DNA of 64,000 bases from Oceanicaulis sp. HLUCCA04. Its GTDB lineage: Bacteria; Pseudomonadota; Alphaproteobacteria; Caulobacterales; Maricaulaceae. Positions 1 to 64,000 of this stretch are shown in pieces. The DNA is taken from positions 154,458 to 218,457 of the forward strand of contig LJSH01000002.1 of NCBI GenBank assembly GCA_001314625.1, written 5' to 3'. Numbering within the stretch: the stretch's first letter is position 1; the number at the start of each line of letters is the position of its first letter. A program made the translations under genes and the position numbers. Under the pieces are notes generated by a model, which was not told the DNA's origin, made no database searches, and was given only the letters and a program-made list of their open reading frames with translations.

Positions 1-1532
1 GTTTCACCCTGCTGGGCACCGGTACCGTCCGCTTTGTTTTCTTTCCCGATATCGAGGCCGATTCCATCACGGCGAGCCTTGCCTTGCCCACCGGCGCGCC
101 GTTCGAGGCAACGCGGGCTGCCGCGACCCGCATGCTCGACGAGGCCGAGGCGATGCAGGCCGAATACGCCGAGCGCGGCGAGCCGGTCTTTGAATCGATA
201 TCGACCGTGATTGGCGGGCGCACCAGCCTGTTTGGCGGGCCGGGTTCCGTCAGCTCCACCTCGATCGCCTCCCATCTGGCGCAGATCGAAATCCGCCTCG
301 TGCCGTCTTCGCAGCGCCGCCTGTCATCAACCGAGCTGGAGCGCGAGTGGCGTGGCCGGATCGGCCAGCTTGCCGGTGTCGAGCGCCTGACCTTTACCGC
401 CTCTGCCGGGCCGCAAGACCCCGATATCGCCTATCAGCTATCTCACCCCGACAACGCGCAACTCGAACGGGCGGTGAACCGCCTCGTCTCAGGTTTACGC
501 GACATTGATGCTGTGAGCGGCATTGATAGCGGGTATGAGCTGGGCAAGCGCCAGCTTGATTTTGCCCTGACCCCGGCTGGCGATTCCGCTGGACTACGCG
601 CTGCCGATATCGCCCGTCAGGCCCGCCAAGCCTTTTTCGGAGAGGAAATCCAGCGCATCCAGCGCGGCAGCGAGGAGGTGCGGGTGTTCGTACGCTACCC
701 GCAGGATGAACGCACCAGCCTCGACGGCCTGTCCAGCTTCCGTGTGCGCGCTGCAGACGGCGCAGCCATTCCCTTGAGTGTGGCTGCCGACATTACCGAA
801 ACACGTAGCGTCACCGCGATAAACTCGGTCGATGGCCGCCGTGTGATCGAGGTTACCGCCGATGTCGATCGCTCCATCCTGACACCCGATGACGCGCGGG
901 CGCGCGTCGAGAGCGAGCTTTTGTCCAGCCTTCAGGCCGAGTTTCCGCGGCTGCGGTGGGAATTGTCAGGCGCAGGCGCCGATCAGGCCGAGGATTTTGC
1001 CTCCATCGGCCAAGGCTTTCTTTTTGCGATCATCATCATGTATGCCCTGCTGGCGACGCAGCTGGGCAGCTATGTCCAGCCGCTGGTTATCCTCATCGCC
1101 ATTCCGTTCGGGGTGGGCGGCGCGATCTTCGGCCACTTCATCATGGGCTATGACGTCTCCTTCCCCTCGATCTTCGGCATGGTGGCGCTATCGGGCGTGG
1201 TGGTGAACGCCTCCATCGTGTTGATGGATCGCTATAATTTCAATGTGGGGCGTGGTTACACGCCCGCAGAAGCGATCTCGGAGGCCACAGCCCGGCGCTT
1301 CCGGCCCATACTGATCACCACGCTGACGACCGCTTTTGGCCTTTTGCCGATCATGCTGGAGACCAGCCCGCAGGCGCAGTTCCTCGTGCCGATGACCATT
1401 TCGCTGGGCATCGGCCTGCTCTTCGCCTCGGCGCTGATCCTGCTCTTGCTGCCGGCTTTCGTGCTGATCGTGGAGGATTTGCGCGGTATCAAGGTGCGCG
1501 AAGTACAGCCCGAAGCCGAACCCGCCGAATAG
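1..1532 (+). CDS. RND efflux pump inner-membrane subunit, C-terminal part (5' truncated)
   Basis: The reading frame is open at the window edge (first full codon at base 3) and gives about 510 residues of an AcrB/HAE1-type transporter. Visible are the FFP start of the second large periplasmic loop, porter-domain sequence through about residue 330, and a final block of hydrophobic helices. That block contains the family signature SGVVVNASIVLMDRY followed by RFRPILITTLTTAFGLLP. The protein would be the proton-driven pump of a tripartite exporter in the inner membrane. The membrane-fusion partner is not visible and would lie upstream. The substrate cannot be read from this half. The gene ends 56 bases before mtaB. 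Confidence 0.9.
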   Translation, partial: FTLLGTGTVRFVFFPDIEADSITASLALPTGAPFEATRAAATRMLDEAEAMQAEYAERGEPVFESISTVIGGRTSLFGGPGSVSSTSIASHLAQIEIRLVPSSQRRLSSTELEREWRGRIGQLAGVERLTFTASAGPQDPDIAYQLSHPDNAQLERAVNRLVSGLRDIDAVSGIDSGYELGKRQLDFALTPAGDSAGLRAADIARQARQAFFGEEIQRIQRGSEEVRVFVRYPQDERTSLDGLSSFRVRAADGAAIPLSVAADITETRSVTAINSVDGRRVIEVTADVDRSILTPDDARARVESELLSSLQAEFPRLRWELSGAGADQAEDFASIGQGFLFAIIIMYALLATQLGSYVQPLVILIAIPFGVGGAIFGHFIMGYDVSFPSIFGMVALSGVVVNASIVLMDRYNFNVGRGYTPAEAISEATARRFRPILITTLTTAFGLLPIMLETSPQAQFLVPMTISLGIGLLFASALILLLLPAFVLIVEDLRGIKVREVQPEAEPAE

Positions 1533-1588
1533 CCCCGGCGCACAGCCCGGCTTGACCACAGGCACATGGAGGCTCACTTATCGCGGCC

Positions 1589-2923
1589 ATGAGCGCCCCC
1601 GGCACCGACAATACGACCCTTGAGCCCGCTGACCCGGCCGCGCCTGCGCGCGAGCACGGCGGCGACGGCGTGGAGATTGTCACATTCGGCTGCCGCCTCA
1701 ACGCGTGGGAGAGCGAGGTCATGCGCGATCATGCGCGCGAGGCGGGACTTTCCGGCGCGATCATCATCAATACCTGCGCGGTCACGAATGAGGCGGTGCG
1801 TCAGGCCCGCCAGACCATCCGCCGCATGAAGCGCGACAACCCGTCAGCTACAGTGATCGTCACCGGCTGCGCGGCCCAGATCGACCCTGGACGTTTTGCG
1901 GCCATGCCGGAGGTGGACCGGGTCCTGGGCAATGCCGAAAAGCTCAAGGCCGAGACCTTCCGCGCGACGGCCATTTCCGGCGGTGAAACGGTTTCTGTCG
2001 GCGATATCATGGCGGTCAGGGAGATCGCCGGGCATCTGGTTGATGGTCTCGAAGGCCGCGCGCGCGCCTATGTGCAGGTGCAAACCGGCTGTGATCATCG
2101 CTGCACCTTCTGCATTATCCCTTATGGCCGCGGCAATGCGCGCTCTGCTCCGGTGGGCGATGTCGTCGATCAGGTGCGCCGGCTGGTCGACACCGGCCAT
2201 ACCGAGCTTGTGCTGACCGGCGTCGACATGACCAGCTGGGGCACGGACCTGCCCGGCACGCCAAAGCTCGGACGGCTGGTAAAGGCGATCCTCAAACTGG
2301 TGCCCGACCTGCAACGCCTGCGCCTGTCGTCCATTGATGCCATCGAGATCGATGATGAGCTGATGGATGTGATCGCGAACGAAGAGCGCTTCTGCCCCTA
2401 TCTTCACCTGTCCTTGCAGGCAGGCGATGACATGATCCTAAAGCGCATGAAGCGCCGCCATTTGCGCGCCGATGCCATCGCGCTGACAGACCGGCTGAAA
2501 TCCATCCGGCCGGATATCGCGTTCGGCGCCGACCTTATTGCGGGCTTTCCGACTGAAACCGATGAGATGTTTGAAAACTCGCTCAGGCTGGTAGACGAGT
2601 GCCAGCTGGCATACCTGCACGTCTTCCCGTACTCGCCGCGCCCCGGCACACCGGCTGCGCGCATGCCGCAAATTGACGGCACCATCATCAAGGAGCGCGC
2701 GCGCATCTTGCGTGAAAAGGGCGAGGCGGCCCTGGCCGCGCATCTCGCCTCCATGGTCGGGTCTGAAGAAGTGCTGCTGGTGGAGAAGGACAGGCAGGCG
2801 CGCGCTGGCAATTTCGCCCCCGCCCGCATGGAGAGCCCGGCCCGGCCCGGCGCGCTGGTAAGGGCGAGCATAACCGGCCATGACGGCACGCATCTCATCG
2901 CATATCCGCTGGAGGCGGCATGA
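1589..2923 (+). CDS. mtaB: tRNA t6A37 methylthiotransferase MtaB
   Basis: This radical-SAM enzyme converts t6A37 to ms2t6A37 in ANN-decoding tRNAs. The 444 residues show an N-terminal UPF0004 domain (TFGCRLNAWES, INTCAVT, VTGCAAQ) with its own Cys set. The radical-SAM cluster motif CDHRCTFC has Cys at about residues 168, 172 and 175, and a TRAM-like C-terminus follows. The FGCRLN and AVTNEA variants favour MtaB over MiaB, and a separate miaB lies at 19986-21380. The ATG at 1589 leads directly into the conserved domain after a short Ala/Pro-rich leader. Its stop overlaps the ftsY start by four bases (ATGA), so the two are probably translationally coupled. mtaB-ftsY adjacency is common in alphaproteobacteria. 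Confidence 0.93.
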   Translation: MSAPGTDNTTLEPADPAAPAREHGGDGVEIVTFGCRLNAWESEVMRDHAREAGLSGAIIINTCAVTNEAVRQARQTIRRMKRDNPSATVIVTGCAAQIDPGRFAAMPEVDRVLGNAEKLKAETFRATAISGGETVSVGDIMAVREIAGHLVDGLEGRARAYVQVQTGCDHRCTFCIIPYGRGNARSAPVGDVVDQVRRLVDTGHTELVLTGVDMTSWGTDLPGTPKLGRLVKAILKLVPDLQRLRLSSIDAIEIDDELMDVIANEERFCPYLHLSLQAGDDMILKRMKRRHLRADAIALTDRLKSIRPDIAFGADLIAGFPTETDEMFENSLRLVDECQLAYLHVFPYSPRPGTPAARMPQIDGTIIKERARILREKGEAALAAHLASMVGSEEVLLVEKDRQARAGNFAPARMESPARPGALVRASITGHDGTHLIAYPLEAA

Positions 2924-4107
2924 ACTGGTTCGGCTTTGGCAAAAAGAAGAACAAGCCGGAGGCAGAGACGCATTCTCCGGCCAGCGCATCCCCGCCTGCC
3001 GACGATGCGCCTGCCGGGGCGCTGGCCCCTGAAGAATCTGCGCCTGCTGCCCCTGCGCCTGCTGCCTCTTTACCCGCTGGCCCTGTAACGGCCGCGCCTG
3101 TACCGGCAGACGAGGCTTCTGAACTGGCCGGGGCCGGGACCCTTGCGCCAGAGACCGAAGCTGAACCTGAGCCGCAAAAGCCTGCTCCCGCCCCCGCAAA
3201 GCCGGAAGGCTTCTTCAAGCGTCTTGCCACGGGCCTGTCCAAATCCTCCGCACAACTTTCGGGTGTGTTTACAAAGCGCAAGCTTGACCGCGAAGCCCTT
3301 GACGAGCTGGAAGAATTACTGATCGCGGCAGACCTCGGCGCGCCGACGGCGGCTAAAGTCATTGACCGGCTCGCCCGGGACCGTTTCGACAAGGACGTGA
3401 CCGATGCCGAGATCCGGCAGGCGCTGGCCGATGTGATTACCGAGACGATGGAGCCCTTTCAGGCCCCGCTCGATATTTCCGGTCCGGCCCCGCAAGTGCT
3501 GCTTTTCGTCGGCGTCAATGGCTCCGGCAAGACGACCACGCTGGGCAAGCTGGCGGTGAAGATGACGCGCGAGGGCGCGAACGTCATCACGGCCGCGGGG
3601 GACACGTTCCGGGCCGCTGCCGTGGAGCAGCTGCAGGTCTGGTCGAATCGCGCAGGCGCGCAGTTTCTCTCCCGGCCCCATGGCGCGGACGCGGCAGGGC
3701 TGGCCTATGACGCCGTGCAGGAGGGCCGCCGCACTGGCGCGGACGCCGTCCTCATCGACACGGCGGGGCGGTTGCAGAACAAGGCCGAGCTGATGGAGGA
3801 GCTGCGCAAGATATTGCGGGTCATCTCCAAGGTGGACGAGGCCGCGCCGCATCATGTCGTGCTGGTGCTGGACGGCACGGTTGGCTCCAACGCCATCTCG
3901 CAGGCCGAAGCCTTCATGGAGGCGGCCAAAGTCACCGGCATCGTGATGACCAAGCTCGATGGCACCGCCAAAGGCGGCGCTCTGGTCCAGGTCGCCGAGA
4001 AATTCGCCCTGCCCATCCATTTCATTGGTGTGGGTGAGGGCGAGGATGATCTTCAACCCTTCATTGCCAGAGACTTCGCGAGGGCGCTGGCGGGGCTGGG
4101 CGTCTGA
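2920..4107 (+). CDS. ftsY: Signal recognition particle receptor FtsY
   Basis: FtsY is the SRP receptor GTPase that delivers ribosome-nascent chains to the SecYEG translocon. The first ~90 residues are a low-complexity Ala/Pro/Glu-rich acidic A-domain. The helical N domain follows ([27 protein letters not shown]). The NG GTPase has G1 [15 protein letters not shown] near residue 198, [12 protein letters not shown], the G3 region [12 protein letters not shown] and G4 [10 protein letters not shown]. It ends with the typical [12 protein letters not shown]. Length (395 aa) fits the family. It shares four bases with mtaB and one base with the next gene. Confidence 0.96.
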
Positions 4108-4952
4108 TGGAGCCAACGGCGCTGGCCGCGCTCGCCATGATCGGTTCGGCCATGGCGCATTCGGTGATGACGCTGTTCACCAAGCAGGCCAGGGACACGC
4201 TGGTCTTTCGGGCGGTGACTATCCTCTTGTGCGTGCCGGTCTGCCTGCCGCTGGCCATTGTCCTGCCCTTCCCGAGCTGGGAAGTCTGGCGTTTCCTGCT
4301 CTTGGGCGCGGCGATCATCTGGGCGTTCAACATGTTCCTCATCGCCGCCTTCCAGCGCGGCGAGATGAATCTGGTCTATCCGGTGATGCGCGGGGCGGCG
4401 CCCGCCATGGCCGGGCTGTTTGCCTTCCTTTTCCTTGATGAAGCCTTGAGCCTGATTGCCATTATCGGCCTCGCCACGGCGTCGGCTGCGATAGTCGCCT
4501 TCGCCTGGCCAGAAAGGAACGGCGTGCCCAAAGCGGCGGCTCTGGGCTTTGCCCTGTCGGCTGCCGTGATGACGGCGGGCTATACGGTGGTCGATGCGTC
4601 GGGCGTACGCGCAGCCGGAGACCCCATCCTCTATGCGGTCTGGTTCTTCCTGCTCTCGGCGGTGACGATGTCGGTCACAGCCCTCGTCCGGCGCGGGCGC
4701 CGCTTTGTGACGGCGGCGCTGCAGGAGCTGCCGGGCTCAGCCAAGAGCGCGGGCTTCAACCTCGCCACCTATACGCTCGCCCTCTATGCCTATTCTGTTG
4801 CGCCTGTCGCCCCGACGGCCGCACTTCGCGAAACCTCCATCGTGTTCGGGGCGATCCTCGCCGCGCTGGTGCTAAAAGAACCGTTCGGCCTGCGCAGAGG
4901 CGCGCTCGCCCTAATCCTCGCTGGCGGGCTGGCACTGCTACAGCTGGGCTAG
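4107..4952 (+). CDS. EamA/DMT family transporter
   Basis: This 281-residue, strongly hydrophobic protein has about ten predicted helices arranged as two EamA-like repeats (approximately residues 5-135 and 148-280). The second repeat ends in a helix pair after the conserved charged turn LKEPFGLRRG. This is the drug/metabolite transporter fold, usually an inner-membrane exporter of small metabolites; the substrate is not predictable. Its ATG overlaps the ftsY TGA by one base, placing it in the mtaB-ftsY transcript. No terminator is evident before yciB. Confidence 0.8.
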   Translation: MEPTALAALAMIGSAMAHSVMTLFTKQARDTLVFRAVTILLCVPVCLPLAIVLPFPSWEVWRFLLLGAAIIWAFNMFLIAAFQRGEMNLVYPVMRGAAPAMAGLFAFLFLDEALSLIAIIGLATASAAIVAFAWPERNGVPKAAALGFALSAAVMTAGYTVVDASGVRAAGDPILYAVWFFLLSAVTMSVTALVRRGRRFVTAALQELPGSAKSAGFNLATYTLALYAYSVAPVAPTAALRETSIVFGAILAALVLKEPFGLRRGALALILAGGLALLQLG

Positions 4953-5032
4953 CTACCAATCCGGCTGGCCAAGCCTGTCGTAATCAGGCAAGGCTCTGAT
5001 TGTGACAGTCAGGCCCCGGAGGCATTCTCACG

Positions 5033-5743
5033 ATGAGCGCGAACACCAGAACAATCGGACAAGGCTCCAAATTGCTGGTCGATGTCGGCCCGGCAGCGGT
5101 CTTCATGATCAGCTATAATATCGCCAGCCGGGTGCTTGATGAGGGCGCGATCTATTGGTCGACCGGCCTGTTCATGGCCGCGACCGCCATCGCGGTGCTC
5201 TATGCGGTGATCTCGCAGAAGCGCTTCCCGCCCATGCTGATCGTCACCTTCGTGATCGTCACCGGCTTTGGCGCGATGACCATCTATCTGCAGGACCCGA
5301 TCTTCATCTTCATCAAGCCGACCATCATCAATCTCCTCTTTGCCTTCATGATCCTGTTCAGCTTCGCCTTCGGCTTCAATGTCTGGAAAGCGCTGTTCTC
5401 TTCTGTCTTCGAAATGCCCGAGCGCATCTGGACCATCCTTGCCATACGCTGGGCGCTGTTCTTCATGTTCCTGGCGGCTGTGAACGAAGTGCTCTGGCGC
5501 CACATCACCGACAGCGTGGTGGTCGATTCCGCGCGCATGTTCGACTGGCTGAACCTGACCGAAGCCTTCTGGGTCAATTTCCGCCTTCTGGGTACCTATC
5601 CGATCTTTGCCGTCTTCATCGCGCTGAACATCCCGATCACCCTGAAATGGGCCCGCGCGCCGGGTGAGGACGGTGATGAGGGCGAGGATGGCAGCGAAGG
5701 CGATACCGCTGCAGAGGACAATCTGGGCGAACCGGCGCGCTGA
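5033..5743 (+). CDS. yciB: Inner membrane septation protein A (YciB/IspZ)
   Basis: YciB family proteins are five-helix inner-membrane proteins linked to cell division and envelope integrity. The call rests on VDVGPAAVFMISY near the N-terminus, the block LQDPIFIFIKPTIINLLFA, and NEVLWRHITDSV in the second half. The 236 residues exceed the usual ~180-200 because of an acidic Glu/Asp/Gly-rich hydrophilic tail of roughly 30 residues, seen in several alphaproteobacterial members. Position after mtaB-ftsY is conserved in the class. The start ATG follows a purine-rich GGAGG about 10 bases upstream. Confidence 0.92.
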   Translation: MSANTRTIGQGSKLLVDVGPAAVFMISYNIASRVLDEGAIYWSTGLFMAATAIAVLYAVISQKRFPPMLIVTFVIVTGFGAMTIYLQDPIFIFIKPTIINLLFAFMILFSFAFGFNVWKALFSSVFEMPERIWTILAIRWALFFMFLAAVNEVLWRHITDSVVVDSARMFDWLNLTEAFWVNFRLLGTYPIFAVFIALNIPITLKWARAPGEDGDEGEDGSEGDTAAEDNLGEPAR

Positions 5744-5799
5744 CATGGTCACGGCGAGTTGATTGTGCAGGTGCGCACTACACGCATTACAGTAAGTTC

Positions 5800-6534
5800 A
5801 TGATGCTGATCTCGACACTTCTCGCTTCGGCGCTGGCACTGGCGGATAGCCGTTATCCGGCCGGGATCGGCGAATCGCCCAATCCTGACCATTCCGAGGA
5901 ACGCCCGGTCGTGGTGGAGCTGTTCACCAGCCAGGGCTGCCCGCCATGTGTCGAGGCCAACCGGCGCTTTGGCGAGCTGGCCGCGCGCGAAGGCGTGATT
6001 GCCCTGTCCTACGGGGTCGATTACTGGGACATGTTTGGCTGGGCAGACCAGTTCGCCCAGCCCGCCTTCGCTGACCGTCAGCAGGACTATATCCGTGAGG
6101 GCGAGGCAACGCGGGTCTTCACACCCCATTTTGTTATCAATGGCGGGCCGGAGCGTTTGCGTTTCACGCGCGATAATGTTCCTCACCGCGTGGCGACAAG
6201 CCTGCCTTTGACAGCCGATATCGCGCTGTCTCGTATCGATGGCGGCAGCGTTCTGCTCGAACTGGACGGGCCGTTGCGCGAAACGCCGGCGGAGGTCTGG
6301 GCGGTTACCTACAGGCCGGGCATGATAATCGTGCCCATTGATGGCGGCCGTAATGCCGGAACCGATATGGAGCACCACAATACCGTCGCGGCGCTGGATC
6401 GTCTGGATGACTGGCAGGGCGGCGAATACATCCAGGAGTTTGCCGCTCCGGCCGAAGATTTCGGGCTGGCCATTCTGGTGCAGGACGGGTCTGGCGGCCC
6501 CTTGCTGGCGGCAAGACGTCTGGCGCCAGAGTAG
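5800..6534 (+). CDS. DUF1223 family thioredoxin-like exported protein
   Basis: The 244-residue protein has a short hydrophobic leader (LISTLLASALALA), probably a signal sequence for export. A DUF1223 domain follows: VVVELFTSQGCPPCVEANRR, a CPPC redox-type motif, then YWDMFGWAD and a C-terminal beta-rich half. DUF1223 proteins are thioredoxin-fold periplasmic proteins of unsettled function. The CxxC suggests thiol redox or copper chemistry, but that is inference. Two adjacent ATGs (5800, 5803) could start it. It is convergent with the DUF4340 gene, 12 bases away. Confidence 0.82.
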   Translation: MMLISTLLASALALADSRYPAGIGESPNPDHSEERPVVVELFTSQGCPPCVEANRRFGELAAREGVIALSYGVDYWDMFGWADQFAQPAFADRQQDYIREGEATRVFTPHFVINGGPERLRFTRDNVPHRVATSLPLTADIALSRIDGGSVLLELDGPLRETPAEVWAVTYRPGMIIVPIDGGRNAGTDMEHHNTVAALDRLDDWQGGEYIQEFAAPAEDFGLAILVQDGSGGPLLAARRLAPE

Positions 6535-6546
6535 GCGCCCCCGCGC

Positions 6547-7584
6547 TTATTCGGTAACCGGATCGACAGACCGCGTTGCGGCCTGTTCCAGCGGCCGGGT
6601 CATGCGTTCATAGGCATCGTCGCTGACAGCAAACCAGAAGCCGTCCACATTGCGCCGCAGAAGCGCCGCCTCATCCATGACATCGTGATTGCCGGCATCC
6701 ACGCTGATATGGGCCCGGATCGTGCCGTCCACGCGGTAGAAGCGGTATTCATAGGTCAGTCCGTCAAAGGTCATCGCCCTGTGCAGGGACAGGGGCTGAC
6801 CGGCCTCTTCCTCGATCTCGCCCACATCCCGGAAGCGCACGCGCGCACCGGCGCTTGCCACGCCATTGGCTGCGCCTGCGGTGATAAGCTGCCAGCTGCG
6901 CGGGCTGGCAAGATCAAAATTGCGGGTAGCCGGGTTGTCGCGCTCTAGGATATAGGCCGGACCGGTCTCGGGCACGATATAGGACCGGCCCACGCGTGCC
7001 GGGTCGATATTGAAAAAATCAAGGCCCAGCCAGCGGCCCGGATCGCTTATATCCGGCAGGGCGCCGTCTGCCGCGTAGGCCCGGTTTGATGCGGCGGGGC
7101 GAAGATAGAGCCCGTCCTCACCGCGCGCATTGCCGATCACCAGCGAGGTCAGCGTATTGCCCTGCCCGTCCAGAATGGTCAGGCGGGTGCCATCGCCGCC
7201 GGTTTGCGGATCTCCGACGCCCAGACGGTCAAAACGGTCCGGATCGCGCGTCAGGGCGGCGGCATAGGTCAATGAGGCCAGACCCGCATCCAGATCTGCC
7301 AGATATTCGGCGCGCACCGGATACTGTCCGCGCGACGGCATGGTCCAGCCGCTTTCGCCGCGTTCCATGCGGAACATCGTGTCCGGAGAAATGATCTCGA
7401 TGGATGCAGCGCTGGCGGCAATATCGCTCCAGCCTGGCAGTACCGGCCCCGACACGTCGGGGCGTGTGCCCCGGCCGGCATCCGCTACCAGAGCGATGCC
7501 GCCCGCCGTCAGAAGTACCGCGCCAATACCTGCGATGGCAAAGGCCCGCCGTGCGCGCCGTCCGAACAGCCTGCCCCCCGTCAT
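6547..7584 (-). CDS. DUF4340 domain protein (GldG-associated ABC cluster)
   Basis: The 345-residue protein has one N-terminal membrane anchor (about residues 11-32) and a long periplasmic region rich in beta strands, matching the DUF4340 pattern of repeated WTMPSRGQYPV- and LGVGDPQ-like units. DUF4340 genes are typically last in clusters with an ABC-2 transporter and a GldG-like protein, as here. An open frame extends upstream to 7653. I place the start at 7584 because that ATG overlaps the gldG-like stop as ATGA, and the extra residues would lie wholly inside the neighbour. The function is unknown; a structural accessory to the exporter is inferred. Confidence 0.8.
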   Translation of the reverse strand: MTGGRLFGRRARRAFAIAGIGAVLLTAGGIALVADAGRGTRPDVSGPVLPGWSDIAASAASIEIISPDTMFRMERGESGWTMPSRGQYPVRAEYLADLDAGLASLTYAAALTRDPDRFDRLGVGDPQTGGDGTRLTILDGQGNTLTSLVIGNARGEDGLYLRPAASNRAYAADGALPDISDPGRWLGLDFFNIDPARVGRSYIVPETGPAYILERDNPATRNFDLASPRSWQLITAGAANGVASAGARVRFRDVGEIEEEAGQPLSLHRAMTFDGLTYEYRFYRVDGTIRAHISVDAGNHDVMDEAALLRRNVDGFWFAVSDDAYERMTRPLEQAATRSVDPVTE

Positions 7585-9422
7585 GCCCGCCTCCTGCGCC
7601 GGATCAACGTGGCCAGCCCGGCCAGCAGGATCACCGTCAGGGCTGGCACCCATAGCGTCCAGAACTGCAGACGGTTTTCCAGCGCATCAATCTCGCGCCG
7701 GAAACCGCGTTCCACGTCGCGCAGGGCCGACCGCGCCGCGACAATGCGTGCGCGCAACGCCTCGGCCCGTGCTGCATTGGCAGAGCCTGCGCCACCCAGC
7801 GTTGACGCTTCGCCTGCCGCGCTGAGGCGCTCCAGCGAGCCTTCTGCATCGGCAAGCTCGGCGCGCAATTCGTCCTGCAGCTCGCGAAAGCGCGTTTCGG
7901 CCTCGGCCCGCAAGGCTTCGACGCGCAGCATGGGCCGGGCCGACCCGGCGCGAGAGCGCAGGCTGACCAGCGCGGGATCGCCCGCCAGCGCATCAGCCAG
8001 ATTGAGCGCCAGCGCCAGATTATCGGCGACCATCTGGTCCTCGCCAGCGCTGCCGGCGCGGGTGTAGAAGGCCGGGTCCAGCCAGTCGGCATCGGCGATC
8101 ACGATGATTTCCGCCTGGGAAGGCCCGTCCAGATGACTGGACGCTTCCAGCGTTATATCGCCCTCTGGCGGACCATCAGGAAAGGCGGTGGACACTGGCC
8201 CTGACAGGCGCGCCGCCAGCACCAGCGGCCCGTCCGGGTCGGGGGTGTAGTCGCGCTGAAGGTCGTCCGGCGAGGGCGAGGTAGCGGCGATATCGGAGTC
8301 CACGCGCGCGCCTTCGGTCCCGGTGCTGACGATCGGTGTGAAGCGTGCGGCCCCATTGGCGCCCGGTGCCAGAATGCCCGGAGAGCCAAGATTGATGCTT
8401 TGCGAGAGCGCGGCTGTGGCTGGCAGGGCGTCCGACAGGCCTGATGGCGGCACGCCAAACCAGAGCGGATAGGCACGGGTGCGTGTCCGCCCGCCCTCGC
8501 TGACCTGTACGGGCAAGGCGTGCTCGCGGTCCATCGCCGTATAGCTGGGGTCAAAATCGATGCCCCATGCTGTGAGAAGGCGCGGCAGCCGGGAGGTGCG
8601 CAGCGCATTGACCGGTGGCAAGCCATCCGGCCCCGTGCGCAGCGCCAGATGCGCCAGCGGATCGACGCTGGCAAAGACCCGGCCCCGGCGCAGCGTGTAC
8701 TGGTCGACCAGATAAAGCTGCTGTTCGGTGAGGTTGGGCGGATGCAGCAGGAACAGCGCGTCGGCATCAGGGATCGCCGTAAAGCGTTCGTCCAGCCAGC
8801 GCACATCATAGGTACGCGCCAGCGCATCAATGACCGGGTTGGCCGAGCGGCCGTACTGATCAGGCGCAAAGGGCAAGGACGAAATGATCGCAATAACCGG
8901 CGTGCGGGCGCGCTCCAGCTCGGCAATCACCCGGACAATCTCGTATTCCAGCCGCGCCTCGTTTGCCGGATCGAAAAAGGCGATTACCCGCTCGCCATCA
9001 ATCGTGTTGGTTCCGGCAAGGCCGAAGAAAAGCTGGCCGCCATCTTCGGTTGGTACCGCTTCCAGGCCTGCGGCGATGGCGGCGTCCTCGGCTTGCGTGA
9101 AAGGCTGGGGGTCAATCTCCGATAGCTGGATACGGCCCCCTGAGCGTGCAGCCAGTCCGCGCAGAAGCTCGCGCACACGCGCGCCATAGGCGCGCAGCGC
9201 CGGATATCGTGCGGCTGCGCCGCGCGAATAATAGAAAGTCAGCGTGACCGGCTCTTCCAGCCGGTTCACCACCTCCAGCGTGCCGGGGCTCAGGCGGTAG
9301 AGCCGGTTCTCGGTCAAATCCAGCCGGATCCCGTCAGCCACAACGCTGGCCAGAAGGTTGAGGCCGATAAAGCCGGCCACCAGACCGGCGGCGATCATGC
9401 CAAGAAGACGGGCCGGGTTCAT
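7581..9422 (-). CDS. GldG-like ABC transporter auxiliary protein
   Basis: The 613-residue protein starts with a membrane helix (LGMIAAGLVAGFIGLNLLAS) and a DLTENRLYRLSPGT motif typical of the GldG family. A large periplasmic DUF4350/ABC_transp_aux domain follows. Near the C-terminus a coiled coil (Glu/Ala/Arg-rich, about residues 490-580) precedes a terminal helix and an Arg-rich cytoplasmic tail. GldG works with GldF and GldA in Bacteroidetes gliding; alphaproteobacterial relatives are widespread without gliding and their substrate is unknown. Four-base ATGA overlaps on both sides tie it to the permease upstream and the DUF4340 gene downstream. Confidence 0.85.
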   Translation of the reverse strand: MNPARLLGMIAAGLVAGFIGLNLLASVVADGIRLDLTENRLYRLSPGTLEVVNRLEEPVTLTFYYSRGAAARYPALRAYGARVRELLRGLAARSGGRIQLSEIDPQPFTQAEDAAIAAGLEAVPTEDGGQLFFGLAGTNTIDGERVIAFFDPANEARLEYEIVRVIAELERARTPVIAIISSLPFAPDQYGRSANPVIDALARTYDVRWLDERFTAIPDADALFLLHPPNLTEQQLYLVDQYTLRRGRVFASVDPLAHLALRTGPDGLPPVNALRTSRLPRLLTAWGIDFDPSYTAMDREHALPVQVSEGGRTRTRAYPLWFGVPPSGLSDALPATAALSQSINLGSPGILAPGANGAARFTPIVSTGTEGARVDSDIAATSPSPDDLQRDYTPDPDGPLVLAARLSGPVSTAFPDGPPEGDITLEASSHLDGPSQAEIIVIADADWLDPAFYTRAGSAGEDQMVADNLALALNLADALAGDPALVSLRSRAGSARPMLRVEALRAEAETRFRELQDELRAELADAEGSLERLSAAGEASTLGGAGSANAARAEALRARIVAARSALRDVERGFRREIDALENRLQFWTLWVPALTVILLAGLATLIRRRRRA

Positions 9423-10159
9423 CGTCCACCTCCGCGCCGCGTGTCGACCAGTGCCATGGCCAGAGCCAGCCCTGTGGCGATCAGGGAAAGGAAATAGACC
9501 AGATCGGCAAGGCTGATCACACCGCGGCGCAGCGAGTCAAAGCGCGACAATGCCGACAGGCCTGCCAGCGCTTCGGCATAGACGCCGGGCAGTTGCGCTG
9601 CCACGGCGTCCAGAACCAGCGGCAGGCCCGCGGCTGTCAGGATCAGGCAGGCACCGGTCGCCAGCACAAAGGCGATCACCTGGTTTGAGGTGGTCGCCGA
9701 CAGGGCCTGCGAAATGGCCAGATACCCGCCCGCCAGCAGGGCCGCGCCGAAATAGGCGGTCGCGATGGCGGCATTGTCGGGATTGCCCAGATGATTGACC
9801 GCTATCCATAACGGGAAGGTCAGCCCAAGCGCCAGAATGGCGACCGTCCAGGCGGCGAGGAATTTCGCCAGCGCTGCCGCCCACAGCGCAATCGGTGCAG
9901 CCAGCAGCATTTCCAGAGTGCCTGTTTCGCGTTCCTCGGCCCAGGCGCGCATGGCCAGCGCTGGCATCAGCACCATCAAAAGCCAGGGCAGATAGTCAAA
10001 CAAAGGTGCCAGATCGGCGCGCCCGGTTTCAAAAAGCCCGCCGACATGCCAGGCAAAGCTGGGCGCGGCGATTGAAAAGGCCGTCAGGAACACCCAGGCC
10101 AGCGGCGTTTCGAAATAGGCGGCAAGCTCGCGCCGGTAGACGGCCCACAAAGCGGTCAT
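9419..10159 (-). CDS. ABC-2 type transporter permease (GldF-like)
   Basis: The 246-residue integral membrane protein has six hydrophobic segments and the ABC-2 pattern YRRELAAYFETPLAWVF at the N-terminus, with WAEERETGTLEMLLAAPI following the second helix. This is the membrane-spanning subunit for the ATPase encoded just upstream. The start ATG overlaps the ATPase stop by four bases and its own stop overlaps the GldG-like start, so the four genes form one tightly coupled operon. The exported substrate is unknown. Confidence 0.87.
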   Translation of the reverse strand: MTALWAVYRRELAAYFETPLAWVFLTAFSIAAPSFAWHVGGLFETGRADLAPLFDYLPWLLMVLMPALAMRAWAEERETGTLEMLLAAPIALWAAALAKFLAAWTVAILALGLTFPLWIAVNHLGNPDNAAIATAYFGAALLAGGYLAISQALSATTSNQVIAFVLATGACLILTAAGLPLVLDAVAAQLPGVYAEALAGLSALSRFDSLRRGVISLADLVYFLSLIATGLALAMALVDTRRGGGR

Positions 10160-10920
10160 GACGGCCTCTTGCGCCTGCTTGCGGCCCGTGCGACGGCCTG
10201 CTCTGCGCTATGACCGGTCAACATGCGGAAGGCCCCCGCAAGGCTCTGATCGGGCGCGGTGGAGATCAGGCCGGCCGGCGTCGTATCGCTGACAATGCGC
10301 CCGCCGGTTATGACAATGGCGCGTGTGCAGATCGCTTCCACCTCATCAAGCAGATGGGTGGAGATCAATATGGTCTTGTCCGGGGCCATCATGCGGATCA
10401 GCGCGCGAACCCCGTCCTTCTGGTTGGGATCCAGCCCGTCCGTGGGCTCATCAAGGATCAGCACTGCCGGATCGTGGGCGATGGCGGCAGCCAGCGCGGC
10501 GCGGCGCTTGAACCCTTTGGACAGCATGCCGATGGGCCGGCCCGCCGCGTCGCCCATGCGCGCTCGCTCCAGCGCCAGTTCGGCAGCGTCGCGCAAGGCT
10601 TGGCCCTTGAAGCCACGGACACGCAAGTGAAAGCGGGTGAACGCGCGCGGCGTCATTGCCGGGTAGGCCGGCGCGCCTTCAGGCAGATAGCCCAGCGCGC
10701 TCTGGGCCGCGCGGCGCGCGCGCACGGCATCATACCCGCAGATTGAGGCAATGCCGGAATCGGGCTCCAGACAGCCGGTCAGCATGCGCATCGTGGTGGA
10801 TTTTCCCGCTCCGTTGGGTCCCAGAAGGGCCACCACCTCGCCCTTGACGGCTGAAAAGCTCAACCCGTCGACCGCCCGTGTGGGGCCGAAATGTTTCACA
10901 AGGTCATGCGCGTCAATCAT
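10156..10920 (-). CDS. ABC transporter ATP-binding protein (GldA-like)
   Basis: The 254-residue nucleotide-binding subunit has Walker A GPNGAGKST near residue 34 and Walker B LILDEPTDGLDP. The H-loop is STHLLDE. The signature is LSKGFKRR in place of the canonical LSGGQ, a variant common in the CcmA/GldA subgroup. It would energise the ABC-2 permease encoded next. It is the first gene of a four-gene operon (ATPase, permease, GldG-like, DUF4340). A Ser/Arg/Lys-rich tail ends the protein. Confidence 0.9.
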   Translation of the reverse strand: MIDAHDLVKHFGPTRAVDGLSFSAVKGEVVALLGPNGAGKSTTMRMLTGCLEPDSGIASICGYDAVRARRAAQSALGYLPEGAPAYPAMTPRAFTRFHLRVRGFKGQALRDAAELALERARMGDAAGRPIGMLSKGFKRRAALAAAIAHDPAVLILDEPTDGLDPNQKDGVRALIRMMAPDKTILISTHLLDEVEAICTRAIVITGGRIVSDTTPAGLISTAPDQSLAGAFRMLTGHSAEQAVARAASRRKRPS

Positions 10921-11229
10921 GGGCGGGCAAGAACCTGAGCGGCAGGAAAGGGACAGGTCAAATCCATAGCGCGGCTTGCCGCCTGCGGCTAGCGGGCGTG
11001 TGCGTCAGCGCGATGATATCGGGAAAGTGCACCGGCCAGCCCGGCAAACCCGGATCCGGGGGGCTGGGGGGGCTGAAATCCAGATCAGGCCTGTGGCCCG
11101 GACCGGCCGGCGAATTCAAAATGCGCACGCGGTGCGGCGCGCGGACGGCGGGAATAAGGCCGCACTGTGGCAGAGCATGAAATCTTTGTAAGTCGCCTCG
11201 AATTCGCGCAGGCTCAGGACAAGTGCAAT
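10921..11229. other. Intergenic stretch without a supported gene
   Basis: About 309 bases lie between the divergent ABC operon and the DUF2794 gene. They hold G-runs near 11060, a CCGGATCCGG palindrome near 11050, and no ORF with recognisable content. Promoters for both flanking genes presumably lie here, but I could not pick convincing -35/-10 pairs. Confidence 0.5.
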
Positions 11230-11568
11230 ATGGACCCCGTCATGAGATCAACGAACGCGCAGACCATTGAGCCCAAGGTGATGTTTGATCGCCGCGAGCT
11301 GGATACGATTCTGCGGGTCTATGGGATGATGGTGGCCGCTGGCGAATGGCGCGACTATGCCATTGATGGCCTAAAAGACCAGGCCGAGTTTTCTGTTTTC
11401 CGCCATGCGGCGGAGTTTCCGCTTTACCGTATCGTCAAGACACCCTCCGATGCGCGAAAGCAGGGCGCCTGGAAGGTGGTGTCAGCCACGGGCGTCATCG
11501 TGAAACGCGGCCACGAACTGCAACAGGTGCTTAAAGTCTTCGACAAGGCCCGGCTTCGGCTGGCGTGA
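11230..11568 (+). CDS. DUF2794 family protein
   Basis: This small soluble protein (112 residues from this ATG) has the conserved DUF2794 core: FDRRELDTILRVYGMMVAAGEWRDYAIDGLKD, then FRHAAEFPLYRIVKTP and GVIVKRGHELQQVLKVFD. The family is confined largely to alphaproteobacteria and its function is unknown. An in-frame GTG at 11167 would add 21 residues that do not resemble the family. ATG 11230 and ATG 11242 are both plausible, and I chose the former for the upstream CAGGA. Confidence 0.8.
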   Translation: MDPVMRSTNAQTIEPKVMFDRRELDTILRVYGMMVAAGEWRDYAIDGLKDQAEFSVFRHAAEFPLYRIVKTPSDARKQGAWKVVSATGVIVKRGHELQQVLKVFDKARLRLA

Positions 11569-11611
11569 GTGCAGCGTGTCCACGCGTTTTCATGGGTGGG
11601 GGTGACCGCGA

Positions 11612-12565
11612 ATGAGTACATCCGGCGAAACAATACCGGTTATCGGGTACGGCCCTGTTGGACAGCAGACAGGTAAGCTGCTGGTAGACAAGGGCTACAG
11701 CGTACGCGCAATCCAGCGTTCACCTCCTGCACACCTGCCTCAGGGCGCAAGCTTCGTGCGGGCAGATGCGACGGACACAGACTCTCTGATCCCGGCGCTC
11801 GCCGGTGCGCGCACTGTCATTCTTGCCTTGGGGCTGCCCTATGACGGCAAGGTCTGGGCGCAAGGCTGGCCCAAAGCGATGTCAGCCGTACTTGGGGCCT
11901 GTGAGCAGACGGGTGCCCGGCTGGTATATGCTGACAGCCTCTATCTTTACGGACCGCAAAACAGACCGCTGACTGAAGACCTGCCGCCAGTGGATTACGG
12001 GCGCAAGCCCACCGCCCGCAGCAATGCCACCCGGCTCTGGCAGCGTGCATTCGTCGAAGGCCGTGTGATGACCGCTGCGGTCAGGGCGCCGGACTTTTAC
12101 GGTCCGGGCGTGACCACATCGATTCTCGGCGCCGTTACGCTTGGCCGCCTGGCTCAGCGCAAGCCCGCACAGATTCTTGCCTCCGCCGATCATTTGCATG
12201 ATGTAGTGCACGTTAAGGATTTCGCGCGTGCGCTCGTAACGCTGGCGGAAGCATCTGATGATGCTTTTGGACAAGCCTGGCATGTGCCCACGCCGCCAAC
12301 CCTGACACTTCGCGGAATAATCGCCATCGCCGCTGCCGCGCTTGCGGTGCCGGCGCGCATTTCGGTTGTACCGGTCTGGCAGGCAAGGCTTGCCGGCCTG
12401 TTCCTGCCTGAGGTGCGCGAGGCTGCCGAGATGCACTTCCTCACCGACCGCGCGTACCTTGTCGATTCAAGCAAGTTCCGCGAGCGCTTCTGGTCAGACA
12501 ATTTGCCCCTTGAGGACAGTGTGGCAGAGGCAGCGCTTTCTTTCCGCCACGCCTCGGGGAGATAA
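11612..12565 (+). CDS. NAD(P)-dependent epimerase/dehydratase family protein
   Basis: This 317-residue Rossmann-fold protein belongs to the extended/atypical SDR group. The N-terminal nucleotide-binding turn is degenerate but readable (VIGYGPVGQQTGKLL, a GxGxxG form). It continues with FVRADATDTDSL, LVYADSLYLYGP and a DFYGPGVT segment. The usual YxxxK catalytic pair is not clear, so an enzymatic activity is uncertain; many such proteins are NAD-dependent dehydratases or flavin-reductase-like. The start is supported by a GGGGGTGA stretch shortly upstream. It is a monocistronic gene ending at a strong bidirectional terminator. Confidence 0.75.
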   Translation: MSTSGETIPVIGYGPVGQQTGKLLVDKGYSVRAIQRSPPAHLPQGASFVRADATDTDSLIPALAGARTVILALGLPYDGKVWAQGWPKAMSAVLGACEQTGARLVYADSLYLYGPQNRPLTEDLPPVDYGRKPTARSNATRLWQRAFVEGRVMTAAVRAPDFYGPGVTTSILGAVTLGRLAQRKPAQILASADHLHDVVHVKDFARALVTLAEASDDAFGQAWHVPTPPTLTLRGIIAIAAAALAVPARISVVPVWQARLAGLFLPEVREAAEMHFLTDRAYLVDSSKFRERFWSDNLPLEDSVAEAALSFRHASGR

Positions 12566-12567
12566 AA

Positions 12568-12597
12568 AAACGCCCCGGCCAGACGGCCAGGGCGTTT
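12568..12597. terminator. Bidirectional intrinsic terminator
   Basis: A 13-bp inverted repeat (AAACGCCCCGGCC / GGCCAGGGCGTTT, one mismatch) surrounds the 4-base loop AGAC. A-rich sequence is on the left and a T-run on the right, so it can terminate both the epimerase gene (+) and the BAX-inhibitor gene (-). Confidence 0.85.
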
Positions 12598-12623
12598 CAT
12601 ATTGTCTGCTTTGGGCTGGACGC

Positions 12624-13394
12624 TTATTCGCGATTGCCCAGCAGCATCAGGATGACCTGAAACATGTTGACGAAGGCGATGTAGAGGTTCAGCGCGCCGT
12701 AATTGGTCATCACGGCCATGGAGCGCTGGTCGCCCGCGATCTCGGCATAGGTCAGTTTCAGGTTCTGCGTCTGCCAGGCGGTGACGCCGGCCATCAGCAC
12801 CAGTACGGCCAGCTGGATGATCATTTCCATGCCGCTCGACTGGATGAAGAAGCTGTTGATGATGCCGATGGCGACAACACCCAGCACGCCCATGAACAGG
12901 AAGACGCGCAAGGGCTGCAGGTTTGTCTTGGTGGTGTAGCCATAGAGCGACAGGCCCAGAAAGGCGGCTGCCGTGATGGCGAAGGCCTGCGCTATGGTGC
13001 CAAAGCTGATGCTGAGCGCATTGCCAGCCATGGTTTCACCGGCGACGCCAGACATGGCCATCGCGACCCAGACCGACAGGCCCGACCCGATCAGGGCGAC
13101 AATCGCCCAGTACAACACGGCCGACCCCATCGGAGAGGGATTGCGCATGAAGAACATGGAGCCGAATAGAAGCGCGATCGGCCCGAACTGGATGACGAAG
13201 ATCAGCGGCGGGCTGAGCACAGCCGCCGTCAGGGCCGGGATCATGGCACTGCCAATGATGAAAGCCAGGGCACCGGAGACAAGAAGGCCAAGGGCCATCT
13301 TGTTGTAGACGCCCAGCATGAAGCTGCGCAGCCCGGCATCGACGGACGTGTCGAGTGCGCCTGCGCCGTAGGCGGGTCTGGAAAACTGGTTCAT
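12624..13394 (-). CDS. Bax inhibitor-1/YccA family membrane protein
   Basis: The 256-residue protein has seven hydrophobic helices and the UPF0005 pattern: an N-terminal RSFMLGVYNKMALGLLVSGA, a central FGPIALLF, and the C-terminal LNLYIAFVNMFQVIL, followed by a short charged end. The family comprises inner-membrane proteins related to YccA, which interacts with FtsH, and to Ca2+-leak TMBIM proteins. The upstream ATG-like start at 13448 would add 18 residues; I prefer ATG 13394, where the MNQFSRPAYG-type N-terminus begins. It is monocistronic. Confidence 0.88.
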   Translation of the reverse strand: MNQFSRPAYGAGALDTSVDAGLRSFMLGVYNKMALGLLVSGALAFIIGSAMIPALTAAVLSPPLIFVIQFGPIALLFGSMFFMRNPSPMGSAVLYWAIVALIGSGLSVWVAMAMSGVAGETMAGNALSISFGTIAQAFAITAAAFLGLSLYGYTTKTNLQPLRVFLFMGVLGVVAIGIINSFFIQSSGMEMIIQLAVLVLMAGVTAWQTQNLKLTYAEIAGDQRSMAVMTNYGALNLYIAFVNMFQVILMLLGNRE

Positions 13395-13461
13395 GGATGT
13401 CTCACTAACCTCATTGGAAGAAGGGGCAGCGGACGGGTGCGGTGGCACCCACGCTTACGCC

Positions 13462-13492
13462 TATATATCAGGGCGGCGCGCCAGATTTTCAA
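13462..13492 (-). promoter_or_regulatory. Probable sigma70-type promoter for the BAX-inhibitor-like gene
   Basis: On the minus strand TTGAAA (13487-13492) is followed after 17 bases by GATATA within TGATATATAGG. A GGGTGC/GCACCC hairpin (13435-13450) lies in the predicted leader. Confidence 0.45.
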
Positions 13493-13568
13493 GGAAAACC
13501 GGGATGACAAGCTGTGTCAGGTGACCCGGCGCGAATCCCGCATCGGCTGAGCACCCCGAAAAACCGTG

Positions 13569-14258
13569 TCATGCCGCCGCGCGCTCGAAATCCATGAAAA
13601 CCGGGTCGATATCACCCAGATGCTTGGACTGGTAACGCGTGGTGATGTGGTCTGCTGGCGGGATGCGCCAGTCATCAGCGCCCTTCGCTGTCCAGCCGAG
13701 CTCCGGCACGTCCAGCAGGAGCGGCAGGGCCCAGTCGGCATAGACGCGCACATCGGTGGCCACGCGCAACCGTCCGCCGGGCTTTAAGATGCGCGCCAGC
13801 TCGTGCGCCGTATCGGTCTGAACAAAACGGCGGAAGGCATGGCGCTTTTTCGGCCAGGGATCGGGGAAGAGCAGGTAGACGCGGTCAAAGCACGCATCGG
13901 GCATCCGCTCGATCTCGCCGCGCGCATCGGCGCGTTTGACCCGCACATTGGCAAGCTTGTGCTCTTCAATGGCGGTCAGCGCCTTGGCCACGCCATTGAG
14001 AAACGGCTCGATGCCGATAAAGCCTGTATCTGGCGAACGCGCAGCCTGCCCGGTCAGGTGCTCGGCTGCGCCAAACCCGATCTCCAGCACGTGAGAGGCA
14101 AAGCCCGGCAGCAGCGCTCCGGGATCAACATCGCCGTCATCGGCCCACGACAGCCCGGGCAGCATTGCATCAACGAGTTGCTGCTGACGCGCTGACAGGG
14201 CATGGCCCTTTGCCCGCCCGTAAAGGCGGCGTGACGAAGGGCGGGGATCATCACTCAT
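13569..14258 (-). CDS. trmB: tRNA (guanine-N7-)-methyltransferase TrmB
   Basis: TrmB methylates G46 of tRNA variable loops with SAM. The 229 residues contain the SAM-binding strand [12 protein letters not shown], the conserved [13 protein letters not shown] and the signature [12 protein letters not shown], followed by [10 protein letters not shown]. It lies 5 bases downstream of metK, which makes its methyl donor, a pairing frequent in alphaproteobacteria. It is the last gene of the long minus-strand run that begins at 24325. Confidence 0.95.
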
Positions 14259-14263
14259 GGGCT

Positions 14264-15448
14264 TCAGGCAAGGCCTTTGAGCTCGCTCACAAGGTCGGTC
14301 TTCTCCCAGGAGAAGCCGCCATCGGCGTCCGGCGTCCGGCCGAAATGGCCATAGGCGGCAGAGCGCGCATAGATGGGCTTGTTGAGCTGGAGATGATGGC
14401 GGATGCCGCGCGGCGACAAATTCATCAGCTGCGGCAGCGTCTTTTCCAGCTTGTCCTCATCCACCTGGCCGGTGCCGTGCAGATCGACATAGACCGCCAG
14501 CGGCTTGGCCACACCGATGGCATAGGCCAGCTGGATGGTGCATTTGCGCGCCAGCCCCGCGGCCACGACATTCTTGGCCAGATAGCGCGACGCATAGGCT
14601 GCCGAGCGGTCAACCTTGGTCGGATCCTTGCCGGAGAACGCGCCGCCACCATGGGGGGCTGCGCCGCCATAGGTGTCGACGATGATCTTGCGGCCTGTCA
14701 GGCCCGCATCACCATCGGGTCCGCCAATGACGAACTTGCCTGTCGGGTTGACGTAGAACTCGTCCTCGGGCGGGAACCAGCCCTCGGGCAGGACCGATTT
14801 CACCACCGGGCGCACCAGTTCGCGCACTTCCTCCAGCGAGGCATCAGCGGTGTGCTGAGTGGAGACGACCACAGAGGTGGCACCTACCGGGCGGCCATTT
14901 TCATAGCGCAGCGAGACTTGCGATTTCGCATCAGGCTCGAACTGCCGCACAGCGCCGGATTTGCGCAAACGGGCCATCTCTTTGAGAATCTGGTGGGAAT
15001 ACAGGATCGGGGCGGGCATCAGTTCGGGCGTCTCGTCTGTGGCAAAGCCGAACATGATGCCCTGATCGCCCGCGCCCTCTTCGACATAGGAGCCTGTGCC
15101 TTCATCAACACCGGCGGCAATATCGGCGGACTGCCCGTGCAGATAGTTCGCGAAATTGGCCGTTTCCCAGTGAAAGCCGTCTTGCTCGTAGCCGATATCC
15201 TTCACCGCAGCACGCACAGCCGCCTCGATCTCGTCACCGGAAATCTCGTTGGCGCACCGCACCTCACCGGCCAGAACGATCCGGTTGGTTGTCGTCAGCG
15301 TCTCACAGGCTACACGGGCAACCGGATCGCTGGCGAGATACAGGTCGACAATCGTGTCGGAAATCCGGTCGCAAACCTTGTCCGGATGGCCTTCTGAAAC
15401 ACTCTCACTGGTGAAGATGAAAGACGAACGCGCCACTGGCAACCTCAT
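14264..15448 (-). CDS. metK: S-adenosylmethionine synthetase
   Basis: MetK condenses methionine and ATP to SAM. The 394 residues begin close to the canonical [20 protein letters not shown] region and include [27 protein letters not shown], and the P-loop-like [16 protein letters not shown] with [11 protein letters not shown]. Length matches the family. The ATG at 15448 is chosen because AAGGAAG lies six bases upstream. That Shine-Dalgarno sequence and the start codon sit in a perfect 9-bp hairpin (separate entry), implying translational control. It is probably co-transcribed with the XRE gene upstream and trmB downstream. Confidence 0.97.
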
Positions 15449-15467
15449 ATAAAGCTTCCTTTATATG
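15446..15467 (-). promoter_or_regulatory. Hairpin enclosing the metK ribosome binding site and start codon
   Basis: The minus-strand mRNA reads CATATAAAG-GAAG-CTTTATATG: nine perfect base pairs with a GAAG loop. The Shine-Dalgarno AAGGAAG spans the 5' arm and loop, and the metK ATG forms the end of the 3' arm. The A/U-rich stem could act as a weak translational lock or thermosensor-like switch. No SAM-II, SAM-V or SAM/SAH riboswitch core was recognised upstream. Confidence 0.6.
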
Positions 15468-15520
15468 CGGGCTTAAAGACTATCCCTGCGGCAAACGCAA
15501 GCGCTGAGTGCGCCTGAGCG

Positions 15521-15940
15521 CTATTTGCTGGTGTCGCTGGTCTCGGCAAGCGAGCGGACAAGCTCCAGAACGCGCCGGCGCACTTTGGGATCAGTGATCT
15601 TTGAAAAGGCCTGCGCCAGCGCCACGCCATCAGATGATTGCAGGAAATCATTGATGATGGGGGTCTGGTCACCCTCGGCAAAGCCGGTGGGTTGCTGGGC
15701 TGTGCTGTTCACGCCGTCATAGAAGAACGAGACCGGCACTTCGAGCACGCGCGCCAGATGCCAGAGGCGCCCGGCGCCTATCCGGTTTGCGCCGCGCTCG
15801 TATTTTTGTACCTGCTGGAAGGTCACGCCGAGTTCTTCGCCCAGCTTTTCCTGACTCATTTCCATCATCTGCCGGCGCAGGCGCACGCGTGACCCGACAT
15901 GATGGTCTACCGGGTTAGGCTCTCGCGGGTTCGACGCCAT
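15521..15940 (-). CDS. XRE-family transcriptional regulator in the lnt-metK cluster
   Basis: The 139-residue protein has an HTH_3 domain at about residues 15-70 (GSRVRLRRQMMEMSQEKLGEELGVTF, then QQVQKYERGANRI) and a helical C-terminal tail. This matches the conserved alphaproteobacterial XRE regulator found between lnt and metK, related to PraR/PhrR of rhizobia. The open frame extends to 16021, but the extra residues are low quality and cover the operator region, so I start at ATG 15940. Its promoter contains a palindrome that may serve autoregulation. metK lies 72 bases downstream. Confidence 0.85.
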   Translation of the reverse strand: MASNPREPNPVDHHVGSRVRLRRQMMEMSQEKLGEELGVTFQQVQKYERGANRIGAGRLWHLARVLEVPVSFFYDGVNSTAQQPTGFAEGDQTPIINDFLQSSDGVALAQAFSKITDPKVRRRVLELVRSLAETSDTSK

Positions 15941-15983
15941 GTTACAATATCCCCAAACAAACGCGCCTCTACTGCCCTCAAAT

Positions 15984-16016
15984 ACAATAGCACAGTGTGG
16001 TCCACACAATAGTGGA
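15984..16016 (-). promoter_or_regulatory. Promoter with palindromic operator for the XRE gene
   Basis: A 13-bp palindrome GTGTGGTCCACAC (15995-16007) is flanked by direct repeats ACAATAG at 15984-15990 and 16006-16012, 22 bp apart. On the minus strand TTGTGT and GCTATTGT fit a Caulobacter-type promoter with the palindrome largely in the spacer. A repressor bound there would block the promoter, so autoregulation by the XRE protein is a natural guess. Confidence 0.5.
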
Positions 16017-16021
16017 AACAA

Positions 16022-17629
16022 TCACAGGCGCCATTGCCTCTGGTTTCGGGCAGAGGCAATCAAAACGAAAAGTTGCAGGCTTGCGAGTAAAACAAGTCCG
16101 CCTGCAATCCAGACACTGTCGCCATGGACTGCATACACGGTAGGTTGGAGCGCCGAAGGCAGGTTTATGTCAAGCGCCTCGTTCATTTGCGGATCGGAGA
16201 GCCGGACCGGCCGCCCCAGCGCATCGATGACGCCCGATGCCCCCATTGAGGCAGCGCGCACCATCGGCAGGCCTTCCTCGATGGCGCGCAAACCAGCCTG
16301 ATTGAGATGCTGGCGCGGGCCGGCAGAGTTTCCATACCAGGCATCGTTGGAGATATTGAGCAGGAAGGATGGCCTGTTCTCGCCTCGCGGGGCAAAGCGC
16401 GGGAAAATCACCTCATAGCAGATCAGCGGCGCAAACCCCGGCATTCCCGGCACGTCGAGCGTCTGCGCGCCGGGTCCCGGCGTGTAGTAGGGCGCATTCG
16501 TGGAGAGGCTCTGAAAGCCGGCCAGGCCGGTCAGCGCCACGAACGGGTTGCCTTCTCCAAACGGCACGAGGCGGACCTTGTCGTAGCGCGCCTGCAACTG
16601 GATCGTGCCATCACCGATGCGCAGAGCGGCCAGCGCATTGTAGTATAGCTCGCCTTCGGGGAAGTGCTCGCGGCGCGTTACGCCGGTCCACAGCCGTGTG
16701 CCCTCCGGCAGGGCATCTTCGATTTCCAGCAATACGGTACTGTCTTCCAGCATCACGGTGGGAATCGCGCCTTCGGGCCAGATAACGGCGTCAGCATCCT
16801 CCAGGCCAGGGCGCGTGGTCAGGTCCAGATAGGTCTGGAGAATGTTGAAACGGTTGGCAAAGCGCTTCTCGCGCTGGCTGACAACCACCTGCACAATGCG
16901 CAGCCGGGTATCGGTGAACGTGTCTTCGGTGTTGGCCAGGCGCGCATGGCCCCAGCCCCAGAATCCGCCCAGCATCACGGCGCTCAAGACCAGCGGCGCG
17001 GCGCGCACCCGCCAGTGTCCCCGCCCCGTCAGCGCCGCCGGGCTGGCGAACGCGAACAGGACAAAGGCTGAAAGGCCGAGCGCGCCGATCACGCTGGCCA
17101 TCTGGCTTATCGGCGTGCCGGCCTCGAAGATATGCCCGGGCAGATTCCAGGGAAAGCCGGAGAAGGCGACCGAGCGGAGGAATTCAACCGCGGTGAACAG
17201 CACGGCAAAAACGCCGATCCGTATCGGTCCATCTGGCGCAAACCGCGTGTAGAGGCTGCCAGCCACTCCCCAGAACAGGGCAAGCCCGCCCGGCAGCAAT
17301 GTCAGGGGCGCCCAGATCAGCCAGGCGTGCTCCTCTGCGCTGACAAGGAAGGCATTGGCCACCCAGGATGTGCTGCCAAGGAAATAACCGGCAGCAAAGC
17401 ACCAGCTGCGCCAGAACCCTGCGCGCAGTCGCCGCTCACGAGTGCGGGCAGCGTCGAGCGCCAGGACAAGCACGATCACGCCGAAGATCAGGGCGGGTAT
17501 GGAATGAACGGGCGCGTGGGCGAGCGTTGAAACCAGCCCGGCAACAAACAGCACCAGGCCGATACGCCATCCCCTTGCGGATCGCCACCAGCCGGCAAGC
17601 ACCACGCTGGCGCGGACAAAGCGCTCCAT
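16022..17629 (-). CDS. lnt: Apolipoprotein N-acyltransferase
   Basis: Lnt adds the third acyl chain to outer-membrane lipoproteins in the inner membrane. The 535 residues show about six N-terminal helices and then a periplasmic nitrilase-fold domain. The catalytic triad regions are all present: Glu in WPEGAIPT, Lys in DKVRLVPFGE and Cys in PLICYEVIFP. A final helix (WIAGGLVLLASLQLFVL) anchors the C-terminus. Start and stop fit the family length. Its ATG overlaps the corC TAA by one base. Confidence 0.95.
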   Translation of the reverse strand: MERFVRASVVLAGWWRSARGWRIGLVLFVAGLVSTLAHAPVHSIPALIFGVIVLVLALDAARTRERRLRAGFWRSWCFAAGYFLGSTSWVANAFLVSAEEHAWLIWAPLTLLPGGLALFWGVAGSLYTRFAPDGPIRIGVFAVLFTAVEFLRSVAFSGFPWNLPGHIFEAGTPISQMASVIGALGLSAFVLFAFASPAALTGRGHWRVRAAPLVLSAVMLGGFWGWGHARLANTEDTFTDTRLRIVQVVVSQREKRFANRFNILQTYLDLTTRPGLEDADAVIWPEGAIPTVMLEDSTVLLEIEDALPEGTRLWTGVTRREHFPEGELYYNALAALRIGDGTIQLQARYDKVRLVPFGEGNPFVALTGLAGFQSLSTNAPYYTPGPGAQTLDVPGMPGFAPLICYEVIFPRFAPRGENRPSFLLNISNDAWYGNSAGPRQHLNQAGLRAIEEGLPMVRAASMGASGVIDALGRPVRLSDPQMNEALDINLPSALQPTVYAVHGDSVWIAGGLVLLASLQLFVLIASARNQRQWRL

Positions 17630-18540
17630 TACTGACGGGTTCCGCTTTCTCCGGCCGCACCCTTGGGTGAGCGGATCCGCACGCGGCGGATACGGCGCGG
17701 GTCGGAATCGAGTATTTCAAACTCCAGCCCGGTGGAATGGGCAATCACCTCGCCGCGTTCGGGCACCCGGCCTGTCAGCATGAAGACGAGACCGCCCAGC
17801 GTATCGGCGTCCTCCATCTCCTCTTCGGTCGCCACCGGGCGGCCAAATGTCTCGGCCAGCTCGTCCAGCGAGGTGCGGGCGTCGGCTTCCCAGACATGGG
17901 GGCCGCGTCCGCGTACCATCGGGCCTTCGGCCTCGTCGTGCTCGTCATCAATCTCGCCGACAATGGGCTCCAGCAAGTCTTCAAGCGTGACCAGGCCATC
18001 CGTGCCGCCAAACTCGTCGACCACGAGCGCCATGTGCATGCGCAGCGATTTCATGCGCACCAGAAGATCGCCTGCACCCATTGAAGGCGGCACATAGAGA
18101 AGCGGACGGCGTACCTGGGGAAGGACTTTTGCCGCAGCCCAGTCCTGCGGCCTCTGCCCGTCAGGATTGCCAGCCAGATGGGCGATCAGGTCCTTGATGT
18201 GAACCACGCCTACCGGGTCATCCAGCGTCTCGCGATAGACCGGCAGCCGCGAATGGGATGCCTCGGCAAACAGGCGGGCGGCATCTCCGAGCGGGGTGTC
18301 GATCTCCATGGCGACGATATCGGCGCGTGGCACCATGACATCGGCCACGCGCAAGGCATCAAGCGCGTTGACGTTGAAGGAGAGGTCGCGGTCTTTGGAA
18401 GGGCCCGTCCGGGTTCCGTTCAGTTCAAGGCCATCTTCGGATGTGCTGGCGGCATGATCTGAACCGGGGCGGCGCGCTATCGCGCCTTTCAGCCGGGCCA
18501 TCAGACTTCGTCTGGGCGGGTCGTCAGTCAATACGCTCAT
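17629..18540 (-). CDS. corC: CorC/HlyC-type CBS-domain protein
   Basis: The 303-residue cytosolic protein contains two CBS motifs (DALRVADVMVPRADIVAMEI and GVVHIKDLIAHLAG, then MHMALVVDEFGGTDGLVTLEDLLEPIVGEIDDEHD) and a C-terminal CorC_HlyC/transporter-associated domain. E. coli CorC is linked to Mg2+/Co2+ efflux, and the alphaproteobacterial gene is always near ybeY and lnt. The link to envelope or ion homeostasis is family knowledge. It overlaps ybeY by four bases and lnt by one. Confidence 0.9.
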   Translation of the reverse strand: MSVLTDDPPRRSLMARLKGAIARRPGSDHAASTSEDGLELNGTRTGPSKDRDLSFNVNALDALRVADVMVPRADIVAMEIDTPLGDAARLFAEASHSRLPVYRETLDDPVGVVHIKDLIAHLAGNPDGQRPQDWAAAKVLPQVRRPLLYVPPSMGAGDLLVRMKSLRMHMALVVDEFGGTDGLVTLEDLLEPIVGEIDDEHDEAEGPMVRGRGPHVWEADARTSLDELAETFGRPVATEEEMEDADTLGGLVFMLTGRVPERGEVIAHSTGLEFEILDSDPRRIRRVRIRSPKGAAGESGTRQ

Positions 18541-19001
18541 ATACGTTCGTTATAGGGATTCGCGATGCCCAGCCGGGCAAGAGCCGCGATTTCCACTGCC
18601 TCCATCTGTTCGGCCTCATCATCATTCTTATGGTCAAACCCGTTAAGATGAAGCACGCCATGCACTGCAAGATGGGCCGCATGGTCTGCAAGCGCAATGC
18701 CACGGGCCTCAGCCTCTGCCCGGCACGTCTCGAAGGCAAGCGCCACATCGCCGGGATAGTGCTCTGATTGCGGTGCCGGAAAGGACAATACATTGGTCGC
18801 GCTGTCCTTGCCACGAAAGCGCTGATTGAGTGATTGCAGCGCCTGATCACCGGTAAACAGGATCACCGCCGCGCCAGGGCGGGCATCGTCAATCAGCGCC
18901 AATGCAGCCTGAAGCGCCTCCATACAGCGTGTTTCCAGCCCGGCAACGCTCTGCCAGCCCTCATGTTCAATGACGATTTCGGCCAAAATTTCCTCAGCCA
19001 T
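18537..19001 (-). CDS. ybeY: Endoribonuclease YbeY
   Basis: YbeY is a zinc-dependent endoribonuclease involved in 16S rRNA 3' maturation and ribosome quality control. The zinc motif HLAVHGVLHLNGFDH (HxxxHxxxxxH) is intact, preceded by the conserved NVLSFPAP. From the ATG at 19001 the product is 154 residues, close to the family norm. Other in-frame starts exist at 19010, 19022 (ATG) and 19034 (TTG), all inside phoH. Its start overlaps phoH by about eight bases. The phoH-ybeY-corC-lnt order is highly conserved. Confidence 0.93.
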   Translation of the reverse strand: MAEEILAEIVIEHEGWQSVAGLETRCMEALQAALALIDDARPGAAVILFTGDQALQSLNQRFRGKDSATNVLSFPAPQSEHYPGDVALAFETCRAEAEARGIALADHAAHLAVHGVLHLNGFDHKNDDEAEQMEAVEIAALARLGIANPYNERI

Positions 19002-19989
19002 GTCCGGCATCCGCGCGCTCATAGGCGTCGACAATCATGCCGACCAGGTCGTGGCGGACCACATCGGCGCGCGTAAAGCGCGTCACCGAGATGCGCGGCA
19101 CGCCGGACAGGATACCCAGCGCATCGGCCAGCCCTGACGGCTCGCGCGGGCCCAGATCGACCTGGGAGGGATCGCCGGTGACGGCCATGCGTGATCCCTG
19201 TCCGAGGCGCGTCAGCATCATGCGCATCTGGGCGCGTGTGGTGTTCTGGGCCTCGTCGCAGACAATGAAGGCGTTGTTGAGCGTGCGCCCGCGCATGAAG
19301 GCCAGCGGCGCCACCTCGATACGGCGTTCCTCGCGCATCTTGTCGACAACTTTCTGGCTCAGCGCGTCGCGCAAGCTGTCCCAGATCGGCAACAGGTACG
19401 GGTCGATCTTCTCGTTCAGATCGCCGGGCAGGAACCCCAGCCGTTCGCCTGCCTCCACGGCGGGCCGGGTGATGACCAGCCGGTCAATCTCGCCGCGCGC
19501 CAGTTTTGCAGCGCCCCACGCAACGGCCAGCAATGTCTTGCCTGTCCCGGCCGGGCCGACGCCGAAAATCATGTCGCAGCCGTCTTCATCCTTCAAGGCG
19601 CGCACATAGTCCGCCTGGCCCTTGGTGCGCGGGGCAAAGCTGGCGCCGCGCGCAACACGGATAATGGAATCCTCGCCAGCACTGACCGGCGCATCATCCA
19701 TGCGGCAGGCCGCCCGGACCGTTTCAGGATCAATGACCAGGCCGGCTTCGGCGCGGGAATAGAGCGCGTGGATGACGCGAGAGGCATCGGTGCGCGCCCG
19801 CTTGTCGCCGCCTGACAGCAAGAGCTGGCCGCCGCCGGGGGCTTCCACATGGACACCCAGCTCGGTTTCAAGCGCGATCAGATTGGCGTGGCCGGGCCCG
19901 GCCAGCGCGCGCGCCAGTGCGGCATCATCGAAATGCAGGGTTTCTGAAGGCGCGCGTTCTGTGCGCTTCTGGCGAGGGGTCCGGCTCAC
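18994..19989 (-). CDS. ybeZ: PhoH-like ATPase (YbeZ)
   Basis: The 331-residue protein has an N-terminal KH-like segment and a PhoH P-loop NTPase domain: Walker [33 protein letters not shown], Walker [10 protein letters not shown] and [10 protein letters not shown]. YbeZ associates with YbeY and is thought to assist in RNA processing; the partner gene overlaps immediately downstream. Its start overlaps the miaB stop by four bases (ATGA). The Ser/Arg-rich N-terminal extension is longer than in E. coli, as is usual in alphaproteobacteria. Confidence 0.93.
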
Positions 19990-21380
19990 GCTGCGCAGCT
20001 CTCCCCCCGGAGCAGACGGGCACCAAGCGCATTCTTTGATGCGGACAGGACTTCCACCATGGCGATCTGGCCGATCAGTTCTTTCGGGCCGTCACAATGA
20101 ACGGCCTGCAGATAAGGGCTGCGCCCGCCGAGCTGGCCGGCATTGCGGCCCTCGCGCTCGAAAAGAACGGGCAGGCGCTTGCCCACCATTGATGCATTGA
20201 ACCCCTGCTGCTGGCTGTCCAGCAGGGCCTGAAGCCGTGCCAGCCGCTCGGCCATCACCGCTTCGTCCACCTGCGCGCCCATGGCCGCGCCCGGTGTGCC
20301 GGGGCGGCGCGAATACTTGAACGAGAACGCCGAGGCATAGCCGGTCTCTTCGACCAGTTTGAGCGTGGCGGCGAAATCGCTTTCCTGCTCGCCGGGGAAG
20401 CCGACGATGAAATCGCCGGACAGGGCGATATCGGGCCTCACCGTGCGCAGGCGCTCGATCAGCGCGGTGTACTCAGCCGCCGTGTGCTTGCGGTTCATGG
20501 CTTTCAGGATGCGGTCGGAGCCTGCCTGCACCGGCAAGTGCAGGTAAGGCATCAGCTTTTCTTCCTCGCCAAAGGCAGTGATGAGGTCGTCATCCATGTC
20601 ATTCGGGTGGGAGGTGGTAAACCGGATGCGGTCAATACCGCCAATCATGGCCAGATGCCGGATCAGGCGCGCCAGCCCCCAGCGCCCGCTGGCTTCATCG
20701 CCTGCGGGGGCTTCGCCTGAATACGCATTGACGTTCTGGCCCAGCAGCGTGATCTCGCGCACCCCTTGCGCGGCGAGCGCGCGCACTTCGGCGGTGATCT
20801 GGGCGGCGGGGCGCGAATATTCCGCGCCGCGCGTATAGGGCACCACGCAGAACGAGCAGAACTTGTCGCAGCCTTCCTGCACCGTCACAAAGGCGCTGTA
20901 TCCCTCGACATGGCGCTTCGGCACGGCCAGCGCGTCGAACTTCTCCTCTACCTCGAACTCGGTCTCCAGCGCTTCGCCCCGGTCCCGGTGCACGCGCGCG
21001 ATCAGTTCAGGCAGGCGGTGATAGGTCTGCGGACCGACAACCAGATCGACGACCGGCGCGCGGCGCTGAATTTCCGCACCTTCAGCCTGCGCGACGCAGC
21101 CTGCCACGGTAACGGTCATCCGGCCGCCAGCGGCCTCCTTCTCCGCCTTGAGAGGCTTTAGCCGCCCCAGCTCGGAATAGACCTTCTCGGCCGCTTTCTC
21201 GCGGATATGGCAGGTGTTGAGGATGACAAGGTCTGCGCCGTCGGGCGCATCGGCCGGCTCATAGCCAAGCGGGACCAGCAGATCGCGCATGCGTTCTGAA
21301 TCATACACGTTCATCTGGCACCCATAGGTGCGGATGAAGAGCCGCTTTCTGGTGGTTGTCTCAGTCTGTTTGGCGGTCAT
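19986..21380 (-). CDS. miaB: tRNA i6A37 methylthiotransferase MiaB
   Basis: MiaB converts i6A37 to ms2i6A37 in UNN-decoding tRNAs. The 464 residues begin with [19 protein letters not shown] (the MiaB-specific GCQMN) and contain the second cluster motif [16 protein letters not shown]. They end in a TRAM domain (about residues 395-455). The presence of both miaB and mtaB is normal. It lies between fur (12 bases upstream) and ybeZ. Confidence 0.96.
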
Positions 21381-21392
21381 GGGCAGAGGCGG

Positions 21393-21815
21393 TTATTCCT
21401 TCTCGCCGTCTTTGAGTTTCACCGCGTAAAGCTCCAGCCGGTGATCGACGAGCTTGTAGCCGAGGCGGCGCGCGATGGCTTCCTTCATCTTCTCGATCTC
21501 TTCGTCATAAAACTCGACGATATCGCCCGATTTCAGATCGATCAGATGATCGTGATGTTCCTCGCTGGCTTCCTCGTAGCGCGAGCGCCCGTCGCGGAAA
21601 TCATGGCGTTCGATAATGCCGGCATCCTCAAACAGACGCACAGTGCGGTAAACCGTTGCCAGTGAAATGCGGTTATCGACGCTGACGGCGCGGCGATGCA
21701 CTTCCTCGGCGTCGGGATGGTCTTCGGCTTCCGACAGCACGCGCGCGATGACGCGGCGCTGGTCGGTCATGCGCAGACCTTTTTCGATGCATATCTGTTC
21801 AATGCGATCTGACAT
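21393..21815 (-). CDS. fur: Fur family iron-responsive regulator
   Basis: The 140-residue Fur-like repressor has a winged helix (MTDQRRVIARVL, SLATVYRTVRLFEDAGII) and a C-terminal dimerisation/metal domain with HHDHLI and Glu/His ligands. The CxxC that binds structural zinc in E. coli Fur is replaced (HHDHLIDLKSGDIVEF), as in many alphaproteobacterial Fur/Mur proteins, so the sensed metal (Fe or Mn) is uncertain. The start is well supported by AAGGAGG six bases upstream. It is encoded between rimI and miaB. Confidence 0.9.
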   Translation of the reverse strand: MSDRIEQICIEKGLRMTDQRRVIARVLSEAEDHPDAEEVHRRAVSVDNRISLATVYRTVRLFEDAGIIERHDFRDGRSRYEEASEEHHDHLIDLKSGDIVEFYDEEIEKMKEAIARRLGYKLVDHRLELYAVKLKDGEKE

Positions 21816-21896
21816 GGGTCAGCCTCCTTGATGCGCAGGCCTGCACAGGGCTTTGCCGCTGTCCTTAGCCGGGCAAGCCATATCTGTCCATTCCTG

Positions 21897-22343
21897 CTAG
21901 ACGTCGCGCGACAGAATGAGCGCGTCAGACCCGTCTGTGTAATAGCGCAACCGGCGCCCGGCTTCACCCCATCCGGCCGCGCGGTAGAGGGCAATGGCCG
22001 CACCATTATTCACCGAAACTTCCAGAAAGGCCGTTCGGGCGCCACGCGCTTGCGCGCCCTGAAGTCCGGCCTCAACCAGCGCCCGGCCAATGCCGGAACG
22101 CCGCGCGGACGGCAGGACCGCCAGCGTCAGTATCTCCATCTGATCGGCGATTGTACGTATCAGTATAAATCCGAGCGGCACGGCGTCCTTTGCCGCCACC
22201 CTTGCCTCGACACCCATTCCGCCGAGCAGGCTTTCAAAGGCGGCGCGGTCCCAGACCTCTCCGCCATCAAAGCTTCGGGCATGGAGGCTGGCGAGCAGTT
22301 CGGCGGCGTCCGGTCCGGCATGGACGATATTGATCCCGCTCAA
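21897..22343 (-). CDS. rimI: Ribosomal protein S18 alanine N-acetyltransferase-like GNAT protein
   Basis: The 148-residue GNAT acetyltransferase has the acetyl-CoA loop LPSARRSGIGRALVEAGLQ (an R/QxxGxG/A-type motif) and the C-terminal FLEVSVNNGAAIALYRAAGW typical of RimI. The start is a TTG whose last bases overlap the tsaB stop (TTGA), so translation is probably coupled. tsaB-rimI adjacency is widespread, and RimI may modify S18 or other proteins. Substrate assignment is by family only. Confidence 0.85.
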   Translation of the reverse strand: MSGINIVHAGPDAAELLASLHARSFDGGEVWDRAAFESLLGGMGVEARVAAKDAVPLGFILIRTIADQMEILTLAVLPSARRSGIGRALVEAGLQGAQARGARTAFLEVSVNNGAAIALYRAAGWGEAGRRLRYYTDGSDALILSRDV

Positions 22344-22996
22344 GGGATGACACCGCCGGGCAGAGCCGCGTCAGGCGGGCGCGCATAGACTGGCGATGGC
22401 AGGGGAGCGTGCGCATCTGCGCTCTCGCACAGGGCCAGCAAGGCCTCCAGCGGTGCGTGATCGTGCCACGCCGACGAGGGATCCAGCAGGACCGCCCCCG
22501 AACCGGTCAGGCGATCAGCGCCGCTGGCCGCAAGGGCTCTCTTCGCGGCGTCTGTGTCCGAGCGTGTCACCGCGCCATCGGCGACGCCGCGCCGGAATAC
22601 CTGCCAGACCAGCTCGCTGCGCCGCGCATCATGGGCGGTAAAAACACTGCCAGTGCTGTCAGGATCGGCTTCAAGGGCCATCGCTGAAAGACTGGAAATA
22701 CCAATCGCCTGTGCGCCACTGGCCAGTGCAAGACCACGCGCGAACGCTGTGCCAGCGCGCGTTCCGGCAAAACTGCCTGGCCCGGTGGCCACCCCGATGC
22801 GCCAGAGTTGCGAGGGGTGAAGGCCGGCTTCGCCAAGCAAGGCTTCCACCATCGGAGCAAGCCGTTCGGCCTGTCCGCGATCCATCCGCTCGTCGTGCGT
22901 GATAACGCGCCCGTCCGCGCACCGCAGCGCGCCCGCACACCACCGCCCGGCCGTGTCGATGACCAGTACCGGGCGATGGGAAAGGGCAGACGCCAT
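22340..22996 (-). CDS. tsaB: tRNA threonylcarbamoyladenosine biosynthesis protein TsaB
   Basis: TsaB is the non-catalytic ASKHA-fold partner of TsaD in t6A37 synthesis. The N-terminus VLVIDTAGRWCAGALRC, the GxGPGSFAGTRAGTAFARGLA block and the later HDARRSELVWQVF identify it. At 218 residues it is typical. The neighbouring mtaB and miaB act on or near the same tRNA position. It overlaps rimI and lies 7 bases after the nitroreductase gene, so they may share a transcript. Confidence 0.9.
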   Translation of the reverse strand: MASALSHRPVLVIDTAGRWCAGALRCADGRVITHDERMDRGQAERLAPMVEALLGEAGLHPSQLWRIGVATGPGSFAGTRAGTAFARGLALASGAQAIGISSLSAMALEADPDSTGSVFTAHDARRSELVWQVFRRGVADGAVTRSDTDAAKRALAASGADRLTGSGAVLLDPSSAWHDHAPLEALLALCESADAHAPLPSPVYARPPDAALPGGVIP

Positions 22997-23003
22997 GACA
23001 GGC

Positions 23004-23630
23004 CTATTTCAGGATGCGCGCGGCCTCGTTGAACGCCAGGCGCGGCAAGCGCGGGAACAGCTTCTCGGTCGTTCCATAGCCGATATTGACCAGGAAGTTC
23101 GAGCGCCAATGCTTCATTTTCGGATCGCTGGCGAAGAATTCCTCATCAAGCTTGGCATTGTCGAACCCGCTCATCGGCCCGCAATCAAGGCCCAGCGCAC
23201 GGGCGGCAAGGATCAGATAGGCGCCCTGCAGCGTGCCATTGCGCACGCCATTGGCCTGCCTTGCCTCGTCGGAGGCAAACCATTCCTTGGCACCGGGATC
23301 ATGCGGGAAGAGTTCGGGCACTTTCTCGTGGAACTCCCAGTCCCACGCCACGATCGCTGTCACCGGCGCGGTCATGGTCTTGTCGACATTGGACGGGATC
23401 AGGAAGGGCTCGAGCCGCTTTTTGGCGTCGCCTTTGAGGAAGACAAAGCGCGCAGGCGAGTTGTTGGCGCTGGTCGGACCGTATTTGAGGAGGTCATAAA
23501 GCGCTTCAAGCGTCGTGTCCGACACGTCCTTGTCTTCCCACGTGTAGAAGGTCCGCGCGCCGCGGAAAAGCTGGTTCAGCGCGTGGTCGGGCAGGGTTTT
23601 GTGGCGGTCTTCAAGTACCAGTTCGCTCAT
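23004..23630 (-). CDS. Nitroreductase family protein, RutE/malonic semialdehyde reductase-like
   Basis: The 208-residue FMN-dependent nitroreductase-fold protein carries the subfamily features [36 protein letters not shown] and [17 protein letters not shown], matching the RutE/HadB-type malonic semialdehyde reductases. No rut operon is nearby, so the substrate is open. The open frame runs to 23867, but the N-terminal 79 residues are low-complexity and non-homologous; ATG 23630 begins the real domain. Confidence 0.87.
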
Positions 23631-23764
23631 CGTCCGGTCCCTTTCTGAAAATTGGTGTCTGGCCGGTTGGGTTCGTGTAATTGGAACGTCACGCAGCGAC
23701 ATAGGTTGCTGCGGCGTGCAGCGCCATCGCCCGTATGGAAAAACGGTTGTGCCGTGAGGCGGCG

Positions 23765-24325
23765 CTAGACCACCGCCTCGACGCCCGCGACCTCCGGCAC
23801 ATAGTGTTTGAGCAGGTTCTCGATCCCGCTCTTCAACGTCATGGTCGAGGACGGGCAGCCCGCGCACGCGCCGCGCATATGCAGGCTGACAATGCCGGTT
23901 TTCTCGTCATAGGCGTGAAACACGATATCGCCGCCATCCTGCGCCACGGCCGGGCGCACGCGGGTATCGATGACCTCGCGGATTTCCTTCACGATGGCCG
24001 CTGCCTCGCCTTCATAGACGGTTTCGGCCTCCTCGCCGGAGCCGGAGAAAAGCGGCTTGCCTGACTGCAGCACATCCATGATCGCGCCCAGTATGGACGG
24101 TTTGATATGCGCCCATTCAACGCCTTCGGCCTTGGTGACGGAGACAAAATCAGCGCCGGCAAACACGCGCACCACGCCCTCGGCTGCAAACAGCTCGCGC
24201 GCCAGCAAAGACGATTGTGCCTCTTCGGGCGTGGCAAAATCGCGCGGGGTTTCCGGCGCGATCTCCTGACCTGGCAGGAATTTCAGCGTGTCGGGGTTGG
24301 GCGTCGCTTCGGTCTGGATGAACAT
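23765..24325 (-). CDS. NifU-like iron-sulfur cluster carrier (Nfu)
   Basis: The 186-residue protein combines an Nfu N-terminal domain ([20 protein letters not shown]) with a C-terminal NifU domain. That domain's CxxC ([21 protein letters not shown], about residues 148-151) binds a [4Fe-4S] cluster for delivery to apoproteins. The Fe-S enzymes MiaB and MtaB encoded in this window are plausible clients, though that is inference. Nfu-tsaB proximity is frequent in alphaproteobacteria. The start ATG gives the canonical N-terminus. Confidence 0.92.
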
Positions 24326-24429
24326 GAAAGGGCCTTTTGGGCTGATCTGTGCGGATGATCGGCATTCAGGCGTTCACTTGGCCCTGAACGGGCCAGGGTT
24401 CAAGCCTTGTCAGCGCCGAGCCCTGCCGG

Positions 24430-24903
24430 TCAGGTCAAGGCCTCGATGGTTTCATCGGAGAGATCGCCCGGCACCACGGTGACGGGAATCGCGCGTTCGC
24501 CGAACAGGCTGCGCCCGCGCGACAGCGATGTGACCAGCGGGCCGGGACCATCGCCCTGGGAGGCGGCGCCGAGCACAAGGATGGAAATGCTCTCATCCTC
24601 CTCGATCAGCTTGCGGATGCACTGGATGGCCTCGCCCTCGCGCACCAGCAGTTCAGGGCGCTCTCCGGTCACGCCTTCAATGTCCTCAGCAAGGCTTTCT
24701 AGCGCGGCTTCGGCCTCTTCCATCGCCTCGCGCCGCATGGTCTCACCCACACCCAGCCAGGGCTCGACGCTTGACGGCTCGATAACGGCCAGCACGGCGA
24801 CCTTGCCGCCGGTATTCCTGGCCCGGTGCGCGGCATAGCGCGCCGCGGCTGCGGACTCCTCGCTGCCATCGCCGATCAGAAGGAATTTTCTCGTATTCGC
24901 CAT
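24430..24903 (-). CDS. Universal stress protein (UspA) family protein
   Basis: The 157-residue single UspA domain begins TRKFLLIGDGSEESAAAARYAA and ends with the nucleotide-binding loop LVLGAASQGDGPGPLVTSLSRG and VPVTVVPGDL. The glycine pattern G-x2-G-x9-G(S/T) is altered but recognisable, so ATP binding is uncertain. Transcription is divergent from the next membrane-protein gene, with about 56 bases between the starts. Confidence 0.85.
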   Translation of the reverse strand: MANTRKFLLIGDGSEESAAAARYAAHRARNTGGKVAVLAVIEPSSVEPWLGVGETMRREAMEEAEAALESLAEDIEGVTGERPELLVREGEAIQCIRKLIEEDESISILVLGAASQGDGPGPLVTSLSRGRSLFGERAIPVTVVPGDLSDETIEALT

Positions 24904-24959
24904 GGTCTGACCGTGACGCTTTCTTGACGCGGCGGCAAGAGGGCGTCATCTGCGCAGTC

Positions 24960-25547
24960 ATGGCCCGATCACGCAAAACACCAGCCGCCTCGAAGACGCA
25001 GCTCGACAGTCTTGATGACTGCCGCTCTGCCGCTTCACCGGCGCGTCAGATAATCCTCTGGCCGGACAGGCTGGAGGAAACCGCCGAGGGCACGCTGGTA
25101 AGGCGTATCGCCCTTGAGACAATCGAGGAGGTGCGCCTGAGCGTCGAGCCGTCCGGCATTGGCGCGAAAGATGCCGCCCAGATCATCTGCCGCGTCAGCG
25201 GCGGCGGCAAAACCATCGCATTTTCGTCATTGCGCTCGACCGGCATCCTCAAATGGGAGAATCAGGCCGACCGCTTTGCCGTGTTCCTGCGGTCGCTGCA
25301 CGGCACACTGACAGACCGCGAGGGCGTCGCCTATATCGAGGGTGCTCCGCTCACCGCCCGGCTGAAAGCCTTCCTGCCCGCGCTTCTGATCGCAATGACG
25401 GGCGTCGCCATTGCGCTTTGGGGGCTGACCGCCGGCCAGATCATTACCGGCCTCATCGGACTGGTGCTGGCCGTAGCCGGAGGCTATTCGGCCTGGGTCT
25501 TCCGCCCAATGGCCGAGAAGCCCTACGATCCGGCAAAATTCAGCTAG
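24960..25547 (+). CDS. Hypothetical membrane protein with two C-terminal helices
   Basis: I do not recognise this 195-residue protein. It has a basic Ser/Thr-rich N-terminus, a soluble region of alternating strands (about residues 25-120) and two hydrophobic helices (approximately 137-157 and 160-180) before a short tail. The layout resembles a PH-like cytoplasmic domain tethered to the membrane, but that is only a guess. ATG 24960 is favoured over the upstream ATG at 24924. Its stop codon overlaps the convergent ATP-grasp stop (CTAG). Confidence 0.6.
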   Translation: MARSRKTPAASKTQLDSLDDCRSAASPARQIILWPDRLEETAEGTLVRRIALETIEEVRLSVEPSGIGAKDAAQIICRVSGGGKTIAFSSLRSTGILKWENQADRFAVFLRSLHGTLTDREGVAYIEGAPLTARLKAFLPALLIAMTGVAIALWGLTAGQIITGLIGLVLAVAGGYSAWVFRPMAEKPYDPAKFS

Positions 25548-26440
25548 CCGAGCAGGCGTTCAAGCCCCTTGGCAAAAAGCGCCCCGCACCGCGTCGCTCC
25601 GCGCGGATAATAATAGGGCTCGATCAGCTCTATCTCCATCAGCTTCAGATCGCCCTGCGGCCCGCGCACCATGTCGACACGCGCATAGAGCAGGGTTTCG
25701 ACCGAACACTGCGTGCAAGCGGCCTCCAGACACTGGCGGGCCAGCGCGATATCGGTAGGCGAAGGCTGATAGGGCGTGTCCACGCCGCCATACATGCCTT
25801 GGATACGATAGTCGCCTGTGGCCGCGCGCTTGACGACCGCATGAGAAAATTCGCCGCCGAAAAAGAGAAGCGAGTACTCACCCTCCTCCTGAATGGCCGG
25901 CAGGAAGGCCTGTATCATCGCCCGATCCGGCGGCAGATCCTTGGCGGACGGCAGAGGCGCGCCGCGCTTCACCCGTGCCTGACGCCATGCGCCTGCGCCG
26001 ACCACGGGCTTGACCACCAGATCGTCGCTGGAAAGCGTGTCGAAGGCCGCCTGGATGACCTCCGGCGTGGCGGTCTCTGCCCAGACTGTCTCGATCACCG
26101 GCGCGCCCAGCCGCGCCATATCACGCAGATATGTCTTGTCCATGTTCCAGCGGATGACATTGAGGGGGTTGAGGAGCGGACATGCCGCTGCCGCTTCAGA
26201 CAGGACATGGATGAACTGGCTGGCCTTGTCCCAGTAATCCCAGGTCGGCCCGGTGATAACCGCGTCATAGGCGTTTGGGTCAAAGCCCTCATCCCAGACA
26301 AGCGGCTCCAGAGCGAATCCTGCCGCGCGGCACGGCGCGTCAATGGCGGCAAATTGCTCGGTGAACTCGTGCGCGTCGCTTCGCGCCTCAACCCGGTGCG
26401 CCAGTACATTGGCCGAAACAAGATAGGCAAGGGCGCGCAT
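25544..26440 (-). CDS. ATP-grasp domain-containing protein
   Basis: The 298-residue protein matches the RimK/DcsG-like ATP-grasp family: an N-terminal pre-ATP-grasp fold, then DLVVKPVVGAGAWRQARV (Lys binding ATP phosphates) and FLPAIQEEGEYSLLFFGG. The metal-binding region is LLYARVDMVRGPQGDLKLMEIELIEP (Asp and Glu ligands). Such enzymes ligate a carboxylate to an amine or thiol; the substrate is unknown. ATG 26440 is preferred because the upstream 51 codons are Pro/Thr-rich and unlike the family. Confidence 0.8.
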   Translation of the reverse strand: MRALAYLVSANVLAHRVEARSDAHEFTEQFAAIDAPCRAAGFALEPLVWDEGFDPNAYDAVITGPTWDYWDKASQFIHVLSEAAAACPLLNPLNVIRWNMDKTYLRDMARLGAPVIETVWAETATPEVIQAAFDTLSSDDLVVKPVVGAGAWRQARVKRGAPLPSAKDLPPDRAMIQAFLPAIQEEGEYSLLFFGGEFSHAVVKRAATGDYRIQGMYGGVDTPYQPSPTDIALARQCLEAACTQCSVETLLYARVDMVRGPQGDLKLMEIELIEPYYYPRGATRCGALFAKGLERLLG

Positions 26441-26604
26441 GTGAGTTCCCGCTGGTGTTTGACCGGTGTTTGGGGGCTGTAGCGTGCTGGCAGGCAGCGT
26501 CAAGCGCCGTGGCGCATCCAGCTTGCTTTGCCGGTGCGGGGCTTGAGTGTCCAACGTGCAGGCGCTAAGCCCACGCCCGTCCCGCAATGGCAAGGAAAAA
26601 GCCC

Positions 26605-27615
26605 ATGGCCGCTACCCGCTTTGACGTTCTAGGCGTCGGCAACGCAATCGTTGACGTTATCGCAACTGCAGACGATGCCTTCCTCGGCCAGCATGGCATC
26701 GAGAAAGCAGCGATGACCCTGATCGACGAGACACGCGCCGAAGCGCTCTATGCGGCGATGGGTCCAGGTCAGGAAGTCTCGGGCGGTTCGGCGGCCAATA
26801 CCCTGGCCGGCGTGGCAAGCCTTGGCGGGCGCGGCGGCTATATCGGCAAGGTCGCTGATGACCAGCTGGGTGAAATTTTCGCCCACGATCTGCGCGCGGC
26901 CGGCGTGGACTATTCCACCGCGCCGCTCCGCGGCGGTCCGGCGACGGCACGCTGCCTGATTCTCGTCACGCCCGACGCCCAGCGTTCGATGAACACGTTT
27001 CTGGGCGCCTCGACGATGTTTTCAGAAGCCGATGTCGATGCTGAACGCATTGGCGCAGCCGAGATCACCTATCTGGAAGGCTATCTCTTTGACCGCGACG
27101 AGGCCAAGGCCGCCTTCGTGGCGGCGGCCGATATCGCCCGCAAGGCCGGACGCAAAGTGGCGCTGACCCTGTCTGATGGCTTCTGCGTTGACCGGCACCG
27201 TGACAGCTTCCGCGCGCTGATTGCCGGACATGTCGACGTGGTTTTTGCCAACGAGGTCGAACTGAAATCGCTCTACCAGACCGATGATTTTGATGCGGCG
27301 CTGGCGCGCATCCGCACCGAGACGCACATCGCAGCGGTCACCCGCTCGGAGAAGGGCGCGATCATTGTTTCAGGCGATGAGAGTGTATCGGTGCCGGCTG
27401 ATCCGGTCGAAAAACTGGTCGACACCACCGGTGCCGGTGATCTGTTCGCGGCCGGTTTTCTGCTGGGACTGGCGCGCGGCGCGGATTTGCAGACCTGCGG
27501 GCGGCTTGGCGTTCTGGCGGCAGCGGAAGTGATTTCCCATGTCGGCGCCCGCCCGCTTGTCAGTCTCGCGGAGCTGGCTTCAGCGCGCGGTATAGAAATA
27601 CCGCCAGCAGTATAG
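26605..27615 (+). CDS. PfkB-family kinase (adenosine kinase-like)
   Basis: The 336-residue sugar kinase of the ribokinase/PfkB family begins RFDVLGVGNAIVDVIA and has the GGSAANTLAGVASLGGRGGYIGKV signature near residue 60. The C-terminal catalytic DTTGAGDLFAAGFLLG carries the Asp base. In alphaproteobacteria this clade is annotated as adenosine or related nucleoside kinase; specificity is not provable here. ATG 26605 is supported by AAGGA eight bases upstream, better than the ATG at 26587. Confidence 0.88.
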   Translation: MAATRFDVLGVGNAIVDVIATADDAFLGQHGIEKAAMTLIDETRAEALYAAMGPGQEVSGGSAANTLAGVASLGGRGGYIGKVADDQLGEIFAHDLRAAGVDYSTAPLRGGPATARCLILVTPDAQRSMNTFLGASTMFSEADVDAERIGAAEITYLEGYLFDRDEAKAAFVAAADIARKAGRKVALTLSDGFCVDRHRDSFRALIAGHVDVVFANEVELKSLYQTDDFDAALARIRTETHIAAVTRSEKGAIIVSGDESVSVPADPVEKLVDTTGAGDLFAAGFLLGLARGADLQTCGRLGVLAAAEVISHVGARPLVSLAELASARGIEIPPAV

Positions 27616-27688
27616 GCTGCGTGTCTGCCCGATCCGTGACCTGAAACGGATTCAACAGGTTAACAGTGTCTGTGCGGGTGCTTAACGC

Positions 27689-27720
27689 GATTTTCAGCAA
27701 GCTCTGAAAATCTTCCTCTT
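27689..27720 (+). terminator. Possible intrinsic terminator after the PfkB kinase gene
   Basis: GATTTTCAG / CTGAAAATC form a perfect 9-bp stem with loop CAAGCT (27689-27712), followed by the pyrimidine-rich TTCCTCTTCTT. The stem is A/T-rich, so strength is uncertain. Confidence 0.4.
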
Positions 27721-27778
27721 CTTGCCGTGCCGTCCGGCCCGACGATCGGGTGCGTGCGGCCTAGCTCCGAGAGGAATA

Positions 27779-29875
27779 ATGGCCCCGCTCCGACACGCCC
27801 TGTCACGCATGATGCGCTCGCTGGTGATGAAATTCACCGTGTTGTGTGCGATTGTGCTGGTGGCCGCCACGCTGGTGATGACCGGCATAGGCTATGTGTC
27901 GAAATCCCGCGACAACCGGGACACGGCGCTGGCTCATGCCGGGCTGATGTCGCAATTGCTTGCGGTCAATATCGCCGAGCAAACTTCCTTGCGCGATGCC
28001 CGCCGTCTGACGGTGAGCCTGTCAGCGTTTTCCGAACGCGATGATGTCAGCGGAACCTATGTTGCCGACGTGACGCGAAATGTGCTCGTGGCCACAGATG
28101 GCGCACAGTTTGCGCCCGGTGAGCGAACCACCGATGCGCTGGTTCATGGTGCGCTGGGCTCGGTCGATATGCGCGTCGAGACGGTTGGCGAGATTATCCG
28201 GGTGGCGCACCCGGTCATGCATCTGGGGCGTCTGGCAGGCGTGGTTGTTGTCGACGTGCCGATTGCCGCCGTGTCCCGCCCGGCGTCGGAAATTTTCCAG
28301 CGCCAGATTTTTGTCGGCCTGATCGCCCTCGTGATTTTCCTGCCGCTGGTCGCTTTCGTGGTGCGTGCCGCACTCGGCCCGATTCACAAGCTGACCGAGG
28401 CCGCCCGCCTTGCCTCGTCGCGCAAGCTGGACATGCGCATCGATGTGCGTACCGGCGACGAGCTTGAGGTGCTGGCCAACGCCTTCAACCGCATGTTTGC
28501 CCGCCTCGACGCCTCAATGAAGCGTATTCACCGGCTGGCCTATGTCGACATGGTAACCGAGCTGCCCAACCGCGAGCGCTTCCGCAAGGAAGTCGAACAG
28601 GTTACGCGCCGTGCTGAGGAATCCGGCACGGCAGGCGCGGTTCTGTTTCTCGATCTCGACCGGTTCAAGCGCGTCAACGATTCCCTGGGGCTGGGCGAAG
28701 GCGACCGCCTGCTTGAGGCTGTGGCCCGGCGCCTGCGCGAAACCGCGCGTGGCTGGGATCTGTCGCGGGGCGAGGAAGGGGCTGAACCGTCTCTGGTGGC
28801 GCGTCTGGGCGGCGACGAGTTTACGGTGCTTCTGCCCACCTTGCGCGATCCGGCGGATGCAGCGCGTGTCGCCCGCCACATTATCGATGCCGTTCGGCGT
28901 CCGTTCGAGATTTCCGGTCACCGCGTCTTCCTGGGCGTGTCCGTCGGCGTGGCGGTGTTCCCGCGCGATGGCGCTGACCCGGAAACCCTGCTGCGCCACG
29001 CCGATCTGGCGATGGCAGCGGCCAAGCGCACTGGCGGCAACGCGTTTGAATTCTTCGAATCCAGCATGAACAAGACCGCGTTTGAGCGCCTTGTGCTGGA
29101 AGGCGAGTTGCGTGAAGCGGTGCGCGATGACCAGCTGGTCGTCTTCTATCAGCCAAAAATTTCCATCAAGGATGGCTCCATTGCCGGCGTTGAAGCGCTT
29201 GTCCGCTGGAACCATCCGACTGCCGGCTTGCTGTCGCCGGGCACGTTTATTCAGGCGGCAGAAGAATGCGGGCTGATCGGCGAAATTGGCGACTGGGTGA
29301 TGCGCCGCGCCTGCACCGAGATGGCCGAGCTCAACAAGCGCGGCATGACGCTGCCGGTAGCCGTCAACGTATCGGCGGTGCAGTTTGAGGACGAGGGCTT
29401 TGCCGACGCTGTCATCGAGACGCTGCGCGAGACCGGCCTGCCCGCCTCCATGCTGGAGCTTGAGCTGACCGAATCGGTCGCCATGCGCCAGCCCGAGCGC
29501 GTGCTTGAACAGATCGAACCCTTGCGCGCACGCGGCGTCGGTTTTGCCATTGATGACTTTGGCACCGGTCATTCCAGCCTGTCCTACCTGACGCGCATGC
29601 CATTTGATGTATTCAAGATCGACCAGAGCTTTGTGCGTGACATGTCACGTGATCCCCATGCGCGCATCGTGGTGGAAACCATTCTGGCCATGGCCAAGGC
29701 GCTCAAGCTGGAAACGGTGGCCGAGGGCGTGGAGACCAGCGAACAGCTGGCCTTCCTGCGCGAGCAGGGCGCAACGCTGGCCCAGGGCTATCTTTTCGCG
29801 CGGCCCATGCCGCTGAATGATCTTGTCCGCTATGCCGATAGCGGCAATGCCGAGGCCCGCGCAGCCATCGCTTGA
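27779..29875 (+). CDS. Membrane GGDEF-EAL domain protein (c-di-GMP turnover)
   Basis: The 698-residue protein spans the membrane twice (about residues 16-38 and 176-196) around a ~140-residue periplasmic sensor, followed by a HAMP-like linker. The diguanylate cyclase domain keeps FLDLDRFKRVNDSLG and an intact GGDEF at 344-348. The phosphodiesterase domain keeps EAL (472-474), ELTESVAM, DDFGTGHSSLSYL and KIDQSFV, so both could be active. No RxxD product-inhibition site is present before GGDEF; an insertion rich in Gly/Glu sits there. The start follows GAGAGGA; an upstream 5'-extended frame is rejected. Confidence 0.93.
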   Translation: MAPLRHALSRMMRSLVMKFTVLCAIVLVAATLVMTGIGYVSKSRDNRDTALAHAGLMSQLLAVNIAEQTSLRDARRLTVSLSAFSERDDVSGTYVADVTRNVLVATDGAQFAPGERTTDALVHGALGSVDMRVETVGEIIRVAHPVMHLGRLAGVVVVDVPIAAVSRPASEIFQRQIFVGLIALVIFLPLVAFVVRAALGPIHKLTEAARLASSRKLDMRIDVRTGDELEVLANAFNRMFARLDASMKRIHRLAYVDMVTELPNRERFRKEVEQVTRRAEESGTAGAVLFLDLDRFKRVNDSLGLGEGDRLLEAVARRLRETARGWDLSRGEEGAEPSLVARLGGDEFTVLLPTLRDPADAARVARHIIDAVRRPFEISGHRVFLGVSVGVAVFPRDGADPETLLRHADLAMAAAKRTGGNAFEFFESSMNKTAFERLVLEGELREAVRDDQLVVFYQPKISIKDGSIAGVEALVRWNHPTAGLLSPGTFIQAAEECGLIGEIGDWVMRRACTEMAELNKRGMTLPVAVNVSAVQFEDEGFADAVIETLRETGLPASMLELELTESVAMRQPERVLEQIEPLRARGVGFAIDDFGTGHSSLSYLTRMPFDVFKIDQSFVRDMSRDPHARIVVETILAMAKALKLETVAEGVETSEQLAFLREQGATLAQGYLFARPMPLNDLVRYADSGNAEARAAIA

Positions 29876-29951
29876 TGACAGGGCGCGCAGGGCTTCCGGG
29901 CGGGACGAACTGTGTCGCAATAGCAACGCGCAACACCTTTCTACAATTTAA

Positions 29952-29983
29952 TTGAACAACGCCCCTCACTTGTGGCATAAATA
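29952..29983 (+). promoter_or_regulatory. Promoter candidate for the small RNA at 29987
   Basis: TTGAAC (29952-29957), an 18-base spacer and CATAAA (29976-29981) give a sigma70-like pair in an A/T-rich patch, placing a start near 29987. Confidence 0.45.
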
Positions 29984-29986
29984 CAC

Positions 29987-30155
29987 GTGCGGGCCGCAAG
30001 CACTCTGACCCGCTCGCTCTGGCACGGCGTCGTCCCCCGCAAACCGTCCAGGGTCAGGCCAGCATCGGTTGATCCCCTCCCGGTGCAGCATGTGGCAGTC
30101 AAGCGGTCCCGATCGGCGCCCGATGGTCCCCTCACCATCGGGCGCCATAGTTTTT
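29987..30155 (+). ncRNA. Candidate small RNA with three C-rich hairpin loops
   Basis: No protein-coding content is seen, but the ~169-base interval has a promoter-like start and a textbook terminator. Predicted stems: a short 5' hairpin GTGC/GCAC (29987-30003); CTGACCC (30005-30011) with GGGTCAG (30051-30057) enclosing an ACGG/CCGT stem with loop containing TCCCCCG; and CATCGG/CCGGTG (30063-30085) with TCCCCTC in the loop. Last comes the terminator, whose loop again shows TCCCCTC (30127-30133). Repeated C-rich loops are a feature of alphaproteobacterial trans-acting sRNAs that pair with Shine-Dalgarno regions. The family is not identified; expression is not demonstrated. Confidence 0.55.
30115..30155 (+). 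terminator. Strong intrinsic terminator
   Basis: GGCGCCCGATGG and CCATCGGGCGCC form a perfect 12-bp stem with the 8-base loop TCCCCTCA, followed by ATAG and five T residues (30151-30155). It ends the sRNA candidate and shields the next gene. Confidence 0.85.
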
Positions 30156-30237
30156 ACCGGACGGCAAGGGTGGTAATCCCGGACATTTCTGCGTCTATGG
30201 CCTGTTCCGCCGCCAGAACACGTTCTAGACAGCGTGC

Positions 30238-30852
30238 ATGGCTCCTTCCGAACACTCTGATTCCAGCGATGATGTGATTGCCCGCCTGCTGGAGGAGATA
30301 CCGCTTCTCTACAAGGCGCGCGCTTTCGCCGAGAGTATCGCAGACCCGGCCTTTTTCTCGCGTCTGGGCGAAAAGCTCGACGCGAGAGAGAAATCGCTTG
30401 CCCGCGCTTATCTCGACGGGCTGGGGTTTCCTGATGCCGAGCCCGCTCCTCTGGGCAGCTGGGACGATGCCGCGATCGCATCTGAAAGTCTGGGCACCGA
30501 CCCGCTCGCCTGGGAAGCCGAGGAGATGCTGCGCGCAGGTCTTGTCGAGCAGGCGCTGGAGCGCCTTGACCCGGAAGGTCTCGAAGCCGCGCTGATGCTG
30601 GTTTCCTCGTCCATCGGAGAGCTGGCGCGCGAGGCGGCCGAAGCGGCCGCCGCCATGGACGACATGTATGATGAAAGCGTGGTCAATATCGCCGCTGGCG
30701 GGCTCATACAGGCCGCCAATGGCGCGGTGCTCGTCCTGCTCGCCGAGGCGGAGGACGACGAGCCGACCCATCCGTTCCTGGCGCGCTGGCGGCTCTATGT
30801 GCGCGGCCGCTGGCCGGTTGGTGTCGCCGGGTCCACCTATAATATTCTCTGA
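30238..30852 (+). CDS. Hypothetical acidic helical protein
   Basis: I do not recognise this 204-residue soluble protein. It is Ala/Glu/Asp-rich, predicted mainly helical, without signal peptide, membrane helix or Cys clusters. It begins MAPSEHSDSSDD and contains RLLEEIPLLYKARAFAES, LARAYLDGLGFPDAEP and a C-terminal WRLYVRGRWPVG. It lies 28 bases upstream of the exonuclease III gene and may be co-transcribed with it. Codon use and an uninterrupted frame support coding. Confidence 0.6.
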   Translation: MAPSEHSDSSDDVIARLLEEIPLLYKARAFAESIADPAFFSRLGEKLDAREKSLARAYLDGLGFPDAEPAPLGSWDDAAIASESLGTDPLAWEAEEMLRAGLVEQALERLDPEGLEAALMLVSSSIGELAREAAEAAAAMDDMYDESVVNIAAGGLIQAANGAVLVLLAEAEDDEPTHPFLARWRLYVRGRWPVGVAGSTYNIL

Positions 30853-30880
30853 CCCTGCCTGATTGTACGAAGGAACCAAG

Positions 30881-31690
30881 ATGGCTGCGCTGACCCTCGC
30901 CACCTGGAACATCAACTCGGTTCGCCTGCGCATTGCCCAGGTTGCACGCTTTGCCGCCATGGCGAATCCGGACGTGATCTGCCTGCAAGAGATCAAGTGC
31001 ATGGAAGATCAGTTTCCAGCCAAGGCGTTCAAGGATATGGGCTATCCCCATTTCCACGTGACGGGCCAGAAGGGCATGCACGGCGTCGCTACCGTCTCGC
31101 GCCGTCCGATCGAAGTGCTGGAAGATTGTGCGGTCTGCCCCAAGGGCGAGGCGCGTCACCATGTCGTGCGTATCGAGGGCGTGGAGTTTCAGAACTACTA
31201 CATCCCCGCAGGCGGCGATGAGCCCGATGTGGACATCAATCCGCGCTTTGCACACAAGCTCGATTTTCTTGATCGTTTTGGCGCCTATCTGGAAAAGCGC
31301 GGCCGGAAGGGCGGCGATGTGGTGCTGGTCGGCGATCTCAATATCGCCCCGCGCGAACATGATGTCTGGTCGCACAAGCAGCTGTTGAAAGTGATCTCGC
31401 ACACGCCGGTGGAGACCGAAGGGCTGGAGCTGGCCCGTAACCGTGCAGGCTATCTGGATCTTGCGCGCGAGCTGATCGCCGAGCCGGAGAAAATCTACAC
31501 CTGGTGGAGCTATCGCAATCGTGACTGGCGCAAATCCAACCGGGGCCGCCGGCTCGATCATATCTGGGTTTCGCCCTCGCTGCAGGCCGCCGCCACGGCC
31601 CACGGCCGGGAGGGCTTCACCATCTGGGACGAAACCCGCGACTGGGAGAAACCCTCCGACCACGCGCCGGTCACGCTGAAGCTGGGCTAG
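30881..31690 (+). CDS. xth: Exodeoxyribonuclease III
   Basis: This Mg2+-dependent AP endonuclease/3'-5' exonuclease acts in base-excision repair. The 269 residues match ExoIII: LATWNINSVRLR, the metal Glu in CLQEIKCMEDQFP, the catalytic GDLNIAPREHDVW (Asp and Asn) and the terminal SDHAPVTL with the general-base His. The ATG at 30881 follows AAGGAACC at good spacing; a TTG at 30863 is less likely. It is convergent with pgeF, the stop codons abutting at 31690/31691. Confidence 0.95.
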   Translation: MAALTLATWNINSVRLRIAQVARFAAMANPDVICLQEIKCMEDQFPAKAFKDMGYPHFHVTGQKGMHGVATVSRRPIEVLEDCAVCPKGEARHHVVRIEGVEFQNYYIPAGGDEPDVDINPRFAHKLDFLDRFGAYLEKRGRKGGDVVLVGDLNIAPREHDVWSHKQLLKVISHTPVETEGLELARNRAGYLDLARELIAEPEKIYTWWSYRNRDWRKSNRGRRLDHIWVSPSLQAAATAHGREGFTIWDETRDWEKPSDHAPVTLKLG

Positions 31691-32476
31691 TCACCCTTTC
31701 AGCGCGATGATCCCGCACTGGCCGCCGAACTGTCCGGCATGGCCGTCGCGTGCGGCGCGCCGCGACGAGAAGAAGCGGTCCGCATCGGCAAATGTGCAAG
31801 TCCGGATACGGCTGATCTGCGTTTGCGGCACGCCCGCTGCCACGAGTTGGCGGTGGACGGCTTCGGCGACATCAAGACCCGCCCCGCCTTGCGCATCCTT
31901 CGGTCCCGCAAGAGCGTTATCCAGCGGTCCGAACAGTGCCTCGAACTGTTCCAGCACTTCAGGTCCGACCCGGTAGTTCTTCATGGAAATAGCCGGGCCG
32001 ATGGCCGCGCGCAGGTTTTCCGGTTTCGTACCGTAGTGCGCGGCCAGCGCGTCGATGGCTCGGGCCACAATATTCTTCACCGTGCTGCGCCAGCCGGAAT
32101 GGATGGCAGCGATGGCGTGTCCTTGAGGGTCGTGCAGCAGGACCGGCACGCAGTCTGCGACTTGCGCGCACAGGGCGATGCCTGGCTGATTGGTAATGAG
32201 GGCGTCGCCTTCGCCGGCAGACCAGCCTTCTGGCAGCGCGTCGGCCTTCAGTACCGTGTCACCATGCACCTGGTTGGCGAAGACCAGGCGCACCACGCCA
32301 AGCGTGCGCGCGACCAGCGCGCGGTTCTGCGCCACATGATCCTTGTTGTCGCCGCGTGACCAGGTGAGGTTCAGGCTTTCATACGGTCCCGTGCTTACGC
32401 CGCCGGTACGGGTGGTGAAGGCATGGACAATGCCTTCGCCCAGACTGTCGGCAAACAGAAATTCGGGCCTGCTCAT
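31691..32476 (-). CDS. pgeF: Multicopper-oxidase/laccase-domain protein, PgeF (YfiH) family
   Basis: The 261-residue protein carries the zinc triad of YfiH-type peptidoglycan-editing amidohydrolases and purine nucleoside phosphorylases: His in FANQVHGDTV, Cys in QVADCVPVLL and His in AIHSGWRSTVKN. The GPCIG element reads GPAIS. It is either a peptidoglycan-editing factor that removes misincorporated residues or a nucleoside-processing enzyme. Its ATG overlaps the selO stop (ATGA), and an esterase gene precedes it on the same strand. Confidence 0.9.
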   Translation of the reverse strand: MSRPEFLFADSLGEGIVHAFTTRTGGVSTGPYESLNLTWSRGDNKDHVAQNRALVARTLGVVRLVFANQVHGDTVLKADALPEGWSAGEGDALITNQPGIALCAQVADCVPVLLHDPQGHAIAAIHSGWRSTVKNIVARAIDALAAHYGTKPENLRAAIGPAISMKNYRVGPEVLEQFEALFGPLDNALAGPKDAQGGAGLDVAEAVHRQLVAAGVPQTQISRIRTCTFADADRFFSSRRAARDGHAGQFGGQCGIIALKG

Positions 32477-33921
32477 GGGTGTGCCCCGTCAAGAAATCCG
32501 CTGCGCCCGCGGCCCAGATCATAGCCCTCGCGGGCCAGCTTGACCCGGTCCAGAAGCGCATCAAGCGCTGACCAGTCATCATTGGCGGCGATGGGCGCCC
32601 AGGCCGCTTCCATCGTTTCGAAGACCATATCTGCCGGCTCGGATTGCGCAAAATAGCGGTGAGAGAGGCGCTCGGGCCTGACCGGCTCGCGCGCCTCGAA
32701 TCCGTCAAGAATGCCTTCAAAACTTTCGCCGCGATAATGGTTCCCGCGTGGTCCCTCAAAAGCGCGCTGTTGCGAAGCGCTGCCGCCAAACCAGTCAAAC
32801 ATCACCGCTTCGAAGGGCAGCTGGCTGTCTCTCATGAAGTGCAGCAGCCCGGTCAGGAATGCGCCATCGGCCTCTTCGCCCAGCGGTACAATGCCAAGCC
32901 TGCGATGCCAGGCTGTATAAAGCGCGGCGCGGTAACGGCCCGGGAATGTGTTCAGCGCTTTCACCAGGCTGGCTTCCTCTCCTAGCGGAAGCAGCGCGCC
33001 TGCCAGCTGTTCGAGTGCCCACAGCACCGATTCCGGCTGACGTCCATAGGCGTAAAGCCCGCCGTCATCGAAATAGGCGGCGGTAAAGCCGGGCTCGAAA
33101 ACCGGGAGGAAGCGCCACGGGCCGTAGTCAAAGCTCTCGCCGGTCACGACCAGATTATCGGTATTGAGCACGCCGTGGACAAAGCCCGCCGCCATCCATT
33201 CGGCTGACAGCCGGGCAAGCGAGGCGACGCTGGCTTCGAGGAAGGCGGTGGCCCGTGCAGGCGTGTCACCGCCGCCCGCCTGCGGATGGAAGTGCTCGAT
33301 GGCGTAGTCCATCAGCGCTTCTACCAGATCGGGCCGGTTGAAATATGCATGGCGCTGGAACATGCCGATGCGCACATGCGAATGGGACAGCCGCGTCAGG
33401 ACTGCCGAGCGCGTGGGACTGGGTTCATCACCCCGGTGAAGCGGCTCGCCCGTTTCGTAGATCGCGAAGGTTTTCGAGGTGTAGACGCCCAGCGCCTCCA
33501 GCATTTCAGACGCCAGCAGCTCGCGCACTGCGCCTTTCAGCGTCAGGCGGCCATCGCCTGAACGCGAGTAGGGCGTCTGGCCTGACCCCTTTGTGCCAAA
33601 ATCCAGAAGCCGGTTGTCGTCATCGCGAACCTGCCCGAACAAAAAACCCCGGCCGTCGCCGATCTGCGGGTTGTAGGTGCGGAACTGATGGCCGTGATAG
33701 CGCAGTGCCAGTGGCTGGGCCTGATTATCCGGCAGCGGTTCAAACCGGTGGAAATGCGCGGCCCGTTCATCGGGAGTCAGCCCGGACAGCCCCACCGCTT
33801 CGGCCCAGCGCGCGTTCCACCAGCGCTCGATACCATCCGGGAATGCAGCAGGCTCAACCGGATCAGCAAATTCAGACCCCAGCGCGGCAAAGCGCGGGTC
33901 AGGGCGGTAGGCAGACGCCAT
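32473..33921 (-). CDS. selO: Protein adenylyltransferase SelO (YdiU family)
   Basis: SelO is a pseudokinase-fold enzyme that AMPylates Ser/Thr/Tyr of redox and metabolic proteins. The 482 residues show the signature LRYHGHQFRTYNPQIGDGRG, then FGQVRDDDNRLLDFGTKGSGQTPYSR, SHVRIGMF and NTDNLVVTGESFDYGPWRF. Unlike the mitochondrial selenoprotein form, it ends without a C-terminal selenocysteine. It overlaps pgeF by four bases and the upstream esterase gene by one (TGATG), so the three are coupled. Confidence 0.95.
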   Translation of the reverse strand: MASAYRPDPRFAALGSEFADPVEPAAFPDGIERWWNARWAEAVGLSGLTPDERAAHFHRFEPLPDNQAQPLALRYHGHQFRTYNPQIGDGRGFLFGQVRDDDNRLLDFGTKGSGQTPYSRSGDGRLTLKGAVRELLASEMLEALGVYTSKTFAIYETGEPLHRGDEPSPTRSAVLTRLSHSHVRIGMFQRHAYFNRPDLVEALMDYAIEHFHPQAGGGDTPARATAFLEASVASLARLSAEWMAAGFVHGVLNTDNLVVTGESFDYGPWRFLPVFEPGFTAAYFDDGGLYAYGRQPESVLWALEQLAGALLPLGEEASLVKALNTFPGRYRAALYTAWHRRLGIVPLGEEADGAFLTGLLHFMRDSQLPFEAVMFDWFGGSASQQRAFEGPRGNHYRGESFEGILDGFEAREPVRPERLSHRYFAQSEPADMVFETMEAAWAPIAANDDWSALDALLDRVKLAREGYDLGRGRSGFLDGAHP

Positions 33922-34868
33922 CAGACCAGCCCTTTGTCCAGCGCCTTCGCCGCCTGGACAATCGCGTCTACCGCCTGGGGCAGGATGCGCGTCATGTTGA
34001 GAAAACCGTGCGGCACCGTGTTGAACACAACCCTTTCCACCGGCACGCCAAACGCGGCCAGCCGGTCGGCATAGGCTGCACCCTCATTGAGGAGCGGATC
34101 AAGCTCGGCGGCCAGAATGAAGGCAGGCGCGACGCCTTTCAGATCGTCAGCGAGCAAGGGCGAGACCCGCACATCGCGCACATCATCGGGGCTGCGCAGA
34201 TAGGTGTGGCGGATACGCGAGAGCACTTCACGCGACAAGAGCGGTCCTTCCTGCCATGGCTGGTCGGCGCGTTCGATCTCCACAAGTTGCAAAAGCGGGT
34301 AGAGCAATAGCTGGAAAGCGAGTTTCCCCTTCCGGTGCTGGGCTATCACAGCCGCCAGATTGCCGCCGGCAGAATCGCCTCCGACCGCCAGCCGGTCAGC
34401 GTCAAACCCGTGCCGCGCCAGCGCGCCGTCCTGAATGGCGTCAAACGCGGCCAGCGCATCGTTCACCGCAGCGGGAAAGGCGTGCTCTGGCGCCTTGCGA
34501 TAGCCGACCGACGCCACCCGCACGCCTGATGCCGCCGCCAGCCGCTGGCACAGGGGCGCGTGGGTGTCGATATCGCCGATCACGAAGCCGCCGCCATGGA
34601 AATAGACCAGTCCGGCGCCATTGTCTGCCGCATCGAAGGGACGCCAGACCCGCACCGGAATGGGCTCGGACGGACCCGGCAGGGTCAGATCCTCAATGGC
34701 TTCGACGCCCGGCGGCTCCAGCTCCGCTATCGGGATCATCCGGCGCAGCGCCTCGCGCATGCCCGGCGCCGTGCGCTCCGGTGCGAAATAGGCGGCCAGG
34801 TCAGCCAGGGCTTTCTCAGGGGTCAGCATGCCAGGTGCAGTGTTCGGCGCGCGCGCCGTGAATGGCAA
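33921..34868 (-). CDS. Alpha/beta hydrolase, hormone-sensitive-lipase-type esterase
   Basis: The 315-residue cytosolic esterase has the HSL oxyanion motif VYFHGGGFVIG, nucleophile elbow GGDSAGGNLA, acid Asp in AELDPLLNEG and His in VPHGFLNM. The substrate is unknown; such enzymes hydrolyse short acyl esters. It sits at the head of the esterase-selO-pgeF operon. An internal ATG at 34829 could be the actual start, but the upstream part reads plausibly. Confidence 0.9.
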   Translation of the reverse strand: MPFTARAPNTAPGMLTPEKALADLAAYFAPERTAPGMREALRRMIPIAELEPPGVEAIEDLTLPGPSEPIPVRVWRPFDAADNGAGLVYFHGGGFVIGDIDTHAPLCQRLAAASGVRVASVGYRKAPEHAFPAAVNDALAAFDAIQDGALARHGFDADRLAVGGDSAGGNLAAVIAQHRKGKLAFQLLLYPLLQLVEIERADQPWQEGPLLSREVLSRIRHTYLRSPDDVRDVRVSPLLADDLKGVAPAFILAAELDPLLNEGAAYADRLAAFGVPVERVVFNTVPHGFLNMTRILPQAVDAIVQAAKALDKGLV

Positions 34869-34894
34869 GCGGCAATCGCGCGGCTGATAAAAGT

Positions 34895-35200
34895 CTAGTG
34901 CAGCTGTACCGTGCTGGCCGCACAGATGCGCCCCGTCAAGGCATCCTCGATCTCGCTTTTCAAGGCCCGCCAGGCGGCGGCGCTTTCGGCCTCACCCTTG
35001 TCTTCCATCTCCGCAATGGCTTCGCAGGCATAGCCCAGCGCCCGCGCGCCGTGCCGGTCAACCAGCGTGAACGCGATCTGGCGGATATCGGCAGGTGTAA
35101 TGCGTGAGGCGCGTGAGGCGGTAGCGGTCTGCAACGGGCAAGTCTCCGGCAAAAGAACAGGGTCAGCCTCTCCCATGGCAAGGGATGGGCCAGTCTGCAT
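34895..35200 (-). CDS. Small hypothetical protein, DUF6961-like
   Basis: The 101-residue protein has a variable N-terminus and a helical core TPADIRQIAFTLVDRHGARALGYACEAIAEMEDKGEAESAAAWRALKSEIEDAL. This resembles small alphaproteobacterial DUF6961-type proteins, though I cannot verify the match. The core has a WxxL helix and no cofactor motif. It lies 26 bases upstream of the esterase gene on the same strand. Start could be 35200 or 35176. Confidence 0.55.
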   Translation of the reverse strand: MQTGPSLAMGEADPVLLPETCPLQTATASRASRITPADIRQIAFTLVDRHGARALGYACEAIAEMEDKGEAESAAAWRALKSEIEDALTGRICAASTVQLH

Positions 35201-35427
35201 TCAAGGCAACTCACTGAAAAACATCACTATTACTGCAATGTGCGCGGCCAGGGGGACGGCCTGCTGCGCCGACCGGCCAAACTTGCCGGGCACTCTTGTC
35301 CGCCATGGCTGCGACGCCCGCGCGTAGCGAGTGCGTGCACGAATTGCCGTCTTGTTCCTTGTCTGGCAGTCAGATTGCAGGCATTACGCCGCTCAAAACA
35401 TACTTGATCCACAGGAGTACCCTGCCC

Positions 35428-36732
35428 ATGCGCGTTGCAATGATCGGTACAGGCTATGTCGGCCTGGTGTCCGGGGCCTGCTTTGCCGATTTCGGCCATC
35501 AGGTCACGTGCATCGACAAGAATGAGGAAAAGATTGCGCTCCTGCGGTCGGGAGGCGTTCCGATCTATGAGCCGGGCCTGGACATGCTGGTCCAGCGCAA
35601 TGTCCGCGAAGGCCGGCTGGATTTTGCCACTGACCTGACCGAGGCCGTTCGCGCCGCCGATGTGGTCTTCATTGCGGTTGGCACGCCGTCGCGGCGCGGT
35701 GATGGCCATGCCGATCTCACCTATGTTCACGCCGCCGCCGAGGAAATCGGCGCGGTGATGGACGGTTTCACCGTGATCGTGAACAAGTCGACCGTGCCTG
35801 TGGGAACAGGCGACGAAGTTGAAGCGCTCATCAGCAAGGTCCGCCCGGACGGAGATTTTGCGGTCGTATCGAACCCGGAATTCCTGCGCGAAGGCGCGGC
35901 GATTGATGACTTCAAGCGCCCGGACCGGGTTGTTGTCGGCACCGAAGACCAGCGCGCGCGCGATGTGATGCGCGAACTTTACCGGCCGCTTTTCCTCAAT
36001 GAAACGCCGATCGTGTTCACGTCCCGGCGCACATCGGAACTGATCAAGTATGCGGCGAATGCCTTCCTCGCCATGAAGATTACCTTCATCAACGAGATGG
36101 CGGATCTGTGTGAATCGGTCGGCGCGAATGTACAGGAAGTGTCGAAAGGTATCGGCCTTGACGGCCGGATCGGCTCGAAATTCCTTCATGCCGGCCCCGG
36201 CTATGGCGGGTCGTGTTTTCCAAAGGACACGCTGGCTCTGGTGCGCACCGCGCAGGAAGCCAGCACGCCGCTCCAGCTTGTGGAAGCCACCGTGCGCGTC
36301 AACGACCTGCGCAAGCGCGCCATGGCCGACAAGATTATCGCAGCGTGTGGAGGCGATGTCGCTGGCAAGACGATTGCCGTGCTGGGCCTGACGTTCAAGC
36401 CGAACACAGACGATATGCGCGAGGCGCCCAGCCTCGACATCATCCCCGCCTTGCAGGCGAAGGGTGCGCGCGTGCGCGCCTATGATCCGGCCGGCGTCGA
36501 GGAAGCCGAGAAGCTTCTCAAGGACGTCGAATATGCAACTGGCCCCTACCTGGCGCTGGATGGTGCCGATGCGCTCGTCATCATCACCGAGTGGAACGAG
36601 TTCCGGGCGCTGGACTTTGAACGCGTCAAGGCGGCCCTGAAATCACCCATCGTGGTGGATCTTCGCAATATCTACGACCCTGCCGAGATGAAGGAAGCGG
36701 GCCTGGCCTATACCAGCGTCGGACGGCCCTAG
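35428..36732 (+). CDS. ugd: UDP-glucose 6-dehydrogenase
   Basis: Ugd oxidises UDP-glucose to UDP-glucuronate with two NAD+, feeding surface polysaccharide synthesis. The 434 residues show NAD-binding RVAMIGTGYVGLVSGACFADFGHQV, active-site GPGYGGSCFPKDTLAL (catalytic Cys, about residue 260) and C-terminal GLTFKPNTDDMREAPSLDI. ATG 35428 follows AGGAG by ten bases; an upstream frame to 35296 is not homologous. It is convergent with the ManC-AGE gene, four bases apart, both in sugar-nucleotide metabolism. Confidence 0.96.
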   Translation: MRVAMIGTGYVGLVSGACFADFGHQVTCIDKNEEKIALLRSGGVPIYEPGLDMLVQRNVREGRLDFATDLTEAVRAADVVFIAVGTPSRRGDGHADLTYVHAAAEEIGAVMDGFTVIVNKSTVPVGTGDEVEALISKVRPDGDFAVVSNPEFLREGAAIDDFKRPDRVVVGTEDQRARDVMRELYRPLFLNETPIVFTSRRTSELIKYAANAFLAMKITFINEMADLCESVGANVQEVSKGIGLDGRIGSKFLHAGPGYGGSCFPKDTLALVRTAQEASTPLQLVEATVRVNDLRKRAMADKIIAACGGDVAGKTIAVLGLTFKPNTDDMREAPSLDIIPALQAKGARVRAYDPAGVEEAEKLLKDVEYATGPYLALDGADALVIITEWNEFRALDFERVKAALKSPIVVDLRNIYDPAEMKEAGLAYTSVGRP

Positions 36733-36736
36733 CGCG

Positions 36737-38908
36737 TCAGGACGAAGCCAGCGGGCCGAAGGCAGTCATCACATGGTAGAGCATGCTGGCGGGAATATCG
36801 GCCGCCAGCGGCTTGCCTTCGCGGTCATAGGCATCCATCCATCCGCCCGCACAGGCATCGGCAAAATAGCTGGTGCGCAAGCGCTCAAGCAGATCACCGG
36901 CTGAACCGGGCGTCGCTGTTTCCGGGTGACGCAGCCGTGCGCGCAACATTTCCAGCTGAGGCCACAGGCGCCGGTTGCCATCCAGCACCGCGCCGTCAGT
37001 GTCCACGCCGTTGAACGCAAAGCCGCTATCGCGGTCTTGCCCTGACGTGTCGGCAAACCCGATCAGCCTGCGCCGCCAGCTGATCAGGTCGTGGCCCGTC
37101 CGGGCCTCGTATTCAGCCAGCAGCCAGGCCCATTCATGGCAATGGCCGGGTTCTGCGCGCCAGGGTCCGGCGGGCCGGGTCCAGCCGCCAGGCAGTTCTT
37201 CGATCACCGCGCCGCTGACGGCATCAAAGAAGCTGTCTTCGAGACGGCGGACGCAAATCTGCGCGATGGCCAGCGCCTGACCCGAGCCGGTTGCCGCGTC
37301 CAGCGCCAGACAAGCCTCCAGCAAGTGCATGTGCGGGTTCGCGGCGCGCAGCTCCGGAGCCAGCTCCGGGTCGAAGAACCCCATGCCGGATTTGTCAGCC
37401 ATGTGGTCGGCCACAAATGTCAGCGCTTCCAGCGCGAGATCCAGCGCGCGCGGCTCACCGAATGCCTGATAGGCAGTGGCCCCGGCCAGTATCACAAAAG
37501 CATGGTCGTACAGGCCGCGCCGTGGATCGATATGGTGGCCCGAACGGTCCAGCCGGTGAACCCATCCGCCATTGGGCGCACGCGCCGGGCCGTCAAGATA
37601 TTCAAGACCCAGCATGGCGATGCGCCTTGCCTCTTCCGGCTCCCAGCCCAGAATGGCGGCTTCGGAGAACGCAAAGATCTGGCGCGGTATAACCCGCATG
37701 CGCCGCTCGCGATCAGGCAATGGAATTCCATCGAGCGTCAGGCTCTCCACGAAACCGCCCTTATCCTCGTCCCAGGCCGTGCGGGCCCATAGCGGCAGGC
37801 AGTCCTGCGTCAGCCAGCCGTGTGCCCAGCCGCGCGCTTCGGCTGGGACGCCCGATGCCAATTGGGCTGCGCCAACGACAGACTTGATGCCCGCCGCCTC
37901 GCTCAATGGTGTCACGATAACGGCGTCGCGGGTCGCAGCAATGGCAAGGCCCTTCACGCCCTTCACGGCAATCAACGGCCCATCAGAGCGGATATAGCTG
38001 CCTGAAACACCGTCCAGCGCAGCGGGTCCGAAAACGGCATTTGCATCCGCGTCGTGCTGCGAAAGGCCATGCAGGGCCGCGTAATCGCCGACATCGCTCC
38101 ATCCCATCGAGACCGGAACCACCGATGCGAGTTCGGTCTTCTCCATGACGGCATAATCAATGCTGATGGCGGGCGCCTTTGCGAAGGCCGGCCGGTCTAC
38201 AATCTTCGCGCCTGTTGCCGGGTCGGCTCTGGCATGATCGAGCGCATGGCGCGCTGCGGCCAATACACCGGGCGCGTGGCGTTGCAGTTCGCCGAGCATC
38301 ACCGGCGCCTTGAACAGGAAAATGCCGCCATTCCAGAAATACTCGCCGGATGCCAGATAGGCTTTTGCCGTCTCCAGATCAGGCTTCTCGACAAACGCCT
38401 GCACCTTGCGGACCGGGCCCTTCCCGCTGGCTCTGATATAGCCATAACCGGTGGCCGGGTGGTCAGCGGTGATGCCGAAAGTGACAATCTGACCGCCTGC
38501 TGCGGCGTCCGCTCCGGCACTGATGGCTTCAAGAAATGCATCAGGCTGCGCAATATAATGGTCGGCGGGCAGGATCAGGACCAGATCGCCGGGTTCCGCC
38601 GACAGCGCGGCCAGCGCGACAGCGGGCGCGGAATCGCGCGCTACCGGTTCCAGGATGAGATCTGCGCCGGGCAGGTGGGCCCGCAAAAGCGCGCCGTGGC
38701 GCGCCGACCCGATGGCGGCAACGGGCGCCATGCGCACCGTCTCCACGGCTGTGGTATCAAGCCGGGACGCGGTCTGTGCCAGCATGGACGGACCGCCCTG
38801 AAGGCTGAAAAACGGTTTTGGCCTCACCGCGCTGGACAGGGGCCAGAGGCGGGTGCCGGAGCCGCCACACAGGATGAAGGGCCTTATCGTATGCCGGTTC
38901 ATCGTCAC
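36737..38908 (-). CDS. Fused mannose-1-phosphate guanylyltransferase and AGE-family isomerase
   Basis: The 723-residue, two-domain enzyme combines two steps. Residues ~1-345 form a nucleotidyltransferase: IRPFILCGGSGTRLWPLSSA followed by RPKPFF, FVEKPDLETAKAYL and MEKTELASVVPVSMGWSDVGDY, making GDP-mannose. Residues ~355-720 form an N-acylglucosamine 2-epimerase/mannose isomerase (AGE) barrel: RVIPRQIFAFSEA, LYDHAFVIL, NPHMHLLEACLAL and EPGHCHEWAWLL. The AGE half is inferred to interconvert fructose-6-P and mannose-6-P, replacing the usual cupin phosphomannose isomerase. It is transcribed divergently from a hybrid kinase gene. Confidence 0.88.
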   Translation of the reverse strand: MTMNRHTIRPFILCGGSGTRLWPLSSAVRPKPFFSLQGGPSMLAQTASRLDTTAVETVRMAPVAAIGSARHGALLRAHLPGADLILEPVARDSAPAVALAALSAEPGDLVLILPADHYIAQPDAFLEAISAGADAAAGGQIVTFGITADHPATGYGYIRASGKGPVRKVQAFVEKPDLETAKAYLASGEYFWNGGIFLFKAPVMLGELQRHAPGVLAAARHALDHARADPATGAKIVDRPAFAKAPAISIDYAVMEKTELASVVPVSMGWSDVGDYAALHGLSQHDADANAVFGPAALDGVSGSYIRSDGPLIAVKGVKGLAIAATRDAVIVTPLSEAAGIKSVVGAAQLASGVPAEARGWAHGWLTQDCLPLWARTAWDEDKGGFVESLTLDGIPLPDRERRMRVIPRQIFAFSEAAILGWEPEEARRIAMLGLEYLDGPARAPNGGWVHRLDRSGHHIDPRRGLYDHAFVILAGATAYQAFGEPRALDLALEALTFVADHMADKSGMGFFDPELAPELRAANPHMHLLEACLALDAATGSGQALAIAQICVRRLEDSFFDAVSGAVIEELPGGWTRPAGPWRAEPGHCHEWAWLLAEYEARTGHDLISWRRRLIGFADTSGQDRDSGFAFNGVDTDGAVLDGNRRLWPQLEMLRARLRHPETATPGSAGDLLERLRTSYFADACAGGWMDAYDREGKPLAADIPASMLYHVMTAFGPLASS

Positions 38909-39131
38909 ATCCGCCCTTCCGGTCCCCGTTAGCAGCGGCTGGAGTGCTGCGCTGCATCCGGTCTTTGTCCAACAGTCCGGTTTGCCAGAATGTTACCAGC
39001 GCCCGGCTTTCACAGTGATGCGATGGCAGGCTGATTGGGGAATAGGTTACCAAATCGGTGTCATACTGACGTCAGATCGCAGCAAATCTGCATGGCCGCC
39101 AATGGCCCCGGGCAGAGACAATGAAGCAAAC

Positions 39132-41588
39132 ATGACCCTGCCACCCCTTGATGGTGAAATACTTTTCGAGACCAGCCCGCATCCGATGATGGTGTTTGAG
39201 CGGGATTCGCTGGCAATTTTGCGGGTCAATCAGTCGGCTATCACGACCTATGGTTACAGCCGGGAAGAGTTCTTGCGGCTGACGGTGCAGGACCTCAAGC
39301 CTGAAGAGGACATCCCGGCCCTCTACGATGTGGTACGCAATTCGGGCAGCGGCCCGGAGCGGCCGGGGATCTGGCGGCATCTGACCAAGGCCGGTGACAC
39401 GCGCTGGATGGATATTGCCGGGCACAATCTGGATTATGACGGCAAGGCGGCACGGCTCGCGATCATTCTTGACGTCACGCATATCGTGGAGCTCGAGCGC
39501 GAGCATGCCGGCCTCCATGCCAGTGAGATGGCCGCGCGCCAGCAGGCGGAGGCCGAGGCGCAAAGCTTCCGCTCGGTGCTGGAATCCGCCTCAGGCAAGT
39601 TTGCCGTGGTGCGAGCCGGTAATTTCGAGATTTTCGCTGTCAGCGACGAGTATCTGGCGGTGACGGGGCGTACACGCTCTGAACTGATTGGCCGCGAGAT
39701 ATTCAGCGCTTTCCCTGACAACCCCGTGGAACCTGATGCAGATGGCGTCAGCCGCCTGGAAGCAAGCTTCCGCCGTGTGTGCGATTCCGGCAGCACCGAT
39801 GTGATGGCATTGCAGCGCTATCCCATCGAAATCCCCGGTCCAGACGGTTTGGACTTTCAGGAACGCTGGTGGCACGTCGTCAACACGCCGGTGCTGGGGC
39901 CTGGTGGCCAGGTCAGCTACATCATCAACCGGGTGGAAGACGTAACGGGCTATGTCCGGGAAGGCAGTTTGCAATCTGACAGCCTGCCCGCGACGCCCGA
40001 AACGCTCATGGTCACGCATGAACTGGCGCAGGCGGCCAGGCGCATGCGTGAGCAGGAAACCAATCTGAGAACGGCGCAGGAGCTGCTCGGGATCGGGGTA
40101 TGGAAATACGATTTGGCCACCCGGACACACATCTGGTCAGACGAGGTCAAGAGAATCTACGGGGACACCTCGAAATGTCCCACCATATCGTTCAGGAACC
40201 ACGCGCGGCTGGTTCATCCCGATGACCGCGAAGCCTTGTACGCACAGTACAAGGCATTCGAGAGTTCAGGCAGCAACGCGTTTGAGTTCCAATACCGTAT
40301 TGTTCGCCTTGATAACGGGCGGATCGTGCATGTACGCGGCATTGCCGAGCGCACAGGCGAGGGCAAAGACGCGGTTCTGACCGGCGTCGTTCAGGACGTG
40401 ACACAGCGCAAACGGGAGGAAGCCGAGCTGCTGGCCGCGCGCGACGAGGCAGAACGGGCCAACCGGCTGAAATCGGAATTTCTGGCCAATATGAGCCATG
40501 AGATCCGAACGCCGCTGAACGGGGTGCTGGGGATGTCGCAAATCCTCGCGCGCACCCCTCTGGATGAGCGTCAGAAGCGTATGGTGGATACGGTCCTGAG
40601 CTCGGGCAAGGCGCTTCTGTCCATCCTTGATGATGTTCTGAATATCTCGAAGATCGAAGCGGGCCTGTTCACGCTGGAACCCGAGCCGGTATCGCTGACG
40701 GCGATGTGCGCGCGAGCCATAGACGCTGTTACAGCCGGTGCTCTGGAAAAGGGACTGTGTGTCAGCAGCCATATCGATCCGGCGCTGCCCGCGCGCGTGA
40801 TTACCGATCACCGGCGCATGGGTCAGGTGCTCATCAACCTCCTGGGCAATGCCGTCAAGTTCACCGCGTCCGGCTCGGTAACCCTCTTGGTCGAGCGCGC
40901 AGACCCCGGCCGGATACGCTTTATTGTCGACGATACAGGCCCCGGCATCCCGCCGGAGCGTATCAACATCATTTTCGACCGGTTCCGGCAGGCCGACACC
41001 GGCCCGGCACGCAGCCATGATGGTGCGGGACTGGGCCTTGCCATCTGCAAGGATTTTACGGGCCTGATGGGCGGCACCATCCATGCCCAAAGCGAGCCGG
41101 GGCAAGGATCGCGCTTCATCGTTACCGTGCCTCTGATCGAGGCTGCGGGGCCGGAATACCAGCCGCAGACGAGCGGGAGTCCGCGTGTAAGCGCACCTGT
41201 GCCCGCCCGGCTGCTGATCGCCGAGGACAATGCCGTCAGCCTGCAGACATTGCAGATGATGCTGGAGCAGATGGGCGTCTGCCAAGCCGTTCATGCCGGC
41301 AATGGCAAGGACGCCGTGATGGCTGCGCTGGCCAGCGATTTTGATGCCATCATCATGGATATCTCCATGCCGGTGATGAACGGGCTGGAGGCGATCCATC
41401 ATATCCGCTCGAGCACAGGTCCACGCGGACACACGCCGATCCTGGCGCTAACCGCGCTGGCTGAGACCCATGACAGGGATGCATGCCTGAAGGCCGGGGC
41501 CGATGCGTATCTGGCCAAGCCGGTCAATATGGAGGATCTGCGCGTGACCCTGGCGCGTCTGAATGCCATGCGAGGCGGTGGCGGGTAG
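39132..41588 (+). CDS. Hybrid PAS-domain sensor histidine kinase
   Basis: The 818-residue cytosolic hybrid kinase has three PAS-like domains (about residues 10-115, 150-275, 310-425). HisKA (EFLANMSHEIRTPLNGVLGM, phospho-His 456) and a HATPase (about 555-670, GLGLAICKDFTGLMGG) follow. A C-terminal receiver has acceptor Asp 743 in FDAIIMDISMPVMNG and Lys in KPVNMEDL. No membrane helices are present. The signal is unknown; a soluble sensor is inferred. The open frame extends upstream to 38853 through the divergent promoter region, so I use ATG 39132; ATG 39102 is possible. Confidence 0.9.
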   Translation: MTLPPLDGEILFETSPHPMMVFERDSLAILRVNQSAITTYGYSREEFLRLTVQDLKPEEDIPALYDVVRNSGSGPERPGIWRHLTKAGDTRWMDIAGHNLDYDGKAARLAIILDVTHIVELEREHAGLHASEMAARQQAEAEAQSFRSVLESASGKFAVVRAGNFEIFAVSDEYLAVTGRTRSELIGREIFSAFPDNPVEPDADGVSRLEASFRRVCDSGSTDVMALQRYPIEIPGPDGLDFQERWWHVVNTPVLGPGGQVSYIINRVEDVTGYVREGSLQSDSLPATPETLMVTHELAQAARRMREQETNLRTAQELLGIGVWKYDLATRTHIWSDEVKRIYGDTSKCPTISFRNHARLVHPDDREALYAQYKAFESSGSNAFEFQYRIVRLDNGRIVHVRGIAERTGEGKDAVLTGVVQDVTQRKREEAELLAARDEAERANRLKSEFLANMSHEIRTPLNGVLGMSQILARTPLDERQKRMVDTVLSSGKALLSILDDVLNISKIEAGLFTLEPEPVSLTAMCARAIDAVTAGALEKGLCVSSHIDPALPARVITDHRRMGQVLINLLGNAVKFTASGSVTLLVERADPGRIRFIVDDTGPGIPPERINIIFDRFRQADTGPARSHDGAGLGLAICKDFTGLMGGTIHAQSEPGQGSRFIVTVPLIEAAGPEYQPQTSGSPRVSAPVPARLLIAEDNAVSLQTLQMMLEQMGVCQAVHAGNGKDAVMAALASDFDAIIMDISMPVMNGLEAIHHIRSSTGPRGHTPILALTALAETHDRDACLKAGADAYLAKPVNMEDLRVTLARLNAMRGGGG

Positions 41589-41649
41589 GGCGCTGACCGC
41601 CATCCCGCCGCAGGGGCGAACGCGGCGAACCGGCATGAGATCAAGACAA

Positions 41650-41726
<77 letters not shown>

Positions 41727-41912
41727 GTGCAACGTTCTCTTACAGGGCTGTGCGCCGGTGTTCAATGGAGAGAAACCACGTAGCCGCTGAACGCCATCGT
41801 GCGCCGATACCGGGCTGCGCCGCCCGGCAATGTGTCAGGCCTGCGCCCGGACAGTCATGCCCGCCGCGTTATGCTTCCCAGCGGGGCCGTGAGGCCATAT
41901 ATCGGACGCATC

Positions 41913-43928
41913 ATGGATACAGCCGAGCTCATCTTGCTGGCGGCGGCAGGTCTTGTCCTGCTCGCCATTGCAGGGGTTGCCGCAACGCGGCAGGCCGGCG
42001 CTCCGCTATTGCTGATCTTCCTCGTCATCGGGATGCTGGCGGGCGAGGAAGGGCCCGGCGGGATCGCCTTCCATGCCCATGACACGGCGTATCTTTTCGG
42101 CTCGCTGGCGCTGGCGCTGATCCTGTTTGATGGCGGGCTTGGCACGCGGCTGCGCCGCCTGCGCAGCGTTCTGCGTCCTTCCCTGAGCCTGGCCACGCTG
42201 GGCGTGATCATCACCGCAGGCATCACGGCGGTGGCCGCAAAATACCTGTTCGGGCTTGGCTGGATCGAGGCCGCCTTGATGGGCGCGATCGTATCATCCA
42301 CCGACGCGGCGGCCGTCCTGATGCTGATTGCGGGCCGTGACCTGAACGCGCGCCCGCGTGTGGCGACCACGCTGGAAGCTGAATCCGGCTTCAATGATCC
42401 GATGGCCGTGATCCTGGTGGTCACGTTTGTGGCCTGGCTGACCGGCCAGGGCGCGCCCGATCCGTTTCTTGCAACGATTTCCATAAGCTGGGCCATTGTG
42501 GCCGGCGGGCTGATTGGCTGGTTTGGCGGGCGCACGATTGCCTATATCGAGCGAAAGATCGGTCTGCCCATCGGCCTGTATCCGATTTTTGCGTCGGCGG
42601 GCGCGGTTTTCCTCTTTGCGTTTGCCGAAGTGATAGGCGGTTCAGGTTTTCTGGCGGCTTATCTGGCCGGCGTATCAATGGCGTCCGCGCCCAGGCGCCG
42701 GGCTGCGGAGGCAACCGCGCGCTTTTCTGACGGGCTGGCCTGGATTGCCCAGATCGGTCTCTTCCTGATGCTGGGGCTCCTAGTCACGCCCAGTCACGCC
42801 GCCGAAGTCGCCTTGCCCGCGCTGGGACTGGCATTCGTGCTGATACTGGTGGCGCGCCCCGTTGCGGTGCTGGTCTGTCTGGCGCCAGAGCGTTTCCGGC
42901 TCAATGAGCGCGCGTTTATAGGCTGGATGGGCTTGCGCGGAGCGGTGCCGATCTTTCTGGGCGCGTTTCCGGTCCTCGCCGGTGTGGAGAACGCCAATCT
43001 CTATTTTTCCGCTGCCTTTGCCGTTGTGATTGCATCGCTGGTCATTCAGGGCTGGACGGCCGGTCCGGTAGCGCGCCTGTTCAATGTGGCGCCGCCGCTG
43101 GCGCGCGGTGGCAATCTGGCCAATGCCGGCATGATCGCAGTTGTTGCCGTGGGCTTTACGCTGGCGAGCGCCGTTGTGTCGTTCGGGGCCAATGAGCGCG
43201 GTGGCCGGACCGAGCCGATTGCACCGCTCAATGTACGCGAATTGCTGGCCGCCCTCGGACCTGAAGGGTCGTCAGGCGCTATCCGTCTGGAGAGCTTCCC
43301 CTCCGACTGGGAAAGCATGGACCCGGCCGCGCGCCGCGACACCTTTGCGCGGGTGGCGGCAGGTCTGGTGGCCGCGCAGAATGAGCGCATTGTCGAAGAG
43401 CGCGAGCAATTGCTGGTCATGCGCGCCCAGCAAGAGGCAGGCATCGCGCTGAGCCTGCCCCAGCAGGCAAGACGCGATTCGCTGGCCCGGCGTTATGGTG
43501 GCCGCTACGACGATCTTGATGACTTGCTGGCGCGCGTCGATGTGGTGCCGCCATCACTGGGGGCCGCGCAGGCCGCACTGGCCACAGGCTGGGGCAGCAG
43601 CGAAACCGCCATTGCCCGCAATTCGCTCTATGGGCGGATCCCGCGCGAAGGGCGTTTTTCCAGCCTGACCGCGGCGGCAGCCGAGTATGTGGATGTGTTC
43701 AACACCCACCGGGACTTCGCGGCATTCCGCGCCGAGCGGGCCAGGCTCAGGTCAGAGGGCGAACCGATAACCAGCCCGGCGCTGGTCGGCCTGGTCGGAC
43801 CCTATGCCGATAGCGGCGACAGCTATGCTGCACAGGTCAGCGCCGTGCTGAACAGTGCTGGACTCGCCCGCTTTGACCCCGAACAGGATGCGCGCTTTTC
43901 CGGGGAAGGCCGGGTTGGGGACGGCTAG
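41913..43928 (+). CDS. Cation/proton antiporter fused to a Bax-like glucosaminidase domain
   Basis: The 671-residue protein appears to be a fusion. Residues ~1-395 form a CPA1-type antiporter with about 12 helices (GLGTRLRRLRSVLRPSLSLA, IVSSTDAAAVLMLIAGRDL, ESGFNDPMAVILVV, PVARLF), probably exchanging K+ or Na+ for H+. One further helix (about 401-423) leads to a region homologous to E. coli Bax, a GH73-type N-acetylglucosaminidase: NERIVEEREQLLVM, LLARVDVVPPSLGAAQAAL, TGWGSSETA and FNTHRDFAAFRAERA. The catalytic Glu expected in Q-A-A-x-E-S-x-W-G is Ala 557. The extra helix would put the domain in the periplasm. The start ATG 41913 begins the transporter domain. Confidence 0.85.
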   Translation: MDTAELILLAAAGLVLLAIAGVAATRQAGAPLLLIFLVIGMLAGEEGPGGIAFHAHDTAYLFGSLALALILFDGGLGTRLRRLRSVLRPSLSLATLGVIITAGITAVAAKYLFGLGWIEAALMGAIVSSTDAAAVLMLIAGRDLNARPRVATTLEAESGFNDPMAVILVVTFVAWLTGQGAPDPFLATISISWAIVAGGLIGWFGGRTIAYIERKIGLPIGLYPIFASAGAVFLFAFAEVIGGSGFLAAYLAGVSMASAPRRRAAEATARFSDGLAWIAQIGLFLMLGLLVTPSHAAEVALPALGLAFVLILVARPVAVLVCLAPERFRLNERAFIGWMGLRGAVPIFLGAFPVLAGVENANLYFSAAFAVVIASLVIQGWTAGPVARLFNVAPPLARGGNLANAGMIAVVAVGFTLASAVVSFGANERGGRTEPIAPLNVRELLAALGPEGSSGAIRLESFPSDWESMDPAARRDTFARVAAGLVAAQNERIVEEREQLLVMRAQQEAGIALSLPQQARRDSLARRYGGRYDDLDDLLARVDVVPPSLGAAQAALATGWGSSETAIARNSLYGRIPREGRFSSLTAAAAEYVDVFNTHRDFAAFRAERARLRSEGEPITSPALVGLVGPYADSGDSYAAQVSAVLNSAGLARFDPEQDARFSGEGRVGDG

Positions 43929-44542
43929 GTGATTGTGCGCGCCAGAATGAATCCGCCAATGCCGCCGGCAATGATCAGCCCCCAGAGCCACCAGCGCACA
44001 CCGGGCTTGCGGACCGGCTCGGCCTCCAGCTCGTCTTCGCCAAACTCGTGGGCGATATCGGGCATGGTCCAGGCCAGATAGGCCGTGGGCAGTGTGAAGC
44101 AGTAGAGCAGAACGCCCCAGAATATCGTGTTCCAGTGGGTATAGCTGTCGGGCGCCCACAAGGTCAGGCGCGTATCGTCGTTAGCAACCGCCAGATAGAA
44201 GATCGCGGACGCGACCAGCCCCGTCAAAAGGTGATAGGCAAAGGCATAGGCCTTCTGACGCAGATCGCGTTCCAGATCGTCGAGTTCGCAAAGCTGCTCT
44301 CCGACAATGCGCTGCATGTAAGATGGCGCAATGTAGAAGAACGCGAAAATGGCAATCGCGATGATGGCCAGCCCGGTCAGGTTGAGGGCGAACGCACCGC
44401 TGCCGTCTCCGGCGAGGCTGGAATTGAGCGTGAGCAGGGCGCCGAGCGGATACCCTGCCAGAATAATGCCGGTAGCAAGACGCATGGAGGCGCGGCTGCG
44501 CTGTGCAACCCTGCCATTGGCGGTTCGCATGTAAAACGACAT
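43925..44542 (-). CDS. Hypothetical membrane protein partner of an XRE regulator
   Basis: The 205-residue protein has four or five hydrophobic segments (about residues 20-42, 50-72, 100-118, 138-160 and 180-198) and an acidic stretch (HEFGEDELEAEP) before the last helix. I do not recognise a family. It starts one base after the XRE gene stop, so the two form an operon; regulator plus small membrane protein is a recurring pattern. Its stop overlaps the antiporter stop (CTAG, convergent). Confidence 0.65.
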   Translation of the reverse strand: MSFYMRTANGRVAQRSRASMRLATGIILAGYPLGALLTLNSSLAGDGSGAFALNLTGLAIIAIAIFAFFYIAPSYMQRIVGEQLCELDDLERDLRQKAYAFAYHLLTGLVASAIFYLAVANDDTRLTLWAPDSYTHWNTIFWGVLLYCFTLPTAYLAWTMPDIAHEFGEDELEAEPVRKPGVRWWLWGLIIAGGIGGFILARTIT

Positions 44543-44543
44543 G

Positions 44544-44789
44544 TCATTGATCCCGTTGGTTCGCGATCCGCGAGAGCGGCTCGAAGGGTTTGAGCGAGAA
44601 GATCATTTCGACAGGCAACTCGAAATACTCCGACAGCTTCAGGGCCAGTTCGAGCGAAGGGCTGTAATCCCCGCGCTCCAGATAACCGATCGTCTGGAAA
44701 TTCACGCCCACTGAATCGGCCAGCGCCTTGCGGGACAGACCGCGTTCGGCGCGCAGCACGGGCAGACGGTTATAGATGGGTGAACTCAT
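44544..44789 (-). CDS. Small XRE-family transcriptional regulator
   Basis: The 81-residue HTH_3 protein is almost only a DNA-binding domain: RLPVLRAERGLSRKALADSVGVNFQTIGYLERGDYSPSLELALKLSEYFELPVEMIF. Regulators of this size usually act on their own operon, often one encoding a membrane protein, as here. A Caulobacter-type promoter and an 18-bp near-palindrome are upstream. Confidence 0.88.
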   Translation of the reverse strand: MSSPIYNRLPVLRAERGLSRKALADSVGVNFQTIGYLERGDYSPSLELALKLSEYFELPVEMIFSLKPFEPLSRIANQRDQ

Positions 44790-44839
44790 CGCAGCGCGGG
44801 GCCTTCATGGGCTGGGAACTCGAAATCTGCTCAGCCTAT

Positions 44840-44892
44840 TGTTTAGCGCCGTCTTATGCAGAACACAAGCGTTTTGTTGTATATGTATAACA
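44840..44892 (-). promoter_or_regulatory. Promoter and operator candidate for the XRE/membrane-protein operon
   Basis: On the minus strand TTGTGT (44863-44868) and TAAACA (44840-44845), spaced 17 bases, form a promoter with the Caulobacter-like GCTAAAC at the -10. Just upstream, 44875-44892 is an 18-bp near-palindrome TGTTGTATATGTATAACA (seven of nine pairs). A regulator bound there could affect RNA polymerase access. Confidence 0.45.
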
Positions 44893-44930
44893 TTTAATGG
44901 AATGAGAGGTGCGCGTCCGGCATGCAGCGC

Positions 44931-45296
44931 CTAGAAGAGGCCTTCCTCACCGCCCGCGCCGTCATCGCCTGCGCCATCATCCCCGCCGCCGCCGCGCCGG
45001 ATGGATGCATCGGGATCATTATCCTCGTCGCGCCGCCGCCGCGAGGCCTGTCCAAAGCCGACACCGGTGGCATAGCCCTCGCCATGCGTGCCGTCCGTAT
45101 CAGCGGGGTAGAATTCGGCACCCATCATCCAGCGATAGGCGATGAGGGCCGTGGCAAAGGCGGCCAGAACCAGCAGGCCCAGCACAATCCAGCCGGCCAG
45201 AGAAACGGGATTGATCTGGAAGATGACCAGAAATGCCAATGCCAGGCCCATGGCGGACAGGCTGGCGGCCCCTACGGATTTGAAAAAGCGCTTCAT
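44931..45296 (-). CDS. Small two-helix membrane protein with Gly/Asp-rich tail
   Basis: The 121-residue protein has two helices (about residues 8-28 and 33-53), a short loop and a low-complexity tail rich in Gly, Asp, Arg and Glu (from about residue 85). The function is unknown. It lies between an operator-bearing intergenic region and the ABC ATPase gene, on the same strand as both. Confidence 0.6.
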   Translation of the reverse strand: MKRFFKSVGAASLSAMGLALAFLVIFQINPVSLAGWIVLGLLVLAAFATALIAYRWMMGAEFYPADTDGTHGEGYATGVGFGQASRRRRDEDNDPDASIRRGGGGDDGAGDDGAGGEEGLF

Positions 45297-45335
45297 GACG
45301 GGTCCTCCGTACTGGCGGCGCTGTCCGGCCTTCCG

Positions 45336-46328
45336 CTAGCGGGCCGTCCTGGCCTCCTGCTTGCTGCCTGAACCGGCAGTGTGCCCGGCATTATAGGTCA
45401 GGGCGAGGAAAACATCTTCCAGATCCGGTTCCTCGGTTCGCAGATCGCGGATGCGCTCGCCACTGTCATTGAACCGGGCAATCAGGTCCCCGACCGATGT
45501 CTGGCCGGCCCGGTAGGTGATGGCCAGGGCGCCGTCGCGAATTTCCGCCTCCAGTGCGTCAAACCCCGCCGGAACCGCTGACAGTGGCGCTTCGGCTTCG
45601 ATAATCAGGGTCTTTCGGTCCAGCCGCCGCAACAGGCTGTGCTTGGGCTCGCAGGCAACAACCTCGCCCTGATCGATAATGGCGATCTCGTCGCACAGCT
45701 CCTGCGCCTCTTCGAGATAGTGCGTGGTCAGGACGATGGTTACACCCAGCCCGTTAAGCTTGACCACATATTCCCAGAGTTGGCGGCGCAGCTCGATATC
45801 AACCCCGGCTGTCGGCTCGTCGAGCACCAGGACAGGCGGATTATGCACCAGCGCCTTGGCGATCAGCAGGCGGCGCTTCATGCCGCCGGAGAGCTGACGC
45901 ACATAGGCGTTACGCTTGTCGGAAAGGCCCATCACCTCCAGCAATTCGTCCGAACGCCGCTCGGAGGAGGGAACGCCGTAAAATCCGGCCATCAGTTCGA
46001 GCGTTTCGAAGGGCGTGAAGAACACGTCCATGTTGATTTCCTGCGGCACCACGCCGATCGAGGCACGCGCATTGCGCGCTGCACTGGTGATGTCATTGCC
46101 CCAGATGCTCGCCGAGCCGCCCGTCTTGTTCGTCAGACCCGCAAGGATATTGATGAAGGTGGACTTGCCTGCGCCATTTGGTCCCAGAAGGCCGAAAATC
46201 GATCCGCGCCTCACTTTCAGATCAATGCCCTTCAATGCCTGCTTGGGCTCGCGCTTCTTCGAACCCGCATAGGTCTTTTCCAGACGTTCGGCGATAATGG
46301 CGTATTCAGGCAGGTCGGGATGGGTCAT
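45336..46328 (-). CDS. ABC transporter ATP-binding protein (orphan)
   Basis: The 330-residue ATPase of the ABC-2/DrrA type has Walker A GLLGPNGAGKSTFINILAGL, a Q-loop GVVPQEINMD, signature LSGGMKRRLLIAKALVHNPP, Walker B VLVLDEPTAGVDIE and a C-terminal EDVFLALTYN element. No permease gene is adjacent, so the partner lies elsewhere or the protein serves another system. I start at ATG 46328, where the domain begins (THPDLPEYAIIAERLEKTY), rather than 46517. Confidence 0.88.
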   Translation of the reverse strand: MTHPDLPEYAIIAERLEKTYAGSKKREPKQALKGIDLKVRRGSIFGLLGPNGAGKSTFINILAGLTNKTGGSASIWGNDITSAARNARASIGVVPQEINMDVFFTPFETLELMAGFYGVPSSERRSDELLEVMGLSDKRNAYVRQLSGGMKRRLLIAKALVHNPPVLVLDEPTAGVDIELRRQLWEYVVKLNGLGVTIVLTTHYLEEAQELCDEIAIIDQGEVVACEPKHSLLRRLDRKTLIIEAEAPLSAVPAGFDALEAEIRDGALAITYRAGQTSVGDLIARFNDSGERIRDLRTEEPDLEDVFLALTYNAGHTAGSGSKQEARTAR

Positions 46329-46474
46329 GGGAGTGAAGCCTTGCAGCAGGTGGGAGGTGCGTCGCTGCAGATTGACGCGGGCAGCGGCTAAAACTAAAGC
46401 AGACCGGAACTTAAGAGGCTTGCACCCCGGCGTCCACGCCGGTGCACGCCTCCACGGCCGCCAGGGATCGATCC

Positions 46475-46693
46475 ATGTCCAGCCCAAACGAGAAAACACT
46501 GGTAGATACGGCGCCAAATGCGCTGCCTGCCCCGGAAGTGATCGAGGTGACCTCCACGCGCGTCATGTGCGATGGCGGCGGCGGAGCGCTCGGCCACCCG
46601 CGCGTATGGTACGATATGGGCGATGACGGCTTTGTCGAATGTGGCTATTGCGACCGCCGCTTTGTCCTGAAAGACGGCGCGGACGGGCACTGA
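46475..46693 (+). CDS. Zinc-finger domain protein (zf-CHCC, NDUFS6-like)
   Basis: The 72-residue protein has the compact CHCC zinc finger of PF10276: [21 protein letters not shown], then [13 protein letters not shown] (ligands Cys, His, Cys, Cys). The bacterial family is homologous to the complex I accessory subunit NDUFS6; its bacterial role is unclear. ATG 46475 is favoured over 46442. Confidence 0.85.
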
Positions 46694-46768
46694 CCCAACC
46701 GGGTGTTGCCCTGAACGCACCAAACCGGCTTAACTCCTGTCCGCAACGCGCCCGCAAGAGGCGCCTCA

Positions 46769-48307
46769 ATGACCGGGGGAGTTCATCACGTGACATTTGC
46801 GTGGACGCCGCGCCGTATCGGCCTTGTGACCGGGCTGGTTCTGGCCATTGGCCTGCAACTCATCCCCCTGCCTGAGGGCCTTTCACGTGAAGCCTGGCTG
46901 TGCCTGTCACTGGCCCTTCTGATGGCCAGCTGGTGGGCGAGCGAGGCCATCCCGATTGCGGCAACGGCGCTCATTCCACTGGCCCTTTTCCCTGTGCTGG
47001 GCATCGCCACGGCCCGCGAGGCGGCTTTCCCCTATGCCGACCCCATCGTCATGCTGCTGCTGGGTGGCTTCATCGTTGCGCTCGGCATAGAGCGCTGGAA
47101 TCTGCATGCGCGCATTGCGCTCAATGTCGTGGCCGCCTTTGGCTCACGCCCCTCCCTGATGCTGCTCGGCTTCATGATCGCGTCGGGTGTGCTGTCGATG
47201 TGGATTTCCAACACCGCGACCACTTTGATGATGATCCCCATCGCGCTGAAAGTCGCCGAAGCCGTCGAGAAGGAGGGCGTTGACACGAAGATGTTCGCCC
47301 CGGCGCTGGCGCTGGCCATTGCCTATTCGGCCTCTATCGGCGGGCTGGCCACTCCGGTTGGTACACCGTCCAATCTTATCGCTATCGGCTATCTGGAGCG
47401 CACCGCAGAACGCTCGATAAGCTTTCCCGAATGGATGATGCTGGGCGTGCCCGCGGCTGCGCTGCTGATCCCGGCTGCATGGGTCATCCTGACGCGCTTT
47501 GCGTTCAAGATCCCGACACGGGCAGGCAGTGGCGAGGGCCATGCACTCGTGATCGCGGAGAAGACGGCGCTCGGACGGATGACCATTCCGGAAAAGCGCG
47601 TGGCGATGGCCTTTGGTACCGTGGCGCTTTTATGGATGGGCCGCGAACTGCCCGGCGTGCTGATCGGCATCCCCGATATCAGCTTCGGCTGGAATCCCTT
47701 GCTGTCCTGGCTTTCGGTTGCCTTGAACCTGCCGGTGACCTTGAGCCTCAATGACATGCAGATCGCCATGGCGGGCGCGCTCGCCATGTTCCTGATCCCG
47801 GCGGGCGGGCCGCAAGGCAAGGGCCGTGCGCTGATGGACTGGGAGACGACCCAGCGCCTGCCCTGGGGCGTGCTGATCCTGTTTGGCGGCGGATTGTCGC
47901 TGGCAGCGGCCATGGATGCAACCGGCCTGTCGGGCTGGATCGGCTCTCATCTGGCCATCGTGGCCGCGCTGCCTCTGCCGATCGTGGTGCTGATCCTCGC
48001 CTTCATGGTGGTGTTCCTGACAGAACTCACCTCCAACGTGGCGACCACGACGGCCTTCCTGCCGGTTCTGGGCGGGGTGGCTTCGGCGGCAGGCGTGCCG
48101 GCTGAACATCTGATACTGCCCGTGGCGCTGGCGGCGAGCTGTTCCTTCATGCTGCCGGTGGCCACAGCGCCCAATGCCATCGTCTACGCGTCCGGCGCAG
48201 TGACGATGGGGCAGATGATCAAGGCGGGCTTGCGGATCAATCTGGTGGCCGCTCCGCTGATCGCCCTGCTGGCGAGTTTCATCGCGCCGTTTGTGTTTCC
48301 GGCCTGA
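46769..48307 (+). CDS. SLC13/DASS-family anion symporter
   Basis: The 512-residue inner-membrane transporter of the divalent anion:sodium symporter family shows the two substrate motifs typical of the family: SIGGLATPVGTPSNLIAIGY and the second TELTSNVATTTAFLPVLGG/FMLPVATAPNAIVYASG. About 11 helices are visible. Substrates are typically dicarboxylates, citrate or sulfate. The start ATG gives a short basic N-terminus. Its stop abuts the convergent winged-helix gene at 48307/48308. Confidence 0.9.
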   Translation: MTGGVHHVTFAWTPRRIGLVTGLVLAIGLQLIPLPEGLSREAWLCLSLALLMASWWASEAIPIAATALIPLALFPVLGIATAREAAFPYADPIVMLLLGGFIVALGIERWNLHARIALNVVAAFGSRPSLMLLGFMIASGVLSMWISNTATTLMMIPIALKVAEAVEKEGVDTKMFAPALALAIAYSASIGGLATPVGTPSNLIAIGYLERTAERSISFPEWMMLGVPAAALLIPAAWVILTRFAFKIPTRAGSGEGHALVIAEKTALGRMTIPEKRVAMAFGTVALLWMGRELPGVLIGIPDISFGWNPLLSWLSVALNLPVTLSLNDMQIAMAGALAMFLIPAGGPQGKGRALMDWETTQRLPWGVLILFGGGLSLAAAMDATGLSGWIGSHLAIVAALPLPIVVLILAFMVVFLTELTSNVATTTAFLPVLGGVASAAGVPAEHLILPVALAASCSFMLPVATAPNAIVYASGAVTMGQMIKAGLRINLVAAPLIALLASFIAPFVFPA

Positions 48308-48604
48308 TCATTCGCCGACGAGCTTTTTGAGATCGTCCAGATAACCGATCCAGGCCTTGCGCCCGGCTTGCGTCAGCGCCGCATCGGTGCGCGGTTTGCG
48401 GTCGACAAAACGCTTGGTGATGGCGACATAGCCGGCTTCTTCCAGCTTTCTGAGATGAGTGGAGAGATTGCCGTCGGTCGCTCCGGTGCGCTCCTTGAGT
48501 TCGCCAAAACTCGCGCTGTCCACACTTGCCAGATACGCCATCAGGCCCAGGCGCATGCGCCCGTGAATGACATCATCCAGATCGGAGGAGTTGAAGTCGG
48601 CCAT
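48308..48604 (-). CDS. Winged-helix transcriptional regulator
   Basis: The 98-residue winged-helix (MarR/ArsR-like HTH_27) protein: HGRMRLGLMAYLASVDSASFGELKERTGATDGNLSTHLRKLEEAGYVAITKRFVDRKPRT. No metal-binding Cys pair is seen. It follows a membrane-protein gene by four bases, and the shared promoter carries a perfect palindrome, so autorepression is likely. The family typically controls its adjacent membrane-protein gene. Confidence 0.85.
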   Translation of the reverse strand: MADFNSSDLDDVIHGRMRLGLMAYLASVDSASFGELKERTGATDGNLSTHLRKLEEAGYVAITKRFVDRKPRTDAALTQAGRKAWIGYLDDLKKLVGE

Positions 48605-48608
48605 GGCC

Positions 48609-49238
48609 CTAGATGACCTCCCGTGGCTCTCTTGCCATCAGGAAGAAGCCGGGAATGAAGGTGCCGAGCAACATGCCCGCCGAGGCAATCATGTATACCC
48701 AGGCGGTCGCCACGAAGACCGCGCCGGCAAAGGCGGCTGCCAGCGTGATCACGGCAGGAACCAGCAGCAGCCTCTCGCGTGACAGCAAGGCGTCCACCAT
48801 CCAGCCCGCGCCATAGGCCAGGAAGGCGACCGGCATCATCGTGTTGATCAGAATGACCGGAACCATGCCCGCCGCGATGCCCGTTGACAGCCCGGCAAAG
48901 TAAAGGCCGATAGAACCGCCCAGCACGGGCCACATCACCTGCTGCACCCGGTTACCCATCGAGCCGGCTCCCGGCTTGTTGCGAAGCGACCAGCCCAGCA
49001 CCGCACTGCCAATCGATCCCAGGATCATGTACCCGAGCCAGAGCGGCCACAACGCTTCAGCGCCGAAATCGAGCGCGCCTGTAAGGATCAGCCAATGGAC
49101 CAGCGTGACGCTGCCCGTCAGCCCGCCCCACCACACCATGAAGCGGCCACCCAGCAACGGGGCTTTGGCACCTGCTTCGGCCATCTCGCGCAGATAGGCC
49201 AGATCGGCATTGGCGGCGGTTTTCCGGTCGGTATTCAT
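48609..49238 (-). CDS. Hypothetical membrane protein co-operonic with winged-helix regulator
   Basis: The 209-residue protein has a soluble N-terminus (TAANADLAYLREMAEAG) and about six hydrophobic segments from residue 35 on. I do not recognise a named family; it is of the type commonly encoded next to HTH_27 regulators. It is first in a two-gene operon with its regulator four bases downstream. Expression is probably controlled at the palindrome 49306-49322. Confidence 0.68.
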   Translation of the reverse strand: MNTDRKTAANADLAYLREMAEAGAKAPLLGGRFMVWWGGLTGSVTLVHWLILTGALDFGAEALWPLWLGYMILGSIGSAVLGWSLRNKPGAGSMGNRVQQVMWPVLGGSIGLYFAGLSTGIAAGMVPVILINTMMPVAFLAYGAGWMVDALLSRERLLLVPAVITLAAAFAGAVFVATAWVYMIASAGMLLGTFIPGFFLMAREPREVI

Positions 49239-49286
49239 GGGCGCGGCTCCTTGATCGGTCGATGCGCTGATTCGGTGCGCTGACCA

Positions 49287-49322
49287 TTTATCTCATGTTC
49301 AAACTACTTTGTAAATCAAAGT
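49287..49322 (-). promoter_or_regulatory. Promoter overlapped by palindromic operator
   Basis: ACTTTG-TAAAT-CAAAGT (49306-49322) is a perfect 6-bp inverted repeat with 5-base centre. On the minus strand the -35 TTTACA (49310-49315) lies inside it, and GATAAA (49287-49292) follows after 17 bases. A repressor bound to the repeat would occlude the -35. Confidence 0.6.
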
Positions 49323-49489
49323 TTATACTGAAAGAAGATATGGCGTCTCGTAGGCGTTTCACCGGCGGCAAGCCGGCGCCCTGTTCTTTTGAAAGCTCTG
49401 GGTTCCAGACAAGCGCTGGCGCGCTTTCCGGAATGACACGGGCTCCAGAAATCAATTCCGTCAGCTGCCGGCTTTAGGGCGATGGCCGC

Positions 49490-50413
49490 CTAGCCTTTGG
49501 CCGCCAGCCGTGCCCGTGGATGAGTCGCGGCATGAACCGACATCAGCCGGGCCGTATCCACTTCGGCATAGATTTGCGTCGTAGACAGCGAGGCGTGGCC
49601 GAGCAATTCCTGAATCGCGCGCAAATCCCCGCCACCGGCCAGAAGATGCGTGGCAAAGGCGTGCCGCAGGGCATGGGGGGTCGCGGTGGAGGGCAGGCCC
49701 AGCGCGCCGCGCATGCGCTCGACGCAGCGCTGCACCGCACGCGCGTTCAGCGGGCCGCCACGCGCGCCGCGAAACAGGGGCTCGGAGCCTTTCAGGGAAA
49801 ACGGGCACAAAGCCGTGTAAGCCGCGATAGCCTCTTTCACCGCTGTCAGCACTGGAACCAGCCGCGTGCGTCCGCCCTTGCCGGTAATGCGCAAGGCATC
49901 TGGCAAGGGATGATCGCGTCCGGTCAGCGACAGGGCTTCCGACACGCGCAAGCCCGCCCCGTAGAGCAACGCCAAAACCGCCGTGTCGCGGGCATTCTGC
50001 CAGTCCTTTATGCGCGAATTGTCCAGCATCGCCCTGGCGGCGCTTTCACTGACCGGCCGTGGCAGGCGGCGCGGCGCGCGCGGTGCCTCCACCAGCGCCA
50101 GCGCGGCATTGTCGATGCCGTGCCGGGTGCGGCCATAGCCGTAAAAGCTGCGTACGGCTGACAGCGCGCGTTGCAGGGTGCGCGGTCCGGCACCGTCGAG
50201 GCGCCGGCTGGCGAGCCACGCACGCCAGTCATGGCCGCCAAGGGCTGACAGGTCTGTCACCGTCACGGCCCGTCCCAGATGCTGGCTGAGAAATGCCAGC
50301 CATTGGCCCAGATCGCGTTCATAGGCCTTGACCGTGTGCGCGCTATAGCGCCGCCCGCCCTCGAGATGGGCCAGAAAATCTGCCACGAGTGATGCGGGGC
50401 GGGCGTCAGGCAT
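49490..50413 (-). CDS. xerC: Tyrosine recombinase XerC
   Basis: XerC acts with XerD at dif to resolve chromosome dimers. The 307 residues have an N-terminal SAM-like core-binding domain and the catalytic set: Arg in GAGLRVSEAL, Lys in TGKGGRTRLVP, HALRHAFATHLLAGG, and GHASLSTTQIY with the nucleophilic Tyr. Synteny with DUF484 (overlapping by one base, TAATG) supports XerC rather than a phage integrase. No attachment-site features are seen nearby. Confidence 0.93.
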   Translation of the reverse strand: MPDARPASLVADFLAHLEGGRRYSAHTVKAYERDLGQWLAFLSQHLGRAVTVTDLSALGGHDWRAWLASRRLDGAGPRTLQRALSAVRSFYGYGRTRHGIDNAALALVEAPRAPRRLPRPVSESAARAMLDNSRIKDWQNARDTAVLALLYGAGLRVSEALSLTGRDHPLPDALRITGKGGRTRLVPVLTAVKEAIAAYTALCPFSLKGSEPLFRGARGGPLNARAVQRCVERMRGALGLPSTATPHALRHAFATHLLAGGGDLRAIQELLGHASLSTTQIYAEVDTARLMSVHAATHPRARLAAKG

Positions 50414-51129
50414 TATCGCTCCATCAGGGCTTCCAGCCGGCGTTCCAGAACGCGGGCAAGGAAATGGGCCAGATCAGCGGCATCATCGAGGCGGAACGCG
50501 TCGCGGCGCGCTGAACCCAGACACAAAACGCCGCTAAAGCCCCGGCCTTCGAGCGCGATAACCGCCTCGCTGGCCACCCGGCTGGCCTGAACACCGTAAA
50601 TGGGTGCGGACAGGCGTGGATCAGGCGCGCCCAGGCACTCGGACGCCTCGCCCATCATGGCCATTTTCAGGCCCGGAGCGGCAGGCAGAATGGCGATGGC
50701 GCGCGGCAAGGCGGTGATCCCCTCAAGACAGACGCGCACAGCCTCCAGGCCGAGCGTGGTGGCCGTATGCCCTGCCAGCCGCCGGTCGAGGGCGGAAAGG
50801 CTCGGCTCGTCCATCAGGCCCATTACCGCGGCATGGGCGCTGGCCTGCGCCGCCAGATTGCCGCGCAGCCGGTCCAGCAAATCTTTGTTGGCGGCCTTCA
50901 GAAGCGTGATCTCGCTTTGCAGCCGCGCGCGCGCTGCCGCGTTGAGATCGGTGACATTGGTATCTGCCTGCACGCCCAGAAGCGTGTTCATCAGCTCGGC
51001 GTCGGCCAGTACCCGCGACGGATCCGCCAGTATGGCGCTGCGCCAGTCGGGTGTGTCTGCGGTCTCGCGGGCTGCGGGCACGGGGTTGGGGCGCATGCGC
51101 TTGATGCCGATCATTGTCCATCCATCCAT
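50413..51129 (-). CDS. DUF484 family protein
   Basis: The 238-residue protein starts near the well-spaced GAGGGG at 51129 and includes DWRSAILADPSRVLADAELMNTLL, a coiled-coil-like stretch, and a C-terminal GAF-like part (ALEGRGFSGVLCLGSARRDAF, ADLAHFLARVLERRL). DUF484 genes neighbour xerC in many proteobacteria; function is unknown. Other ATG starts at 51114 and 51096 are possible. Confidence 0.87.
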   Translation of the reverse strand: MDGWTMIGIKRMRPNPVPAARETADTPDWRSAILADPSRVLADAELMNTLLGVQADTNVTDLNAAARARLQSEITLLKAANKDLLDRLRGNLAAQASAHAAVMGLMDEPSLSALDRRLAGHTATTLGLEAVRVCLEGITALPRAIAILPAAPGLKMAMMGEASECLGAPDPRLSAPIYGVQASRVASEAVIALEGRGFSGVLCLGSARRDAFRLDDAADLAHFLARVLERRLEALMER

Positions 51130-51242
51130 CTGTCTGCCCCTCTTGGCGGGGGCGTTTATCCACCCTGTCATCATGACACGGGGCCGGTTCCAGATGCGTT
51201 AACTCCCCTGCACGAATCCCGCCCGCCGGTTAGGATGGGCGC

Positions 51243-53432
51243 ATGAGCGCGAATCGTGACCCCTCGGCCCCCCAGATTGCGAGCGTCCTTCTGCCGCTGC
51301 CCTTGCCGGACGCGTTCGACTATGCGGTGCCTGACGGGCTTCATGTCGCCGAAGGTGATCATGTGATCGTGCCGCTGGGCAAAAGGCTGAGCCATGGCGT
51401 GGTCTGGAGTGTACGCGATGGCGCGGGCGGCAACCGCCCGCTCAAGCCGGTGGCGGAGCGGCTGGATGCGCCGCCCCTTACCGCCTCGATGCGCGCCTTT
51501 ATCGACTGGACGGCGCGCTATCTGGCCGAAAGCCCGGGTCTTGTCCTGCAGGCCAGCCTGCGCAGCCGCGGCGGACTGGGACCGTCACCGACCGAGACGC
51601 TGTATCACCCGACGGGCTCGGTTCCGCAGCGCATGACGCCTGCCCGTCAGGCGGTGCTGGATGCCGCCGCCGCTGAGCCCGCCAGCGGTGCAGAGCTGGC
51701 CCGCCGCGCTGGCGTGTCGCCGGGCGTGGTGAAGGGGTTGGTGGATGCTGGCGCGCTGCGCGCTGAGCGGCGCGATGTAGACCAGCCCTTCGATATGCCC
51801 GATCCCTATCGAGAGGGCCTTGCGCTTAATGACGGACAGGAAGCGGCGGCCACCCAGCTGCGCCGCCTTGTCGCGGCAGGCGGATTTCAGGCGGCTTTGC
51901 TGGACGGGGTGACGGGGTCTGGCAAGACGGAAGTCTATCTGGAGGCGGTAGCCGAGCTTTTGCGCCGCGAGCCGGACGCGCAAGTACTGGTTCTCTTGCC
52001 CGAAATTGCGCTTACCCAGGCTGTTACCGCGCGCTTTGAGGCCCGCTTCGGCGCATTGCCGGCCTTGTGGCATTCGGCCGTCAGCCCGACAGAGCGCCGC
52101 CGCGCCTGGCGCGAGATCAGTTCGGGACGCGCGCGCATTATTGCCGGTGCACGCTCGGCCATCTTCCTGCCGTTCCGCAATCTGCGCCTCATCGTGGTCG
52201 ATGAGGAGCATGACCCAACCTACAAGCAGGATGAGGGCCTGACCTATCACGCGCGCGATCTCGCCGTTCTGCGTGCCAAGACCGAGGGCGCGCTGGCGAT
52301 ACTTGCCAGCGCCACGCCCAGCCTTGAATCCCTCGTCAATGCCCGGGCCGGGCGTTATGGCCATATCCGTCTTGCTGCCCGCGCTGGAACGGCCTTGTTG
52401 CCGCAGATCGACACGATTGATCTGCGCGAGCACCCGCCAGAGCCGGGCCATTGGCTGTCCGCGCCTCTGACACACGCCATGGCGGAAACCATCGCTGCCG
52501 GCGAGCAGGTCTTGCTCTATCTGAACCGGCGTGGCTATGCGCCTCTGGTCCTGTGCCGGGCCTGCGGACACAAGATGAAAAGTCCCGATACCGACCGCTG
52601 GCTGGTCGAGCATCGCTATACGGGCCGCCTTATCTGCCACACGACCGGGTTTTCCATGCCCAAGCCACGCGCCTGCCCGGAATGCGGCGCGATTGATTCG
52701 CTCACCAGCGTGGGCCCCGGTGTGGAGCGCGTTGCTGAAGAAGCCGCCTTGCGCTTCCCCGATGCGCGCGTGGAAGTCTTCTCCTCTGACAGCATTTCCG
52801 GTCCCAATGGCGTGCGCGAGCTCATCGCGCGCATGGAGGCAGGCGAGATCGATATTCTGGTCGGCACCCAGATTGCGGCAAAGGGTCACAACTTTCCGCG
52901 CCTGACGCTGGTCGGTGTTGTGGACGCCGACCTGGGCCTGAAAGGCGGCGATCTGCGTGCCGGCGAGCGCACCTATCAGACACTGGTGCAGGCCGCAGGC
53001 CGGGCAGGCCGGGCCGACCGGCCGGGCCGCGCGCTGCTCCAGACCCATGATCCCGATCATGAGGCGATCCGCGCGCTGGTGGCCGGAGATCGCGATACCT
53101 TTCTCGACCTTGAAGCGATGATGCGCGAGCAGCTGGGCCTGCCGCCTTTCGGGCGTTTGGCGGCTCTGGTCATGTCCGGCACGGACGAACGCCTGCTGGT
53201 GGAAACGGCAAAAGCTGCGGCGGCAGCTGCGCCGCTAAGCGACGATGTGAAACTCTTCGGCCCGGCAGAGCCACCCCTTGCCGTGGTACGCGGGCGCTAT
53301 CGCCGCCGCTTTCTGGTGCAGGCCGGACGCCATGTGGATGTCTCGGCCTTCATGGCCACCTGGATGGCCCGTTTCAAACTGCCTTCCTCCATCCGCGCGC
53401 GCGTGGATATCGAGCCCTATTCGTTTCTTTGA
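51243..53432 (+). CDS. priA: Primosomal protein N' (replication restart helicase PriA)
   Basis: PriA reloads the replisome at stalled forks. The 729 residues have an N-terminal DNA-binding domain, helicase Walker A GVTGSGKTEVYLEAV, DEEH box (VVDEEHDPTYKQDEG), then helicase motifs (GTQIAAKGHNFPRLTLVGVV, AAGRAGRADRPG). The zinc insertion keeps Cys 438, 441, 478 and 481, which correspond to the first zinc site. The second site is reduced to Cys 465: residues where CPNC and CHxC are expected read SPDT and CHTT. A structural loss of one zinc is inferred. It precedes atpH by 235 bases. Confidence 0.95.
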   Translation: MSANRDPSAPQIASVLLPLPLPDAFDYAVPDGLHVAEGDHVIVPLGKRLSHGVVWSVRDGAGGNRPLKPVAERLDAPPLTASMRAFIDWTARYLAESPGLVLQASLRSRGGLGPSPTETLYHPTGSVPQRMTPARQAVLDAAAAEPASGAELARRAGVSPGVVKGLVDAGALRAERRDVDQPFDMPDPYREGLALNDGQEAAATQLRRLVAAGGFQAALLDGVTGSGKTEVYLEAVAELLRREPDAQVLVLLPEIALTQAVTARFEARFGALPALWHSAVSPTERRRAWREISSGRARIIAGARSAIFLPFRNLRLIVVDEEHDPTYKQDEGLTYHARDLAVLRAKTEGALAILASATPSLESLVNARAGRYGHIRLAARAGTALLPQIDTIDLREHPPEPGHWLSAPLTHAMAETIAAGEQVLLYLNRRGYAPLVLCRACGHKMKSPDTDRWLVEHRYTGRLICHTTGFSMPKPRACPECGAIDSLTSVGPGVERVAEEAALRFPDARVEVFSSDSISGPNGVRELIARMEAGEIDILVGTQIAAKGHNFPRLTLVGVVDADLGLKGGDLRAGERTYQTLVQAAGRAGRADRPGRALLQTHDPDHEAIRALVAGDRDTFLDLEAMMREQLGLPPFGRLAALVMSGTDERLLVETAKAAAAAAPLSDDVKLFGPAEPPLAVVRGRYRRRFLVQAGRHVDVSAFMATWMARFKLPSSIRARVDIEPYSFL

Positions 53433-53499
53433 GGGGTGCTTTCTGGCGGACTGCGGCCTCAGCCGGAGTGTTTCCCTGTGCCTTTTGCGCGCGGGCAGG

Positions 53500-53526
53500 T
53501 TGCCGCCCTCAAACCCTTGTGCTAGG
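53500..53526 (+). promoter_or_regulatory. Promoter candidate of the atp operon
   Basis: TTGCCGC at 53500, a 14-base spacer and GCTAGG at 53521-53526 match the Caulobacter housekeeping pattern TTGaCgS-N10-14-GCTANAWC. This gives a leader of roughly 135 bases to the atpH GTG. Confidence 0.5.
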
Positions 53527-53667
53527 TGGGCGCCGGACTGAACGGGACCGTCCGTGCGCTGCATGGGCGGAACCGAAAAAAACCTCAATATCTCAAGTGC
53601 CTGGGTCTGATCTTGTAAACAGACCCTGACCGGCACTCACCACAGAGAAGAGAGCGGGCGAAAAACG

Positions 53668-55772
<2,105 letters not shown>

Positions 55773-55821
55773 CCGTCCAATCGTCCAACCTTCAGCTGAG
55801 GGAGCACCGAAACCACTCATC

Positions 55822-55968
55822 ATGTTACAGGCATTCATGGACTGGGTAGGGAAATTGAAGCCGCACGAGCGCACCGCGCTGACAGTGCTGGCGATATTTC
55901 TTCTGGCGGTGCTGATCTTCGCGTTCGGAACGCAGATTGGCCGAGCCGTCTTCCTGGCCCTGAACTGA
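55822..55968 (+). CDS. Small single-helix membrane protein between atpA and atpG
   Basis: The 48-residue ORF has a polar N-terminus (MDWVGKLKPHERTALT), one hydrophobic helix (VLAIFLLAVLIFAFGTQIG) and a short end. It lies in the 224-base gap between atpA and atpG, which normally are closely spaced, and reads in the same direction. It resembles a small membrane accessory protein but no family is recognised. Alternative starts are 55762 and 55837. Coding is moderately supported by its clean amphipathic/TM layout. Confidence 0.5.
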   Translation: MLQAFMDWVGKLKPHERTALTVLAIFLLAVLIFAFGTQIGRAVFLALN

Positions 55969-55996
55969 CATGATGGCGCGGGAGTAGCGACACGCG

Positions 55997-58392
<2,396 letters not shown>

Positions 58393-58419
58393 CTGCTTCT
58401 GGTATCTGCTTGAAGACCA

Positions 58420-58456
58420 GGGCCGGTTCCGATGGGACCGGCCCTTTTCATTTTTC
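58420..58456 (+). terminator. Intrinsic terminator after atpD
   Basis: GGGCCGGTTCC/GGGACCGGCCC pair over 11 bp (one G-U) around a 3-base GAT loop at 58420-58444, followed by TTTTCATTTTT. Transcription of atpHAGD is therefore expected to stop largely here. Confidence 0.8.
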
Positions 58457-58512
58457 CTGCTTGATCTTGCGGGCCGCGCGCTGCCCAATGCGGCGATTGT
58501 CTGGAGATACCC

Positions 58513-59364
58513 ATGATCCGCTGGATTGCCTGCGTCGCGGCGAGCGCCGCCCTGTTATTCGCTGCGCCTTTGGATGCCAGCGTCCCGCCGCCGCCACCGC
58601 CGCCGCCCGCCGGCCTCCCGGCCGAATATGCCGGCTATTCGACCGACAGCCTCTGGTTTGCCTATACGTACTGGGTCAGGGGCCAGACGGCAGAGCGGCG
58701 TCAGATGGCGTTCGAGGCGCTTCGCCTGCCCGGCTATAGTGACGACCCGGCAGCATGGCGAACCGAGCTGGAGGGACCGTCTTATTCCGCGATCAGCTGG
58801 TGGATTCCCCACGGAACACTCGTCGCCTTTGAAGCGGTCTGCCCGGTCAGCGCCGGGTATACCGATCCCGAGGGATGTCTGTGGCGCTATCGCTCAGCCT
58901 TTTTTCAGGCACAGGAAGCTGACATCAATGCCATTGTCCTTGATACATTCGACGGTGCGGCTTTCGCGGCCTATCTGGCCAGCCGCAATGTAGCGCCGGG
59001 CACGGTTACGCGCGATTACCGCAGCGATTTCGGGCAGGCGGAAACGGTCCATGAGCGGCTCGACGCCATGATTGTCAGCCGCGATATTCGCGCCGATACC
59101 TGCCCGGGCGTCCGCGACGGAATTGACGCCCTGGCTCGGATTTCGCTGCCGCTTTCGCCCTACGGACCGCCGGCCGGGACGCCTCCCCCGCCGCCACCCG
59201 CTCCGCCTTCGGGCGACACCGAGACCCTGACGATTCCGGCGGGCTATTTTCCCGATATGGACGTGACCATTACCGTCGAAAGCAACGGAGCCGGCTCGAT
59301 GCGCAATCTCATGAATGCTCTGGTCGGGCCGGTCCGCGCTTGCATCGATTCGCAGGCGGAATGA
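58513..59364 (+). CDS. Secreted proline-rich protein inserted between atpD and atpC
   Basis: The 283-residue protein has a signal peptide (MIRWIACVAASAALLFAAP, likely cut after LDA) and a Pro-run (VPPPPPPPP). A ~180-residue domain with four Cys that could form disulfides follows (VCPVSAGY, GCLWRY, TCPGV, ACIDS), and a second Pro-rich linker (GTPPPPPPAPPSG) before a final beta-like segment. I recognise no family. Good SD (TGGAGA) lies before the ATG. A terminator precedes it and a promoter for atpC follows it, so it looks like an independent gene. Confidence 0.65.
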   Translation: MIRWIACVAASAALLFAAPLDASVPPPPPPPPAGLPAEYAGYSTDSLWFAYTYWVRGQTAERRQMAFEALRLPGYSDDPAAWRTELEGPSYSAISWWIPHGTLVAFEAVCPVSAGYTDPEGCLWRYRSAFFQAQEADINAIVLDTFDGAAFAAYLASRNVAPGTVTRDYRSDFGQAETVHERLDAMIVSRDIRADTCPGVRDGIDALARISLPLSPYGPPAGTPPPPPPAPPSGDTETLTIPAGYFPDMDVTITVESNGAGSMRNLMNALVGPVRACIDSQAE

Positions 59365-59379
59365 CTTGCACAACGGGGT

Positions 59380-59408
59380 TTCACATTCGCGGGTTTACCT
59401 GCTAGAGA
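59380..59408 (+). promoter_or_regulatory. Promoter candidate for atpC
   Basis: TTCACA (59380-59385), a 17-base spacer and TAGAGA within GCTAGAGA (59401-59408) give a good sigma70/Caulobacter-type promoter 25 bases before the atpC ATG. Confidence 0.55.
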
Positions 59409-59432
59409 GCGCGCGAACGAAAGGCATGACAA

Positions 59433-59840
59433 ATGGCTGACAAACTTCAATTCGATCTGGTTTCGCCCGAAGCGCGCGTGTTCTCCGGCACGGTGGACAT
59501 GGTTGTGGTACCCGGCACCGAGGGCGATTTTGGCGTCCTGCCCGGCCACGCGCCTTTCATGGCGACCATCCGCACGGGCGCAATCGAGGTACATGCCGAT
59601 GGCACCGTCACCCGCACCTTCATCGATGGCGGCTTTGCTGAAGTGACCCCGGCGGGCCTGACTATCCTGGCCGAACACACCGCTGATATTGCCAAGCTTG
59701 ATGCAGCGGACATTCGCGCAAAGCTGGAAGACGCGCGCTTGCGGGCAAAAGACGCCAGCGGCGATGATGCCCGTGAGGCCGCTGAAGCCGAGATCGCCAG
59801 GCTGGAAGCCATGCAGGCCGCGATGGCGATTGCGCACTAG
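59433..59840 (+). CDS. atpC: ATP synthase F1 subunit epsilon
   Basis: The 135-residue epsilon subunit of F1 begins MADKLQFDLVSPEARVFSG and contains VVVPGTEGDFGVLPGHAPF, then a C-terminal helical hairpin region. It should couple gamma to the c-ring and inhibit ATP hydrolysis. Unusually for a bacterial atp operon, it is separated from atpD by 1040 bases containing a terminator and an unrelated secreted-protein gene. Confidence 0.96.
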   Translation: MADKLQFDLVSPEARVFSGTVDMVVVPGTEGDFGVLPGHAPFMATIRTGAIEVHADGTVTRTFIDGGFAEVTPAGLTILAEHTADIAKLDAADIRAKLEDARLRAKDASGDDAREAAEAEIARLEAMQAAMAIAH

Positions 59841-59864
59841 GCTTGATGGCGCGATGGATTGAAG

Positions 59865-59900
59865 AAGGGCCTGCCGTGATAGATCGCGCGAGGCCTTTTT
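59865..59900 (+). terminator. Intrinsic terminator after atpC
   Basis: AAGGGCCT (59865-59872) pairs with AGGCCTTT (59891-59898) with one G-U pair, 18-base loop and a T-run; it ends the atpC transcript. Confidence 0.65.
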
Positions 59901-59909
59901 CATGGCGCG

Positions 59910-60407
59910 TCAGGGGTTTGCTAAAGGCGCGAAGGCCCGTACCACCTCTTCATAGACGGGCCGCTTCCACGGGATAATCAGGCCGGGCACCCGCTCCAGC
60001 TTTTCCCAGCGGAATGTCTCGAATTCCTGCGGCGGCACGGCGGTCAGGTCAAAGTCGGTATCATCGCCCAGAAAGCGCAAGGCAAACCAGCGCTGGCGCT
60101 GGCCCTTCCAGTTCTTCTTGCGCTGCGCCAGCACCTCTGGCGGGAAGTCATAGGAAAGCCAGCGCTCGATTGTGCCCAGCATCATCACCTGATCGGCGCG
60201 AATGCCGGTTTCCTCGTAAAGCTCGCGATAGGCGGCTTCGGCAGGATCTTCACCGGCATCCATGCCGCCTTGCGGCCACTGCCAGACCCAGGGCCCGGTT
60301 TCCTGAAAGCGCTTGCCCAGCCAGGTCAGCCCGTCGCGATTGAACAGCACGATGCCTGCATTGGGGCGGTAGGCGGCCAGAGCGGACGGATCGACAGGCT
60401 TGCTCAC
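59910..60407 (-). CDS. rppH: RNA pyrophosphohydrolase (Nudix)
   Basis: RppH removes pyrophosphate from 5'-triphosphate RNA to trigger decay. The 165-residue Nudix protein has an intact Nudix box GGMDAGEDPAEAAYRELYEETGI and the typical N-terminal YRPNAGIVLFNRDGLTWLGKR. It starts with GTG that overlaps the yibQ stop (GTGA), indicating coupling. Its position after atpC is conserved. Confidence 0.93.
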   Translation of the reverse strand: MSKPVDPSALAAYRPNAGIVLFNRDGLTWLGKRFQETGPWVWQWPQGGMDAGEDPAEAAYRELYEETGIRADQVMMLGTIERWLSYDFPPEVLAQRKKNWKGQRQRWFALRFLGDDTDFDLTAVPPQEFETFRWEKLERVPGLIIPWKRPVYEEVVRAFAPLANP

Positions 60408-61564
60408 GTATCCTGCCCGCTACCGCCACTGCGCAAGCGCGCAACATGGGAGGCCGGTGCGAGCTGATAGCCGCGCTGTTCCAGCCCCTCAGTCCAGCTC
60501 ACCAGAGCGTCGACGGTCACCGGATAGGCAAAGCCCGAACCCAGTGCATTGCCATTCTGGATGGCCAGTGCTTCTAGCTCAAGAAGCCGGGCATCGATGG
60601 AGCGGGTGCTGGGATCGGCGTCCAGTACCCGGTCCGCCACAGAAAGCTGCGCCCGTGCGCGTGAAGCGGCTGCCGCAGGCGAGCCGGGACGGCCTGCCCC
60701 GTCATGGAAAATGGCAAGGCCGCGCCGGTCCAGCTCTTCATAGATATGCCCAAGAGCCGGCTCAGCGCCGGCAAGCCGGGCTCCGAGATAATTTGTCACG
60801 CCGAAATAGCCGACCGAGCGGGAAAGCAGCCAGTGCAGCCGCCGCCGGTTTTCAGCCTCGCTGGCGTCTGACAGCAAGGTATGTGGCCCCGGATCATTAT
60901 TGGGGTAGTCGAACGGCTCCATCGGCAGCTCGATCATCACCTCGTGGCCGGCCGCCCGGGCCCTGTCCATCCAGCTTTGCAGATCGCGCGCATACGGCAC
61001 AAAGGACAGGGTAATCTCCGGCGGCAACGCGTCGATCGCCGCCTCCGTGAGAGAGGCGCTCACCCCAAGCCCGCCGACAATGATTGCAATGGCCGGTGTG
61101 CTGTCATCACCGTCAAACGGCCTGGCATAGGCCTCTGACGGACGTCTGCCATCAGCCGCCACGACCGGCAGAGGGCCGCCCGGCCCGTCTTCGTAAAGGC
61201 CTTCATGGGGAACATTGGCTGCGCGTTGAGCCGCGAGCGCTCTGGCCGCATTGCTGCCTGGCGGCGGCTCCACCTCACCGCCCAGTACGTCCTCGGTTTC
61301 ACGAACGCCGGGAAGGCTGAGTGTTTCGTCGCTCTCGCCCTCGGCGAACATAACCGGACTGGCTGCCGGTATCTCGGCCACGTCGATGACCACATCTTCA
61401 CCCGGCGCAGGGGTCAGCGCCGTACGAGCACCAATGACCGGCTCGCGTGCCGGGGACAGGAAGATGATCGCTGCGGCGGCCGCTCCCATGACGGCAAGCA
61501 GGCACACCGCCGCGATAAGCGGATTGCGCAAGGGCGGTGTGTCTTGTGTCTGGCGGGCGGGCAT
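60404..61564 (-). CDS. yibQ: Divergent polysaccharide deacetylase family protein (YibQ-like)
   Basis: The 386-residue protein has one N-terminal helix (LIAAVCLLAVMGAAAAAIIFL), a long variable linker and a C-terminal DUF610 domain: AIIVGGLGVSASLTEAAIDALPPEITLSFVPYA, then EVMIELPMEPFDYPNNDPGPHTLL. The fold belongs to the NodB-like deacetylases but the metal-binding pattern differs, so activity is uncertain. It is a periplasmic protein of an envelope operon with ctpA and an envC-like gene upstream. Confidence 0.85.
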   Translation of the reverse strand: MPARQTQDTPPLRNPLIAAVCLLAVMGAAAAAIIFLSPAREPVIGARTALTPAPGEDVVIDVAEIPAASPVMFAEGESDETLSLPGVRETEDVLGGEVEPPPGSNAARALAAQRAANVPHEGLYEDGPGGPLPVVAADGRRPSEAYARPFDGDDSTPAIAIIVGGLGVSASLTEAAIDALPPEITLSFVPYARDLQSWMDRARAAGHEVMIELPMEPFDYPNNDPGPHTLLSDASEAENRRRLHWLLSRSVGYFGVTNYLGARLAGAEPALGHIYEELDRRGLAIFHDGAGRPGSPAAAASRARAQLSVADRVLDADPSTRSIDARLLELEALAIQNGNALGSGFAYPVTVDALVSWTEGLEQRGYQLAPASHVARLRSGGSGQDT

Positions 61565-61697
61565 GAGGTCCGGTCTGGCCTGAACGGGTGAAGGCGAGCG
61601 GACAAGGCTGGCTCATCCGCTCGCTGACAGGCAAGACTTTCGGGTGCGCCGGGGTAAGGAAAGGTTAACGTCCCGGCATGGCGTTCAGCGTCTGCGG

Positions 61698-63011
61698 TTA
61701 CGGGTTTGCGTTGCCCGTGTCCGCGCGCGCTTCGCGCCGTTCCATCATGCTGGAGAGCTGCTCAAGGGCGCGGTGAAGCTGGTAGTCCTCGTCCTCGGGC
61801 CAGTCTTCGGGGGGATATTCAATATCTTCCGGCTCCTCGCGCTCTACCCCGTTCTCATTGGTCAGGGCATTGCGCAGGCTGGCCTCGCTATACCGGCCCG
61901 TCTCGCCTTCGCGCGGACGGCGGAAGCCTACCGCGATGTCCGGGCGCAGCCCGGTTGCCTGAATGGAGGTGCCTGACGGGGTGTAATAGCGCGCCGTTGT
62001 CAGGCGCAGCGCTCCATCGCGGCCGCCCCGCAGCGGAATGACGGTCTGCATGGAACCCTTGCCAAAGCTGTTGGTGCCCAGAAGCACCGCGCGTTCACGG
62101 TCGCGCAAGGCTCCGGCAACGATTTCAGAGGCGCTGGCCGAGCCCGCATTGATCAGGACGACGATGGGCGCCCCGTCCAGCACATCACCGGGCCGGGCGT
62201 TGAACCGATAGGTATTGCGCGGATCGCGGCCTCGCGTGGAGACCACTTCGCCCCCGCTCAGGAACAGATCGGAGACGGATACCGACTGGTCCAGCAGTCC
62301 GCCGGGATTCGACCGCAGGTCGAGAATGAGACCCGGCAACGGTCCGCCATTGGCTTCACGCAGATCGTCCAGCGCGCGTACTGCCGCTTCGGTCGTCTGC
62401 TCGTTGAACGTTGTAATACGCAGATAAGGCGTGTTGTTTGCCTCCATCCGGTAGATGACGGTGCGCACCTCGATATTGTCGCGCACGATGGTGACGTCGA
62501 AGGGCTCAACACCGTCGCGCGCAATGGTGATGGTGACCGGCTCTCCGGCCGGCCCGCGCATGCGTTCAACCGCAACGTCTATCCCGGCGCCGATCATGGA
62601 TTCGCCGTCAACGGCGACGATACGGTCTTCCGGCTCGATCCCGGCGCGGTCTGCGGGTGTTTCGGCAATGGGCGAAACCACCGTGACGAAATCGTCGCGT
62701 ATCGTCACCTCGATACCCAGCCCGCCATACTCGCCGCGGGTAGACACCTGCATGTCCTGGAAAGACTCGGCATTGAGATAGGTGGAGTGCGGGTCGAGTG
62801 AGCCCAGCATGCCGTTAATGGCCGCTTCGATGAGCTCTGCCTCTTCAGGATCACTGACATAATCAGACTCGATCCGGCTCAATATGTCGCCGAACAGCTC
62901 CAATTGCCGGAATGTCGCCTCGCGGTCCCGCTCATCGCCCTGTGAGGAAACGGCGAGCGCTGCTGCGCCGATGCCGAAGGCTATTGCCGAAGCGATAATG
63001 TGCAAGCGCAT
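61698..63011 (-). CDS. ctpA: C-terminal processing peptidase (S41)
   Basis: The 437-residue periplasmic serine protease starts with a signal/anchor (LHIIASAIAFGIGAAALAVSS). A PDZ domain is visible at about residues 85-165 (GGLGIEVTIRDDFVTVVSPI). The S41 core carries catalytic Ser 295 in SASASEIVAG and Lys 318 in NSFGKGSMQ. The C-terminal ~50 residues are Glu-rich. Family members process or degrade cell-envelope proteins including hydrolase partners. It lies between envC-like and yibQ. Confidence 0.94.
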   Translation of the reverse strand: MRLHIIASAIAFGIGAAALAVSSQGDERDREATFRQLELFGDILSRIESDYVSDPEEAELIEAAINGMLGSLDPHSTYLNAESFQDMQVSTRGEYGGLGIEVTIRDDFVTVVSPIAETPADRAGIEPEDRIVAVDGESMIGAGIDVAVERMRGPAGEPVTITIARDGVEPFDVTIVRDNIEVRTVIYRMEANNTPYLRITTFNEQTTEAAVRALDDLREANGGPLPGLILDLRSNPGGLLDQSVSVSDLFLSGGEVVSTRGRDPRNTYRFNARPGDVLDGAPIVVLINAGSASASEIVAGALRDRERAVLLGTNSFGKGSMQTVIPLRGGRDGALRLTTARYYTPSGTSIQATGLRPDIAVGFRRPREGETGRYSEASLRNALTNENGVEREEPEDIEYPPEDWPEDEDYQLHRALEQLSSMMERREARADTGNANP

Positions 63012-63057
63012 GTCTATGTCCTGTCATTATACGGCACGCTGGCCGCATCTGGTCCTG

Positions 63058-64000
63058 TCAGCGTCCCCGGAACTCTGCGCGAAGCCAGTTCTCGGGGTTT
63101 TCGGCCACTCCCGTGCCCCGTCTTACTTCATAATATAGTCTTGGAGGCGGAATTTCACGCTCCGGCATGCGTCCAACGGGTTCTCCTGCCAGCACGCTGC
63201 GTCCTTCCTCAGCATAAAGCAGGCCAATCCCGCCCAGAATAAGGGTGAAGCCGTCCGTCGTCGTGATCATGAGGACGGCTTCGAAGCTCTGGAAGGGTCC
63301 CGCAAAAACCACCACCCCGTCAAATGGTGCTGTCACCTGACCGCCGCTTCGCGCGTCCAGCCACAGGCCCTCTCGCGCAATCCCGTCGGGGCCGGGCTGG
63401 CCGGCGCGGCTGAAAACTGCCCCGTCCACCGGCGGGCGAAGCCGTCCGCGCATATCACCAAAGCCGGGCCCTGCTGATGCCTCCTCAACCGGCAGCGCGG
63501 AGAGCAGCGTGTCCCCGTCGAGTGTCGCAATATCGGCCATCATCGCGGCGCGTTGCGCCCGGCGCGGCGACAGGCTGGGCGCAATATCAGCCAGCTGTGT
63601 GATCTCCTCCCATAGCTGGCGCAGTGACCGGGCTTCTGCGGCAATCCGGTCGGCCTGCTGCGCCAGATCGCCGGCTTCCTGGCGCAGGGCCTGCTCGCGC
63701 GCCTGCCTCTCGGTAATGAGTTCTTCCACCTCAGCCCGCACAACGGCCAGCGCCGAGCGGGCCGTGCGCACGGTCTCGCGCTGACCGGCAAGTTCCTCGC
63801 GAACGCGCGACAAGGCCTCGATATCGGTTCGCAGCACGTTTGCGCGCCTCTCCAGTTCGGGCGCAATGGTAGATAGCAATCCGGCGGCTCTGGCCGCTTC
63901 ACTGGCATCCTCCGGCGACACTGCGAGGGCAGGCGGAGCATTCATTTCCAGCCTCTGCAAGGCTGCCAGAACCTCTGCCAGGCTTTCGCGCTCGCGTGAC
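63058..64000 (-). CDS. envC: EnvC-like murein hydrolase activator (5' truncated)
   Basis: The frame is open past the window end (upstream residues begin RERESLAEVLAALQRLE). The N-terminal visible part is a long Arg/Glu/Ala-rich coiled coil (about 150 residues). The C-terminal LytM domain has GGQVTAPFDGVVVFAGPF but lacks the catalytic HxxxD and HxH zinc residues (LILGGIGLLY, PRLYYEVRRG). That degeneration is characteristic of EnvC, which activates amidases at the division site rather than cutting itself. The conserved neighbour ctpA follows. Confidence 0.9.
   Translation of the reverse strand, partial: SRERESLAEVLAALQRLEMNAPPALAVSPEDASEAARAAGLLSTIAPELERRANVLRTDIEALSRVREELAGQRETVRTARSALAVVRAEVEELITERQAREQALRQEAGDLAQQADRIAAEARSLRQLWEEITQLADIAPSLSPRRAQRAAMMADIATLDGDTLLSALPVEEASAGPGFGDMRGRLRPPVDGAVFSRAGQPGPDGIAREGLWLDARSGGQVTAPFDGVVVFAGPFQSFEAVLMITTTDGFTLILGGIGLLYAEEGRSVLAGEPVGRMPEREIPPPRLYYEVRRGTGVAENPENWLRAEFRGR

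Follow-up and report, generated by a model that had tools for sequence, protein, structure and literature searches.

K+/H+ antiporters of the CvrA (YcgO)/NhaP2 type (PRK05326; models NF003714, NF003715 and NF003716) are built around a common transport domain, which in Escherichia coli CvrA is followed by TrkA_C and CorC_HlyC. At low osmolarity, CvrA reportedly helps to regulate cell volume (PMC7349511). For Vc-NhaP2, a model with 13 transmembrane (TM) segments and a cytoplasmic tail has been described, together with the essential residues Thr132, Asp133, Glu155, Glu157, Ser158, Asn161, Asp162 and Arg315 (PMC6567090). Removal of the C-terminal tail lowered the activity of Vc-NhaP2 (PMC6567090), which means that an element located at this place can matter for transport.

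Glucosaminidases of family GH73 are described as having an invariant glutamate that likely serves as the general acid, which is E184 in Salmonella FlgJ (PMC4752226). According to the same source, FlgJ also needs a second glutamate located on a beta-hairpin, and some GH73 enzymes do not need the hairpin carboxylate. A precedent for the retention of a wall-enzyme domain that does not cut is provided by Caulobacter DipM, whose catalytically inactive LytM domain binds and stimulates autolysins (PMC10336132).

The window analyzed here is a stretch of 64,000 nucleotides from Oceanicaulis sp. HLUCCA04. It carries a gene in which the transport domain of CvrA-type antiporters is followed not by TrkA_C and CorC_HlyC, but by an extra helix and a domain of the Bax family. 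The parts of this gene are as follows.

41913..43928, + strand: entire fusion gene (671 codons and a stop codon), with which relatives align from the first residue onwards
41913..43100, + strand: CPA1 K+/H+ antiporter domain, residues 1-396 (PF00999, NF003715), with transport-site residues present in 30/30 fusions
43107..43196, + strand: extra hydrophobic segment (putative TM14), residues about 399-428, with a hydropathy peak of 2.15 at 406-424; present in 30/30 fusions
43197..43325, + strand: variable stalk, residues about 429-471; in most of the pairs compared its identity is lower than that of the other three regions
43326..43877, + strand: Bax-family GH73 domain, residues about 472-655 (NF007681 match at 472-647; hhalign E 3.8e-42)
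43581..43583, + strand: codon for A557, the residue aligned with the GH73 general-acid glutamate (alignment with E. coli Bax, the fusions and free-standing Bax proteins)
43635..43655, + strand: short remnant of the active-site hairpin stretch, 7 residues (575-581); the E. coli Bax stretch has 20 residues

The original prediction placed an antiporter, an additional helix and a Bax-type region in one frame, and named a sequencing or frame error at the junction as a risk. The frame reads through without interruption from the ATG at 41913 to the stop at 43926-43928. A survey of genomes found the same architecture in 30 distinct genomes, in each case as a single frame of 649-765 codons, and this confirms that the fusion is real and does not reflect a local frame error. 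The nearest named relative, from Glycocaulis albus (placed in Maricaulaceae, Maricaulales), is 81% identical in the C-terminal part and 89% identical across the whole protein. A Pfam scan of the window protein at E <= 1 returned PF00999 and PF01832 only, with no TrkA_C or CorC_HlyC module.

Assignment of the N-terminal part to the CPA1 antiporters was upheld by two models. PF00999 (Na_H_Exchanger) matches residues 15-387 (E 1.3e-53, 182.6 bits), and the potassium/proton antiporter model NF003715 matches residues 1-397 with 473.3 bits against a cut-off of 309, although only over positions 1-396 of its 595. Residues T130, D131, E155, E157, S158, N161, D162, R315 and R342 are kept in all 30 fusions and in CvrA, which served as the aligned reference; comparison with Vc-NhaP2 relies on the positions published for that protein (PMC6567090). 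The ion-site ND motif, the TD pair and the conserved arginine (N161, D162, T130, D131 and R315) are thus present in every fusion, and the transporter part looks functional as judged from these residues. Glutamate at position 155, which all 30 fusions carry, occurs in just one of nine non-fused relatives (L072-L080). Its absence from the other eight may mean that these proteins have a different ion preference.

Homology of the C-terminal part to Bax and GH73 proteins extends over about 180 residues. The NF007681 model, "protein bax", matches the C-terminal 275 residues at E 8.9e-21, with 74.3 bits against a cut-off of 193, and PF01832 (Glucosaminidase) yields 27.1 bits against a cut-off of 30.2. 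Both scores for the window protein fall below the curated thresholds, and one other fusion (L023) exceeds that of PF01832 with 43.7 bits. The relationship is borne out by direct comparison with E. coli Bax (BLASTP, 30% identity over 184 columns, E 5e-27) and by profile-profile alignment (hhalign), in which the C-termini of 23 fusions matched 10 free-standing Bax proteins at a probability of 100% and E 3.8e-42. An imine reductase (5ojl), whose fold we take to be unrelated, was hit by phmmer at E 0.0014 and judged to be a chance match.

Conservation across the domain had also been predicted, and it is strict at the framework of the fold, where the GWG and N-x-(F/Y)G elements are kept. Residues R474, N490, R497, P546, Q553, G559, W560, G561, N570, G574 and R606 are invariant in 30/30 fusions and occur in 28-31 of 31 free-standing Bax proteins. 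Values of dN/dS (Nei-Gojobori) for the Bax domain are 0.10-0.24 in seven of eight pairs and 0.52 in the remaining pair, compared with 0.04-0.16 for the antiporter part in the same eight pairs; these values are rough in several pairs because dS there is above 0.8. The ratios indicate that the Bax domain is under purifying selection, though it is evolving faster than the antiporter part.

What did not hold was the name "glucosaminidase". The motif QAALATGWGSS, quoted in the original prediction as a sign of conservation, marks the very place where the catalytic glutamate of E. coli Bax (AAAESGWGTS) is missing. The window protein has A557 at the general-acid position (ALATGWG, compared with AAESGWG in E. 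coli Bax). Across the 30 fusions this position is alanine in 28, threonine in one and serine in one, and is never glutamate, whereas all 31 free-standing Bax proteins in the alignment carry glutamate. Those 31 comprise E. coli Bax and the 30 best-scoring loci from the 168 class genomes matching NF007681, a sample that leans towards typical enzymes because it was drawn from the best-scoring loci. Compared with free-standing Bax proteins, the fusion domain also has a hairpin stretch that is mostly shortened, at 3-17 residues versus 9-27 in the same 31 proteins, although the ranges overlap. Three fusions that branch apart from the main family group in the phylogeny described below (L020, L021 and L023) have a longer stretch of 12-17 residues and have lost the glutamate, which may mean that the glutamate was lost before the hairpin shrank.

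With the glutamate absent, the hairpin mostly short and the rest of the fold kept, a pseudo-glucosaminidase is the most likely description, and the Bax domain of the fusion is very probably a dead enzyme. A profile search of the PDB gave two joint-best matches. One of these, 3k3t, has alanine at the general-acid place, a match to be read with the fact that the fusion profile itself favours alanine at this position; the related chain 3vwo has glutamate there. We take 3k3t to be an engineered inactive mutant.

The additional helix proposed after the antiporter is present as a hydrophobic segment in 30/30 fusions, with a best 19-residue mean of 1.36-2.27. If the 13-segment topology of the family holds, one more helix should place the Bax domain in the periplasm, as had been suggested. 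The charges of the flanks are partly in favour of this orientation. The flank preceding the helix is net positive in 22/30 fusions, neutral in two and net negative in six, and in the 20 residues that follow the helix K+R never exceeds D+E in any of the 30. From the family topology and the extra helix, the Bax domain is probably periplasmic. AlphaFold models built from alignments of two sequences (the window protein and L002) reached a mean pLDDT of 38.3 for the full length and 52.3 for the domain, values too poor to show a glycan groove, and were excluded from the evidence. A PDB fold search with the domain model (pLDDT 52.3) gave no match at E <= 0.001.

The fusion was traced through samples of increasing breadth. 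Within the family, 21/137 genomes match the C-terminal part, and 20/137 have the antiporter in the same frame (649-765 codons). The remaining match (G095) is a short, partial frame of 78 codons at E 7.9e-4. For one genome (G009) the search counted one TAG, yet the 705-codon frame that joins antiporter and Bax there reads without interruption. In the order sample, a match by at least one of the two models (E <= 1e-5) was obtained for 25/299 genomes, in every case with a frame of 649-765 codons. Fifteen of the 25 belong to the family, and the other 10, from outside it, likewise read as fusions. No Bax domain was found outside fusion frames among these 299 genomes at E <= 1e-5. The 30 distinct fusions are distributed over three families, with 20 in f1, nine in f5 and one in f2.

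NF007681 matches 168/385 genomes of the class sample, with frames of 255-589 codons among the matches listed (down to about E 6e-28). The fusion profile matches 120/327 class genomes at E <= 1e-35, and the only frames longer than 589 codons are that of the window's own genome (714 codons) and a second one of 750 codons. In the phylum sample 125/398 genomes match at E <= 1e-8, and the window's own is the only frame longer than 592 codons. The matches listed for the class and phylum include no further antiporter fusion, and the fusion is thus confined to one order as far as sampled. The 750-codon frame (G410, locus L148, minus strand), which lies outside the order, was considered as a second fusion and rejected, as it has no antiporter. 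Its protein is proline-rich, is similar to the window protein over residues 440-670 only, and has a Bax domain that keeps the glutamate (ESGWG).

In the window's own genome the fused gene is the only match at E <= 0.001, and NF007681 and PF01832 have no further match there at E <= 1. One genome (G011) has, besides the fused gene, a 606-codon gene with a nearly full-length match to NF003715, and short single-domain antiporter relatives of 395-439 codons (L072-L079) occur in eight family genomes. A tree of the 30 fused antiporter domains, nine non-fused ones and E. coli CvrA groups the fused domains together with support of 98/97, in an analysis that included only 10 non-fused rows and drew a long-branch warning from the program. 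A single group of fused antiporters fits a single joining event. Among viral contigs, 25 stretches matched a pattern and none is a relative; among plasmids, 87 records match, none covers at least 80% of the query, and the 15 listed match in the antiporter part only.

We favour, at roughly even confidence, the reading that this gene encodes a CvrA/NhaP2-type K+/H+ antiporter whose dead periplasmic Bax domain serves as a wall-binding tether or sensor. The cytoplasmic regulatory module, represented by TrkA_C and CorC_HlyC in E. coli CvrA, would have been replaced by one more TM helix and the Bax domain. This domain keeps the GH73 framework but is without the catalytic glutamate, and most members have also lost much of the active-site hairpin. 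It may bind the glycan of peptidoglycan in the periplasm without cutting it. Binding to the wall would tether the antiporter, and the state of the wall or turgor could then bias K+ exchange. The sequences show the architecture and its conservation, the loss of the glutamate, the retention of the transport-site residues and purifying selection. A role in turgor sensing or in positioning of the pump, as originally put forward, is a reasonable though tentative proposal. A more specific form of this proposal, which we offer tentatively, is a wall-gated K+/H+ antiporter: in a single event a cell-wall hydrolase would have been fused to a K+ antiporter that regulates volume, and it would then have lost its catalytic residue and become a periplasmic receptor that reads the peptidoglycan and sets K+ exchange, taking over from the cytoplasmic regulatory tail.

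Other explanations draw on much of the same evidence. The dead domain could regulate wall-cutting enzymes in the manner of DipM, with the antiporter placing it or reporting the ion state. Loss of the glutamate from a conserved fold suits protein binding equally with glycan binding, and DipM and other inactive LytM proteins resemble the fusion in retaining a wall-enzyme domain without catalysis, although their domain belongs to a different enzyme family, that of the LytM endopeptidases (PMC10336132). We consider this explanation unlikely, as no partner is known for the fusion and the retention of transport-site residues in 30/30 proteins argues that the antiporter is more than an anchor. DipM itself is not known to be attached to a transporter. 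It is slightly less probable again that the domain has no role at the wall, being either a structural extension that serves folding, stability or a dimer contact, or a relic in slow decay. Its faster evolution, including the pair with a dN/dS of 0.52, would suit this idea, and the eight short family relatives indicate that not every relative needs the tail. Against it stand the framework residues that are invariant in all 30 fusions, the low ratios in the other seven pairs, and the occurrence of the domain in fusion frames only within the order sample (25/299 genomes).

That the domain is an active glucosaminidase, with cutting coupled to ion exchange, is very improbable. The family match, the score of L023 above the PF01832 cut-off, and the dispensability of the hairpin carboxylate in some GH73 enzymes (PMC4752226) are compatible with activity, but the general-acid glutamate described there as invariant in GH73 is absent from every fusion. 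The least probable alternative, to which we give hardly any weight, is that the frame yields two proteins through an internal start at the extra helix, the second being a separate membrane-anchored Bax-like protein. In the window protein, M407 is located at the beginning of this helix. In a comparison that covered ATG starts, only 10/30 fusions have methionine in that column and 4/30 have none anywhere in the stretch compared.

No description of an antiporter fused to a GH73-type domain was found by title or listing in the open-licence PMC literature. The parts are known, and what is new is their combination with a consistent loss of the catalytic residue, within a known transporter family. 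It looks like the conversion of an enzyme to a receptor, inherited across a clade, and suggests that an old enzyme is now a handle or sensor for the cell wall. How bacteria match turgor to the growing wall is an open question. A single gene that combines a K+/H+ antiporter with a wall-enzyme fold that very probably has ceased to cut makes a link between wall and turgor directly testable, and a wall-gated antiporter, if true, would tie the state of the wall directly to turgor at the molecular level.

The surroundings of the gene offered several additional observations. A scan for promoters and terminators gave nothing usable, and no wall genes were seen among the five window neighbours scanned. 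Upstream lie a gene for a hybrid histidine kinase in which several PAS domains are combined with a receiver domain (window 38853-41588) and, between it and the fusion gene, a tRNA-Arg (ccg) on the minus strand (41650-41726). Convergent to the fusion gene, with its stop overlapping by four bases, is a gene for a 205-aa membrane protein with a borderline DUF350 match; a gene for a small HTH_3 regulator is located upstream of this DUF350-like gene, and the pair (window 43925-44789) looks like a two-gene unit. In E. coli K-12 (L121:2336-5792), cvrA has two wall genes as neighbours, namely ldcA, for a murein tetrapeptide carboxypeptidase, and emtA, for a lytic transglycosylase; this hints, in a single genome, at a link between CvrA-type antiporters and wall metabolism.
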